Part shown: positions 1-39,413 of the stretch, piece by piece | Position numbering within the stretch: the stretch's first letter is position 1 | Layout of the letters: the number at the start of each line of letters is the position of its first letter | Source: Verrucomicrobium sp. BvORR034 | GTDB taxonomy: Bacteria; Verrucomicrobiota; Verrucomicrobiia; Verrucomicrobiales; Verrucomicrobiaceae | DNA length: 39,413 nucleotides | Direction of reading: 5' to 3' | Assembly (NCBI RefSeq): GCF_000739635.1 | Contig: NZ_BATQ01000054.1 | Coordinates: 1-39,413, forward strand | The notes under the pieces: generated by a model | The model's database searches: none | What the model was told of the DNA's origin: nothing | Seen by the model: only the letters and a program-made list of their open reading frames with translations | Position numbers and translations under genes: made by a program

Positions 1-437
1 GGAAGGTTTCTCTGGATGCAGAGACCCGGCAGATCATTGCCATTGCCCAGGTGGATGATCCCTATGCCAGGCGTGCCGATGGCGTGCCGCCGCTGAAAAT
101 AGGCCAGTTTGTGGAAGCAGAGATCCGGGGTGAGGTGCTGACGGATGTCTATGTCATCCCCCGGGTGGCCGTGCGGGCTGGCAACGAGATCATCCTCATC
201 TCCCCGGAAAATCGCCTGCGCCGCATGACGGTAGAGCCCCTCGCCGCGGATGAAAAGGGCATCGTGATTTCAGCGAACTCGCCGAAGGCGCCCCAAGAAG
301 GGGAGGTGTTGTGTGTCACCCCCATTCCCTTCCCGGCAGACGGAGCTCGTGTCTTGCCAACCGTGGAAGGGGAGGCCCTCCGTGAGGGAGAGCTGGGGGA
401 GACGGGGAAGGGCCGGCGGGATGCGGGGGCGTCGTGA
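1..437 (+). CDS. RND efflux periplasmic adaptor (HlyD/MFP family), C-terminal part
   Basis: The frame is open from base 3, so the gene begins left of the window and only about 144 C-terminal residues are present. They read as the beta-barrel and membrane-proximal end of a membrane-fusion protein: a G-Q-F-V-E-A-E-I segment, then V-I-P-R-V-A-V, then I-S-P-E-N-R-L-R-R-M-T-V-E-P. That is the order in adaptors linking an inner-membrane RND pump to an outer-membrane channel. The last 25 or so residues (E-G-E, G-E-T-G-K-G-R-R) are a disordered tail. The pump gene is not downstream; a repeat starts straight after the stop, so any pump genes should lie upstream. The family call rests on this fragment alone. 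Confidence 0.75.
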   Translation, partial: KVSLDAETRQIIAIAQVDDPYARRADGVPPLKIGQFVEAEIRGEVLTDVYVIPRVAVRAGNEIILISPENRLRRMTVEPLAADEKGIVISANSPKAPQEGEVLCVTPIPFPADGARVLPTVEGEALREGELGETGKGRRDAGAS

Positions 438-527
438 CGCAGTGCGTCAGTTAGGGTTCGATGTGTAAACTAGGTGGGGCGATTCAGATGTTTGAACTAC
501 AAGCAGCTTCCTTTGCTGGAAGCTGTA
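438..527. repeat. Dispersed intergenic repeat, short copy
   Basis: It starts immediately after the TGA of the adaptor gene and matches the longer copy at about 3427-3580. It has one and a half units of the GTCAGTGC-type motif (about 439-450), a GGGTTCGATGTGTAAAC-like block, then CAGATG joined directly to TTTGAACTACAAGCAGC. Bases 504-511 and 518-525 form a perfect 8 bp hairpin with loop TTTGCT. Relative to the long copy it lacks exactly the 67 bp corresponding to 3477-3543. The gap 438-579 holds no gene. Confidence 0.75.
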
Positions 528-579
528 CGGAGTAGAGGCTTCAGCCTGCAATCGGCTTGGTCACCTCCGCGCGGCTGGA

Positions 580-987
580 TCAATAAATACCACCGATCGC
601 AATGGGTTCCGTGGACTGATCGGCCGTTTCCAGATCGATGACGCATGGGTCGGTGAGCGCGGCGGGAACTTTGACGGCAGCGAGCCCCAATTTCGTCAGG
701 AACATATCAGCATTGTCCGGCGCCACGGGTTGATCTGGCAGCACGTCGTCGCTGACATTGTTTTGAGGAGGGCGAAAGAAGACACGGACGGACTTGTCAC
801 CCTCGTGGCTTCCGTCCATACGACAATCACCTACATACCGTACCTGGCCTGCGCGTCGGAATTCGATGACGCGGTAGTCAAGTGCACTTGCCTCGCGGCG
901 CGGCAATGCGATGGGGCGCGAACTGAGTAAGGAGTTCTCTTTCATAAGTGGGGGTAGGGTGAGGGTAGGAAAGCGGAGGCTTATCAC
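580..987 (-). CDS. Hypothetical protein, coupled to DUF3008 gene
   Basis: I do not recognise this protein. From the GTG at 987 it has 135 residues; an internal ATG at 945 would give 121. The GTG is preferred because it shares bases with the TGA stop of the upstream gene (GTGA overlap) and has GGAAG about 8 bases upstream, whereas the ATG has no visible ribosome site. The sequence is soluble-looking with no signal peptide or membrane span. A basic stretch with R-V-I-E-F-R-R-A-G-Q-V-R-Y-V-G-D-C is followed by an acidic C-terminal half. The overlap implies co-translation with the DUF3008 protein. It could be spurious at its N-terminus. Confidence 0.55.
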   Translation of the reverse strand: MISLRFPTLTLPPLMKENSLLSSRPIALPRREASALDYRVIEFRRAGQVRYVGDCRMDGSHEGDKSVRVFFRPPQNNVSDDVLPDQPVAPDNADMFLTKLGLAAVKVPAALTDPCVIDLETADQSTEPIAIGGIY

Positions 988-1172
988 TCTGCGTGCTTCC
1001 GGGTGGGGAGCTTGCTGCGTTTGGCGGAGGCCATCCGCTCCAGTTCAGCTTTGGACATGGACTCGACCATTTGGCGAGAAGCTCCTTTGAGGGACGACTT
1101 GGACCGCTCGCCACGTTTGGCTGAGAGGGCGGCTCCTGCGGCCATTTGCTGTTTTTTGGATTTGGCGGGCAT
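984..1172 (-). CDS. DUF3008 family small basic protein
   Basis: A 62-residue protein starting M-P-A-K-S-K-K-Q-Q-M-A-A-G-A-A-L-S-A-K-R-G, then S-L-K-G-A-S-R-Q-M-V-E-S-M-S, and ending in a lysine/arginine-rich tail. This is the full length and order of the DUF3008 family, whose function is unknown to me. The small, Lys/Ala-rich, probably helical composition would suit nucleic-acid binding or a stress role, but that is inference. Its stop codon overlaps the start of the next gene on the same strand. The 155 bases between it and the divergent gene at 1328 must hold both promoters; I saw no clear -35/-10 pair there. Confidence 0.85.
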   Translation of the reverse strand: MPAKSKKQQMAAGAALSAKRGERSKSSLKGASRQMVESMSKAELERMASAKRSKLPTRKHAE

Positions 1173-1327
1173 AACAGAGAGAGGGGTTTACTCTGGTTCG
1201 GGAGCCCCCTGCCAGACGGACGGGTGCAGTTCGCGCCCTGATGCGACACCGCGGACTCCAGTGTTGGCGTGCCTGGGCCTGACAAATCTTCATCGCCACG
1301 CACTCCGGTTTTGGCTAGGGTGCTGCC

Positions 1328-3370
1328 ATGAATTTGGAGCGGAGAGACTGGATGCGACTCACCTTGGGAGCCGCTGCGGCGACAGCAGCAGGAGCGAGGC
1401 GAATGACCTTGATGGGAGCACCGGCCAATCCGGTGGCCGTAGGAACGAACCCCATCGATCCTGGCCATCTGACGCAGGTGGTGTTTGGTTCGTACTCGCA
1501 CTGGTTGCAACCGTGGCGGGGCTACCTGGAAACGATCCCTGCCAGCCAGTTTCTTAATGGTCTGGGAATCGTGCTCAACATCCATCGGGGGGAGGATGTG
1601 AATCAGATCCTCCAGATGTGCGCCAGGCATGGCATCAAGCATGTGCGCATCGAGATCGGCTGGGGGAACCTCGACTACCGCGATGAGTCAAAGATCAAGA
1701 ACAGCAAGGATCTCAGCGTGCGATTGCAGGCCTGCCGCACCCATGGACTGCGGCCGCTCATCCTTCTGAATGGCCACCACGGTGCCCCCTGTCCTCTACT
1801 GCACTTTGAGCGCAGCCTGGCTGCCGAGGTGCCTGCCGGGGCCCGTAGCGTGGTGCTGGACGACGTGGCCGAGCTGGTGGTGGGCAAGAGCGGATTCAGC
1901 CATCCCCGCCGTTCCATTGCGGCGGAGTACCTGATCACCTCCATCGAAGGAACGACGGTCACTCTCTCCAAGCCTCTGCCGGATGCGTTTCCAGCCGGAA
2001 CCAAGTTGAAAATGGCCACGCTGAAGTACCGGCCCTTTGGAGGCCCGATCACGGATGAAGGAAAGAACACCCTCCAGGGCTGGCAGCGGTATGCGCAGAC
2101 GGTGGCGTCCTTCGTGGCGGAGGTGCTGGGGACGACGGGTGCGGATGACCGGGGATTCGACTTGGAGATCTGGAACGAGTTGTCCTTCGGCTCCAACTTC
2201 GTTCACCAGAGCCGGTACTTTGATCCCGTGCCTCAGCCGTATGAAGAGAAGAAGGTCTTTCTGGATGTGGTGCGCGCCACGGCTGAAGCCGTGACCGCCA
2301 GCCCTGACACCTTTGCCGGCGTGAGGCTGGTCAATGGCTTCTCCAATACCCTGCCCTGGCCGGCGAGCTCTGAGATGCCGAAAGAGGTGACGGCTCTGAG
2401 CCACCATCCCTATGCAGGGCGCAAAGTATTTCCTCGTGACCGGCCCAAAGGCACCAGTCTGAATGCGCAGGGTGTCAAAGATCAGAGCGGGTTCGAGCCC
2501 ATCTACGAAGCGTGTTTCCCCGAATACTTTGCCAGTGCCTTGCAAACGGAGACCATCACGCGGGACATGGCCCCACTGACCACGAAGATCTACAACACTG
2601 AGCATGGCCGCTACGCACGACCTGAGGGCGATGGGCCCTGCTGGTGCTGGATCACAGAGGTAAACTATGCTCCAGGGGAAGATGGGATCAATGATCCAGC
2701 GCATGCTCTAAAGCTGAAGGCCAAAGCCATCGCCAGGTACTTCTGTTTCTACCTCAACAAGGGAGTGGAGAGGTTGTATTTGTATGCAGCGGGAGCCAAT
2801 GATCCCGACCTGGGGGACGCGGAACTCGGCGTGTTGAAGCAGGAGTTCCTCACCCGTTCCATCAAGGAGAAGGAATACCCCGCAGCGGAGCAGGAGCTGG
2901 CGTTGACCTCGCCAGCGCTTCAAGTGGTGCAGCGTATCGCAAGCCGATTCAACGCGAAGGGTGCGGTGGACCGCGCTCTTTCTCTGGCGGGCACTCGCAA
3001 GCTAGAGCTGCTTTCCGTGGAGGACGCCCATGGTGCCATGCAGTTTGAAGGTGATCCCAATGAGATGATTGGCCGGCCTCCTCTGTACAACCGGGACGTC
3101 GTTGCCTTTCTTCCGTATCAGGTCAATGCGAGCCGGTTCGTGGTGCCCTGTTATGTCATGACCCGTGACATCCGGCAGGATCTGGGTCCGCAGCCGTATG
3201 TCCTGACCGTCAAGGGATGGCAGGTGAACGGGCTGAGGGTTTCAGGGTATGACCCCGTCTTGAATGAGCCGGTGCCGGTCAAGGTCACGGCAGGCGAGGG
3301 CAAGGTCAGGCTTGAGGTGGTCTTGCGGGACTGCCCGGTGCTGCTGGAGATTGAAGAGGGGGCTCGGTAG
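1328..3370 (+). CDS. Tat-exported glycoside-hydrolase-like TIM barrel protein
   Basis: 680 residues. The N-terminus has R5-R6-D-W-M-R-L-T-L-G followed by an alanine-rich stretch, a twin-arginine-type signal with Trp where Phe is usual. The middle looks like a clan GH-A (beta/alpha)8 glycosidase: L-D-I-type strand motifs (I-K-H-V-R-I-E-I-G-W-G), E-I-W-N-E-L with Glu284 as the candidate acid/base, and I-Y-N-T-E-H-G with Glu425 as the candidate nucleophile. The last 150 residues look like a beta-sandwich. Substrate and family number cannot be assigned from sequence alone; GH5-like or GH39-like are possible. It is a single-gene unit, followed at once by an 8 bp tandem repeat. Start chosen for the Tat signal. 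Confidence 0.8.
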   Translation: MNLERRDWMRLTLGAAAATAAGARRMTLMGAPANPVAVGTNPIDPGHLTQVVFGSYSHWLQPWRGYLETIPASQFLNGLGIVLNIHRGEDVNQILQMCARHGIKHVRIEIGWGNLDYRDESKIKNSKDLSVRLQACRTHGLRPLILLNGHHGAPCPLLHFERSLAAEVPAGARSVVLDDVAELVVGKSGFSHPRRSIAAEYLITSIEGTTVTLSKPLPDAFPAGTKLKMATLKYRPFGGPITDEGKNTLQGWQRYAQTVASFVAEVLGTTGADDRGFDLEIWNELSFGSNFVHQSRYFDPVPQPYEEKKVFLDVVRATAEAVTASPDTFAGVRLVNGFSNTLPWPASSEMPKEVTALSHHPYAGRKVFPRDRPKGTSLNAQGVKDQSGFEPIYEACFPEYFASALQTETITRDMAPLTTKIYNTEHGRYARPEGDGPCWCWITEVNYAPGEDGINDPAHALKLKAKAIARYFCFYLNKGVERLYLYAAGANDPDLGDAELGVLKQEFLTRSIKEKEYPAAEQELALTSPALQVVQRIASRFNAKGAVDRALSLAGTRKLELLSVEDAHGAMQFEGDPNEMIGRPPLYNRDVVAFLPYQVNASRFVVPCYVMTRDIRQDLGPQPYVLTVKGWQVNGLRVSGYDPVLNEPVPVKVTAGEGKVRLEVVLRDCPVLLEIEEGAR

Positions 3371-3440
3371 GTCAGTGCGTCAGTGCGTCAGTGCGTCAGT
3401 GCGTCAGTGCGTCAGTGCGTCAGTGCGTCAGTGCGTCAGT
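3371..3440. repeat. 8 bp tandem repeat (GTCAGTGC), 8.75 copies
   Basis: Bases 3371-3440 are eight perfect GTCAGTGC units plus GTCAGT, beginning on the base after the TAG stop of the preceding gene. No unit carries a substitution, as expected of a recently expanded or length-variable locus. One and a half units of the same motif occur after the stop of the adaptor gene near 439-450. Confidence 0.95.
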
Positions 3441-3580
3441 TGGGGTTCGAGGTGTAAACCTGGGGCGATGCAGATGCTTGCTTGTAGTTCAAACTTTAGT
3501 TTGCCCGGGCGATCTTTGGTGACGTGTCCTGAGCAAACTAAAGTTTGAACTACAAGCAGCTGCCTTTGCTGGAAGCTGTA
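3427..3580. repeat. Dispersed intergenic repeat, long copy
   Basis: This is the long counterpart of 438-527. Shared blocks are the end of the GTCAGTGC run, GGGGTTCGAGGTGTAAAC, GATGCAGATG, and, after 67 extra bases (3477-3543), TTTGAACTACAAGCAGC followed by a TTTGCT-loop hairpin ending at 3580. The final 37 bases differ from the short copy at one position. The gap 3371-3694 contains this element, the tandem repeat and a terminator, but no gene. Confidence 0.8.
3479..3558. repeat. Inverted pair of REP-like hairpins (BIME-like)
   Basis: Two perfect 26 bp arms, 3479-3504 and 3533-3558, flank a 28 bp spacer. Each arm is itself a hairpin: GTAG (3484-3487 on plus) followed by CAAACT-TT-AGTTTG, and the mirror image ending CTAC at 3550-3553. 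A GTAG tetranucleotide at the foot of a small palindrome, in head-to-head pairs, is the known layout of REP sequences mobilised by RAYT (Y1-type) transposases. No RAYT gene is in the window. Confidence 0.8.
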
Positions 3581-3626
3581 GCGAATGTGAGGTGGTGGCA
3601 TAGAGCCGCGAGAATCTTGCCAACAC

Positions 3627-3659
3627 AAAAAAGAGGGGAGCGGTTGCCCGCTCCCCTCT
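3627..3659 (-). terminator. Rho-independent terminator of the outer-membrane barrel gene
   Basis: A perfect 12 bp stem (3632-3643 with 3648-3659) with a 4-base loop is followed, on the minus strand, by a run of six T (plus-strand A at 3627-3632). It lies 35 bases past the stop of the gene at 3695-4243. Confidence 0.92.
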
Positions 3660-3694
3660 CGAAGAAAGAATGTGACTTTGTGTCCGGCTCAGAA

Positions 3695-4243
3695 TCAGAA
3701 CGGAACTTTCACACCAAGGCGAACGATGGTGTAGTCTTCGTCGCCGTCGTCAGCTGCGAAGTGATAAGCGCCGTCAGCGAAGATGCCAAGGCAGTTAAGA
3801 CCTTCGAAACGGGCTTCGATACCGCCGCCCACGAAGTAGTTGCCTTTGTCATCCGAGTTCACGCTGTAACCGCCGCCGACCATTGCATAGGGAGCGATGC
3901 AAAGGGAGGTGATGGGGTAGCGAAGAACCAAAGCGGCGTCAAATTCATGATGCTCGCTGTTGGTGGCGAAGATACCATAGGTACCCTGAACACCGATGTA
4001 CGGGGTGAAGAAGTACTCGGCCAGCACACCGCCGCCAAGGACGTCGTCTTCGGAGTCGCCATCGGGAAGATAGCCACCGCCGAAAGCGCCCACGGCAAAG
4101 CCAGGGCCGAAGCACTCACAGCCGGTAGGAACCGGAGCCATCGGCTGAACGGCTTTGCCGCCTTTGCCGGAGTAGGACACGGGGCCCGCGATCGCGCTGG
4201 AGGCGAGGGCGAGCGACATGAGAAGTGAAGCGATTTTTTTCAT
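3695..4243 (-). CDS. Small outer-membrane beta-barrel protein
   Basis: 182 residues from the ATG at 4243. The start is chosen because it opens a typical Sec signal peptide (M-K-K-I-A-S-L-L-M-S-L-A-L-A-S-S-A-I-A, cleavage before G-P-V-S). The mature protein has a Gly/Pro-rich linker with P-V-P-T-G-C-E-C-F, then alternating amphipathic strands (A-V-G-A-F-G-G-G-Y, V-L-A-E-Y-F-F, F-D-A-A-L-V-L-R-Y, I-F-A-D-G-A-Y-H-F). It ends in V-K-V-P-F; a terminal Phe is the usual signal for barrel assembly. It resembles 8-strand OmpA/OmpW-size barrels with no added domain. It has its own promoter and a strong terminator, so it is monocistronic and probably well expressed. Function beyond that is unknown. Confidence 0.85.
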   Translation of the reverse strand: MKKIASLLMSLALASSAIAGPVSYSGKGGKAVQPMAPVPTGCECFGPGFAVGAFGGGYLPDGDSEDDVLGGGVLAEYFFTPYIGVQGTYGIFATNSEHHEFDAALVLRYPITSLCIAPYAMVGGGYSVNSDDKGNYFVGGGIEARFEGLNCLGIFADGAYHFAADDGDEDYTIVRLGVKVPF

Positions 4244-4269
4244 GGTTGGTTGAGTTTGATTGCGCGCCA

Positions 4270-4297
4270 ATAATACCGTCGAGACGTTCTCCGGCAA
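4270..4297 (-). promoter_or_regulatory. Probable sigma-70 promoter of the outer-membrane barrel gene
   Basis: On the minus strand TTGCCG (4297-4292) is followed after 16 bases by TATTAT (4275-4270), five of six matches to the -10 consensus. An A/T-rich tract at about 4299-4320 lies just upstream and could act as an UP element. Predicted initiation near 4263 leaves a leader of about 20 bases before the ATG. Confidence 0.55.
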
Positions 4298-4328
4298 CAC
4301 AAAAAAAATAAATTTAAGAATATTTAAC

Positions 4329-4377
4329 AAAATCGCCCCTACCTACATCCACTTTAACAGTTGGATGCGATAGGGGC
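4329..4377 (-). terminator. Probable terminator of the membrane-anchored hypothetical gene
   Basis: On the minus strand a two-level hairpin pairs 4371-4377 with 4335-4341 (7 bp) and, inside it, 4362-4367 with 4346-4351 (6 bp). GATTTTG follows. It begins 32 bases after the stop of the gene at 4409-5050. The T run is short, so efficiency is uncertain. Confidence 0.6.
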
Positions 4378-4408
4378 ACTCGACCGGAATCGGCCTCTGG
4401 GCGCGGAC

Positions 4409-5050
4409 TCAGTCGTTCAAAACCAGGCGCAGCTCGCCATTCTTAAGTTGGAAATCTTTGATGCCTGCGGCGAAACTTTTAAAAAATTGCGCGTCGCCTT
4501 CACCCATCTTGTTGTGGTCCAATAGATTAAGGCCCTTCATGTTCCCGAGCCAGTCATTAGGCAGGGAGATTCCGCCCACGCTGATATCTGCCAAACTCAA
4601 GGCAAGTTGGCGGTTGGCATCCAGCTGGGTGTTGAACGCCACCTTGACCCGTACGGTGCTGCCTCCCATCACGGGAAAGTCTTTGTCCACAGGGATCAGA
4701 AACTGGGCACCGATGTTGCCGTTGTTGATGCTGACCTTGATCTGGTCTCCCAAACCTTGCTGCTGCAGGTAACCGTTGATCTCACGCTCATTGAGAACCA
4801 GCGTTTTGGCCGGATCCGTGGGCTGGACCTGATTCTCCAGCGTGGCCAGCTTGGTCTGCACCGCTTCCTGTTCTGCAGCTGTCAATTGCACTGGCCGGAA
4901 GGGGGATGCGTTCAGATTGTACTGGTACCACCAAGCGCCTAGGCCAACGAGCACACAGCCCGTCACGAGGAGCCGCTTGGTCCAGGTAAAGCGACGACGG
5001 AGCACGGGCGGATTCGCGGGAGCCGCCACCGAAGCAGGGGATTCGTTCAT
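4409..5050 (-). CDS. Membrane-anchored hypothetical protein
   Basis: 213 residues from the ATG at 5050; a GTG six codons upstream is possible. Residues 1-20 are a Pro/Ala-rich cytoplasmic tail, then R-R-R-F-T-W-T-K-R precedes one membrane span (L-L-V-T-G-C-V-L-V-G-L-G-A-W-W), giving an N-in, C-out anchor. The outside domain has a helical first part with L-N-E-R-E-I-N-G-Y-L-Q-Q, followed by beta-rich sequence with N-N-G-N-I-G-A-Q and conserved-looking aliphatic strands. I do not recognise the family. No catalytic motif is visible. It is monocistronic, with a structured 228 bp element upstream in its promoter region. Confidence 0.75.
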   Translation of the reverse strand: MNESPASVAAPANPPVLRRRFTWTKRLLVTGCVLVGLGAWWYQYNLNASPFRPVQLTAAEQEAVQTKLATLENQVQPTDPAKTLVLNEREINGYLQQQGLGDQIKVSINNGNIGAQFLIPVDKDFPVMGGSTVRVKVAFNTQLDANRQLALSLADISVGGISLPNDWLGNMKGLNLLDHNKMGEGDAQFFKSFAAGIKDFQLKNGELRLVLND

Positions 5051-5155
5051 GGTTGTCAGGGGTTGCACTGTCGAATGCGATAGACAGGGTGGGGGGGCGC
5101 GTGTTGAAAAAAATTACATATGGACACCAGCCTGCCAGACGTCAGACATCAGATT

Positions 5156-5383
5156 TGAGCTCAAGCGCGGCTGAGCACGCTCAGCGAAGCGGTCGTCAGA
5201 AGGAGGGGGATGTTCTTTTCCCGGTCGGGGGCGAAAGTCCCATGAGGTCTCTTCTGCCGCCCATTGCCAGGTGACATGAAGAGCGAGGGCAATCCCCAGG
5301 GGACGTTGGACTGAGCGGGGCTGGGAACCCGCCTTCTTAATCCTGGCCGCCCCGCTGCGCGTGCTCAGCCGCGCGTGAGCTCA
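5156..5383. other. Long-stem structured element (ncRNA or MITE-like), unassigned
   Basis: The ends 5156-5180 and 5359-5383 are complementary at 24 of 25 positions. Pairing resumes inside: 5182-5186 with 5353-5357, 5189-5194 with 5345-5350 (one G-T), and 5199-5207 with 5328-5336 (8 of 9). The interior holds a hairpin at 5228-5241 with a GAAA loop on the plus strand, and a 6 bp stem 5263-5268/5288-5293. The whole therefore folds as a long rod with internal branches. It could be a structured RNA of about 228 nt or a small inverted-repeat element; no target-site duplication is visible. The gap 5051-5432 holds no convincing gene. Confidence 0.7.
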
Positions 5384-5417
5384 GGTCTTCTGTCTAGAGT
5401 CTTCCAGGCTTGCGTCT

Positions 5418-5436
5418 GCCGCGCAGCGGCTCCTAC
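5418..5436 (-). repeat. REP-like hairpin abutting the ubiA-family stop codon
   Basis: On the minus strand GTAG (5436-5433) is followed by GAG-type spacer bases and a perfect 5 bp stem with a 3-base loop (5418-5430, GCCGC-TGC-GCGGC). The TAG of the GTAG is the stop codon of the prenyltransferase gene. It may act as a transcript end or 3' stabiliser. Confidence 0.55.
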
Positions 5437-6398
5437 CACTGCAACGGCCCCAATAGGTGCGCAGCCTTGGCATAGTTGCTTTTGGCAAGCAAAAGGGCGA
5501 TCGTGGCGGCACCCGTGACGATGGTCCAGAAGGCGATCCAGGGGTTTTTGAGGAGTTGCTCCGGCTCCAAGCGGGCCGTTTCCTCCTTCATCGCGTGGTG
5601 GAAGTAGGCGATCACCGCGATGACGATCATGGGGAACACAAAAACAAGGTTGTTCAGGCGGGGATAGACCGCCATGGCGATCCCTGTGCAGAAGCAGAAG
5701 AGATTCGCATACGTGATCATCGCCAGAACGAGGCTCTTCTCGGTATAGACCTGGAAGGACTTGCGGTAGCGTCCGCTCACGGAGACATCGCCAATGAAGC
5801 GGAACTCAGAGTAGCGCTTCCCGGTCATGAGCAGGGCACCGAAGAACCACCAGGCCAGCACGATGGAGAGCGGGGGCACCTGGTTGGGTTGCACCAGGGC
5901 GTAGTAGCCGAGCCAGAGCCGGATCGGGTTGTTAAACGATTCCGCGATCACGTCCATGAAGGCGCGATCCTTCAGGCGGATGGGTGGCACATTGTACACC
6001 AGACCGCTCAGCAGCAGCAGGCCGAGGGCGGCCTGGTAACCCCAGTTGAACTTGAAGAGGGCGCAGAGGGCGAATGCCCCGACAATGAGTCCCACCATGA
6101 GCCACCAGAGATAGGGCACCTTCACCTTGCCGGCGGGAATGCCGCGGAGCCGCTTCGTGGGGTGGACGGCGTCGAATGGAGCGTCCAGGATCTCGTTGAG
6201 AATGTAGTTGGCCGAGGCCACCAGGCAGGCCGGGATCAGTGAGAGCAGGGCGGTGATGACCAAGCCGCCGTCCAAGCGGAAATCGAGCACCAAGGCCCAG
6301 GCCACGACATGGCCGAAGAGGATGAAGATGTTCTTCAACCAATGGTCCGGGCGGCAGATTTTCAGGTATTCGATCACGGGGGCGGTTTTGTTAGCCAC
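5433..6398 (-). CDS. UbiA-family prenyltransferase (decaprenyl-phosphate phosphoribosyltransferase-like)
   Basis: 321 residues, GTG start. An integral membrane protein with about eight or nine spans. The N-terminal R-P-D-H-W-L-K-N-I-F-I is the style of DPPR synthases (5-phosphoribosyl-1-diphosphate:polyprenyl-phosphate transferases). The first Asp-rich motif is N68-E-I-L-D72-A-P-F-D76 followed by H-P-T-K-R; the second region is Y-N-V-P-P-I-R-L-K-D with D-V-I-A-E-S. These residues bind Mg2+ and the diphosphate in the family. The likely role is making a lipid-linked sugar donor for envelope polysaccharide; the substrate is inferred from resemblance only. No arabinan genes are adjacent. It is divergent from the gene at 6568 across about 170 bases. 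Confidence 0.85.
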   Translation of the reverse strand: MANKTAPVIEYLKICRPDHWLKNIFILFGHVVAWALVLDFRLDGGLVITALLSLIPACLVASANYILNEILDAPFDAVHPTKRLRGIPAGKVKVPYLWWLMVGLIVGAFALCALFKFNWGYQAALGLLLLSGLVYNVPPIRLKDRAFMDVIAESFNNPIRLWLGYYALVQPNQVPPLSIVLAWWFFGALLMTGKRYSEFRFIGDVSVSGRYRKSFQVYTEKSLVLAMITYANLFCFCTGIAMAVYPRLNNLVFVFPMIVIAVIAYFHHAMKEETARLEPEQLLKNPWIAFWTIVTGAATIALLLAKSNYAKAAHLLGPLQW

Positions 6399-6567
6399 AA
6401 AGCTGGCCTGGGCAATGAGGAAATGTGAAATGCAGCCGGAGTTCCGTCCAGAGTGGCGTGAAATTGACCGCTGTCGGCCCCGGCGGTGACGATTTCGTCA
6501 GCGATCCAGTGCAGGGAGCGCTTTCCATTGCTGACGCCGGGGGGTATTGCTGGTCGGCAACGTCCGC

Positions 6568-8298
6568 ATGATGAACCTCTTCCTCATAGATGCCATCGGC
6601 CCTTTTTTCCGCGGGTATCCCCGACGGACCATCAACTGGTCCAAGATCCCGTTTGAGCATCTCAAGCTGGAAGGGCCCGACAGTGCGGCGCAGTGGGCAC
6701 AGATTAGGGCGGACCTCGAGGTCTTCTGCGCCCGGGCTGCTGCGATGGGCTACAACGCGGTGTCTCTGGATGATGCGACCCATCTGGCGGATCACGCATG
6801 GTACGAGCTGGACACGCGCGCCCGGATCAGCCGCTGGCGGGCCGAGTTTGGACAGTGTATGGAGATCGCGCAGCGCCATGGGCTGCAGGTCTTTTTCACC
6901 ATGGACGTCTTCAGTTCCACCCCGGCGGTGCGGGAACACATCGCCCGGCTGCGCTGGACGGTGGAGAGATTCCTCGCCGAGCTCCTGGATGGCTTTTTGC
7001 GCGACTTTCCCCAGGTGGCGGGGATCATTCTAAGGATTGGCGAGTCCGATGCTCCCGATGTGCAGGGGGAGTTCCGAAGCGAGCTCTACCTGAAGCGCCC
7101 AGAGCAGGTGAATCGTTTCCTCAAGACGCTGCTGCCGGTATTTGAGAAGCACGGGAGACAGCTCATCTTCCGTACCTGGACCGTGGGGGCCTACCGGATT
7201 GGCGATCTCATGTGGCACCGGGGGACATTTGTCACGGTGCTGAAGGGGGTGGTGGACAGTCCGTCGCTCATCGTGTCCATGAAGTTTGGCGAGAGCGATT
7301 TCTTCCGTTACCTGCCGCTCAACAAGAACTTCTTTCGCACCCGGGTGAGAAAGATCATCGAACTCCAGACCCGCCGGGAATATGAGGGCTGCGGCGAGTA
7401 CCCGAGTTTCACAGGCTGGGACTACGAGCGGTACGCGCGGGAACTGGACCAGGCAGAGAACCTCGTCGGCATCATGGTCTGGTGTCAAACCGGGGGCTGG
7501 GTGCCGTTTCGCCGACTGGCCCTCTTGGAAGACCGGGCGGTCTGGACGGAGCTGAACACTTTTGTGACCATCCGGACCTTCAAAGATCGCCAGTTGGTGG
7601 AGGAGTCGGTGCGAGACTTCGCCCAGCTCAAGGCTCTGCCCAACTGGCGCTCCCTCCTGGAACTTCTCCGGTTGTCAGACACCGTCATTCACGAACTGCT
7701 CTATGTAGAAGAGTTCGCCCGGCAGAAACTGTTCTTTCGCCGGGTGCGCATCCCGCCCATCCTTCAGGTGTACTGGCACAACATTTTCATCAGCCACTCG
7801 GTGAAAAAAGTGCTCGGCTACTTCGTGCAGGACAAGGAGGCCTGCCTGCGCACCACCAAGCTCTGCCAACAGAAGCTGGAGCAGATGAAGTCCTTGGCGG
7901 TGGAGTGTGGCATGCCAGAGGGGGACATCGAGTACATGGCGGACACCTTCAACATCCTGGCCCTGGCCCGGGAGTACTACTTCCAGCCATTCTGTGCCGA
8001 GATTGAAGCCCGCTTGCGGGCCACCAAGAAGGCGTACAAGGCAAAATACCCCAAGGGGGGCGAGCGGCATCGCTACCGGGTGAAGATGGACTTCAAACCC
8101 TTCTGGGTGAAGGCACGCTACCTCGGCTGGGCCTTCCAGCTCCTCATGCGTCGGCAGCGGGGCTATCGGTTGCTGGACAGGTTGCTCACTCTGCACACCC
8201 TTTCGCTGATCTTCCGGGTCGTTTCGAGACGTCGGCCTCAATGGATTCCGAGCTTTGCCAAGGACAGTGCTATGGGGGTGGATACGGTGTTTAAATGA
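6568..8298 (+). CDS. Large hypothetical protein, possible TIM-barrel glycosidase-like
   Basis: 576 residues from the ATG at 6568; an upstream TTG at 6547 and the next ATG at 6571 are alternatives. Not confidently recognised. The N-terminal 330 residues have the rhythm of a (beta/alpha)8 barrel: N-A-V-S-L-D-D-A at a strand end, L-Q-V-F-F-T-M-D-V-F, G-I-I-L-R-I-G-E-S-D-A-P, L-I-F-R-T-W-T, and G-I-M-V-W-C-Q-T-G-G-W. The acidic residues after strands (E-S-D) and the closing W-x-Q-x-G-G-W recall alpha-glucuronidase-like barrels. The C-terminal 250 residues are helical and strongly basic. There is no signal peptide, so it is probably cytoplasmic. It starts divergently from the UbiA-family gene, which may link them functionally. 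Confidence 0.8.
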   Translation: MMNLFLIDAIGPFFRGYPRRTINWSKIPFEHLKLEGPDSAAQWAQIRADLEVFCARAAAMGYNAVSLDDATHLADHAWYELDTRARISRWRAEFGQCMEIAQRHGLQVFFTMDVFSSTPAVREHIARLRWTVERFLAELLDGFLRDFPQVAGIILRIGESDAPDVQGEFRSELYLKRPEQVNRFLKTLLPVFEKHGRQLIFRTWTVGAYRIGDLMWHRGTFVTVLKGVVDSPSLIVSMKFGESDFFRYLPLNKNFFRTRVRKIIELQTRREYEGCGEYPSFTGWDYERYARELDQAENLVGIMVWCQTGGWVPFRRLALLEDRAVWTELNTFVTIRTFKDRQLVEESVRDFAQLKALPNWRSLLELLRLSDTVIHELLYVEEFARQKLFFRRVRIPPILQVYWHNIFISHSVKKVLGYFVQDKEACLRTTKLCQQKLEQMKSLAVECGMPEGDIEYMADTFNILALAREYYFQPFCAEIEARLRATKKAYKAKYPKGGERHRYRVKMDFKPFWVKARYLGWAFQLLMRRQRGYRLLDRLLTLHTLSLIFRVVSRRRPQWIPSFAKDSAMGVDTVFK

Positions 8299-8367
8299 GA
8301 GGGGAAAGGGAAGAGGGGCAAGGGAAGAGGGAGTGGCAGTTTGGAGGATCTGGGGTAGCGTTCGGGA

Positions 8368-8859
8368 ATGTCTCTGTCCGATGCCGAAGTTCGAGCTGAA
8401 ATGGCCGCCATCTATGCGGCTGTGGAGGCTCGTCCCTTGGAGCGGCAGTGCAGCATGCTCACGGAGTGCTGCCAGTTTCATCTCACGGGCCGGACGCCCA
8501 TGCTCACGCTGGGGGAGGCCCGGTATGCGGCGATCGGCGTGCGGGCCAGTGGTCGGAAGAAGCTGCCCATGCGTCCCAACGGGGACGGAGCCTGCCCGCT
8601 GTTGGGGCAGAATGGCCGCTGCATGATCTACCAGCACCGCCCGTTCGGTTGTCGTACTCATTTTTGCGCAGCCGCCGGGGGTCCGTATCCCCGGAAGCAT
8701 CTGGCAGACCTCATTCAGCGCCTGGAGGTGCTGGATGAAAAGCTTGGCGGCGACGGTCCGCGACCCATTCAGGGGGCGGTGGCGGATGCACTGGAGGATC
8801 AGGGAGACGGGAGAGCCCAACAGTCAGGAAAGGGCAGGAACCAGCGAGGGAGACGGTAG
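8368..8859 (+). CDS. YkgJ-type cysteine-cluster protein
   Basis: 163 residues from the ATG at 8368. The cysteine pattern is that of the YkgJ/CxxxxxxCC family thought to chelate zinc or an iron-sulfur cluster: C28-x5-C34-C35, C76, C85, then R-P-F-G-C95 and H-F-C100. The last 35 residues (Gly, Arg, Gln-rich) look disordered. The family has no firm biochemical role. It lies 69 bases after the preceding gene and 100 bases before dnaG on the same strand, so it may be co-transcribed with dnaG. That gap shows no terminator. Confidence 0.85.
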   Translation: MSLSDAEVRAEMAAIYAAVEARPLERQCSMLTECCQFHLTGRTPMLTLGEARYAAIGVRASGRKKLPMRPNGDGACPLLGQNGRCMIYQHRPFGCRTHFCAAAGGPYPRKHLADLIQRLEVLDEKLGGDGPRPIQGAVADALEDQGDGRAQQSGKGRNQRGRR

Positions 8860-8959
8860 GCGGATCCGACGCGAGAAGGTTGAGGTCGCGATTTTCACAG
8901 CCGACTTTTCGCGACAACTTGCTGATCGAGTTTGTATCGTCGAAGGTGAAAGTTGGCGC

Positions 8960-10837
8960 ATGGCTCGAATCCCGGAAGAAACGCTTCAACAAGTGCTCGC
9001 GGCCACGGACATCGTGGATCTCGTGGGGCGCTATGTGAAGTTGCGCCGGGTGGGCACGAACTGGCGGGGCCTTTGTCCGTTCCACGGAGAGAAGACCCCC
9101 TCGTTCTACGTGAATCCTGCGCGTGGCTCCTACCATTGCTTCGGCTGTGGGGTGGGGGGCACCGCCATCCGGTTCGTCATGGAGCATGATGGCCTGCAGT
9201 TCATGGATGCGGTGAAGCGCCTGGCGGACTCGGCCGGCATTCGCATTCAGGAAGAGGTGTGGGACGCCAATGCGGAGCGCACGGCCAAGATCCGCAATGG
9301 GCTGGTCAAACTTCACCGGGACATCTCCGCCTGGTTTCATCTGCTGCTGATGAAAGGGCAGGTGGCGGAGGAGGCGCGGGCCTATTTAAAGTCTCGCGGC
9401 ATCAATGCGGCGACCGCCAAATCTTGGGAAATGGGCTACGCTCCCGCCTCCACACCCATGCTCATGAAGTGGGCGGAGGAGCACAAGTACACGGAGAATC
9501 TGCTGGTGGCCGGAGGCATTTTGGCCCGGGGCGATGAGGACTCTGGTCGGGGAGGGCAAATCTATGCGCGTTTCCGACACCGGTTGATGTTCCCCATCCG
9601 CAACGACTACGGGGAGGTCATTGCCTTCAGCGGGCGGCTTCTGGATTCCAATGCCAAGGCTGCGAAGTACCTGAACTCGCCGGAGACTATGCTCTTTAAC
9701 AAGAGCAAGGTCCTCTTCGGCCTGGACAAGTCCAAGCGCGCCATCATCAAGGCGAACCGTGCGGTGGTCTGTGAAGGCCAGATCGACATGATCATGGCGT
9801 TCGAGAGCGGGTTCGAGAACGTGGTCGCCCCGCTGGGGACGGCGTTCACGGAGTTCCACGCCCGGATGCTGAAGCGTCATGCGGAGGAGGTGGTGCTCTG
9901 TTTTGACTCCGACAATGCTGGGTACAAGGCTGCCGAGCGTGCCTTCCATATCCTGGCACCCACCGGACTGATCGTGAAGGTCGCGCCTCTCCCACAGGGG
10001 GAAGACCCGGATTCGCTGATCCGGAAGGAGGGCCCACAGGCATTCCAGGCCAAGTTGGACGATGCCCGGGATTTCTTCGATCACATGATCGACTATGCGT
10101 CCTCTACCCGCAACATGGCTGAGACGAGGGAGAAGACGCGCTTTGCGGGAGACATGGCAACCATGATCCAGCTGCTGGACAACAATATTGCCCGGGACGC
10201 CGCCATTCAAAAAGTCTGTGTGCGACTCAATATTCTGGAGTCCGATTTTCGCAAGCAGGTGGCCCGACTGGCCAAATCCATCGCCAACCAGCAGCAGCAA
10301 AAGGCGGCGGCAGGTAAGAATGGTGGAAATGGGGGCAACGGGCCCGGGCAATCTGGAACTGGAGACCGGCCGGACGAGATGGAGCTGCCGCCTCCTCATC
10401 CCCACGCCCGGCAATTGATCCGGCTGGCGGTCACTTCAGCAGAGGTTTTGGAGCTCATTCGCACGCAGACTCAGCTGGAAGTGCTGGCGGCGGTGCCTGG
10501 CTGTGAGTTGATGGAACTGGTCTTCAAATCCCAGTCAGACCTTTCCACCTCGGGTGGATTGAGCGCCTTTCTGACCACTCTGACCCCGGCGGAGGAGCGC
10601 GCCTTCAGCCGCGTGGTGGCAGAGCCTCCCCAGCGGGTTTCCACCGAGACGGCACTCCAGACTCTGCAGCACATTGAATTTCAGGGGCTGGAGAACATGC
10701 ACCAGAATGTTCGCACCCGGTTGCGTCAGCCAGGTCTCCCCAAAGAGGAGATCATTCGACTGACGGGTGAGGTCAATCGACTGGCAGAAGAGATCCGCGC
10801 CCGGCGTGCTCAACTGCCCAGCAAACAGGATTACTGA
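8960..10837 (+). CDS. dnaG: DNA primase DnaG
   Basis: 625 residues from the ATG at 8960, chosen because M-A-R-I-P-E-E-T-L is the usual DnaG opening; the frame is open further upstream but that part is not conserved-looking. The zinc-binding CHCC set is C39, H42, C60 and C63. The TOPRIM core has E272-G-Q-I-D-M-I and L-C-F-D316-S-D318-N-A-G-Y-K, the metal-binding acidic residues. Gln replaces the Tyr common in E-G-Y-M-D-V. A Gly/Asn-rich linker near residue 455 separates the catalytic core from a C-terminal helical region that in the family contacts the replicative helicase. It synthesises RNA primers at the replication fork. rpoD follows after 194 bases, the conserved macromolecular-synthesis order; rpsU is absent. 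Confidence 0.96.
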   Translation: MARIPEETLQQVLAATDIVDLVGRYVKLRRVGTNWRGLCPFHGEKTPSFYVNPARGSYHCFGCGVGGTAIRFVMEHDGLQFMDAVKRLADSAGIRIQEEVWDANAERTAKIRNGLVKLHRDISAWFHLLLMKGQVAEEARAYLKSRGINAATAKSWEMGYAPASTPMLMKWAEEHKYTENLLVAGGILARGDEDSGRGGQIYARFRHRLMFPIRNDYGEVIAFSGRLLDSNAKAAKYLNSPETMLFNKSKVLFGLDKSKRAIIKANRAVVCEGQIDMIMAFESGFENVVAPLGTAFTEFHARMLKRHAEEVVLCFDSDNAGYKAAERAFHILAPTGLIVKVAPLPQGEDPDSLIRKEGPQAFQAKLDDARDFFDHMIDYASSTRNMAETREKTRFAGDMATMIQLLDNNIARDAAIQKVCVRLNILESDFRKQVARLAKSIANQQQQKAAAGKNGGNGGNGPGQSGTGDRPDEMELPPPHPHARQLIRLAVTSAEVLELIRTQTQLEVLAAVPGCELMELVFKSQSDLSTSGGLSAFLTTLTPAEERAFSRVVAEPPQRVSTETALQTLQHIEFQGLENMHQNVRTRLRQPGLPKEEIIRLTGEVNRLAEEIRARRAQLPSKQDY

Positions 10838-11031
10838 GTGAATCGGGCTGATGAATTTTAGATTTGCATGACCCACCAATCTCCAGAAATCCCACCACCC
10901 GGACGAAAAGGGTGATTTTCGGGCGAAAATGAACCGTTTCGCCCCTGAGATGGCTAAAGGCTTTCCTCAACTGTACAAAGAGTTCTTGACCGTAGCTCTA
11001 GGCTCCAGAAGATTCTTCCGCTTCCGGCTTC

Positions 11032-12867
11032 ATGAGTGCATCTGCAAACCCCCAGCATACGGATTTGAACGAGGGTGCAACATCGGTTCCACCGACCCCG
11101 CATCGCCGTCGTCGTGGTCGTCCTCGGAAACATCCGTTGCCGGATGGTTCGACGCCTCCACCTCCGGCCCCCGTTCAGGTCAATGGCAAACGTCGTCGTG
11201 GACGTCCACCCAAGTCATCGCGACCGGCCGAACCGCCGCCGCCTCAGCACGACGACATCAACGCCCCGGAGATTCAGGAGAAACTCCGCTATCTGATCCG
11301 TCTGGCCAAGGAGCAGGACTACCTGACCTTTGACGACTTCAATGAGAGCCTGCCCAATGGCTTCGTGACCCCTGAGTTGATGGATGAGATCCTCATCCGC
11401 CTGCGCAGCTTGGAGATTGAAGTCATCGAACCCACCCAGGTGGATCGCGTGAAAACCAAGCGGACCACCGTCGCGGACGATGAGGATACCGTTGTCGAAG
11501 AGCGCGAGGACGGGCAGCTGGACATGCTGGACGACCCTGTGAGGATGTACCTGAAGCAGATGGGCGCGGTGCCTCTGCTCACCAGGGATCAGGAAATTGG
11601 CATTTCCAAGCGCATTGAAAAGGCAGAGAGCCATCTACAGGCCTGCCTGCAGAACATTGGCTTCATTGCCACGGAGTACCTGCATTTGGGAGATGCCCTC
11701 GCCAGCGGTACCGAGCGCTTCGACAAGCTGGTGCTGGATCGCCAGATCGAAGACCGGGACAGCTACTTCAAGAAGCTGCGCCAGGTCTGTGACCAGGTGC
11801 GTGACGACATCACGAAGGCCAACGATCAATACCGCGCCTTGATGACGGCCAGCGCCAAGCAGCGCCAGTCGCTCAAGGATGCGTTCGAGCAGACCAAGTC
11901 CAGCCTGATCAAGCTGTGCGCCAAGTTCTACTTCAAGCAGAAGACGAACGAGGACCTTATCGCCGTGCTGCGCCAGCGCCTGACGGAGCTGGACCAGATC
12001 GAGATCGAGGCATCCCGCGCAGCGAACAACCCTGACGTGCAAAAGGCGCTGGAGGACTTCGAGCTACATGCCTGGGTCACACCGGAGGAGTACCGTCGTC
12101 TGGTGGCAGAGACCATCCAGTGGAGCAAGGAGTCGACCAAGGCCAAGACGGAGATGGTGGAGGCCAACCTGCGCCTCGTGATCTCCATCGCCAAGAAGTA
12201 CACGAACCGCGGTCTCTCTTTCCTCGACCTCATCCAGGAAGGCAACATGGGCCTCATGCGCGCCGTGGAGAAGTTTGAATACAAGCGTGGGTACAAGTTC
12301 AGCACCTACGCCACGTGGTGGATCCGCCAGGCGATCACCCGCAGCATTGCCGACCAGGCGCGGACCATCCGCATCCCGGTCCACATGATCGACACGATCA
12401 ACAAACTGCTGCGTGTGCAGAAGCAGCTGGTGCAGGAACTTGGGCGTGACCCCACTCCGGACGAGATTGCCGAAGAAATTCACCTTCCGGTGGAACGCGT
12501 GAACGCCGTGCTGCGCATGAGCCAGCAGCCTGTGTCCCTGCAGACCAAGGTGGGCGACAGTGACGGCGATACGGAGTTTGGCGACTTCATCGAGGACAAC
12601 ACGAGTGTCAGCCCCATGGAGCTGACGGCAATGAATCTCCTCCGCGACAAACTCAAGGACGTGCTGGACAGCCTCACGGATCGCGAGCGGGCGGTGCTGG
12701 AGCAACGGTTTGGCCTGGTGGACGGCAGCGGCCGGACCCTCGAGGAAGTGGGACGTCAGTTCCACGTCACTCGGGAGCGCATCCGGCAGATCGAGGCCAA
12801 GGCTCTGCGGAAACTCCGCCATCCCACCCGCATCCGGAAGCTTGGAGGCTTCTTCGGAACGCAGTAA
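11032..12867 (+). CDS. rpoD: RNA polymerase primary sigma factor RpoD
   Basis: 611 residues. Residues 24-63 carry two AT-hook cores, R28-G-R-P31 and R56-G-R-P59, in a Pro/Arg-rich tail ahead of region 1.1 (about 82-135). [11 protein letters not shown] at 168 is region 1.2. A long non-conserved insert lies before region 2 (from about 374, with [12 protein letters not shown] and [12 protein letters not shown]). Region 3 follows, then region 4 (about 548 onward, [20 protein letters not shown]). These bind the -10 and -35 elements of housekeeping promoters. The AT-hooks are unusual for a sigma factor. The 194-base gap from dnaG includes a small ATTTTC/GAAAAT hairpin (10915-10930). A strong terminator follows. 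Confidence 0.97.
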
Positions 12868-12874
12868 GGGAGGG

Positions 12875-12906
12875 AGTTTTCAGTTTGAAGAGTTCAGTTT
12901 TCAGTT
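12875..12906. repeat. 11 bp direct repeat after rpoD stop
   Basis: AGTTTTCAGTT occurs at 12875-12885 and again at 12896-12906, starting eight bases after the rpoD stop and running straight into the terminator stem. Confidence 0.7.
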
Positions 12907-12907
12907 G

Positions 12908-12932
12908 GGGGACGCGAAAGCGTCCCCTTTCT
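12908..12932 (+). terminator. Rho-independent terminator of dnaG-rpoD
   Basis: A perfect 8 bp GC-rich stem (12908-12915 with 12920-12927) with a GAAA tetraloop is followed by TTTCT, 40 bases past the rpoD stop. Confidence 0.9.
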
Positions 12933-12944
12933 GTTGTGGTCTCC

Positions 12945-12994
12945 AAAAAAAGAAAGCCTCCTATTCCGCGGCCCGAGGGCGCGAATCAGGAGGC
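12945..12994 (-). terminator. Rho-independent terminator of the minus-strand membrane-protein genes
   Basis: On the minus strand 12988-12994 pairs with 12956-12962 (7 bp), continued by a partly paired inner stem, then TTTCTTTTTTT. It lies about 36 bases past the stop of the gene at 13030-13404, so with 12908-12932 it separates the convergent units. Confidence 0.85.
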
Positions 12995-13029
12995 AGGATT
13001 TCAGAACGGTCGTGGTTCTAAGGGCCGAC

Positions 13030-13404
13030 TCAATCCACGTAGGGGGGAGCGGTCGGCGGTGGGGTATTGAATCCGAATTCTTTCCGCAGGCGCGCTGCTT
13101 CAGATTCTTCTTTGACCATTTCGTACACTTTGGCAGCGCCGAACAGGAAGAGGGCCGGAGGTGCCAGTGCGGAGACGATCCGGAGATTGGCATTGATGAT
13201 GGCCCGAAGCGGCAACCGATGCAGGAAGTAGCCAACGGCTACCGCAGTAGCAAGGGAGGCTGCTGGGGAGCGGCGTACCGTCTCCTCGACTTCGGCGTAT
13301 TGCCGTCGCACCGTGTCTTGGGCTTCATTGAGGAAGCCGGTCACGCCGCGGTCGATGGACTTCAACACGGACTCAGGCTGAAGGGAAGATTGGGGAAGAC
13401 TCAT
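13030..13404 (-). CDS. Small membrane protein, DUF883/ElaB-associated hypothetical
   Basis: 124 residues. An amphipathic N-terminal helix (about 1-45, with V-L-K-S-I-D-R-G-V-T-G-F and A-E-V-E-E-T-V-R-R-S-P) leads into two short hydrophobic stretches (A-S-L-A-T-A-V-A-V-G-Y-F-L and V-S-A-L-A-P-P-A-L-F-L-F-G-A). A charged helix and a Pro-rich tail follow. The V-R-R-S-P-A-A-S-L-A-T-A-V-A-V-G junction resembles the membrane end of ElaB/YqjD-type proteins, and the next gene upstream, 61 bases away on the same strand, is clearly of that type. The two probably form an operon. I have no specific function for it. Confidence 0.75.
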   Translation of the reverse strand: MSLPQSSLQPESVLKSIDRGVTGFLNEAQDTVRRQYAEVEETVRRSPAASLATAVAVGYFLHRLPLRAIINANLRIVSALAPPALFLFGAAKVYEMVKEESEAARLRKEFGFNTPPPTAPPYVD

Positions 13405-13465
13405 AGCAGGGATGAGATGGAGTGGAGTGAATCAGACGACTGGGTGCCGGATGAGGGGGCCGAGA

Positions 13466-14053
13466 CTACCAGAACTTGAGATGGCTGGCCGTCCGACGTG
13501 CCTGGGAGACGATGTCGTCCACAGCCCGGCGGTTCTGGCGGGTGTTGATCTTGTTGACAGCATGTTGTGCACCTGAGCGGGCCATATCATACTGATCGTG
13601 CAGCTTTTCCGCAATGGGGGCCAAGGCGGCGAAAACGGCACCTCGGGCGGTATTGACTGGATCTTCGGCAAAGCGCTGGCGGAAGGTGCGCTCCTCCTCC
13701 TTACGGCTGATGAGGATTCCCACCACGATGCCTACGGCCAAGGCACCCAAGAGAGCGGGGATGGGATTCTCCTTCACGTAGTTGCCGCTCTGTGTCAGGG
13801 CTTCATTTGTCTTGTCCTTGGCGGTGTGCAGGGCTTTTTGGGTTTGATCGCGGGCGACCCCGTAGGCCTCCGTCGCTCGATCACGCGCCACATGCATGGC
13901 CTCGTTGGTTTTTTCCCGCGCGGTGGCCAGAGCCGCTCCTGCCCGGTCCCGGGCGGTGGCGATGGCCTCGCGAGTGGCAGCAGAAGCCTGCTGGGCGATT
14001 TCCCCGGCTTTCTCCGGGAGTTGATTGAGGGGAGATGGATGTTCGTCGTTCAT
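13466..14053 (-). CDS. ElaB/YqjD/DUF883-like membrane-anchored protein
   Basis: 195 residues from the ATG at 14053; the frame is open further upstream, but that part has no family likeness. Residues 20-90 are a run of roughly 11-residue helical repeats (A-T-A-R-E-K-T-N-E-A-M, V-A-R-D-R-A-T-E-A-Y, V-A-R-D-Q-T-Q-K-A-L, T-A-K-D-K-T-N-E-A-L), similar to LEA-type and DUF883 coils. Y-V-K-E-N-P-I-P-A-L-L-G-A-L-A-V-G-I-V-V-G follows, the typical DUF883 membrane segment, then a long basic C-terminal region absent from E. coli ElaB/YqjD. Relatives tether to the inner membrane and in E. coli bind ribosomes in stationary phase. A stress or stationary role is inferred. Confidence 0.8.
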   Translation of the reverse strand: MNDEHPSPLNQLPEKAGEIAQQASAATREAIATARDRAGAALATAREKTNEAMHVARDRATEAYGVARDQTQKALHTAKDKTNEALTQSGNYVKENPIPALLGALAVGIVVGILISRKEEERTFRQRFAEDPVNTARGAVFAALAPIAEKLHDQYDMARSGAQHAVNKINTRQNRRAVDDIVSQARRTASHLKFW

Positions 14054-14142
14054 AACCCAGTATCGCGTGCCGCCGTGTGACTGGTCCTTTCCGGATGGCG
14101 GTACCAGGCCCTGGCCGTAATACCAGAGGTTCAATCTAATCT

Positions 14143-14179
14143 GAAAGAAATGGGGCGGGATCTTGGAAGATCCCGCCCC
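14143..14179 (-). terminator. Rho-independent terminator of the macroglobulin-like gene
   Basis: A perfect 12 bp stem (14152-14163 with 14168-14179) with a 4-base loop is followed on the minus strand by ATTTCTTTC. It starts 36 bases past the stop at 14215. Confidence 0.9.
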
Positions 14180-14214
14180 GGATGCCGGAAGGTGACCTGA
14201 AGAGCGCCGGGTGA

Positions 14215-17200
14215 CTATTGTGCCGGTGGTGTAACTTCTCGAACCTGGGCACCGTTGGACTCGGTGAGCACCAGGATGGAGAGTTTCTCCACGGCATTCA
14301 GTTCGGTGGGCTTCAGCATCTGGTGATCCAGTCCATTGCCGGAAGCTCCGGCGGGACGGGGAAGGGGCACGGGCGGCGGTACGGGCTGGCCTTCGCTGGT
14401 GCCGTTCAGGCTCGCGTAGTCGAATCTGCCGCGCAGGTCGGTATAGCCGTCTTTGAAGAACCGCACCGTGCCGTTCCGGAGTCGGGCATACACTTTCACA
14501 TAGCCCTTGGCGATAGGTTTGTCCGTGCCGTTGTCGCGTACCTCAAGCCGCCCGTAATTCTCTGTTACGGCAAGCTTGAGGGTGTTGGCGTGGTAGGCCT
14601 GGGTCTTGCGCTGCCCGGCACCCAGTATCTCCACCAGGAGGTTCGCACGCGAGTAGGCCTCCGGCAGCGGGATGCTCAGGGTGTCCTTGCCTTGAGGCAA
14701 TGTCACGCTGACGGTCTGGTTCGGTTTGATCACGCTGAACCGGCTGGCATCCTCGCTCACGAAGGGGTTGCTGCTGAAACTGAACTCGGGATCGGTCAGG
14801 TAGTAGTTCACCGTCACTTGAGGCAGATTCCGCCAGTTGAGCGCGATGGCACGGTTTTCAACCTTGAACTCGAAGGTGGGTTCGGTGGCGGAGAGTTCGC
14901 CCTGCTGGCGTTCACGATCCGGTTGAGCGGGTGAGCCTTCAGGAGAGGTCGCGGGGGCTTTGCCATCGGTTTCATCCACTTGGGACAGCACCTCTCCAAA
15001 GAGTTGCTTCCACCGGGGTACGGGATAGTCCCGGTAAGTGGTGGCCACGGTGCGTGCAGTGGCCGTATCGCCTTCATAAAAGGCAGCCTGGCAGCGCAGG
15101 TAGTCGTGTTGAATGCGCGTGGTCAGATCCTGGGCGGGGATGGCCTTGAGTCTTCCCAGTGCCTCCTCCACCCGGTCCTGAAGGAAGAGGTAATAAGCCA
15201 CGGCCAGATTGTCCGTACTCCCAAGTGTGGGTTTGAAGGACAGAGTGGCCAGAAGACTCTGGTACTGCGCCAGCACTTCCTGGTTGGCGATCCGCCATTC
15301 CCTGCCCAGCCGGTGGGCTCTCTGGTTGATCAGCGGGCTGTACTCCAGGTGTTCGTAGAGATCGAATTCCAGAGGTTCAAACTTCACGAGAGGGGAGTCC
15401 AGAACCGGTCCGAACTCTTCTGAATACTGGTGCTTGAGCCACTCTCCGAGGGTGACCTTGTCATTGTGATACACAGCGTAGCTGGTCAGGGTGTCATCCC
15501 AGACATGGCGTTCCGCCAGCACCTTAATGATCTGACGATAGAAGTCGGGGCTTTGACGGCAGCGCCAGGCGATGCGGCCGAGGTCCGTACGCTGGATGTT
15601 GTTCTGTTCCAGATAGGCAAACACCTCCGCCTCCGTGGCATACTGGGAGACATAGTCCCAGGACGCCTTGTCCACGCCGGACAGTTGGTTGACGACGTTG
15701 AAGGCAAAGACCGGGGCCTTGCCGGCCTCCTTGCCTCCCGTCGCCACATGCACAGGGTAGTGGGCGAATTTCCCGCCCGCCTTGGCAGGTGTTCCTGGGA
15801 AGTAGAAGTAGTACTCCCGCGTGGTGGTGGTGTAAGGCTCCAGCGGCAGGCGCAGTGACTGCGTGGCCTTGCTCCCGCGAACCGGCAGGGCACCCTGGGG
15901 GATCTGCAGCAGAATCTCCGCCTTGATCCGGGTGCTGGTGGCATTGGTCACCACGATGTTGGCTCCATAAACCGTGCCGGTCAGGAACTCATCCGTGACA
16001 TTCTTCTGGAACGCTTCATTGCCTTCCTGGCGGAAGCGGTCATCGGCGCGGAAGAACGACTGTGAGACCAACAGTTGGCCGGCCGCCTGGTCGTTGGCAG
16101 CGGGTGCGGGGCGGATCTGCTTGTGAAACACCAGCACCGGGGCTCCGGCGGTGAGTTCAAAGCGGCGGCCTTCCGTTTTCGTCGCATGCTGGGGGGCTTC
16201 AAAGGGCAGGTCCAGCACTGCGAGAGCCAGGAGGATCTCAGTGAAGCTGTGGCTGGCCTCTGCAACGTGTGGAGAGACGAAGGGGCCTTTGGACCCTTCT
16301 GCAATCCAGGCCGCAAAGTCCCGCCAAAAGGCATTTACCGTGATCAGGCTGGCGTTTTGATCAACCTGGCGGAGTTTGTAGTAGTTGTTCTCCGCCCACT
16401 CTCTGGCAGGTCCTAGTTCGCGGAAATAGGACCGCACCAGCTGGCGGGCCTCTACTTGCAGGGCGACTCCGGCATAGGCGTACTGGCCGTCGAAGTCTGC
16501 CGTCAGTTCCATGGGCTTGCCTTGGGCGACCTTCATTTCGCGGCCTGCCTGCTCCTTTTGTTTCTCTGCCACATCGCCCAGTGCCAGCTCTTCACCGGCA
16601 GAGTCTTTCTTGCCTGCTACGGAGAGGCCGCGTGCCGCAGGCCGGCTGATGGGCGGCGTGGAGGGGTCCGCTATGCCGGAGAGACGTCCAGTACCACTGC
16701 TGAACATATCGGCGGGGGCGGCTGCAGCTGCGGTAGTTGGGGTCGGGGCCGGTGCGGGGGCCTCTACTGCAAGAGGGATGGACTTGCTGGATTCGGTGTC
16801 AGCCCACAAGGACTTGTCAGTGCCATCAAGTGAGCGTCCTCTTAGGGCCGTCTCGAAGTACCTGTCCTGTCCTTCAGGATCAAGGGGGAGCAGTTCCCAG
16901 GACTCCCGCAGATGGCGGGCGGCCCGGGATGCCTCTCCTGGAAGCCGTTGGGCCAGCAGAGCGCGCTCCACCACGTTGAGCCGGGCGTAGTGCCAGGGTT
17001 CGAGGTAGCGATCCAGCCTGGCGTCGAGAAGGAACTCATCCATGAAGGTCTTGTCCTTCTTGTTGGCAAGGTAGGGCTTGACCACGTTGGTGAAGAATAC
17101 CGGATCCTTCTTTGCCAGGAACAGGTGCAGTTCATGGCTGGCGTACTCACCATACTTGGCGCGCTTTTCTGCGTCGCTGTACTTGGGCCACTGCAGGATC

Positions 17201-20200
17201 CAGGCAAATTCTGCCACATGCGGATCGGTGTTGAGCGTCTTGAGCAGTGAGTACACGCCGCCCAGGGTGTCGTAGCTTTCGACCTCACTGGTGAGGATGT
17301 CATCTAGAACGAGGGTCTGGCCTTTTTGCAGGACAGAGGTCTCTTTGGTTTCCGTGAAGGGGCTCGCGGGATCGAGGTTGCGAGTGAGCCGTTCGTCACG
17401 GAACTGCGTGGCGGCGGCGGAGAGGGAGAGCTTATGCCAGACGGCGTGCTCCAGATCTTCCGCATAGATTTGCACATCCTGGCGGTCGCCCAGATCTTTT
17501 CTGGGGATGCGGACCACGCCCGCTTTGTCGGGCACGAGGTTGTAGTGGGTGGGGGCGGTCAGGGCCAGGAAGTCCAGGTTGCCATCCTGGGTGACGGGCA
17601 GGGCTCCCCGGCCACCTCCAGGAGCGCTTTCCGCGCGAGCCTTGCGCAACGCGCCATCACGCCCGCCGAGCGTGGAGCTGGCAGCCTGGCCCGTGGCCAT
17701 CTCAAGCTCAGTCAGGCTGGTTTCACGTGTTTCCCAAGGGTTCAGCAGCAGTCCAGGACGGGTCAGCATGCTGCCGGGGTAGGTCTTGGCCCGGCGGCGC
17801 TCCAGGATGTAGCGGTACTCGTCCCCGATTTCGCGTCCAGCGGCATACAATGCAGGAAGCCGCGGCGGCGAGGTGATGGAAGCTCCGAAGCGGGGAAAGG
17901 AGCCCAGGCTGTTGAAGATGGAGGAGGGCTCCTCGAACCGGGTGGCGGTCACGTGAACCCTGGTGAAGGGGTTGATGTTGGCCAGTTTCACCGTCACGAA
18001 GTCTGCCTCTGTAGCGATGCCGGTGATCTGCAACATCTTGCTGCCCTTGAGCTCCAGTTGACGGTGCTTGCCCAGCAGCCATCCGGCCACCGTCTTGCCA
18101 GCGGAGATGCGCAGGTCCATGTTGACCGGTAGCTGTCCACGGAGCTGCAGGGAGTAGTCTCCAGGAGTCAATCCCTCCACCACGACAAAGCCATCGCGCA
18201 CGACGGCAATGGCACTGCGGTCCGCGACAAAAGTGCCTGATCTTGTTTCCAGAAGAGACAGTTTTCCATCGGCTCCTGTAAAGCCAGCAGGCGCGGGAAT
18301 GCGCAATGTCTCGCCCTGGGCGGCTTGAATGAGGGACGGCCAGGTGCGTTGATACGGTTGGTTCTGCCAACCCACACTCTGTCCGTCCGGGCAGCGGGCA
18401 GAGATCGCCCCTACATCGGGAAGGATTCCCAGGTCGATGCGACCTTTTTCATCTGTGCGGAGCGCCAGCTCGATCGCTTGGGAGAAGTCGGGATGAGTGA
18501 AGGTGAATCCCACCTGGCGGTCGGCCACAGGTTCTCCATTCTTGCCCAGAAGTTCGAAGAAATGACGGCCTTCAATCGCCGAGAACCGACCGGCAAAGAC
18601 GGCATCCGTCTTGTCGAGCGTGTTGAGCTGCCAGGTGTGTGAAGCGGTCACTGGACGCTTTTCACCTCCTTGTGTGAAGAGCTCGACCTTGGCGCTGAAG
18701 GTGGCACTGACTTGCGCCAGCCGGTTGGGGACCGTGAAGCTGTGGGTGAGCACACTCGTGGCATTCAGCTTCAGATCCTTCACCTCGCGCGTGGTGCTGA
18801 TGCCGTCCAGCGTTGTCGTCGTCAGAGTCAGCTTGGGTTCCAGCAAGGCTGCCGGTGAGACGTGGGTGCCGCCGAGCATGAGGGAGGGGCGAACTGCGAG
18901 AGCTGCCTCTCTGCCTGCCAGGAGCTGTTCCCGGGTAAGATGAAACTGCGCTGAGAACTGGGGCTCTTCCGCGTGATGTTCGAACTTGGCAAGGGAGGCA
19001 AAGGTGCCTTGGGCATCCGCAAGGATGACGGGTTTGATTCCTGGCTTGGCGGTGAAGGGGGCAAGAATGGCGCCGCCGAGTTTCTCCTGGGAGGTGAGCT
19101 TGCGTCCGTCCAGCCAGGCGACAGCATCCGGCACGGGGGCGCCCTTCTCGTCCAGGACGACCAGATAGTCGCCGCCCGGGCCGGGGCGCTGCAGCACCTG
19201 CCATTGTCCCACCCGCACCAGGGCGCGGCTGCTCCGGCCGCCACCGATGAACTCAATCACCCAGGCGCCGCGTTTTCCCTTGAGCTCAGGGAAGGTGAAG
19301 GTCTCCCGTTTGCGGAGGAAGGGGCCATTCTGATAGTTGCGGGAGGTTTCCTTGTTGGCCACCAGGCCGTCGAGATTGAGATCCGTGTTGAGCTGGCGGT
19401 TCTGGGAGAGGAAATAATTCAGCTGGTTGATCTCGTAGATCTTCACGATCAGGCCTGGCGTGTTCTTCAGCAGAACGTCAAACTGGATGTCGTCCCCGGG
19501 CTGGAAGAGCCGGGCGTTGGTGGCGGGGAACTCAATGTCCACACGATCCTTCAGCTCCTGATAGGCGGTGGGCGTGAGCAGGGCAGCCCAACGCTCCGGG
19601 TTGCCATGACCAGCCAGAATCATGGCTTCTGCATAGAGCGGCTTGAGCCAGGACTCACGGACATACTGGGTCCAGGGGGCTAGCGTCGTCTCGACATCAT
19701 CCGCAGCCTGGCCGGCACGGGTGAAGAGTTGCAGGAAATAGTCACGGACCAGGCTCTCGTCCCCACGTGGTGGCGGACTGTCCAGCAGAGGCTCGCTCAG
19801 GTCCGCGTTCAGGTTGTTGAGCTGGTTTGAGGCAGGTACCTGCTCCAGCAATCGTGGGCTTACATAAGGGGCCTGACGGGGAAGTTTGAGATATTGCAGG
19901 AAGCGCTCCTGATCGTAGATGCCTTTGGCGCGGTCGTGTTCCAGGCGGTGAAACAAGATGCGAGCCTTGAGGGTATTGAACGCGGGGGGCAGGGTGGTGG
20001 CATAGGCCCAGGTGCGGTCGAGCCAGGCTTCCCGTTCGGCGTCGTCATCGTCGAGGTTGACATCGGCGGAGGGTGCCAGCTTCCGCATACGCTGGTGGAC
20101 GAACCGCGTGTTGTTGCCGAGTTCCGGCATCAGCTTCACCAGCGCATCGAGTTGCGCCAGGGTCAGCGCCCGGTGAATGCCCAACGAACCAAAGCCACCG

Positions 20201-20835
20201 GAATCGCGGCTGCTCAGGTCGGCATGGATGACCTCGACCAGGCCGGGCAGATCGGGACGCAGAAGGCGACCCAGCGCGGTGCGCCGTTGTGCAGGGGTGA
20301 GGGCGGCTTTGTTCCTGATCAGACTTTCAATCGCCGGAACTCCGAATCCTTCGAGATTGGGGCTTTGATCCAGGGCGTTCTTTTCAAAGACCGACCGCGT
20401 TACCCGGGCCGGGTCCAGAGTGCTCGGCAGGTCGGGCTTTTTGTCACGGGCCTCCTGGGTTTGTTGGAACTGAAGGCCGAACTTGTTCTTCAGAAAGGTC
20501 AGCGTTTGCTGCGGATTGGCTTCGTAGCTCAGAAGCGCTTCCCTGTTCTCGATGACTCGGCGCGGTTCTGAGTCGTCCCGGAATCGCTTGCGCCATTCCG
20601 CCATGATGTCGGCCAGGCGGGTCGCGTTCCGGGTGTTCTGATAATGGAGGGCGTGGTAGAAGTAGTAGTCCTCCGATCCTGGGACCAGTTCATTCAGGAC
20701 TTTCTCGCGATCTGGAGCGAGGGCGAATTTTTCAACAAAGCCGATCTCGTTGCCGCTCTCAGCCGCAAGGGGCGAAGAGGCGAGGATCGAAAGAGACAGG
20801 GCGAGGACGAGTGGGGGAAGCGATGTCGTGCTCAT
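14215..20835 (-). CDS. Giant alpha-2-macroglobulin-like exported protein
   Basis: 2206 residues from the ATG at 20835, chosen because it opens a signal peptide ending S-S-P-L-A-A. The first 400 residues are helical and repeat-like. An MG2-type segment lies near residue 440: F-Q-P-G-D-D-I-Q-F-D-V-L-L-K-N, then L-I-V-K-I-Y-E-I-N-Q-L-N-Y-F, N-L-D-G-L-V-A-N. This is the style of giant macroglobulin-like proteins of Planctomycetes and Verrucomicrobia. More beta-domains follow, and an Ala/Pro/Thr-rich, protease-sensitive-looking stretch near 1350-1420 could be a bait region. Near the C-terminus is a carboxypeptidase-regulatory-like domain. No Cys-Gly-Glu-Gln thioester motif is present, so covalent trapping is unlikely. 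It probably works in the periplasm or at the surface. It is a single-gene unit with a strong terminator. Confidence 0.85.
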   Translation of the reverse strand: MSTTSLPPLVLALSLSILASSPLAAESGNEIGFVEKFALAPDREKVLNELVPGSEDYYFYHALHYQNTRNATRLADIMAEWRKRFRDDSEPRRVIENREALLSYEANPQQTLTFLKNKFGLQFQQTQEARDKKPDLPSTLDPARVTRSVFEKNALDQSPNLEGFGVPAIESLIRNKAALTPAQRRTALGRLLRPDLPGLVEVIHADLSSRDSGGFGSLGIHRALTLAQLDALVKLMPELGNNTRFVHQRMRKLAPSADVNLDDDDAEREAWLDRTWAYATTLPPAFNTLKARILFHRLEHDRAKGIYDQERFLQYLKLPRQAPYVSPRLLEQVPASNQLNNLNADLSEPLLDSPPPRGDESLVRDYFLQLFTRAGQAADDVETTLAPWTQYVRESWLKPLYAEAMILAGHGNPERWAALLTPTAYQELKDRVDIEFPATNARLFQPGDDIQFDVLLKNTPGLIVKIYEINQLNYFLSQNRQLNTDLNLDGLVANKETSRNYQNGPFLRKRETFTFPELKGKRGAWVIEFIGGGRSSRALVRVGQWQVLQRPGPGGDYLVVLDEKGAPVPDAVAWLDGRKLTSQEKLGGAILAPFTAKPGIKPVILADAQGTFASLAKFEHHAEEPQFSAQFHLTREQLLAGREAALAVRPSLMLGGTHVSPAALLEPKLTLTTTTLDGISTTREVKDLKLNATSVLTHSFTVPNRLAQVSATFSAKVELFTQGGEKRPVTASHTWQLNTLDKTDAVFAGRFSAIEGRHFFELLGKNGEPVADRQVGFTFTHPDFSQAIELALRTDEKGRIDLGILPDVGAISARCPDGQSVGWQNQPYQRTWPSLIQAAQGETLRIPAPAGFTGADGKLSLLETRSGTFVADRSAIAVVRDGFVVVEGLTPGDYSLQLRGQLPVNMDLRISAGKTVAGWLLGKHRQLELKGSKMLQITGIATEADFVTVKLANINPFTRVHVTATRFEEPSSIFNSLGSFPRFGASITSPPRLPALYAAGREIGDEYRYILERRRAKTYPGSMLTRPGLLLNPWETRETSLTELEMATGQAASSTLGGRDGALRKARAESAPGGGRGALPVTQDGNLDFLALTAPTHYNLVPDKAGVVRIPRKDLGDRQDVQIYAEDLEHAVWHKLSLSAAATQFRDERLTRNLDPASPFTETKETSVLQKGQTLVLDDILTSEVESYDTLGGVYSLLKTLNTDPHVAEFAWILQWPKYSDAEKRAKYGEYASHELHLFLAKKDPVFFTNVVKPYLANKKDKTFMDEFLLDARLDRYLEPWHYARLNVVERALLAQRLPGEASRAARHLRESWELLPLDPEGQDRYFETALRGRSLDGTDKSLWADTESSKSIPLAVEAPAPAPTPTTAAAAAPADMFSSGTGRLSGIADPSTPPISRPAARGLSVAGKKDSAGEELALGDVAEKQKEQAGREMKVAQGKPMELTADFDGQYAYAGVALQVEARQLVRSYFRELGPAREWAENNYYKLRQVDQNASLITVNAFWRDFAAWIAEGSKGPFVSPHVAEASHSFTEILLALAVLDLPFEAPQHATKTEGRRFELTAGAPVLVFHKQIRPAPAANDQAAGQLLVSQSFFRADDRFRQEGNEAFQKNVTDEFLTGTVYGANIVVTNATSTRIKAEILLQIPQGALPVRGSKATQSLRLPLEPYTTTTREYYFYFPGTPAKAGGKFAHYPVHVATGGKEAGKAPVFAFNVVNQLSGVDKASWDYVSQYATEAEVFAYLEQNNIQRTDLGRIAWRCRQSPDFYRQIIKVLAERHVWDDTLTSYAVYHNDKVTLGEWLKHQYSEEFGPVLDSPLVKFEPLEFDLYEHLEYSPLINQRAHRLGREWRIANQEVLAQYQSLLATLSFKPTLGSTDNLAVAYYLFLQDRVEEALGRLKAIPAQDLTTRIQHDYLRCQAAFYEGDTATARTVATTYRDYPVPRWKQLFGEVLSQVDETDGKAPATSPEGSPAQPDRERQQGELSATEPTFEFKVENRAIALNWRNLPQVTVNYYLTDPEFSFSSNPFVSEDASRFSVIKPNQTVSVTLPQGKDTLSIPLPEAYSRANLLVEILGAGQRKTQAYHANTLKLAVTENYGRLEVRDNGTDKPIAKGYVKVYARLRNGTVRFFKDGYTDLRGRFDYASLNGTSEGQPVPPPVPLPRPAGASGNGLDHQMLKPTELNAVEKLSILVLTESNGAQVREVTPPAQ

Positions 20836-21050
20836 GGGAATGTGAATGGCGCTTCTGCATGACGCAGGCGGCGGCTGATTATGAATTAATCCTGGAAAAA
20901 AGAGAACTCTCTGGTGGTGACGAGATCTCCCCGCCGCCGATGGATGTCGGTCTGACATGGGCTTGAGACACGCGGGAGTGAAATTTCCTGTTTTGGCGAA
21001 GCTCTTCGACAGGCTTGCTTTGGCCGCGTGATGAGATAGTCTCGCCCCTT

Positions 21051-21965
21051 ATGGCAAAAGCAGCGCTAGGCAAAGGCCTCGGAGCCTTGATTGGAAAAGC
21101 GGGGACTCCTCCTCCCGCGGGGAATAGCATGCCCTTCACCCCCCAGCCCGCGCCAGGCGAGACGGTACGCAAGGTCCCGCTGGATGAGGTGGTGCCCAGC
21201 CCTTTGCAGCCCCGAAAGGAGTTTGCCCCGGAGCAATTGCATGAGCTGATGGATTCCATCCGTGAGCACGGGATCATCCAGCCGCTGATCGTGCGACTGG
21301 TGGCCAACAAGTTTGAGCTCATTGCGGGTGAGCGTCGCTGGCGAGCCAGCCGCGAGCTGGGGCTGAGTGAAGTGCCAGTCATCGTTCGCACTGCCTCTGA
21401 CAAGGATGTGCTGGAGATGGCGCTGATTGAAAACCTTCAGCGTGAGAATCTCAATCCGGTGGAGGAAGCACAGGCCTACGTGCGCCTGAGCAAGGAGTTC
21501 AACCTGCGTCAGGAAGACATCGCGCAACGAGTGGGCAAAAATCGCGCCACCGTGGCCAATGCGATCCGCCTGTTGGAACTGCCCGCCGCTTCGCTGCAAC
21601 AGTTGCGCGAAGGCCGCCTGACCCCTGGGCATGCCAAGGTCGTGCTGGGACTCAAGTCCTCAGACGACATGGAAGCGGCTTGCGCGATGGTTCTGGAAAA
21701 AGGTCTCAGTGTGCGCGCCACCGAGAAACTGGTGGATAGCATTCTGAATCCGCCCGTTCCCAAGGCCAAACCTGCTTCCCCGGACGCGGAACTCAAAATT
21801 GCCCTGCAAGCCGTGGAGCAGCGCCTCACCCGGCACTTTTCCACCTCCGCGAGCGTGCATCATGGGGAGAAGAAAGGCCGCCTTGAGCTGGACTACTATG
21901 GGGTGGAGGATCTCAACCGCCTGCTGGCCCTGATGGGTGTGGAGGAAGCGGATTTCGAAGGCTGA
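21051..21965 (+). CDS. parB: Chromosome partitioning protein ParB
   Basis: 304 residues from the ATG at 21051 (M-A-K-A-A-L-G-K-G-L-G-A-L-I-G, the standard ParB opening that contacts ParA). The CTP-binding domain has I-Q-P-L-I-V and the G93-E-R-R-W-R-A box, then E-N-L-Q-R-E-N-L-N-P-V-E-E-A. A helix-turn-helix follows (D-I-A-Q-R-V-G-K-N-R-A-T-V-A-N), with a C-terminal dimerisation domain. ParB loads on parS sites as a sliding clamp and directs origin segregation. parA is not adjacent, and no full parS was found. A lipoprotein gene follows after 9 bases, an evident operon. The roughly 215 bases upstream are shared divergently with the macroglobulin-like gene. Confidence 0.95.
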   Translation: MAKAALGKGLGALIGKAGTPPPAGNSMPFTPQPAPGETVRKVPLDEVVPSPLQPRKEFAPEQLHELMDSIREHGIIQPLIVRLVANKFELIAGERRWRASRELGLSEVPVIVRTASDKDVLEMALIENLQRENLNPVEEAQAYVRLSKEFNLRQEDIAQRVGKNRATVANAIRLLELPAASLQQLREGRLTPGHAKVVLGLKSSDDMEAACAMVLEKGLSVRATEKLVDSILNPPVPKAKPASPDAELKIALQAVEQRLTRHFSTSASVHHGEKKGRLELDYYGVEDLNRLLALMGVEEADFEG

Positions 21966-21974
21966 TCCAAAACG

Positions 21975-22469
21975 ATGCGTAAGGTCCTGATCTGGCTGCG
22001 TCAGCGGCGCGCGATGGTGAGTCCAGTACTGGTTGCTGGCTTGATGCTGGTTACCGCCATGGTGGCAGGCTGCCGTGCCCAAGGGCAGACGCACCCGGAC
22101 GACGCGGAGGTGCGGAAGTTTCTCGAACGGTACTTCTCCACCTGGTCTGCCCGCGACATGGAGGGCTACGGTTCATGCTTCCATCCCCAGGCGAGAGTTT
22201 TCACCTTGGACGGACCCAACTCGGTGGTCAGTCAGGGGCTCACCGATTTCCTCCATGGTCAGAAGCTGGCACACCAGCTTTCCAGCACACCGATGACGGA
22301 GAAGCCGGTGACCATGACCATTCAGGGGGACGCCCAAGGTGTGCAAGCCTATGTGACCTGGGTGCTGACGAAGGGAAGCAAGGAGGAGCGAGGCTCTGAC
22401 CTCTTCACCCTGAAGAAAGAGCCTACGGGCGGCTGGAAGATCGTAAGCCTCGTCTTCTACGGCAAGTAG
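21975..22469 (+). CDS. NTF2-like (SnoaL/DUF4440 type) lipoprotein
   Basis: 164 residues. A basic start and hydrophobic stretch end in the lipobox V-A-G-C33, so it is predicted to be lipid-anchored. The rest has the NTF2/SnoaL cone-fold pattern: V-R-K-F-L-E-R-Y-F-S-T-W-S-A-R-D-M-E-G-Y, F-H-P-Q-A-R-V-F, G-L-T-D-F-L-H-G-Q-K, and the closing strand W-K-I-V-S-L-V-F-Y-G-K. Such domains often only bind small ligands; no catalytic residue can be assigned. It starts 9 bases after parB and is probably translated from the same message, though a link to chromosome partition is not obvious. Confidence 0.85.
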   Translation: MRKVLIWLRQRRAMVSPVLVAGLMLVTAMVAGCRAQGQTHPDDAEVRKFLERYFSTWSARDMEGYGSCFHPQARVFTLDGPNSVVSQGLTDFLHGQKLAHQLSSTPMTEKPVTMTIQGDAQGVQAYVTWVLTKGSKEERGSDLFTLKKEPTGGWKIVSLVFYGK

Positions 22470-22602
22470 CGCGTCTGCTGGATGCTTTTCCCTTTGGACG
22501 GGAGGCAACTTCAATTTGCGATGGGAGCAGACCCCGCTTTGGTGGAGCGCCCGCCCATACGGGCATTTGGTGCTTCAGTTTCCCTTTCTCACCCCCTTCT
22601 TC

Positions 22603-24204
22603 ATGGCAATCCCTTCTGCTCCTTCTACGAAAAGCGGTTCTACCAAGGCTGATGCGGCCACAGCGGCGGCGGTAGCCAGCCATTCCCGTGCCACGCGCTG
22701 GCTGCTCGGGCTGATCTGTTTCTTCTCGGGAGCCTCCATCATGGTCATCGAGATTGCTGCCAACCGGCTGCTGGCTCCCAGTTTTGGCAACAGCATCTAC
22801 ACGTGGACGGCGCTGATCGGGGTGGTGCTCGTGGCTCTCAGTGTGGGCGGCTATCTGGGGGGCTACCTTTCCGACAAGTTCTCACGGCTTGATCTCCTGG
22901 GCGCTCTGCTCGCGGGAGCGGCCATCCTGACCATGTTCATCCCGGCGCTCAGCAGCGTGCTCAGCCCTTCTCTGTCCAAAGGGGGGCTCATTGCCGGCCC
23001 CGTGTTTATCTCTCTCTTCCTGTTCGCCATTCCCGGTATCCTGCTGGGGGCGGTATCACCCGCCAGCGTCCGGTTCTACAGCATGGCGGCCAAGGATGAG
23101 CACGTGGGAGTGGCTGCTGGCGTGATCAGCATGCTGGGTTCCTTGGGCAGTTTCGTCGGCACCTTCCTTTCGGGCTTCTTTCTTCTGTCGGCCTTTGGGG
23201 TGAAGTCCATTTTCCTGGGCTCCGGTGTCGTGCTGCTCCTGCTGGCCCTTCTGGCGTTCTGGATGGCTCGCAAGTCCGTGAAGGTACAACTCTCCACGGT
23301 GGCGGTCACCGTTTTGGCCGCGTTGGTAAGTTCCACGGCTGAGGGCACCGCGACGGAACCCGGCATGACGACATTGCACCGGGCCAGTTCCTTCTACCAC
23401 CAGATCGAGGTCGTGGAACGCGATGGGGCAGGCTCCAAGGAGCGTTTCCTCAAACTGGACTCCACCATGGAAGGTGGCATGCGGATGAAAGACGGCGGTT
23501 TGGTGCTGGAGTACCAGAAGTTCTGGCGTCTGGCCCAACTGAACGAGAGTCTTCCTCTCAAGCGCTCGTTGTTTATTGGCGCTGGCGCTTTCGGCATGCC
23601 GGAGGAGTTGTCTCGCCTTGTGCCAGGCTCGCATGTGGATGTGGCCGAAATCGATCCCGCGGTCATCCAGACCGGGCGTCAGTTTTTCAAACTCGATGAG
23701 CATCCCACGGTGCAGGCCCATGCCACCGACGCCCGCCGATTCCTCAAGGATAGCGAAGGCGGATACGATCTCATCTTTGGTGACGCTTACAACGGCGTGC
23801 GCCACATCCCGGCCCATCTGGTGACGCAGGAGTTCTTTGCCGAAATCAAGAGCCGCCTCAGCCCCAAAGGGGTGTTCATGATGAACGTGATTTCCGCCGT
23901 GGAGGGAGATCGTGCCGAGCTTCTGGAGTACATTCTGACCACCGTGCGTAGCGTCTTCCCCCATGTGGAAGTGTTTGCCGTCGGAGGTGCCCGGGTGCAT
24001 TCCCAGAACGTCGTCCTTCTTGCCTCACAGGAGAGCTGGAAGCCATGGATCGAGGATGGGATTCACTTGCCTGGCTCCTGGCAGTACCCGCTCCTCGCCC
24101 GCCGCATCCCTCAAAATCAACTGCCTGTGGGAGGCGAGGACAAGCTGATGACCGACGATTGGAACCCTGTGGATGCCATCATCGCCCGGCAATTGTTGAA
24201 GTGA
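22603..24204 (+). CDS. Fused membrane/spermidine synthase-like protein
   Basis: 533 residues from the ATG at 22603; an ATG at 22516 is possible but adds sequence without family likeness. After a Ser/Ala-rich tail come six to eight membrane spans starting L-L-G-L-I-C-F-F-S-G-A-S-I-M-V-I-E-I-A-A-N-R-L-L-A-P, the hallmark of fused MFS/spermidine synthase proteins. From about residue 260 there is a Rossmann methyltransferase-like domain: F-I-G-A-G-A-F-G-M-P (nucleotide-binding loop), V-D-V-A-E-I-D-P-A-V, D-A-R-R-F-L, and F-G-D-A-Y-N in the position of the catalytic Asp. Family members transfer aminopropyl groups or remain uncharacterised; polyamine synthesis at the membrane is inferred only. Confidence 0.88.
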   Translation: MAIPSAPSTKSGSTKADAATAAAVASHSRATRWLLGLICFFSGASIMVIEIAANRLLAPSFGNSIYTWTALIGVVLVALSVGGYLGGYLSDKFSRLDLLGALLAGAAILTMFIPALSSVLSPSLSKGGLIAGPVFISLFLFAIPGILLGAVSPASVRFYSMAAKDEHVGVAAGVISMLGSLGSFVGTFLSGFFLLSAFGVKSIFLGSGVVLLLLALLAFWMARKSVKVQLSTVAVTVLAALVSSTAEGTATEPGMTTLHRASSFYHQIEVVERDGAGSKERFLKLDSTMEGGMRMKDGGLVLEYQKFWRLAQLNESLPLKRSLFIGAGAFGMPEELSRLVPGSHVDVAEIDPAVIQTGRQFFKLDEHPTVQAHATDARRFLKDSEGGYDLIFGDAYNGVRHIPAHLVTQEFFAEIKSRLSPKGVFMMNVISAVEGDRAELLEYILTTVRSVFPHVEVFAVGGARVHSQNVVLLASQESWKPWIEDGIHLPGSWQYPLLARRIPQNQLPVGGEDKLMTDDWNPVDAIIARQLLK

Positions 24205-24224
24205 TAAAGGTGGTGAGAGTGTGA

Positions 24225-24365
24225 ATTAACCACAGAGGCACAGAGAACACAGAGGAATGAGCTGAGTGGGGTCTCTTTGTTAAATGCTTCGTTATCAATG
24301 CTTTGCGGAACCTGCGATTCTGTAAATTCTGTCTGAAAAAAGTCCTCTGTGCCTCTTTAGTAATC
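24225..24365. repeat. Dispersed inverted repeat (CACAGAGGCACAGAG type)
   Basis: AGAGGCACAGAG at 24234-24245 is matched by its exact complement at 24345-24356, with weaker complementarity on both sides (TTAACC... and ...TTAGTAA). This CACAGAG-rich inverted repeat is a type seen between genes in many environmental bacteria. The gap 24205-24513 holds only this element and an AT-rich stretch; no gene or clear terminator was seen. Confidence 0.7.
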
Positions 24366-24513
24366 CGAGGTCACATAATTTCCCTCTGGCCTGCACTTTT
24401 TTTGAAAGAGGTGATTTTGCCTCGCCGTAATTCCGCATTCCTTCGACAAGCTAAGAAATGCCGTGAATTGTTCCTCACTTTACATGGCACGCGGTTGGCT
24501 CCCATGATGCGCG

Positions 24514-25875
24514 ATGCCAACCTCAAAAGCTCTTTCATGCCGCGTCTTGGGTGGTCTGCTGGCGGCGACCATGGGAACTGCGGGCGTCTTGCAGGCGGCG
24601 GATGCGATCCCTGAGGAACTGTTGTCCATTGGTCGTGCCGAACGACCGGATTCGCTGGGGCCGGGAGAAAATCCGGTCAATCCCAACGGCGGTGTTGTTG
24701 CGCCTGGCGCGAGCATGAGCCCGAATGGGACCCAAACGAGCGTGCCCACGGAGGAGGCGATGGCGGTGTATGCTTTGCAGCGTCTGCACGTGACCCACAA
24801 GTTTGACTGTCCTGTGGCCATGGCCGTGCTGCCATGTGACTCCCCACGGGAGGTTGTGATGCAGCAGCGTGGGGAAGTATGGGTGTTGCCCAAGAATGAT
24901 GTGGTGGGGGAACCCCAGTTGTTCCTCGATTTTCGTGAGCAACTGAAAGGCGCATTCCTCTTCGAAGAAGGCTTCCATGGGCTGGTCTTTCATCCAAAGT
25001 ATGCCACCAACGGAAAGTTCTACATTTCCTATTCCACCACTGAGCCTCGTCGGACGGTGATCAGCGAGATGGAGTGTCTCCCGGGCCAACCCTTGAAGGC
25101 GGATCCCGCATCGGAGCGCGTGCTGTTGGAACTGCCTCATCCCATGGCGAACCATTTTGCTGGCGGGCTGGCTTTCGGTCCCGATGGCATGTTGTACGTC
25201 GCGATTGGCGATGGCGGGCTGCGCGACGATCCCTACCGCCTCGCGCAGAATCCATTTGTCCTCTACGGGAAGATGCTGCGGCTCGATGTGGATGAGCGGA
25301 CCGGAAATCTCCCGTACGGCATTCCCAAGGACAATCCCTTTGTGGACAAGCAGGAAGTGCGTCCGGAGATTTGGGCGCTGGGTCTCCGCAATCCATGGGG
25401 CTTCAGCTTTGATGCGGATGGGGGAGAGCTATGGCTCGCCGATGTGGGCCAGGACATCTGGGAGGAGATCAACCTCATCAAGAAAGGTGCGAACTATGGA
25501 TGGAGCGACCACGACGGTCCTCGCGCAAGCACCTTTCATCTACAGCCCTTCCTTCCTGATCTGAAATACGAAGAGCCGGTGTTCGCCTACACGCATGCTG
25601 AAGGCATCAGCGTGACGGGCGGCTTCATGTATCGCGGCCAGCGTCTGCCGCAGCTTCAGGGCTGTTACATCTATGCTGACTGGGGCAGCGGTGTGGTCTG
25701 GGCCCTGCGCTATGAGCCGGACTCGAAAAAGGTAAAGGAGCGGCTCGTGCTCTTCCGCCGTCCTGATGACAAAGAGCGCCCGTTCAATCCGACCATGATT
25801 GCGCCTGATGCGGCCGGTGAAGTGGTGATCATGTCGCAGGAAGGCTCGCTTTACACCCTGATGCCTGCCGGTTAG
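24514..25875 (+). CDS. PQQ-dependent sugar dehydrogenase (GSDH family), exported
   Basis: 453 residues with an N-terminal signal peptide ending V-L-Q-A-A-D-A. The six-bladed propeller of soluble glucose/sorbosone dehydrogenases is recognisable: E-E-G-F-H-G-L-V-F-H-P (catalytic His region), F-G-P-D-G-M-L-Y-V-A-I-G-D-G-G, G-K-M-L-R-L-D-V, E-I-W-A-L-G-L-R-N-P-W-G-F-S-F-D, W-L-A-D-V-G-Q-D-I-W-E-E-I-N, and G-A-N-Y-G-W. The Arg-Asn-Pro motif and the Asp-Val-Gly-Gln loop contribute to the PQQ and calcium sites in the family. It probably oxidises sugars in the periplasm. A Pro/Gly-rich insert follows the signal. The actual substrate is unknown. Confidence 0.9.
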   Translation: MPTSKALSCRVLGGLLAATMGTAGVLQAADAIPEELLSIGRAERPDSLGPGENPVNPNGGVVAPGASMSPNGTQTSVPTEEAMAVYALQRLHVTHKFDCPVAMAVLPCDSPREVVMQQRGEVWVLPKNDVVGEPQLFLDFREQLKGAFLFEEGFHGLVFHPKYATNGKFYISYSTTEPRRTVISEMECLPGQPLKADPASERVLLELPHPMANHFAGGLAFGPDGMLYVAIGDGGLRDDPYRLAQNPFVLYGKMLRLDVDERTGNLPYGIPKDNPFVDKQEVRPEIWALGLRNPWGFSFDADGGELWLADVGQDIWEEINLIKKGANYGWSDHDGPRASTFHLQPFLPDLKYEEPVFAYTHAEGISVTGGFMYRGQRLPQLQGCYIYADWGSGVVWALRYEPDSKKVKERLVLFRRPDDKERPFNPTMIAPDAAGEVVIMSQEGSLYTLMPAG

Positions 25876-25889
25876 CCGGGGCTTTGAAA

Positions 25890-25961
25890 GCAGTCCAGAG
25901 CGTTAGTTCGTCAGTCGTGTCATCCCTGTCTCCCAACGGACGAGCCAAAGCTCTGGACTGC
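25890..25961. repeat. 12 bp inverted repeat in convergent gap
   Basis: GCAGTCCAGAGC at 25890-25901 is perfectly complementary to 25950-25961, separated by 48 bases that include GTTCGTCAGTCGTG. It lies between two convergent genes. There is no T run, so it looks more like a dispersed repeat than a terminator. Confidence 0.7.
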
Positions 25962-26006
25962 CTTGTTCTGCCTAGAACCTCGGGGGCACCTCCCTTGCCC
26001 CTCTCA

Positions 26007-27050
26007 TTATTTTCCGTCCAACAACCTGCCCAGGCCGCCGAGCACGGAGCCTTCGCCGGTGGAGGTTCCGCCAGCGCTGGGGGCATTTGCCAGGATGCGG
26101 TCGGCGAGACGGGAGAAGGGCAGGCTTTGCAGCCACACCGTGCCGTGACCGCTCAGGGTTGCTAGAAACAATCCTTCACCGCCGAACACCATGCTCTTGA
26201 GGTTGCCGGCGCGTTGGATGTCGTAGTTGATGCCGCTGGTCATGGCCACGAGGCAGCCGGTGTCCACGCGCAGTGTTCCACCACGCAGCTCCTTTTTCAC
26301 AATGGTGCCGCCGGCGTGCACAAAGACCCGTCCGTCACCGCGCAGACGCTGGAGGATGAAGCCTTCGCCGCCAAAGAATCCCGTGCCAAGTTTGCGGTTG
26401 AAGGCGATGCCCACCTCCGTGCCCAGAGCTGCGCAGAGGAAGGCGTCCTTCTCACAAATGATCTCCCCGCCGAACTCGGAGGGCCGCATAGGGATGATTT
26501 TGCCGGGGTAGGGGGCGGCGAATGCCACGCGCCGCTTGCCGCTGCTGCCGCGATGGGTGAAGTGGGTCATGAAGAGCGATTCCCCGGTGAGCATGCGTTT
26601 GCCGACGTTCTTGAGCGCGCTCATGAAGCCTCCGCCGGGCTGGGAGCCATCGCCCATGCGAGTCTCGAAATGGATGTCATCCTCCATGTAGTTCATGCCG
26701 CCTGCTTCTGCGATGACGGTTTCTCCGGGATCGAGTTCGATCTCCACGATCTGCAAGTCGTCGCCGATGATTTCGTACTCGATTTCATGGGAGCGTTGTT
26801 GGTTGAAACCCTGTGGGACCGGGGGCGGTCCGCCGAATCCTCCGCCAGCCGGTGACGGGGGTGGTGACGGGGGTGGTGACGATTGGAAGAGCGCAGGAAG
26901 CACTTCGCTGGCCGGAGTCCAGGGGCCCATGCCGGGCGTCCATACGAGGGTGGTCGGGCTCAGTTCGCCCCGTTGCACGAGGGCTGGCAGTTCCGTCTGG
27001 ACTGTCTGGACTTGCTGGTTTTGTTTGCCGAGGTAATACCATTTGCTCAT
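26007..27050 (-). CDS. GYF-AIM24 (TIGR00266) fusion protein
   Basis: 347 residues. Residues 1-55 are a GYF_2-type domain ([25 protein letters not shown]), used for protein contacts. A Ser-Pro-Pro-Pro repeat and Gly/Pro linker follow. From about 88 on is an AIM24/TIGR00266 domain: [50 protein letters not shown], and [11 protein letters not shown]. The family forms double-stranded beta-helix trimers of unknown role; mitochondrial AIM24 is its eukaryotic relative. It lies 22 bases from the GNAT gene on the same strand, so they are probably co-transcribed. Confidence 0.9.
26851..26881. repeat. 12 bp in-frame tandem repeat (Ser-Pro-Pro-Pro)
   Basis: GGTGACGGGGGT is present 2.6 times without change. 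On the coding (minus) strand it encodes the S-P-P-P linker between the GYF and AIM24 domains. Being a multiple of three, copy-number change would alter linker length without a frameshift. Confidence 0.85.
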
Positions 27051-27071
27051 AGCAGAATCTGAAGGTGTTTT

Positions 27072-27617
27072 TTAGAGGTTCGGTCGCATGTCATGATGGG
27101 GGTGTTGATACACTTTCATGACGCGACCATAGACAGGCTCTTCACCCACGGGTTCAAATCCGAGCTTCTCGAGCACCCGTTGAGAGCGCGAATGCTCGGG
27201 CAGCACGATGCCATAGAGTGGCTTGCCCGGAAGCATCTGTGCATACTGCTCCATCCAGGCCTGTCCCATTTCACAGGCATAACCCTTGCCCCAGTGCTGG
27301 CGGGCAAATCGAAAACCCAGTTCCACCCTTGGATCGTTGGGCAGGGTGTAGAGGCCACCATCCCCCAGCAGTTCACCCGTCGCGCGATCTGTCACCAGCC
27401 ACTTCGTGAAGCCATGAGTGAGACCATGCTGCAGGTACCGCGTGATGCGCTGGCGGGTGTCGTCCAGCGTGGCATCCGGACCTCCGGGAATGTGGTGCAT
27501 CACTTCCGGATCTGAGAACCACTCATGGGCTACAGGGGCATCCTCCAGAGTGAAAGGACGGAGCCGCAGACGCTCCGTGAGGATGGGATCACTGAGGGGA
27601 GCGGGTGATTCAGACAT
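27072..27617 (-). CDS. GNAT family N-acetyltransferase (RimJ/RimL-like)
   Basis: 181 residues. The opening I-L-T-E-R-L-R-L-R-P-F-T-L-E-D-A is the standard RimJ/RimL-type GNAT start. W-L-V-T-D-R-A-T-G-E-L-L-G-D-G-G-L covers strands 2-3, V-E-L-G-F-R-F-A-R-Q-H-W-G-K-G-Y-A contains the acetyl-CoA loop (R/Q-x-x-G-K-G-Y), and S-R-Q-type R-S-Q-R-V-L-E-K-L-G-F-E is the last helix and strand. It should acetylate an amino group on a small molecule or a protein N-terminus; the acceptor is unknown. It precedes the GYF-AIM24 gene by 22 bases and is divergent from the MocR-type regulator gene. Confidence 0.92.
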   Translation of the reverse strand: MSESPAPLSDPILTERLRLRPFTLEDAPVAHEWFSDPEVMHHIPGGPDATLDDTRQRITRYLQHGLTHGFTKWLVTDRATGELLGDGGLYTLPNDPRVELGFRFARQHWGKGYACEMGQAWMEQYAQMLPGKPLYGIVLPEHSRSQRVLEKLGFEPVGEEPVYGRVMKVYQHPHHDMRPNL

Positions 27618-27713
27618 GGCGAGCGCAAGGTGCGGGGTGGGGGCATCACGCTCGCCCTCCGTCTCGGGGAGTCAAGCCGGGGCAAGCACTAGGACTGCGG
27701 GCTTCATCATGGG

Positions 27714-27742
27714 TTCCCAAGCTGCTGATGCACGCGTATAGT
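27714..27742 (+). promoter_or_regulatory. Possible sigma-70 promoter of the MocR-type gene
   Basis: TTCCCA (27714-27719), a 17-base spacer, then TATAGT (27737-27742, five of six to the -10 consensus). It lies 70 bases upstream of the ATG at 27812. The -35 match is only moderate. Confidence 0.35.
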
Positions 27743-27811
27743 GCCTGAGGCTTGCACTGAAGGGCAAATGGGTTCACCACCATGCACTCCGGCCGGGCCT
27801 GGCACTGTTCC

Positions 27812-29257
27812 ATGATTCATGAATCAACCGATCACGATTCCCTCTACCGGCAGGTGTGCCAGAAGGTGGAGGGGCTCATCCGTGGCGGCACGTGGCGGCC
27901 GGGGGACCGTATACCTTCCGTGCGGCAGGCCAGCCGTCAACACGGGGTGAGCATCACCACGGTGCTCCAGGCCTATCTGGCGTTGGAGGATCAGGGGCTT
28001 ATCGAGGCGCGGCCCAAGTCCGGGTTCTTCGTGCGTCCCCAGCTCTTGAAGCCCGTGGCGGAACCGAAAGTTTCCCGCCCCCGCAGCGCGGTGACCGCGG
28101 TCACCGTCGGAGGTTTGCAATCGCGACTTTTTGAGGCCAGCCGGATTCCGGGTATTGTCCCGCTTGGGGGCGCCGCGCCGGGCGCTGAACTGCTGCCGGT
28201 AGAGAAGCTCAACCGCATCCTGGCAGGTGTGGCCCGGCGCCATGGACGCAGCGCGGTCTCTTACGACGTTCCACCCGGCTCCGCCGCCTTGCGCCGGGAG
28301 ATTGCCCGGCGCTCCGTGGATGCAGGAGCCAACCTCGCGCCGGATGAAATCATCACCACCTCTGGCGGTACCGAGGCGCTCATGCTGGCCCTGCGCGCGG
28401 TCACGAAGCCCGGCGATATCGTCGCGGTGGAGTTGCCAGCCTATTTCGGAGTCTTGCATGCACTGGAGGTGCTCCAACTCAAGGTGGTGGGCATTCCCAT
28501 GCACCCGCGCACCGGCATGGATCTGGATGCGCTGGAAAAGGTGCTGAAAACCAAATCTGTAGCCGCCTGTGTGGCCGTGCCCAATTTCAGCAATCCTCTG
28601 GGGTCCTTGATGCCAGACAGCCACAAGGAGAGATTGGTGGAGCTTCTGGCGGCGCGCGAGGTGCCGCTCATTGAAGACGACATCTTTGGCGAGCTGTACT
28701 TTGGCGAGCATCGCCCCCGCACCGCACTTTCCTATGACCGCAAAGGGCTGGTGATCCTCTGCAGTTCCTTCTCCAAGACGCTGGCGCCCGGGTATCGCGT
28801 GGGCTGGATCGTGCCGGGTCGCTTTTACAAGGAGATCCAGGCCCTCAAGCTCACCAGCACTTTGGCGACGGCCACCCTGCCGGAGCTCGCCGTGGCGGAG
28901 TTCCTGGCCAACGGCGGGTACGACCACTACCTGCGGTCCATCCGCCGCACCTATGCTGACAACATAGATCGTTTTCGTCAGGCGGTGGCAGCTTCGTTTC
29001 CCGGCCCCGTCACCATCACCCAGCCCCAGGGCGGGTTTGTCCTGTGGGTCGAGCTGCCCAAAGGGGTGGACGCCCTGCGGCTCGATGATGCCGCTCTGGA
29101 GCAGAAGATCAGCATCGCCCCCGGCCCGATGTTCTCTCCCAAGCAGGAGTTCGGGAACTTCATCCGCCTCTCCTGTGCGCATGTCTGGAATGCCCGGATG
29201 GAACGGGCCATTGGCACGTTGGGCCGACTCGCCGCGCAACAGCCCAGAACGGCCTGA
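27812..29257 (+). CDS. MocR-type regulator (GntR helix-turn-helix fused to PLP aminotransferase fold)
   Basis: 481 residues from the ATG at 27812; an ATG at 27782 is an alternative. Residues 8-75 are a GntR winged helix: L-Y-R-Q-V-C-Q-K-V-E-G-L-I, W-R-P-G-D-R-I-P-S-V-R-Q-A-S-R-Q-H-G-V-S, L-E-D-Q-G-L-I-E-A-R-P-K-S-G-F-F-V. The rest is a fold-type I aminotransferase with S-G-G-T-E-A-L, P-N-F-S-N-P-L-G, and S-S-F-S-K322-T-L-A-P-G-Y-R-V-G-W, where Lys322 should form the PLP aldimine. Family members sense PLP or amino compounds and activate or repress neighbouring genes. The divergent GNAT/GYF-AIM24 pair or the isomerase gene downstream are candidate targets. Confidence 0.92.
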   Translation: MIHESTDHDSLYRQVCQKVEGLIRGGTWRPGDRIPSVRQASRQHGVSITTVLQAYLALEDQGLIEARPKSGFFVRPQLLKPVAEPKVSRPRSAVTAVTVGGLQSRLFEASRIPGIVPLGGAAPGAELLPVEKLNRILAGVARRHGRSAVSYDVPPGSAALRREIARRSVDAGANLAPDEIITTSGGTEALMLALRAVTKPGDIVAVELPAYFGVLHALEVLQLKVVGIPMHPRTGMDLDALEKVLKTKSVAACVAVPNFSNPLGSLMPDSHKERLVELLAAREVPLIEDDIFGELYFGEHRPRTALSYDRKGLVILCSSFSKTLAPGYRVGWIVPGRFYKEIQALKLTSTLATATLPELAVAEFLANGGYDHYLRSIRRTYADNIDRFRQAVAASFPGPVTITQPQGGFVLWVELPKGVDALRLDDAALEQKISIAPGPMFSPKQEFGNFIRLSCAHVWNARMERAIGTLGRLAAQQPRTA

Positions 29258-29337
29258 AACTGGCCATCTTTCAAGCAGGAGGGATTCACTTGCACCTGCC
29301 TTGACAACCGTGGCGGTCGGTGGTGGTCTGGGCGTCC

Positions 29338-30216
29338 ATGAAAACTTCGCACCGTTATTTCTCCCTCCTCGCGGCGGGCTCGATGGCTGTCATGTGCAGC
29401 CTCTTTGCTGCCAACCCCATCCCACAAGACGTCAAGCAGGGCGGCTTCGCCATCGGACCCCAGGCCTACAGCTTCAACCGCTTCACCGCGTTCGAGGCGA
29501 TTGAAAAGGCCGAGAAGGCCGGTGCCACCGTCATCGAATTCTATCCTGGCCAGAAGCTCAGCCCTGAGGCACCGGATCGCAAGCTGCATCACACCATGAA
29601 TGATGCGGACTTCAAGGCGCTCCAGGAGAAGCTGGCCAAGCACAAGATCAAAGCCGTGAACTACGGCGTGGTCGGCGGCAAGGATGAAGCGGAGTGGCGC
29701 CAGATCTTCGAGTTCGCCAAAAAACTCGGCCTCTACGCCATCACCACCGAAGACGTGAAGAACATCGACGCGATCGAGAAGTGCGTGAAGGAGTTCGACA
29801 TCAAGGTGGGCTATCATGAGCACGCCAAGCGCCCGCTTGACCGCAGCTACCAGCTCTGGGACCCCAACTATGTGCGTGACCTTGTGAAGGATCGCGATCC
29901 TCGCATTGGCGCCTGCGCCGACACCGGCCACTGGGCGACCAGCGGCCTCCAGCCCATCGAGTGTCTCAAGATCCTCAAAGGCCGTATCATCAGCAGCCAC
30001 CTGAAGGATCGCAAAGAAATCGGCAAACAAGGCCCTGACCAGATCTACGGCACCGGCGTGAGCGATGTGGCAGGCTGCCTGGCCGAACTCAAGGCTCAAG
30101 GCTTCGACGGCAACATCTCTGTGGAATACGAAAACAAGTGGGAAGACAACGTTCCTGACATCAAGCAGTGCATTGATTTCGTGAAGGCCTGGGGAGAGAA
30201 GAATGCGGCCAAGTGA
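29338..30216 (+). CDS. Exported sugar phosphate isomerase/epimerase-like protein
   Basis: 292 residues from the ATG at 29338, selected because it opens a signal peptide (S-L-L-A-A-G-S-M-A-V-M-C-S-L-F-A-A). The rest is an AP-endonuclease-2/xylose-isomerase-like TIM barrel with the expected metal ligands after strands: V-I-E-F-Y, T-T-E-D-V, V-G-Y-H-E-H, A-C-A-D-T-G-H-W, I-S-S-H-L-K-D-R, and a final S-V-E-Y-E. Related proteins isomerise or epimerise sugars or inositols, often with a divalent metal. Export of such an enzyme fits the secreted sugar-active set of the window (see 24514-25875). It is followed by short repeats and a terminator. Confidence 0.9.
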   Translation: MKTSHRYFSLLAAGSMAVMCSLFAANPIPQDVKQGGFAIGPQAYSFNRFTAFEAIEKAEKAGATVIEFYPGQKLSPEAPDRKLHHTMNDADFKALQEKLAKHKIKAVNYGVVGGKDEAEWRQIFEFAKKLGLYAITTEDVKNIDAIEKCVKEFDIKVGYHEHAKRPLDRSYQLWDPNYVRDLVKDRDPRIGACADTGHWATSGLQPIECLKILKGRIISSHLKDRKEIGKQGPDQIYGTGVSDVAGCLAELKAQGFDGNISVEYENKWEDNVPDIKQCIDFVKAWGEKNAAK

Positions 30217-30262
30217 TTTGGTGACCGGTAACCCGGTGACTCAGTAATTCGGTAATTCAGTA

Positions 30263-30299
30263 AACCGGTCGTTTCCGCAAGGGAGCGGCCGGTTTTTTT
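30263..30299 (+). terminator. Rho-independent terminator after isomerase-like gene
   Basis: AACCGGTCG pairs with CGGCCGGTT (one G-T) and is followed by seven T. It starts 47 bases past the stop, after a stretch of imperfect GGTAATTC/CAGTAA repeats (30217-30262). Confidence 0.88.
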
Positions 30300-30392
30300 G
30301 TGGAGGCGATGGGGGGGAGTTCTTGGAGATAACTGAAAATAGACCAGATCCCGCATGTGGGATCGGAATTGGGAGGCATGGGTGGTGCGACT

Positions 30393-30415
30393 GAAGCACC
30401 AAAGTGCCTGACTAC
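30393..30415 (-). repeat. REP-like hairpin, stem GCA/TGC
   Basis: Read on plus, the core is GCA-C-CAAA-G-TGC, then CTGA and CTAC (30412-30415), so GTAG heads it on minus. It has the same length and layout as the element at 30721-30743, with a different stem sequence. Confidence 0.6.
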
Positions 30416-30438
30416 TTTGCTTCGCTCCTGACGGGGCT

Positions 30439-30456
30439 GTAGGGCGAGCGCTCCGC
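30439..30456 (+). repeat. REP-like element, GTAG plus GAGCGCTC palindrome
   Basis: GTAG at 30439-30442 is followed by the perfect 8-base palindrome GAGCGCTC (30446-30453) inside a further imperfect GC-rich pairing. Confidence 0.45.
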
Positions 30457-30625
30457 TTCCCACGAGTGGCTGCTGAGTTGGCAACTGGGGCGGCGGCGTG
30501 TGGTGCTGCGGTGCCCATGGTGCCGTGTTTGTCCCAGGTGGCGGGGTGCCTGAGAGCGTGGAATATCCGCGTTTACCCGTGAAGATTGTGGCGGGGAGGG
30601 GGAGGGCCAGTTGGTCAGTGAACAC

Positions 30626-30670
30626 GTAGCGGAGATTGGTAATCTGCTGTGCCGCCGATTGGCAATCGGC
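30626..30670 (+). repeat. REP-like element with two sister hairpins
   Basis: GTAG at 30626-30629 precedes AGATT-GGT-AATCT (30633-30645) and then GCCGATT-GGC-AATCGGC (30654-30670). Both stems contain GATT/AATC around a 3-base loop and look like duplicated, diverged hairpins. The whole gap 30300-30801 contains no gene that I can support; it is a cluster of such hairpins. Confidence 0.6.
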
Positions 30671-30720
30671 ATCAGGTCATTGGGGACAGCTATGCCGTGG
30701 GAGAGGTGGGCGGCGCGACT

Positions 30721-30743
30721 GACAAGCTAAAGCTTCGTGCTAC
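30721..30743 (-). repeat. REP-like hairpin, stem AAG/CTT
   Basis: Read on plus, AAG-CTAAAG-CTT is followed by CGTG and CTAC (30740-30743), so GTAG heads it on minus. The CTAAAG core is the same as in the pair at 3479-3558, whose stem is AAA/TTT. Confidence 0.65.
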
Positions 30744-30801
30744 TTTGCCATTGCCGTATCGAAAAAAGCCTGGTGAACTGGCGGTAGTCACCTTCATCGT
30801 C

Positions 30802-31959
30802 ATGACCGCTCGATGTTTCCTTGCCCGGTGCCTGGTATTGGGCTGCTCTATAGTCTCGTTTCAGGCGGACTGTGCCGCTCAGGAGAAGCAAACCATGGAC
30901 CGCCACAGTTTGTTGTGGCGTCAGGCGATTGAGCAGGAAAGCAATGGTTCCACCAAGGAGGCGATCGAGACCTATCGGCTGCTTCTGGATGCCCCGCCCA
31001 GGGAGAAGGAGGTGAAGGGCATGATCGGCAACGTCTATGTTTCCTATTTGGGTGATGGTAAGGAGTTCGGCTCCAAGAGCCTCGATCTCAGCTTCACTTC
31101 CGCGGAGCCGCAGATCGTGGAACTGGTTCGAGATGTCCCTCCTGTTGTAGCAAAGCGAGGAGCCCAACAGCAGATCGAGAACGTCTCCTATGCCCCGAAA
31201 CAACCCGGCTGGAGGAGGCATGTCTTTGATCGGCTGGACGATCTATTGCTAAAGTCTGGCGACACGGATGCCTGGGTTCAGAACCGCCTGCGCTCTCTGG
31301 AGGGACCTTGGGGCTTGGTAGACTTTCATGAAATAGCCATGACCTGCGGCGATCTCAGTGTGAGGGGGCAAAGTGAAAAGGTTCAGTCCTGGAGGAGGCA
31401 CCATCTGGCCGCAGCTACGGGTCCAGAGATGAGCCGGGCTTACCTGCTCCTGATGGAGGGACGGGCGTCTGAAGCGACGGAGGCATTGGAGAAACACTGG
31501 AGTGGAGTCACTCCTGGGACACTCTACCGTTCACTGCCGAATATGCGCGAGTGGCTTGAGAAGATGGATCCCAAACGGACTGGGACTGAGCAAGGGGTGC
31601 GTCTGGCGCACATCCTGGTCAAGTTGGCTCCTGAGACCCCGGAGTTTGCACTCTATATGCTTTTGCACCGGACGGATCCGGATGATGCCTCCACGATAGT
31701 TCCTCTGGAAGTGGTTCTGAAGCCTGAGTCCAGATTCCTGTTCGGTTCAGGAGGAAAAACTTGGAAGGCCACGTTGAAAAACGGGAATCCCATGGAGCTT
31801 GCCAGCAGATTGCGTTCCCTCTACCTTGCTGCCGGGCGCACTGACGCGCTCGGGGCTCTCAATCAGCGAGTCAGAAAGCGGGAGGCCCCTTTCGATCCGA
31901 CTGCATACATAAATCCAGAGGATCGCACGAAGGTGGACGCAGCCTTGGCGGCATGGTGA
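30802..31959 (+). CDS. Exported hypothetical protein
   Basis: 385 residues from the ATG at 30802, preferred because it opens a signal-peptide-like stretch (C-F-L-A-R-C-L-V-L-G-C-S-I-V-S-F-Q-A-D-C-A-A); the frame is open for 50 further codons upstream through repeat sequence. The mature part begins with a TPR-like helical pair (L-L-W-R-Q-A-I-E-Q-E-S-N-G-S-T-K-E-A-I-E-T-Y-R-L-L-L-D) and continues as mixed helical sequence with another TPR-like stretch (A-Y-L-L-L-M-E-G-R-A-S-E-A-T-E-A-L-E). I do not recognise a family. It is convergent with the next gene, 45 bases away. Confidence 0.7.
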   Translation: MTARCFLARCLVLGCSIVSFQADCAAQEKQTMDRHSLLWRQAIEQESNGSTKEAIETYRLLLDAPPREKEVKGMIGNVYVSYLGDGKEFGSKSLDLSFTSAEPQIVELVRDVPPVVAKRGAQQQIENVSYAPKQPGWRRHVFDRLDDLLLKSGDTDAWVQNRLRSLEGPWGLVDFHEIAMTCGDLSVRGQSEKVQSWRRHHLAAATGPEMSRAYLLLMEGRASEATEALEKHWSGVTPGTLYRSLPNMREWLEKMDPKRTGTEQGVRLAHILVKLAPETPEFALYMLLHRTDPDDASTIVPLEVVLKPESRFLFGSGGKTWKATLKNGNPMELASRLRSLYLAAGRTDALGALNQRVRKREAPFDPTAYINPEDRTKVDAALAAW

Positions 31960-32004
31960 ATCCCTGTGGAATCAGCATTTGAGTCCTGATATGGGAGCCT
32001 GAGC

Positions 32005-32814
32005 TCACCGCCCCGGCTTGTTTTTCGTGTTGGCGTAGAAGTCAGGCTCGGCGGAGCGGGTGGGGTAGAGGCGTTGTGAAGGCCTTGGGTCAAGCTTGCC
32101 TTGTTGCCACACCATCACCAGCATGTCATTCCGTGTGGGATCCACCATGGCGAAGGCGGGTTTGCCACAGATGGGTGGCAACTGATGGACCTGCAAATGA
32201 GGCAGCGCCAAGGCGTAGCCCCATTCCTTGGGCAGGCTGCTCAAAAAGGCATCATAGGGATCAGCGAGTGATTCAACGACGAAGTCATACTGGGCGCCAC
32301 CCAAGCCGCGGCAGTAGTTCGTGGCATCCTTGGAATTCAGCTTCATCCGGTAGCCATGCACACTGCCCCATAGCTCCGAGAAGGTGCCGGTCCCCAGGGG
32401 ATGGATGGCGATGAAATGGGTGGCACCCACCGGAAGAGGGTGGGCCATCACCGATTCAAAATGCGTCTTGGAGTCGGGTGGGTGGCGCAGGGTGTCTGTG
32501 ACCCACCAAGTGGAAATCAGCGCACAGGGGATGAGCAGGACCGGCAGCTTCTTGCCAGCAGGGACCGGCTCCTTGCGCACAGTCCAAACGGCCATGAAGG
32601 GCAGCTGAAACGGGGCGAAAATGAACATGGCATAGACCAGGGTGCCCAGCGTCAGCATGATGGCCCAATGACTGGGCGTGTGGGTCAACGCCCATGGCAG
32701 CAGACTCTGGTCATCCACACTGCTGATGCGGAGCAGTACCTCCCGCAGAAGAAAGGCCACAGTAAACAGAATCCAGGAGGTGAGGAGAATGAAACGCCAG
32801 CGGTTCTTTTTCAT
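32005..32814 (-). CDS. Hypothetical membrane protein
   Basis: 269 residues from the ATG at 32814, preceded in frame by a TTG. Three hydrophobic segments occupy the first 110 residues (F-I-L-L-T-S-W-I-L-F-T-V-A-F-L-L; I-M-L-T-L-G-T-L-V-Y-A-M-F-I-F; L-P-V-L-L-I-P-C-A-L-I-S). A soluble C-terminal domain of about 155 residues follows, with conserved-looking aromatic and proline positions. I do not recognise the family and see no catalytic motif. The region 32815-33088 to its right shows no gene and only a weak GC-rich hairpin near 33030-33055. Confidence 0.7.
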   Translation of the reverse strand: MKKNRWRFILLTSWILFTVAFLLREVLLRISSVDDQSLLPWALTHTPSHWAIMLTLGTLVYAMFIFAPFQLPFMAVWTVRKEPVPAGKKLPVLLIPCALISTWWVTDTLRHPPDSKTHFESVMAHPLPVGATHFIAIHPLGTGTFSELWGSVHGYRMKLNSKDATNYCRGLGGAQYDFVVESLADPYDAFLSSLPKEWGYALALPHLQVHQLPPICGKPAFAMVDPTRNDMLVMVWQQGKLDPRPSQRLYPTRSAEPDFYANTKNKPGR

Positions 32815-33088
32815 CAATCAAGACATGCCAACTCCCATGGTGGAGGCAGAATTCGCGGGGGGCACCGGGACGGGCAGAGCGTCACGGTATCGCGGTGTCT
32901 GGAACATCGCTTTCCATAGGGGTTTGGATTAGTCTAAGGGATCTTCCGACTCTGAAAAGCGGAAATTCTCTATGCCGCGTGCATCTTGAAGGTGGGAGAA
33001 CGCACGGATTCCATGCATTCGCCAATTAAAATGCCAAGGCAGGGCAGGGAGTGCCCCCGCCCTGACCTGCTCGCAAAAAAGATGCACT

Positions 33089-34384
33089 TTAGTTGATCCC
33101 TGATACGTCAATCAGGTACATCTGTCGGCCATTGCCCGCATGCACGGAGTCAATCACCACCTTCTTGCCGTCGTTGCTGGAGCGTGGGTGAGTGTCGCAA
33201 CGGAACTCGCCTTTGTACTCTCGGGGCTCAAAGAAGTGACCCAAGGGAATGCGCCGGTCCGTGGGAATGTGATAGAGGAACGGCGTCTGCAGTCGGCGCA
33301 CCGGATCGGGATACGTATCGCAGAGGAGCCATTCGTTGTTCCGGTGGGGGAGGTAAGTCATGTGCCCGTCCACGGTGATCTTGTCCGCACCGAGTTTGGT
33401 GTACTCCCGGGTCTTGTCCTTGTACACAATCACTCGTGCCTCGGGTTCCGCATTGGGTTTGGCCCAGGCGACGAGATGCTCGGGATCACGCCAGATGAAG
33501 TGGCTGACCACGCCGCTGGGCTCCAGCACATACGGTTCCGTGCCATCGAGATTCACAGTGAACATCCGGGTCTTGAAGCCGCCCGCCTTTTGTTCGCGAG
33601 GGATGTCCACCCGCTCACGCCAGCGGTGCAGGAAGATGAGGCGCCTGCCATCGGGTGAAATGAGGAGATGGTTGAACCAGTTCCATAGCTGGGTGAGATC
33701 CAGTTCCGGGTGCGGGATGGCGACCGCATCCGCGATGGAGAAGATGAGTTGGTGCTCGCCGGTCTCCAGATTCATGCGCCAGATGCCACTCTTGGCGGGG
33801 GCCTTTTCGTCCGCACAGGGATCCGGGATGCCACTGTAGCCATAGCCGCTGCGGCAATAGTCGATGCGCGCGAAGTCGGGCGTCACCGCCCACTTCCCGT
33901 CGGGACTGAGGGTATACACCGGCAGTGGCAGGGTGCGCTTTTCACCAGTCTTCACATCCAGGATGTGGCTCACGTAGCGTTGGCTGGCTTTGTCGCGATC
34001 ATTCCAGATGATCTTGCTCTGTGAGCCGGGCAGCCACTGGAGCATGCAGCCTTGCTGCCATCCCCAGGCGGTCGAGGTACCCAGCTCGGTCCACTTGTCG
34101 CCGTCCGCCGTGTCGATCATCCCCACACGCAAGATGTCATCCGGTCCAGGGGTGCGGCCTTCGAAGTCCACCTGATTGCTCAGGATGTAGCGGTCCGTGG
34201 GATCAAACTGGAGCTTGTCGTAGTAGGCGAACCAGTGGAATTTCGGTCCCTGGGTCAGGGCGCGTAGGGGCGGCAGCGCCTCTGCCACGGGTGCAGCACC
34301 CGTTTCCTGACCCAGTCCGGCCCGGGTCATGCCCTCGAGGGTGGCGGAGGCGGTGATGAAATTGAGGAAGTGACGACGATTCAT
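33089..34384 (-). CDS. Tat-exported TolB-like beta-propeller protein
   Basis: 431 residues. It starts M-N-R-R-H-F-L-N-F, a good twin-arginine signal. The body has repeated propeller-blade signatures: D-P-T-D-R-Y-I-L-S-N, L-S-P-D-G-K-W-A-V-T-P-D, I-S-P-D-G-R-R-L-I-F-L, and S-S-N-D-G-K-K-V-V-I-D at the end. The F-H-W-F-A-Y-Y-D-K segment and the many His and Arg residues recall PL22 oligogalacturonide lyases, which share this fold, but the catalytic set cannot be confirmed by eye. A periplasmic role in carbohydrate binding or cleavage is inferred. It stands alone, divergent from the Hsp33 gene with about 150 bases between. Confidence 0.82.
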   Translation of the reverse strand: MNRRHFLNFITASATLEGMTRAGLGQETGAAPVAEALPPLRALTQGPKFHWFAYYDKLQFDPTDRYILSNQVDFEGRTPGPDDILRVGMIDTADGDKWTELGTSTAWGWQQGCMLQWLPGSQSKIIWNDRDKASQRYVSHILDVKTGEKRTLPLPVYTLSPDGKWAVTPDFARIDYCRSGYGYSGIPDPCADEKAPAKSGIWRMNLETGEHQLIFSIADAVAIPHPELDLTQLWNWFNHLLISPDGRRLIFLHRWRERVDIPREQKAGGFKTRMFTVNLDGTEPYVLEPSGVVSHFIWRDPEHLVAWAKPNAEPEARVIVYKDKTREYTKLGADKITVDGHMTYLPHRNNEWLLCDTYPDPVRRLQTPFLYHIPTDRRIPLGHFFEPREYKGEFRCDTHPRSSNDGKKVVIDSVHAGNGRQMYLIDVSGIN

Positions 34385-34535
34385 AAGTCGCTCGGGAGGC
34401 GTAAGAAAGATTGACCATACTAGATGGCACGTCTCTCGCAGTAAGTTTTTGTGGACGCAGTTTGCGTTTCCCCAAAGGGCTTGCCTCTGCTATGTCCCCA
34501 ACCCCCAGTCATCCCCGAATCTCAGATCAGAAGCC

Positions 34536-35339
34536 ATGACAGACACCGAAGCCAGCCCGCTCGAGGTCCGCACTTATTTTGTGCGTGGACGCAACGCGCT
34601 TGTGGCCAGAGCCGACTTTGAGCCCCTGTACATTGACTACTACCTTCACCGTGCCGAGCACGAGTTGAAGTACTCCAACACCAACGATCTCCTGCTCAAG
34701 GAGGCGCTTGCAGCGCTGACGCTGCATCTCGCGTCCCGGCCCCAGGACGAGACGTGTGGCTGGACGCTCAATTTCGACAACCCTCTGGTGAATGTCTTTG
34801 TCACTGGAGGATCACGGCCGGGGAGAGTCGCCGGACGTGTCTTCACCGAGGACGTGCGGGATTTCGGGAAAAACATCTTCATCGCGCAGACGGCCACCCA
34901 GGGTAAGGCGGCCCGGCAGAGCATGGTGGACTTCGCCGGAAACGATGTCTTCAAGGCGGTCGAGGGCTTTTACACCCAGAGCGAGCAGCGCACCACGCGT
35001 CTCTTCCGCCATGGCGAGGAAGACATCGTCATGGTCTCGGCCCAGCCTGACTGTGATGAAGAGTGGCTGGCCTCGCTCACCGAAGACTCGATCCGGGAGA
35101 TGGACAAGACGGAGACGCTGAGCCTGCTGGAAACCCGCCTCTATGTGTGGCATTGCGGCTGCAACGTGGAACGGCTCTACCCGGTGCTGGCGAAACTGGC
35201 TGAAGACGATCTCAGTCACGCCTTCGGCACTGATGAGGTGCTCACCATGACCTGCCCCCGCTGCGGTGCCCGTTATCGCACGAGCAAGGAGCAGTTCGAA
35301 GCGTGGCGCACCGAGAAGTTTCAGCCGCCCGGCGTGTAG
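34536..35339 (+). CDS. hslO: Hsp33-type redox-regulated chaperone
   Basis: 267 residues from the ATG at 34536; the frame is open upstream but that part is not family-like. The C-terminal redox switch is clear: C207-G-C209 and C240-P-R-C243, the CxC...CxxC zinc set with about 30 residues between, ending before a short tail. The N-terminal domain (R-T-Y-F-V-R-G-R-N-A-L-V-A-R-A-D-F, then A-L-A-A-L-T-L-H-L, V-F-V-T-G-G) fits the Hsp33 core, though more divergent than in E. coli. On oxidation the cysteines release zinc and the protein holds unfolding clients. It is cytoplasmic. Confidence 0.85.
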   Translation: MTDTEASPLEVRTYFVRGRNALVARADFEPLYIDYYLHRAEHELKYSNTNDLLLKEALAALTLHLASRPQDETCGWTLNFDNPLVNVFVTGGSRPGRVAGRVFTEDVRDFGKNIFIAQTATQGKAARQSMVDFAGNDVFKAVEGFYTQSEQRTTRLFRHGEEDIVMVSAQPDCDEEWLASLTEDSIREMDKTETLSLLETRLYVWHCGCNVERLYPVLAKLAEDDLSHAFGTDEVLTMTCPRCGARYRTSKEQFEAWRTEKFQPPGV

Positions 35340-35493
35340 CCTGGTGCGGTGGTTTCCTGCTCACCTGGGCAACCTCCCTCGCATGCGTTGGAGGGATGCC
35401 CAGTGATATGGGTGATTTCATGAACGCTTCACTTGGCGGCAGGTGGCATTCTGCGCTATGCTTTGTTGTAGCAAACAACATTTGCCAAACAAC

Positions 35494-36024
35494 ATGCCTA
35501 CCGACGACCGCGCTAATCCGTCCGCACCGGCTGAATCCACCCTGTGGAAGGGGCACTCCTCCCAGTGGGTGCACTTTTGGTTCTATCTCTTTTGTGTTCT
35601 TCTGGCCATTGGCTGCCTCGTGGCCCTTCCCTTCACCGGGGGGCTCTCCATCGCAGGCATTGTGATTCCACTTGGACTGTGGATTGCACGCTGGTGGGTG
35701 ACGAAGGCCACCCACTACGAGCTCACCACCCAGCGTCTTCGCAAGACCAGCGGAATCCTGAACCGTCGGCTGGATGAGCTCGAACTCTATCGGGTGAAGG
35801 ACTACAGCCTGGAGCAGCCGTTTGTTTTGCGGATGCTCGGACTCGGCAATCTGTCCCTGATCACCTCAGACGCCTCCACTCCGGAACTGGAACTGAAAGC
35901 CATCGCCGGAGCCGAGGACGTGAGGGAAAAACTTCGTCACGCCGTCCAGAGTGAACGCGACCGGAAGAGAGTGCGTGAACTGGATGTTGACAGTTCTGGG
36001 GGGGCTGGCGCTATCTCAGGATAA
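35494..36024 (+). CDS. Bacterial PH-domain membrane protein (YdbS/YdbT-like)
   Basis: 176 residues from the ATG at 35494. Two adjacent membrane spans (F-W-F-Y-L-F-C-V-L-L-A-I-G-C-L-V-A-L and I-A-G-I-V-I-P-L-G-L-W-I) precede a bPH2-type domain: Y-E-L-T-T-Q-R-L-R-K-T-S-G-I-L-N-R-R-L-D-E-L-E-L-Y-R-V-K-D, then L-G-L-G-N-L-S-L-I-T-S-D, and A-E-D-V-R-E-K-L-R. This order is typical of the YdbS/YdbT family. Function is unknown. A 6 bp hairpin (35464-35469 with 35475-35480) sits 13 bases upstream of the ATG and might affect initiation. The C-terminal Gly/Ser tail looks disordered. Confidence 0.85.
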   Translation: MPTDDRANPSAPAESTLWKGHSSQWVHFWFYLFCVLLAIGCLVALPFTGGLSIAGIVIPLGLWIARWWVTKATHYELTTQRLRKTSGILNRRLDELELYRVKDYSLEQPFVLRMLGLGNLSLITSDASTPELELKAIAGAEDVREKLRHAVQSERDRKRVRELDVDSSGGAGAISG

Positions 36025-36117
36025 AAGTGCCTCAAAATGAATGTCTTGTGTACCTCTTTGGAATTGTGAATAAGATGTGGACATTCAGGCTTTGTTAATT
36101 AATTTCAACTCGTATTC

Positions 36118-36873
36118 ATGATGGCCACAGATGCTTCAACGGGGCAATCCATGCAGTTCGTCTACCCCACGAACCTCAATCTTGGGCCACAGTCGGCCGA
36201 CGGCTATCACCAGGAGCTGTTAAGGGGGTTGACCCACAAGCTGAACAACATGCTGGCCATCATCCAGGGCTTCAGCAGCCTCATTCTGATGAATGATGAC
36301 CTCGATCCCGGGGTGCTGGAGAACATGCAGCATATCAAGGAGGCTTCCGTCAACATTTCTGGCCTCAGCGAGCGCATTCGCGCTGCTGGCGGATGCGCCA
36401 AGGTCACCCTGCAGCCACTCAATCTGAATGAGTACATCGCTGTGGTGGGGGCCTCCTTCCAGGATCCCTTCTCGAAGAATGGCGTTGCCTTTGATCTGGA
36501 AGTGTCTCCTGCGTTGCCTTCTGTTTTAGTGGATCCCACCAAGCTTAAGGAATTGCTCGTGGAAATCCTCAAAAACGCAGCCGAATCGGTCCAACGCACA
36601 GGCGGTCGCGCCCTCATGCAGGTGCACGGCCCGGGTGTCATCTCCCCGGCAAGCGAGCGTCTGGTCGATATTCTGATCAGCAACACGGGATCGTCCATCA
36701 CTCCGGAGAAGCAGAGTGAGATCTACCGCCCGTTCACAGGCACGAAGAACAGCAACCACCTGGGCCTCGGCCTGACCATCGCCGCGATGCTTTGCCACCA
36801 GATGAACATTCGTCTGGGAGTGAATTCGCAGGACAACACGACCACCTTCTGGGTGAGCGTGCCCATCGCCTGA
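36118..36873 (+). CDS. Stand-alone histidine kinase core, degenerate G1 box
   Basis: 251 residues with no membrane span or sensor domain. L-T-H40-K-L-N-N-M-L-A-I-I-Q-G-F is a HisKA phospho-acceptor helix. L-V-E-I-L-K-N153-A-A-E-S is the N box. The G1 box, normally D-x-G-x-G, reads S-N189-T-G-S-S-I, so the adenine-contacting Asp is Asn. I-Y-R-P-F-T-G-T-K (F box) and N-H-L-G-L-G-L-T-I-A (G2) are intact, and the protein ends W-V-S-V-P. ATP binding may be weakened. No response regulator is adjacent. It starts ATGATG after an AT-rich leader and is followed by a terminator, so it is a single-gene unit. Confidence 0.85.
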   Translation: MMATDASTGQSMQFVYPTNLNLGPQSADGYHQELLRGLTHKLNNMLAIIQGFSSLILMNDDLDPGVLENMQHIKEASVNISGLSERIRAAGGCAKVTLQPLNLNEYIAVVGASFQDPFSKNGVAFDLEVSPALPSVLVDPTKLKELLVEILKNAAESVQRTGGRALMQVHGPGVISPASERLVDILISNTGSSITPEKQSEIYRPFTGTKNSNHLGLGLTIAAMLCHQMNIRLGVNSQDNTTTFWVSVPIA

Positions 36874-36892
36874 GTCGGTTCGTTCATTTCGA

Positions 36893-36921
36893 GGGGGGAC
36901 GCTGCTGGCGTCACCCCTTTT
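36893..36921 (+). terminator. Rho-independent terminator of the histidine kinase gene
   Basis: GACGC (36898-36902) pairs with GCGTC (36908-36912). After one mismatch GGGG (36893-36896) pairs with CCCC (36914-36917), and TTTT follows. It lies 20 bases past the stop. Confidence 0.85.
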
Positions 36922-36986
36922 CGTTTCTGAAGGGGTTCGATGCCTCCTCTGGGTTGTTTCCTGAGAGCGTCAACAGCCGGGCAACT

Positions 36987-37352
36987 TCAGTTCTCGCCGG
37001 AGTTTCTTCTCGGTCGGATGATTTGGCGGAGAGTGCCCGGAGCACGTAGCAAGGAGGGCGGCAGCTCGCCGCGGCAACCATCTCGCACATAGCACTGCAT
37101 GGCCAGCCTTCGGACGTCTTCACAACCGGGCCAAGTATCGAGAATGCAGGCCCCTATCTTGGTGGCCATGTCCCACTGCTTGCAGTGGATGAAGAAATTC
37201 ATGCTGACCATCAGATAGGGAAGGGTCAGGCGCAGTTCCGCAGGGAGTTGGAGCAGTTCCCTCTCAGCTTCTTCGAGCATGTTGAGGGTGGTGTAACCTT
37301 CGCACCGCTGCAGGCCTGCACGAAAGGCGTCGAGCTGATCAGAGGTGATCAT
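36987..37352 (-). CDS. Small TPR-like helical protein
   Basis: 121 residues from the ATG at 37352. Two or three helix pairs have tetratricopeptide character: Y-T-T-L-N-M-L-E-E-A-E-R-E-L-L-Q-L-P, L-M-V-S-M-N-F-F-I-H-C-K-Q-W-D-M-A-T-K-I-G, and I-L-D-T-W-P-G-C-E-D-V-R-R-L-A-M-Q-C. A basic, non-helical tail ends the protein. There is no signal peptide. The role is probably a protein-contact module, otherwise unknown. It is convergent with the histidine kinase gene. Composition and helix periodicity argue that it is a true gene. Confidence 0.65.
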   Translation of the reverse strand: MITSDQLDAFRAGLQRCEGYTTLNMLEEAERELLQLPAELRLTLPYLMVSMNFFIHCKQWDMATKIGACILDTWPGCEDVRRLAMQCYVRDGCRGELPPSLLRAPGTLRQIIRPRRNSGEN

Positions 37353-37467
37353 GGCTTTGGTGAGGACGGGTTGGTCCCTCGTCTTTCTATGAGAGGATCG
37401 CGGGAAAGGCGCGACGTGGTCGGGTTGGTTTGGGTTGGGTTTAAGATGATGATGCGGGCCTGAAGGA

Positions 37468-37625
37468 CCAAAGAGTCCGGCCCATTGGGCGGAGGCCAGG
37501 AAGTGGACGGGAAACCCAGGGCACAGACATCCCTTGAGTGGTGGCCATCTCTCGTGCCCCTACTGGGCACAACTCTTGGACGGCACCGATACCCAGGGTC
37601 TCCGCCCCTGGGCTGGACTCTTTGG
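37468..37625. repeat. 158 bp inverted-repeat element with nested hairpins
   Basis: The 17-base ends 37468-37484 and 37609-37625 are complementary at 16 positions plus one G-T. Inside are GTGCCC-CCTACT-type hairpin 37554-37559/37565-37570 and CCCAGGG/CCCTGGG (37592-37598 with 37606-37612). Short open frames across it look like repeat translation rather than genes. The gap 37353-37696 holds only this element and a G/T-rich stretch near 37420-37442. Confidence 0.75.
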
Positions 37626-37696
37626 GCTCTTCAAGCCCTCTGCTGGCGACGGCGTGCTTTTCAAACACGCCCCAGTCTCCTCAACCTCCTTGTTTC

Positions 37697-39413
37697 CTAG
37701 GACCGGACCAGCCCCATGAACCCTTTCGGCAAGTGCACCCCGGCGATGGCCAGACCTGCCATGGCCAGGCCTACGCCTGGAGGATAGGCGAGGTAACGAC
37801 CCTGCCATTCGGGCTGGTACTTCTTCTTGAAGTTGAACAGGCTCTTGTACCCGTAGAACTTGTCAAAGTTGTCGAAGAGAAACTGCACGGCGCGTTCCTT
37901 GCGGCACTCCAGAGCCTGGCCATCACCGGCATTGACGTTGGCGAGCGGGGCGTTCCCGAGGCTGACCTCCTGCACGCCCTGCGCCTTGAAGTGGTCGATG
38001 GCCTCCACGATGAGGAAGTCCAGCACATCCCGGGCCTCTGCGCGTCCACGCATGAGATCCAGGCACCGTCCCTTGCCCTGATTGTAGGGGAGCCACGTGG
38101 CAAAGGTCTCAATCCGGCCCTCTGGATTGCGCACGATGGCCACGCCGTGTTTACGAATGCTGTCGATGCTGAAGGCACCGAGGTCGAAGGTCATCTCTCC
38201 GCCGTGCTTGTGGGCCAGCCATTCCTGGGAGATCAGCGTGAGCTGGGCCTCCAGGCCATGATCGATCTGGGGTGTGCCATCATACCACTGGAAGGTGAGG
38301 CCACCCTTGCGTGCTTTGTTGCGGGCGGTGCGGAGGTTTTGGAACTTGCCGCCCTCCAGCTTGAACTCCGCCACATCCAGGCGGGCGTCCTCACCCACCT
38401 TGAAGGTGACAAAGTTCTCCTCCTCGTAGAGGGGGCGGTTCGAGACGTGCACACAGTAGAAGATGGGCTGCCAGTCCTGGTTGCGGCAGAAGGCCCGGAA
38501 TTCGGCCACGGCGGCGGCGCGGCCTTCCGGCGGACAGACGGGATCTGCGAGAGCCACGGCATATTTTCGCCACAGGGCATAGGCGACCAGCCCCTTGCCA
38601 TCCTTCGTGAAGAAGCAGCGCTTGTCCGGCAGCAGGGCGAAGTTGTCCATCGGGTCTCGCCCGTACTCGGCGATGATCTTTGCCATGCGCTCGCGTTCAT
38701 CGCCCGTGGCTTCCGGGTGGCGTTTGGCCAGTACAGGGCGCAGCAGCAGGGCCAGCACCAGCATGGAGCTCAGCAGGCTGCCGGTGCGCAGCGTGGCGAG
38801 GAACCCCCGCACCTCCCGGCCACCGTCATGGTCCAACTCCGACTTCTGCATGAACAAGGCTGCACCAGCCCCATGCAGGCAGTCTGCCCAGGACAGCGCC
38901 GCACCCACCTTGCCGGATTCACTGTACTGTCGGATGCCGATGGTGCCGTACAACGTAAGACCAAACGCCAGGGAGAAGGCCACGAGTCCGGCGATGCGCA
39001 CCGACGGGGCATCTGACCGAGCCACAAACTCCTGCCGCCACCTGACCAGAGGGATGAGCAACACCGCTGCGGCCAGGGCGTGGTGCCAGTCGAAGGCCCG
39101 GGACAAATGCAACACCACGGACACGCTCAGCAACACGAGCACGAGGAGCCAGGCCAGATGCTTGCGCCGCCGCAGCCCGCGTGCAAGGGAGAGGAGGGCC
39201 AGACCGGAGAGCAGCAGCAACAGCCGGCTTTTTTCCGTCACACCCAGCGGTACCCATTGCTCCATCCATGCCAGCACGGCCGGCGGCTTTTGGAAAAGCG
39301 CTTCCAGTAGATCGACCAATCCCATGAGGGTAACGGCCCACACCAGCACGGCGATCGAGTGCTTTTTGGAGACGAGGAAGAAGATGGAGAGGCCGATGGC
39401 CAAGGCAGCCCCA
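37697..39413 (-). CDS. MprF/DUF2156-type lysylphosphatidylglycerol synthetase-like protein, N-terminus missing
   Basis: The frame is open to the right edge, so the N-terminus (and most of a flippase-type membrane domain) lies outside; about 571 residues are seen. Several membrane spans fill the first 250 residues. The cytosolic DUF2156 (GNAT-like) domain starts around D-P-M-D-N-F-A-L-L-P-D-K-R-C-F-F and continues with Y-A-V-A-L-A-D-P-V-C-P, R-T-A-R-N-K-A-R-K-G-G, F-A-T-W-L-P-Y-N-Q-G-K-G-R-C-L-D-L-M-R, V-S-L-G-N-A-P-L-A, and F-Y-G-Y-K-S-L-F-N-F-K-K-K-Y-Q-P-E-W. MprF enzymes transfer lysine or alanine from tRNA to phosphatidylglycerol, reducing membrane charge and cationic peptide killing. The C-terminal hydrophobic stretch after P-P-G-V-G is an extra. 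Confidence 0.9.
   Translation of the reverse strand, partial: GAALAIGLSIFFLVSKKHSIAVLVWAVTLMGLVDLLEALFQKPPAVLAWMEQWVPLGVTEKSRLLLLLSGLALLSLARGLRRRKHLAWLLVLVLLSVSVVLHLSRAFDWHHALAAAVLLIPLVRWRQEFVARSDAPSVRIAGLVAFSLAFGLTLYGTIGIRQYSESGKVGAALSWADCLHGAGAALFMQKSELDHDGGREVRGFLATLRTGSLLSSMLVLALLLRPVLAKRHPEATGDERERMAKIIAEYGRDPMDNFALLPDKRCFFTKDGKGLVAYALWRKYAVALADPVCPPEGRAAAVAEFRAFCRNQDWQPIFYCVHVSNRPLYEEENFVTFKVGEDARLDVAEFKLEGGKFQNLRTARNKARKGGLTFQWYDGTPQIDHGLEAQLTLISQEWLAHKHGGEMTFDLGAFSIDSIRKHGVAIVRNPEGRIETFATWLPYNQGKGRCLDLMRGRAEARDVLDFLIVEAIDHFKAQGVQEVSLGNAPLANVNAGDGQALECRKERAVQFLFDNFDKFYGYKSLFNFKKKYQPEWQGRYLAYPPGVGLAMAGLAIAGVHLPKGFMGLVRS

Follow-up and report, generated by a model that had tools for sequence, protein, structure and literature searches.

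Positions 5156 to 5383 of the window, by which we mean the whole 39,413-nt stretch of Verrucomicrobium DNA analysed here, raise the question of whether this intergenic sequence is a folded RNA, a mobile element, or something put together from smaller parts. The outer stem described in a sequence-only reading is real: 24 of its 25 pairs, 5156-5180 with 5359-5383, are Watson-Crick, and over 50 bases per side of the 228-bp stretch, aligned without gaps, 38/50 are Watson-Crick with four further G-T pairs. Base composition predicts about 2.5e-6 such 25-base arms, up to 400 nt apart, in the window, so the stem is not a product of chance. On either strand, the predicted fold of 5140-5400 is better than that of any of 200 dinucleotide shuffles (z -7.8 on one strand, -7.7 on the other). 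The GAAA-capped hairpin at 5228-5241 was also found as described, as GGGGCGAAAGTCCC with a single G-T pair. The two flanking genes run on the minus strand, so this GNRA hairpin is antisense to them, and the loop of the sense strand would read UUUC.

The boundaries given for the 228 bp did not hold, since both 5156 and 5383 are internal to a larger inverted repeat. This repeat, 5123-5192 / 5347-5416 (70 nt, 79%), contains the stem as its inner part and is the longest of ten inverted repeats in the window, as scanned with arms of at least 18 nt and a separation of up to 600 nt. Another inverted repeat of the window, at 3479-3558 (31 nt, 94%, 18 nt apart), has similar sequence at L030:4544 and in L030:10161-10494.

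The full 228 bp is single copy in the 8.58-Mb genome. Leaving arm-to-arm matches aside, parts of it match at 19 further places (77 candidates, of which 40 were scored), and these piecewise matches sort into three groups. Because the pieces recur separately elsewhere in the genome and the whole does not, we regard the stretch as a mosaic of dispersed repeats. A single 228-bp unit is ruled out, as its ends lie inside the larger inverted repeat and its modules occur apart. The suggestion of a non-autonomous mobile element is supported in kind, the modules being dispersed repeats, though the combination at full length is single copy. Viewing the stretch as one element upstream of the gene at 4409 also missed the right arm, which adjoins the stop codon of the gene at 5433-6398.

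The window element (5123-5430, about 310 bp) in the Verrucomicrobium genome is probably an intergenic repeat of composite build, REP/BIME-like in kind. Two inward-facing copies of one repeat, A, enclose two different REP-like repeats, B and C. The order is A+, B+, C-, A-, and each module is a dispersed repeat (Table 1).

Table 1 Features of the composite repeat and of its neighbouring genes in the window
Feature	Position	Strand	Description	Basis
Module A, left arm	5123-5161	+	array of ~7-nt AGAC-type units, ends TTGAG, without hairpin	nhmmer; cmsearch at same place (L098:1188-1224)
Left link, A to B	5162-5205	+	first part pairs with right link as near-perfect inner stem	direct reading, pairing
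Module B, REP-like	5206-5248	+	contains GAAA hairpin 5228-5241	nhmmer
B-C spacer	5249-5300	no strand	partly common to sister genome G002	alignment
Module C, REP-like	5301-5342	-		nhmmer
Right link	5343-5377	-	pairs with left link in closing stem	inverted-repeat scan, pairing
Module A, right arm, complete	5378-5430	-	hairpin and AGAC array ending CTGAG	covariance-model match 5380-5430, E 1.5e-15 (copy is among the 27 sequences used to build the model)
Module A hairpin, 13 nt, GCCGC-TGC-GCGGC	5418-5430	-	starts 2 nt past neighbour gene's stop	direct reading, ortholog comparison
UbiA-family prenyltransferase gene	5433-6398	-	stop codon 5433-5435 adjoins element	Pfam PF01040, 7.8e-17
Next minus-strand gene	4409-5068	-		no Pfam/NCBIfam match at E<=0.001

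Profiles of the three modules matched A 39 times, B nine times and C 18 times in a first set of loci, from which six overlapping loci were left out, and A 31 times, B six times and C four times in 1.117 Mb of sampled genome, the window copies of B and C included in both counts. By eye, with L017, the Y1 loci and the six overlapping loci omitted, B and C copies mostly consist of GGAG and a hairpin. Other B copies have AAAGGAG plus a GGGACATTCTTGTCCC-type hairpin, which is decayed in the window copy, and other C copies have AAAGGAG plus a hairpin of the GCGGGG-TTCCCAG-CCCCGC type. B and C thus look like REPs, which is a matter of resemblance only. The repeat landscape is somewhat unusual, and the window element is an ordinary example of it.

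Module A consists of a 5-bp hairpin with a 3-nt loop, followed by an AGAC array of mostly 7-nt units that ends in YTGAG. Its covariance model has 51 positions, 13 of which are the palindrome. With 150 first-look candidates scored per genome, we found at least 152 matches in the window's genome, at least 147 in G002, which is listed in the same genus, and at least 151 in a second sister genome, G003. Further matches occur in G001 (1), G006 (10), G008 (14), G009 (28), G012 (4) and G013 (6); none was reported in 29 of the 38 genomes searched. We saw no description of the A family in the open-access literature that we searched, nor any paper there combining Verrucomicrobium and repetitive extragenic palindromes. 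The following counts use 95 A copies, made up of 31 from the 1.117 Mb, 49 from 40 stretches chosen from the covariance-model list, and 15 from 15 loci reached through B or C. The 31 are not an unbiased sample: two are in the window; 15 come from 280 kb of stretches on contigs known through matches to the element, and three such matches fall within these stretches; 14 come from 797 kb on contigs chosen by their Y1 genes. Five of the 31 share more than 15 nt with the end of a called gene and 26 do not, as is expected of an extragenic repeat.

Comparison with the two sister species at the same locus bears on the nature of the stem. The neighbouring UbiA-family gene is 97% identical in G002 and 98% in G003, and the same two genes are separated by 403 nt here, 276 nt in G003 and 895 nt in G002. 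A arms are present in all three species; B and C are present here and in G002 only, and the interior is otherwise different, with 684 nt between the arms in G002 and 92 nt in G003. Of the 25 closing pairs, 24 form here, 16 plus one G-T in G002, and nine in G003, so that the pairing is not conserved in the two homologues compared.

These observations weigh against an undescribed structured RNA of about 228 nt, riboswitch-like or trans-acting, which had been one of the two explanations put forward. A fold better than that of every shuffle is what such an RNA would show, and G002 does retain part of the stem; inverted repeats, however, give a good fold by themselves, the stem is largely lost in G003, and the interior is replaced in G003 and much longer in G002. 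Other A pairs are without such a stem. We folded 11 B copies (the window's, nine others of its genome and one of G002), and a GAAA loop forms in 0/10 of the others, which removes this hairpin as a conserved feature. Rfam has no match to the 228-bp stretch either at gathering thresholds or at E<=5, ruling out a known RNA family, and no sigma-70-like promoter was found in 5030-5460. The structured-RNA reading is already largely contradicted, and we consider it highly improbable.

A second RNA-level explanation starts from the strong hairpins between two co-directional genes of the minus strand: the element would then terminate or attenuate transcription between them. Behind the right-arm hairpin, however, the minus strand continues into the AGAC array instead of a U-run, and a terminator scan of 5030-5460 found a single site, which is on the plus strand (shuffles gave 0.4); the minus strand had none. 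A terminator is thus a distinctly unlikely explanation.

The composite-repeat reading leaves the near-perfect closing stem to be accounted for. The inner 25 bases of the two A arms have an identity of 0.92 here. The next best value is 0.68 among 14 pairings, which reuse some arms and cover fewer than the 16 known pairs because weak or cut arms were left out, and 0/1500 random pairs reached as high as the window locus. Over all pairings, the inner 25 nt of partner arms average 0.55 against 0.48 for random arms, with 3/5000 draws as high, window locus included. We also considered a general homogenisation of partner A arrays and rejected it, as the pairs are no more alike than random ones (3128/5000 draws as high). 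Between the two A arrays of this one locus, identity is 37/39 in G003, 33/38 in G002 and 28/39 here. Compared with the left inner 40 nt here, the right arm of G002 agrees at 32/40 positions, the positional counterpart in G002 at 24/43, and the right arm of the window locus itself at 31/40. Copying between inverted arms would explain both the quality of the stem here and the likeness of the left arm to the right arm of G002. The near-perfect stem probably arose by such copying at this one locus, through template switching or conversion, and the interior probably accumulated as sequences were inserted, lost and copied locally between inverted repeats. In a comparison of three species without an outgroup, the closing stem appears to be a local copying product rather than a conserved RNA fold.

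To place the locus among others, 36 intergenic regions of the window's genome were taken and 47 sister counterparts recovered. Six regions have A in at least one species, five of them with A here. Four of these five keep A in every recovered sister (two with one sister only) and one in neither, which argues for inheritance and not recent movement. In the sixth region the arms are above threshold only in G002; there is a weak match here (14.7 bits), and a decayed array is readable by eye in both other species. None of the regions compared across the three species offered a clean empty site with a target duplication. A is mostly inherited, and the interior turns over. Several other stretches seen in these comparisons are recorded here as observations in their own right. 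At L041:7634-8002 (C194), synteny with G003 is interrupted inside an A...A' stretch, its left part being found at 8.06 Mb (minus strand) and its right part at 0.14 Mb (plus strand). The sequences at L030:15736-16015 and 16131-16386 are 250-280-nt repeats that match G002 and G003 at many places; at many of these places the match runs in both orientations, and the repeats are therefore palindromic. At L030:17251-17673, A lies behind a stop codon here, and both sisters have at that place a purine-rich array of ~7-nt units (AGTNAAA, by eye).

The inward-facing arrangement of A invites a further explanation, in which an A...A' pair is a transposable unit, a MITE, with A as its terminal inverted repeats and the other repeats gained inside. 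Like MITEs, the window element is non-coding and has terminal inverted repeats (70 nt, 79%), and the bias to inward-facing pairs is strong: 32/95 A copies have a convergent partner within 1 kb, two have only a divergent and six only a tandem neighbour. Outside the genus, four out of five genera also have close inward pairs, 15 in all, which account for 30 of the 62 listed matches, and one region has arms at threshold in G002 and not in the other two species. Against this, 55/95 copies have no such neighbour, so that, unlike in MITEs, more than half are without a partner; the 16 inward pairs vary in span from 132 to 780 bp; the G002-only region has its weak match here and its decayed arrays in both other species; and no target duplication was found in the regions compared. 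G012 has no close inward pair among the matches listed. We hold a transposable unit to be possible, though doubtful.

No mover was identified for A, B or C. The window's genome has 15 matches to Y1 transposases, six of them at E below 1e-18, and Y1 genes related to one of these, C31, have inverted flanks in 54/93 loci (E<1e-5), some genes being counted twice, from two collections. C31 scores above the cut-off of the NCBIfam IS200 model (74.1 bits against 55) and below that of the REP-transposase model (23.3 against 80). It is flanked by A on both sides here and in G003, where the protein is 97% identical, hence one observation, and not in G002. A as the proper end of a C31 transposase unit was rejected, as the G002 orthologue is without A flanks. 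The likeliest past movers would be the single-strand (HUH/Y1) transposases of the window's genome. L225 (G002:C144) has a long tandem run of GGTGCGTC / GTGGAGGC-like units upstream of its Y1 transposase gene.

The placement of A relative to genes has one polarity. With gene ends taken from our own dicodon gene caller, without annotation, a same-strand stop codon ends 0-9 nt before the A hairpin in 28/95 copies, which includes every preceding stop, and lies inside A in 18/95. In the remaining 49/95, the interval between 15 nt ahead of the hairpin and 55 nt past its start contains no same-strand stop. The mirror case, an opposite-strand stop within 15 nt of the other A end or inside it, was found in 0/95 copies, and an opposite-strand start within 15 nt before A in 2/95. 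In the 1.117-Mb sample the stop precedes the hairpin in 9/31 copies, compared with 3.7% of random intergenic positions (binomial 1.2e-6), and lies inside A in 6/31; on the contigs chosen by Y1 genes alone the effect is weaker, with 3/14 before the hairpin and 3/14 inside. Where the stop is inside, A itself appears to supply the codon at which the gene ends, as would happen after insertion at a gene end. Other tandem arrays also occur behind genes. Eight tandem copies of the 8-mer GTCAGTGC at 3371-3434 of the window directly follow a stop ending at 3370, the same unit is found behind stops at C157:19902 and C63:33144, and arrays of lag 7 or 8 are present in 15/384 gene 3' flanks, against 3/432 5' flanks at lag 7 and none at lag 8.

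Covariation was looked for in the closing stem, as the sequence-only reading had proposed; the stem decays in the sisters, and the covariation lies instead in the 13-nt hairpin at 5418-5430, outside the 228 bp. Among 27 A copies, four of the five hairpin pairs changed on both sides, a value that 0/500 shuffles reached, although it rests on 5/134 cells; the 27 were hand-picked from 49 for their standard layout, which favours pairing. Further pair types in the same test were equalled by 12/500 shuffles. In the larger set the hairpin is found in 74/95 copies, with 31 distinct sequences of which a few were plainly misplaced by the script, and is missing in 21/95; this count demands at least four pairs, and its own shuffle control is therefore biased. 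The orthologous hairpins of the window locus are GCCGC-TGC-GCGGC here, GCGGC-TTC-GCCGC in G003 and GCCGC-TAC-GCGGC in G002. The 5-bp hairpin is thus kept in most A copies, with a sequence that changes pair by pair. The links joining A to B or C also seemed by eye to share a conserved hairpin, an idea that was dropped (a stem of at least six in 11/28 links, compared with 7.7 in mononucleotide shuffles).

The position of A together with its covarying hairpin suggests function rather than mere passengers. Any role for the cell would most likely be exerted by the hairpin, which follows the UbiA-family stop codon after 2 nt and would be part of the 3' end region of that mRNA. There, A might affect translation termination, 3'-end decay or transcription termination. 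This possible role is modelled on the stop-proximal REPs of E. coli, reported to lower translation when they lie within 15 nt of a stop codon (PMC12306157, citing earlier work). A would then be a working gene-end signal, an mRNA 3' hairpin behind the stop followed by the unstructured AGAC array as a candidate protein target. The one-polarity placement behind stops agrees with it, as do the paired changes that keep the hairpin, also between orthologues at the window locus, and the sites that are mostly common to sister species. In other genera of the family, long same-strand frames stop nearby at 13/30 A-like loci compared with 12% of random positions, the 30 including both arms of some pairs and the random positions being drawn from the same loci. 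On the other side stand the 49/95 copies without a same-strand stop, and the hairpin missing in 21/95 copies and in 25/30 loci of the other genera, where it is found in five. A occurs in 3/19 UbiA-family loci, all of this genus, whose fourth locus, L101, is without it. Start codons are not favoured, either. Long opposite-strand frames start at A in 13/30 loci compared with 34% of random positions, and a start-codon preference of the A-like arrays in other genera was rejected on this result. We lowered our estimate slightly because of this random-position control, and put the gene-end signal forward as a tentative possibility.

A wider form of the gene-end reading would hold for the Verrucomicrobiaceae as a whole: a hairpin and AGAC array behind stops, read as RNA by a putative factor that closes the message, the window being one such gene end overgrown by REP-like repeats. 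We consider this family-wide form unlikely, and somewhat more so than before, since the control did not support its mirror-image part at start codons. Separately, in one locus of another genus, L276 (G008:C9), an AGAC/GTCT pair fills the whole stop-to-start spacer between two genes that we read, without a family search, as gcvH and gcvP.

Cyanobacterial STRRs are short tandem units of about 7 nt at gene boundaries. A differs from them in being about 50 nt long, with a hairpin at one end, and in lying behind stops. The Beggiatoaceae heptanucleotide direct repeats, e.g. TAACTGA, are likewise tandem units of about 7 nt at gene boundaries; they stand before start codons (PMC4679880), whereas A stands behind stops and has its hairpin at one end of ~50 nt. 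TIRtrons and TIR repeats comprise tyrosine transposase genes with long terminal inverted repeats plus families of such repeats (PMC3733652). Like them, the C31-related Y1 genes carry inverted flanks and C31 itself is flanked by A; unlike them, the association of A with C31 is absent from the G002 orthologue.

The nearest known kind is that of the REPs and BIMEs, short dispersed extragenic palindromes, often in opposite orientation and mostly downstream of genes (PMC3733652, PMC12306157). By the definition quoted in the latter, a REP is extragenic and palindromic with a shared consensus, 14-40 nt in E. coli (PMC12306157). A is extragenic, has its hairpin in 74/95 copies and occurs at least 152 times, but at 51 positions it is longer than 14-40 nt, and it is a small hairpin with an AGAC array rather than a 20-40 bp palindrome. 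A GTAG tag, as in GTAG-tagged REPs, stands within 8 nt before the hairpin in only 6/74 A copies, some of which owe their TAG to the gene's own stop, and B and C mostly have GGAG. Since A fails the length and GTAG tests, we file it as REP-like, not as a REP. As in BIMEs and REPINs, units of opposite orientation lie close together in the window, A+ with A- and B+ with C-; inverted units of the same family, however, describe A only, as B and C are different families. The window locus also differs from REP/RAYT systems in mixing different repeat families, and no transposase of its own was found.

With these results a candidate RNA gene is removed, and in its place stands a repeat family that numbers about 150 or more in every one of three Verrucomicrobium genomes. 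A good share of its copies begin no more than 9 nt from a stop codon and bear a hairpin that varies by compensating changes. It is this placement at stop codons that deserves to be followed, and A offers a testable start for asking whether stop-proximal repeats may act on translation or mRNA decay outside the enterobacteria.
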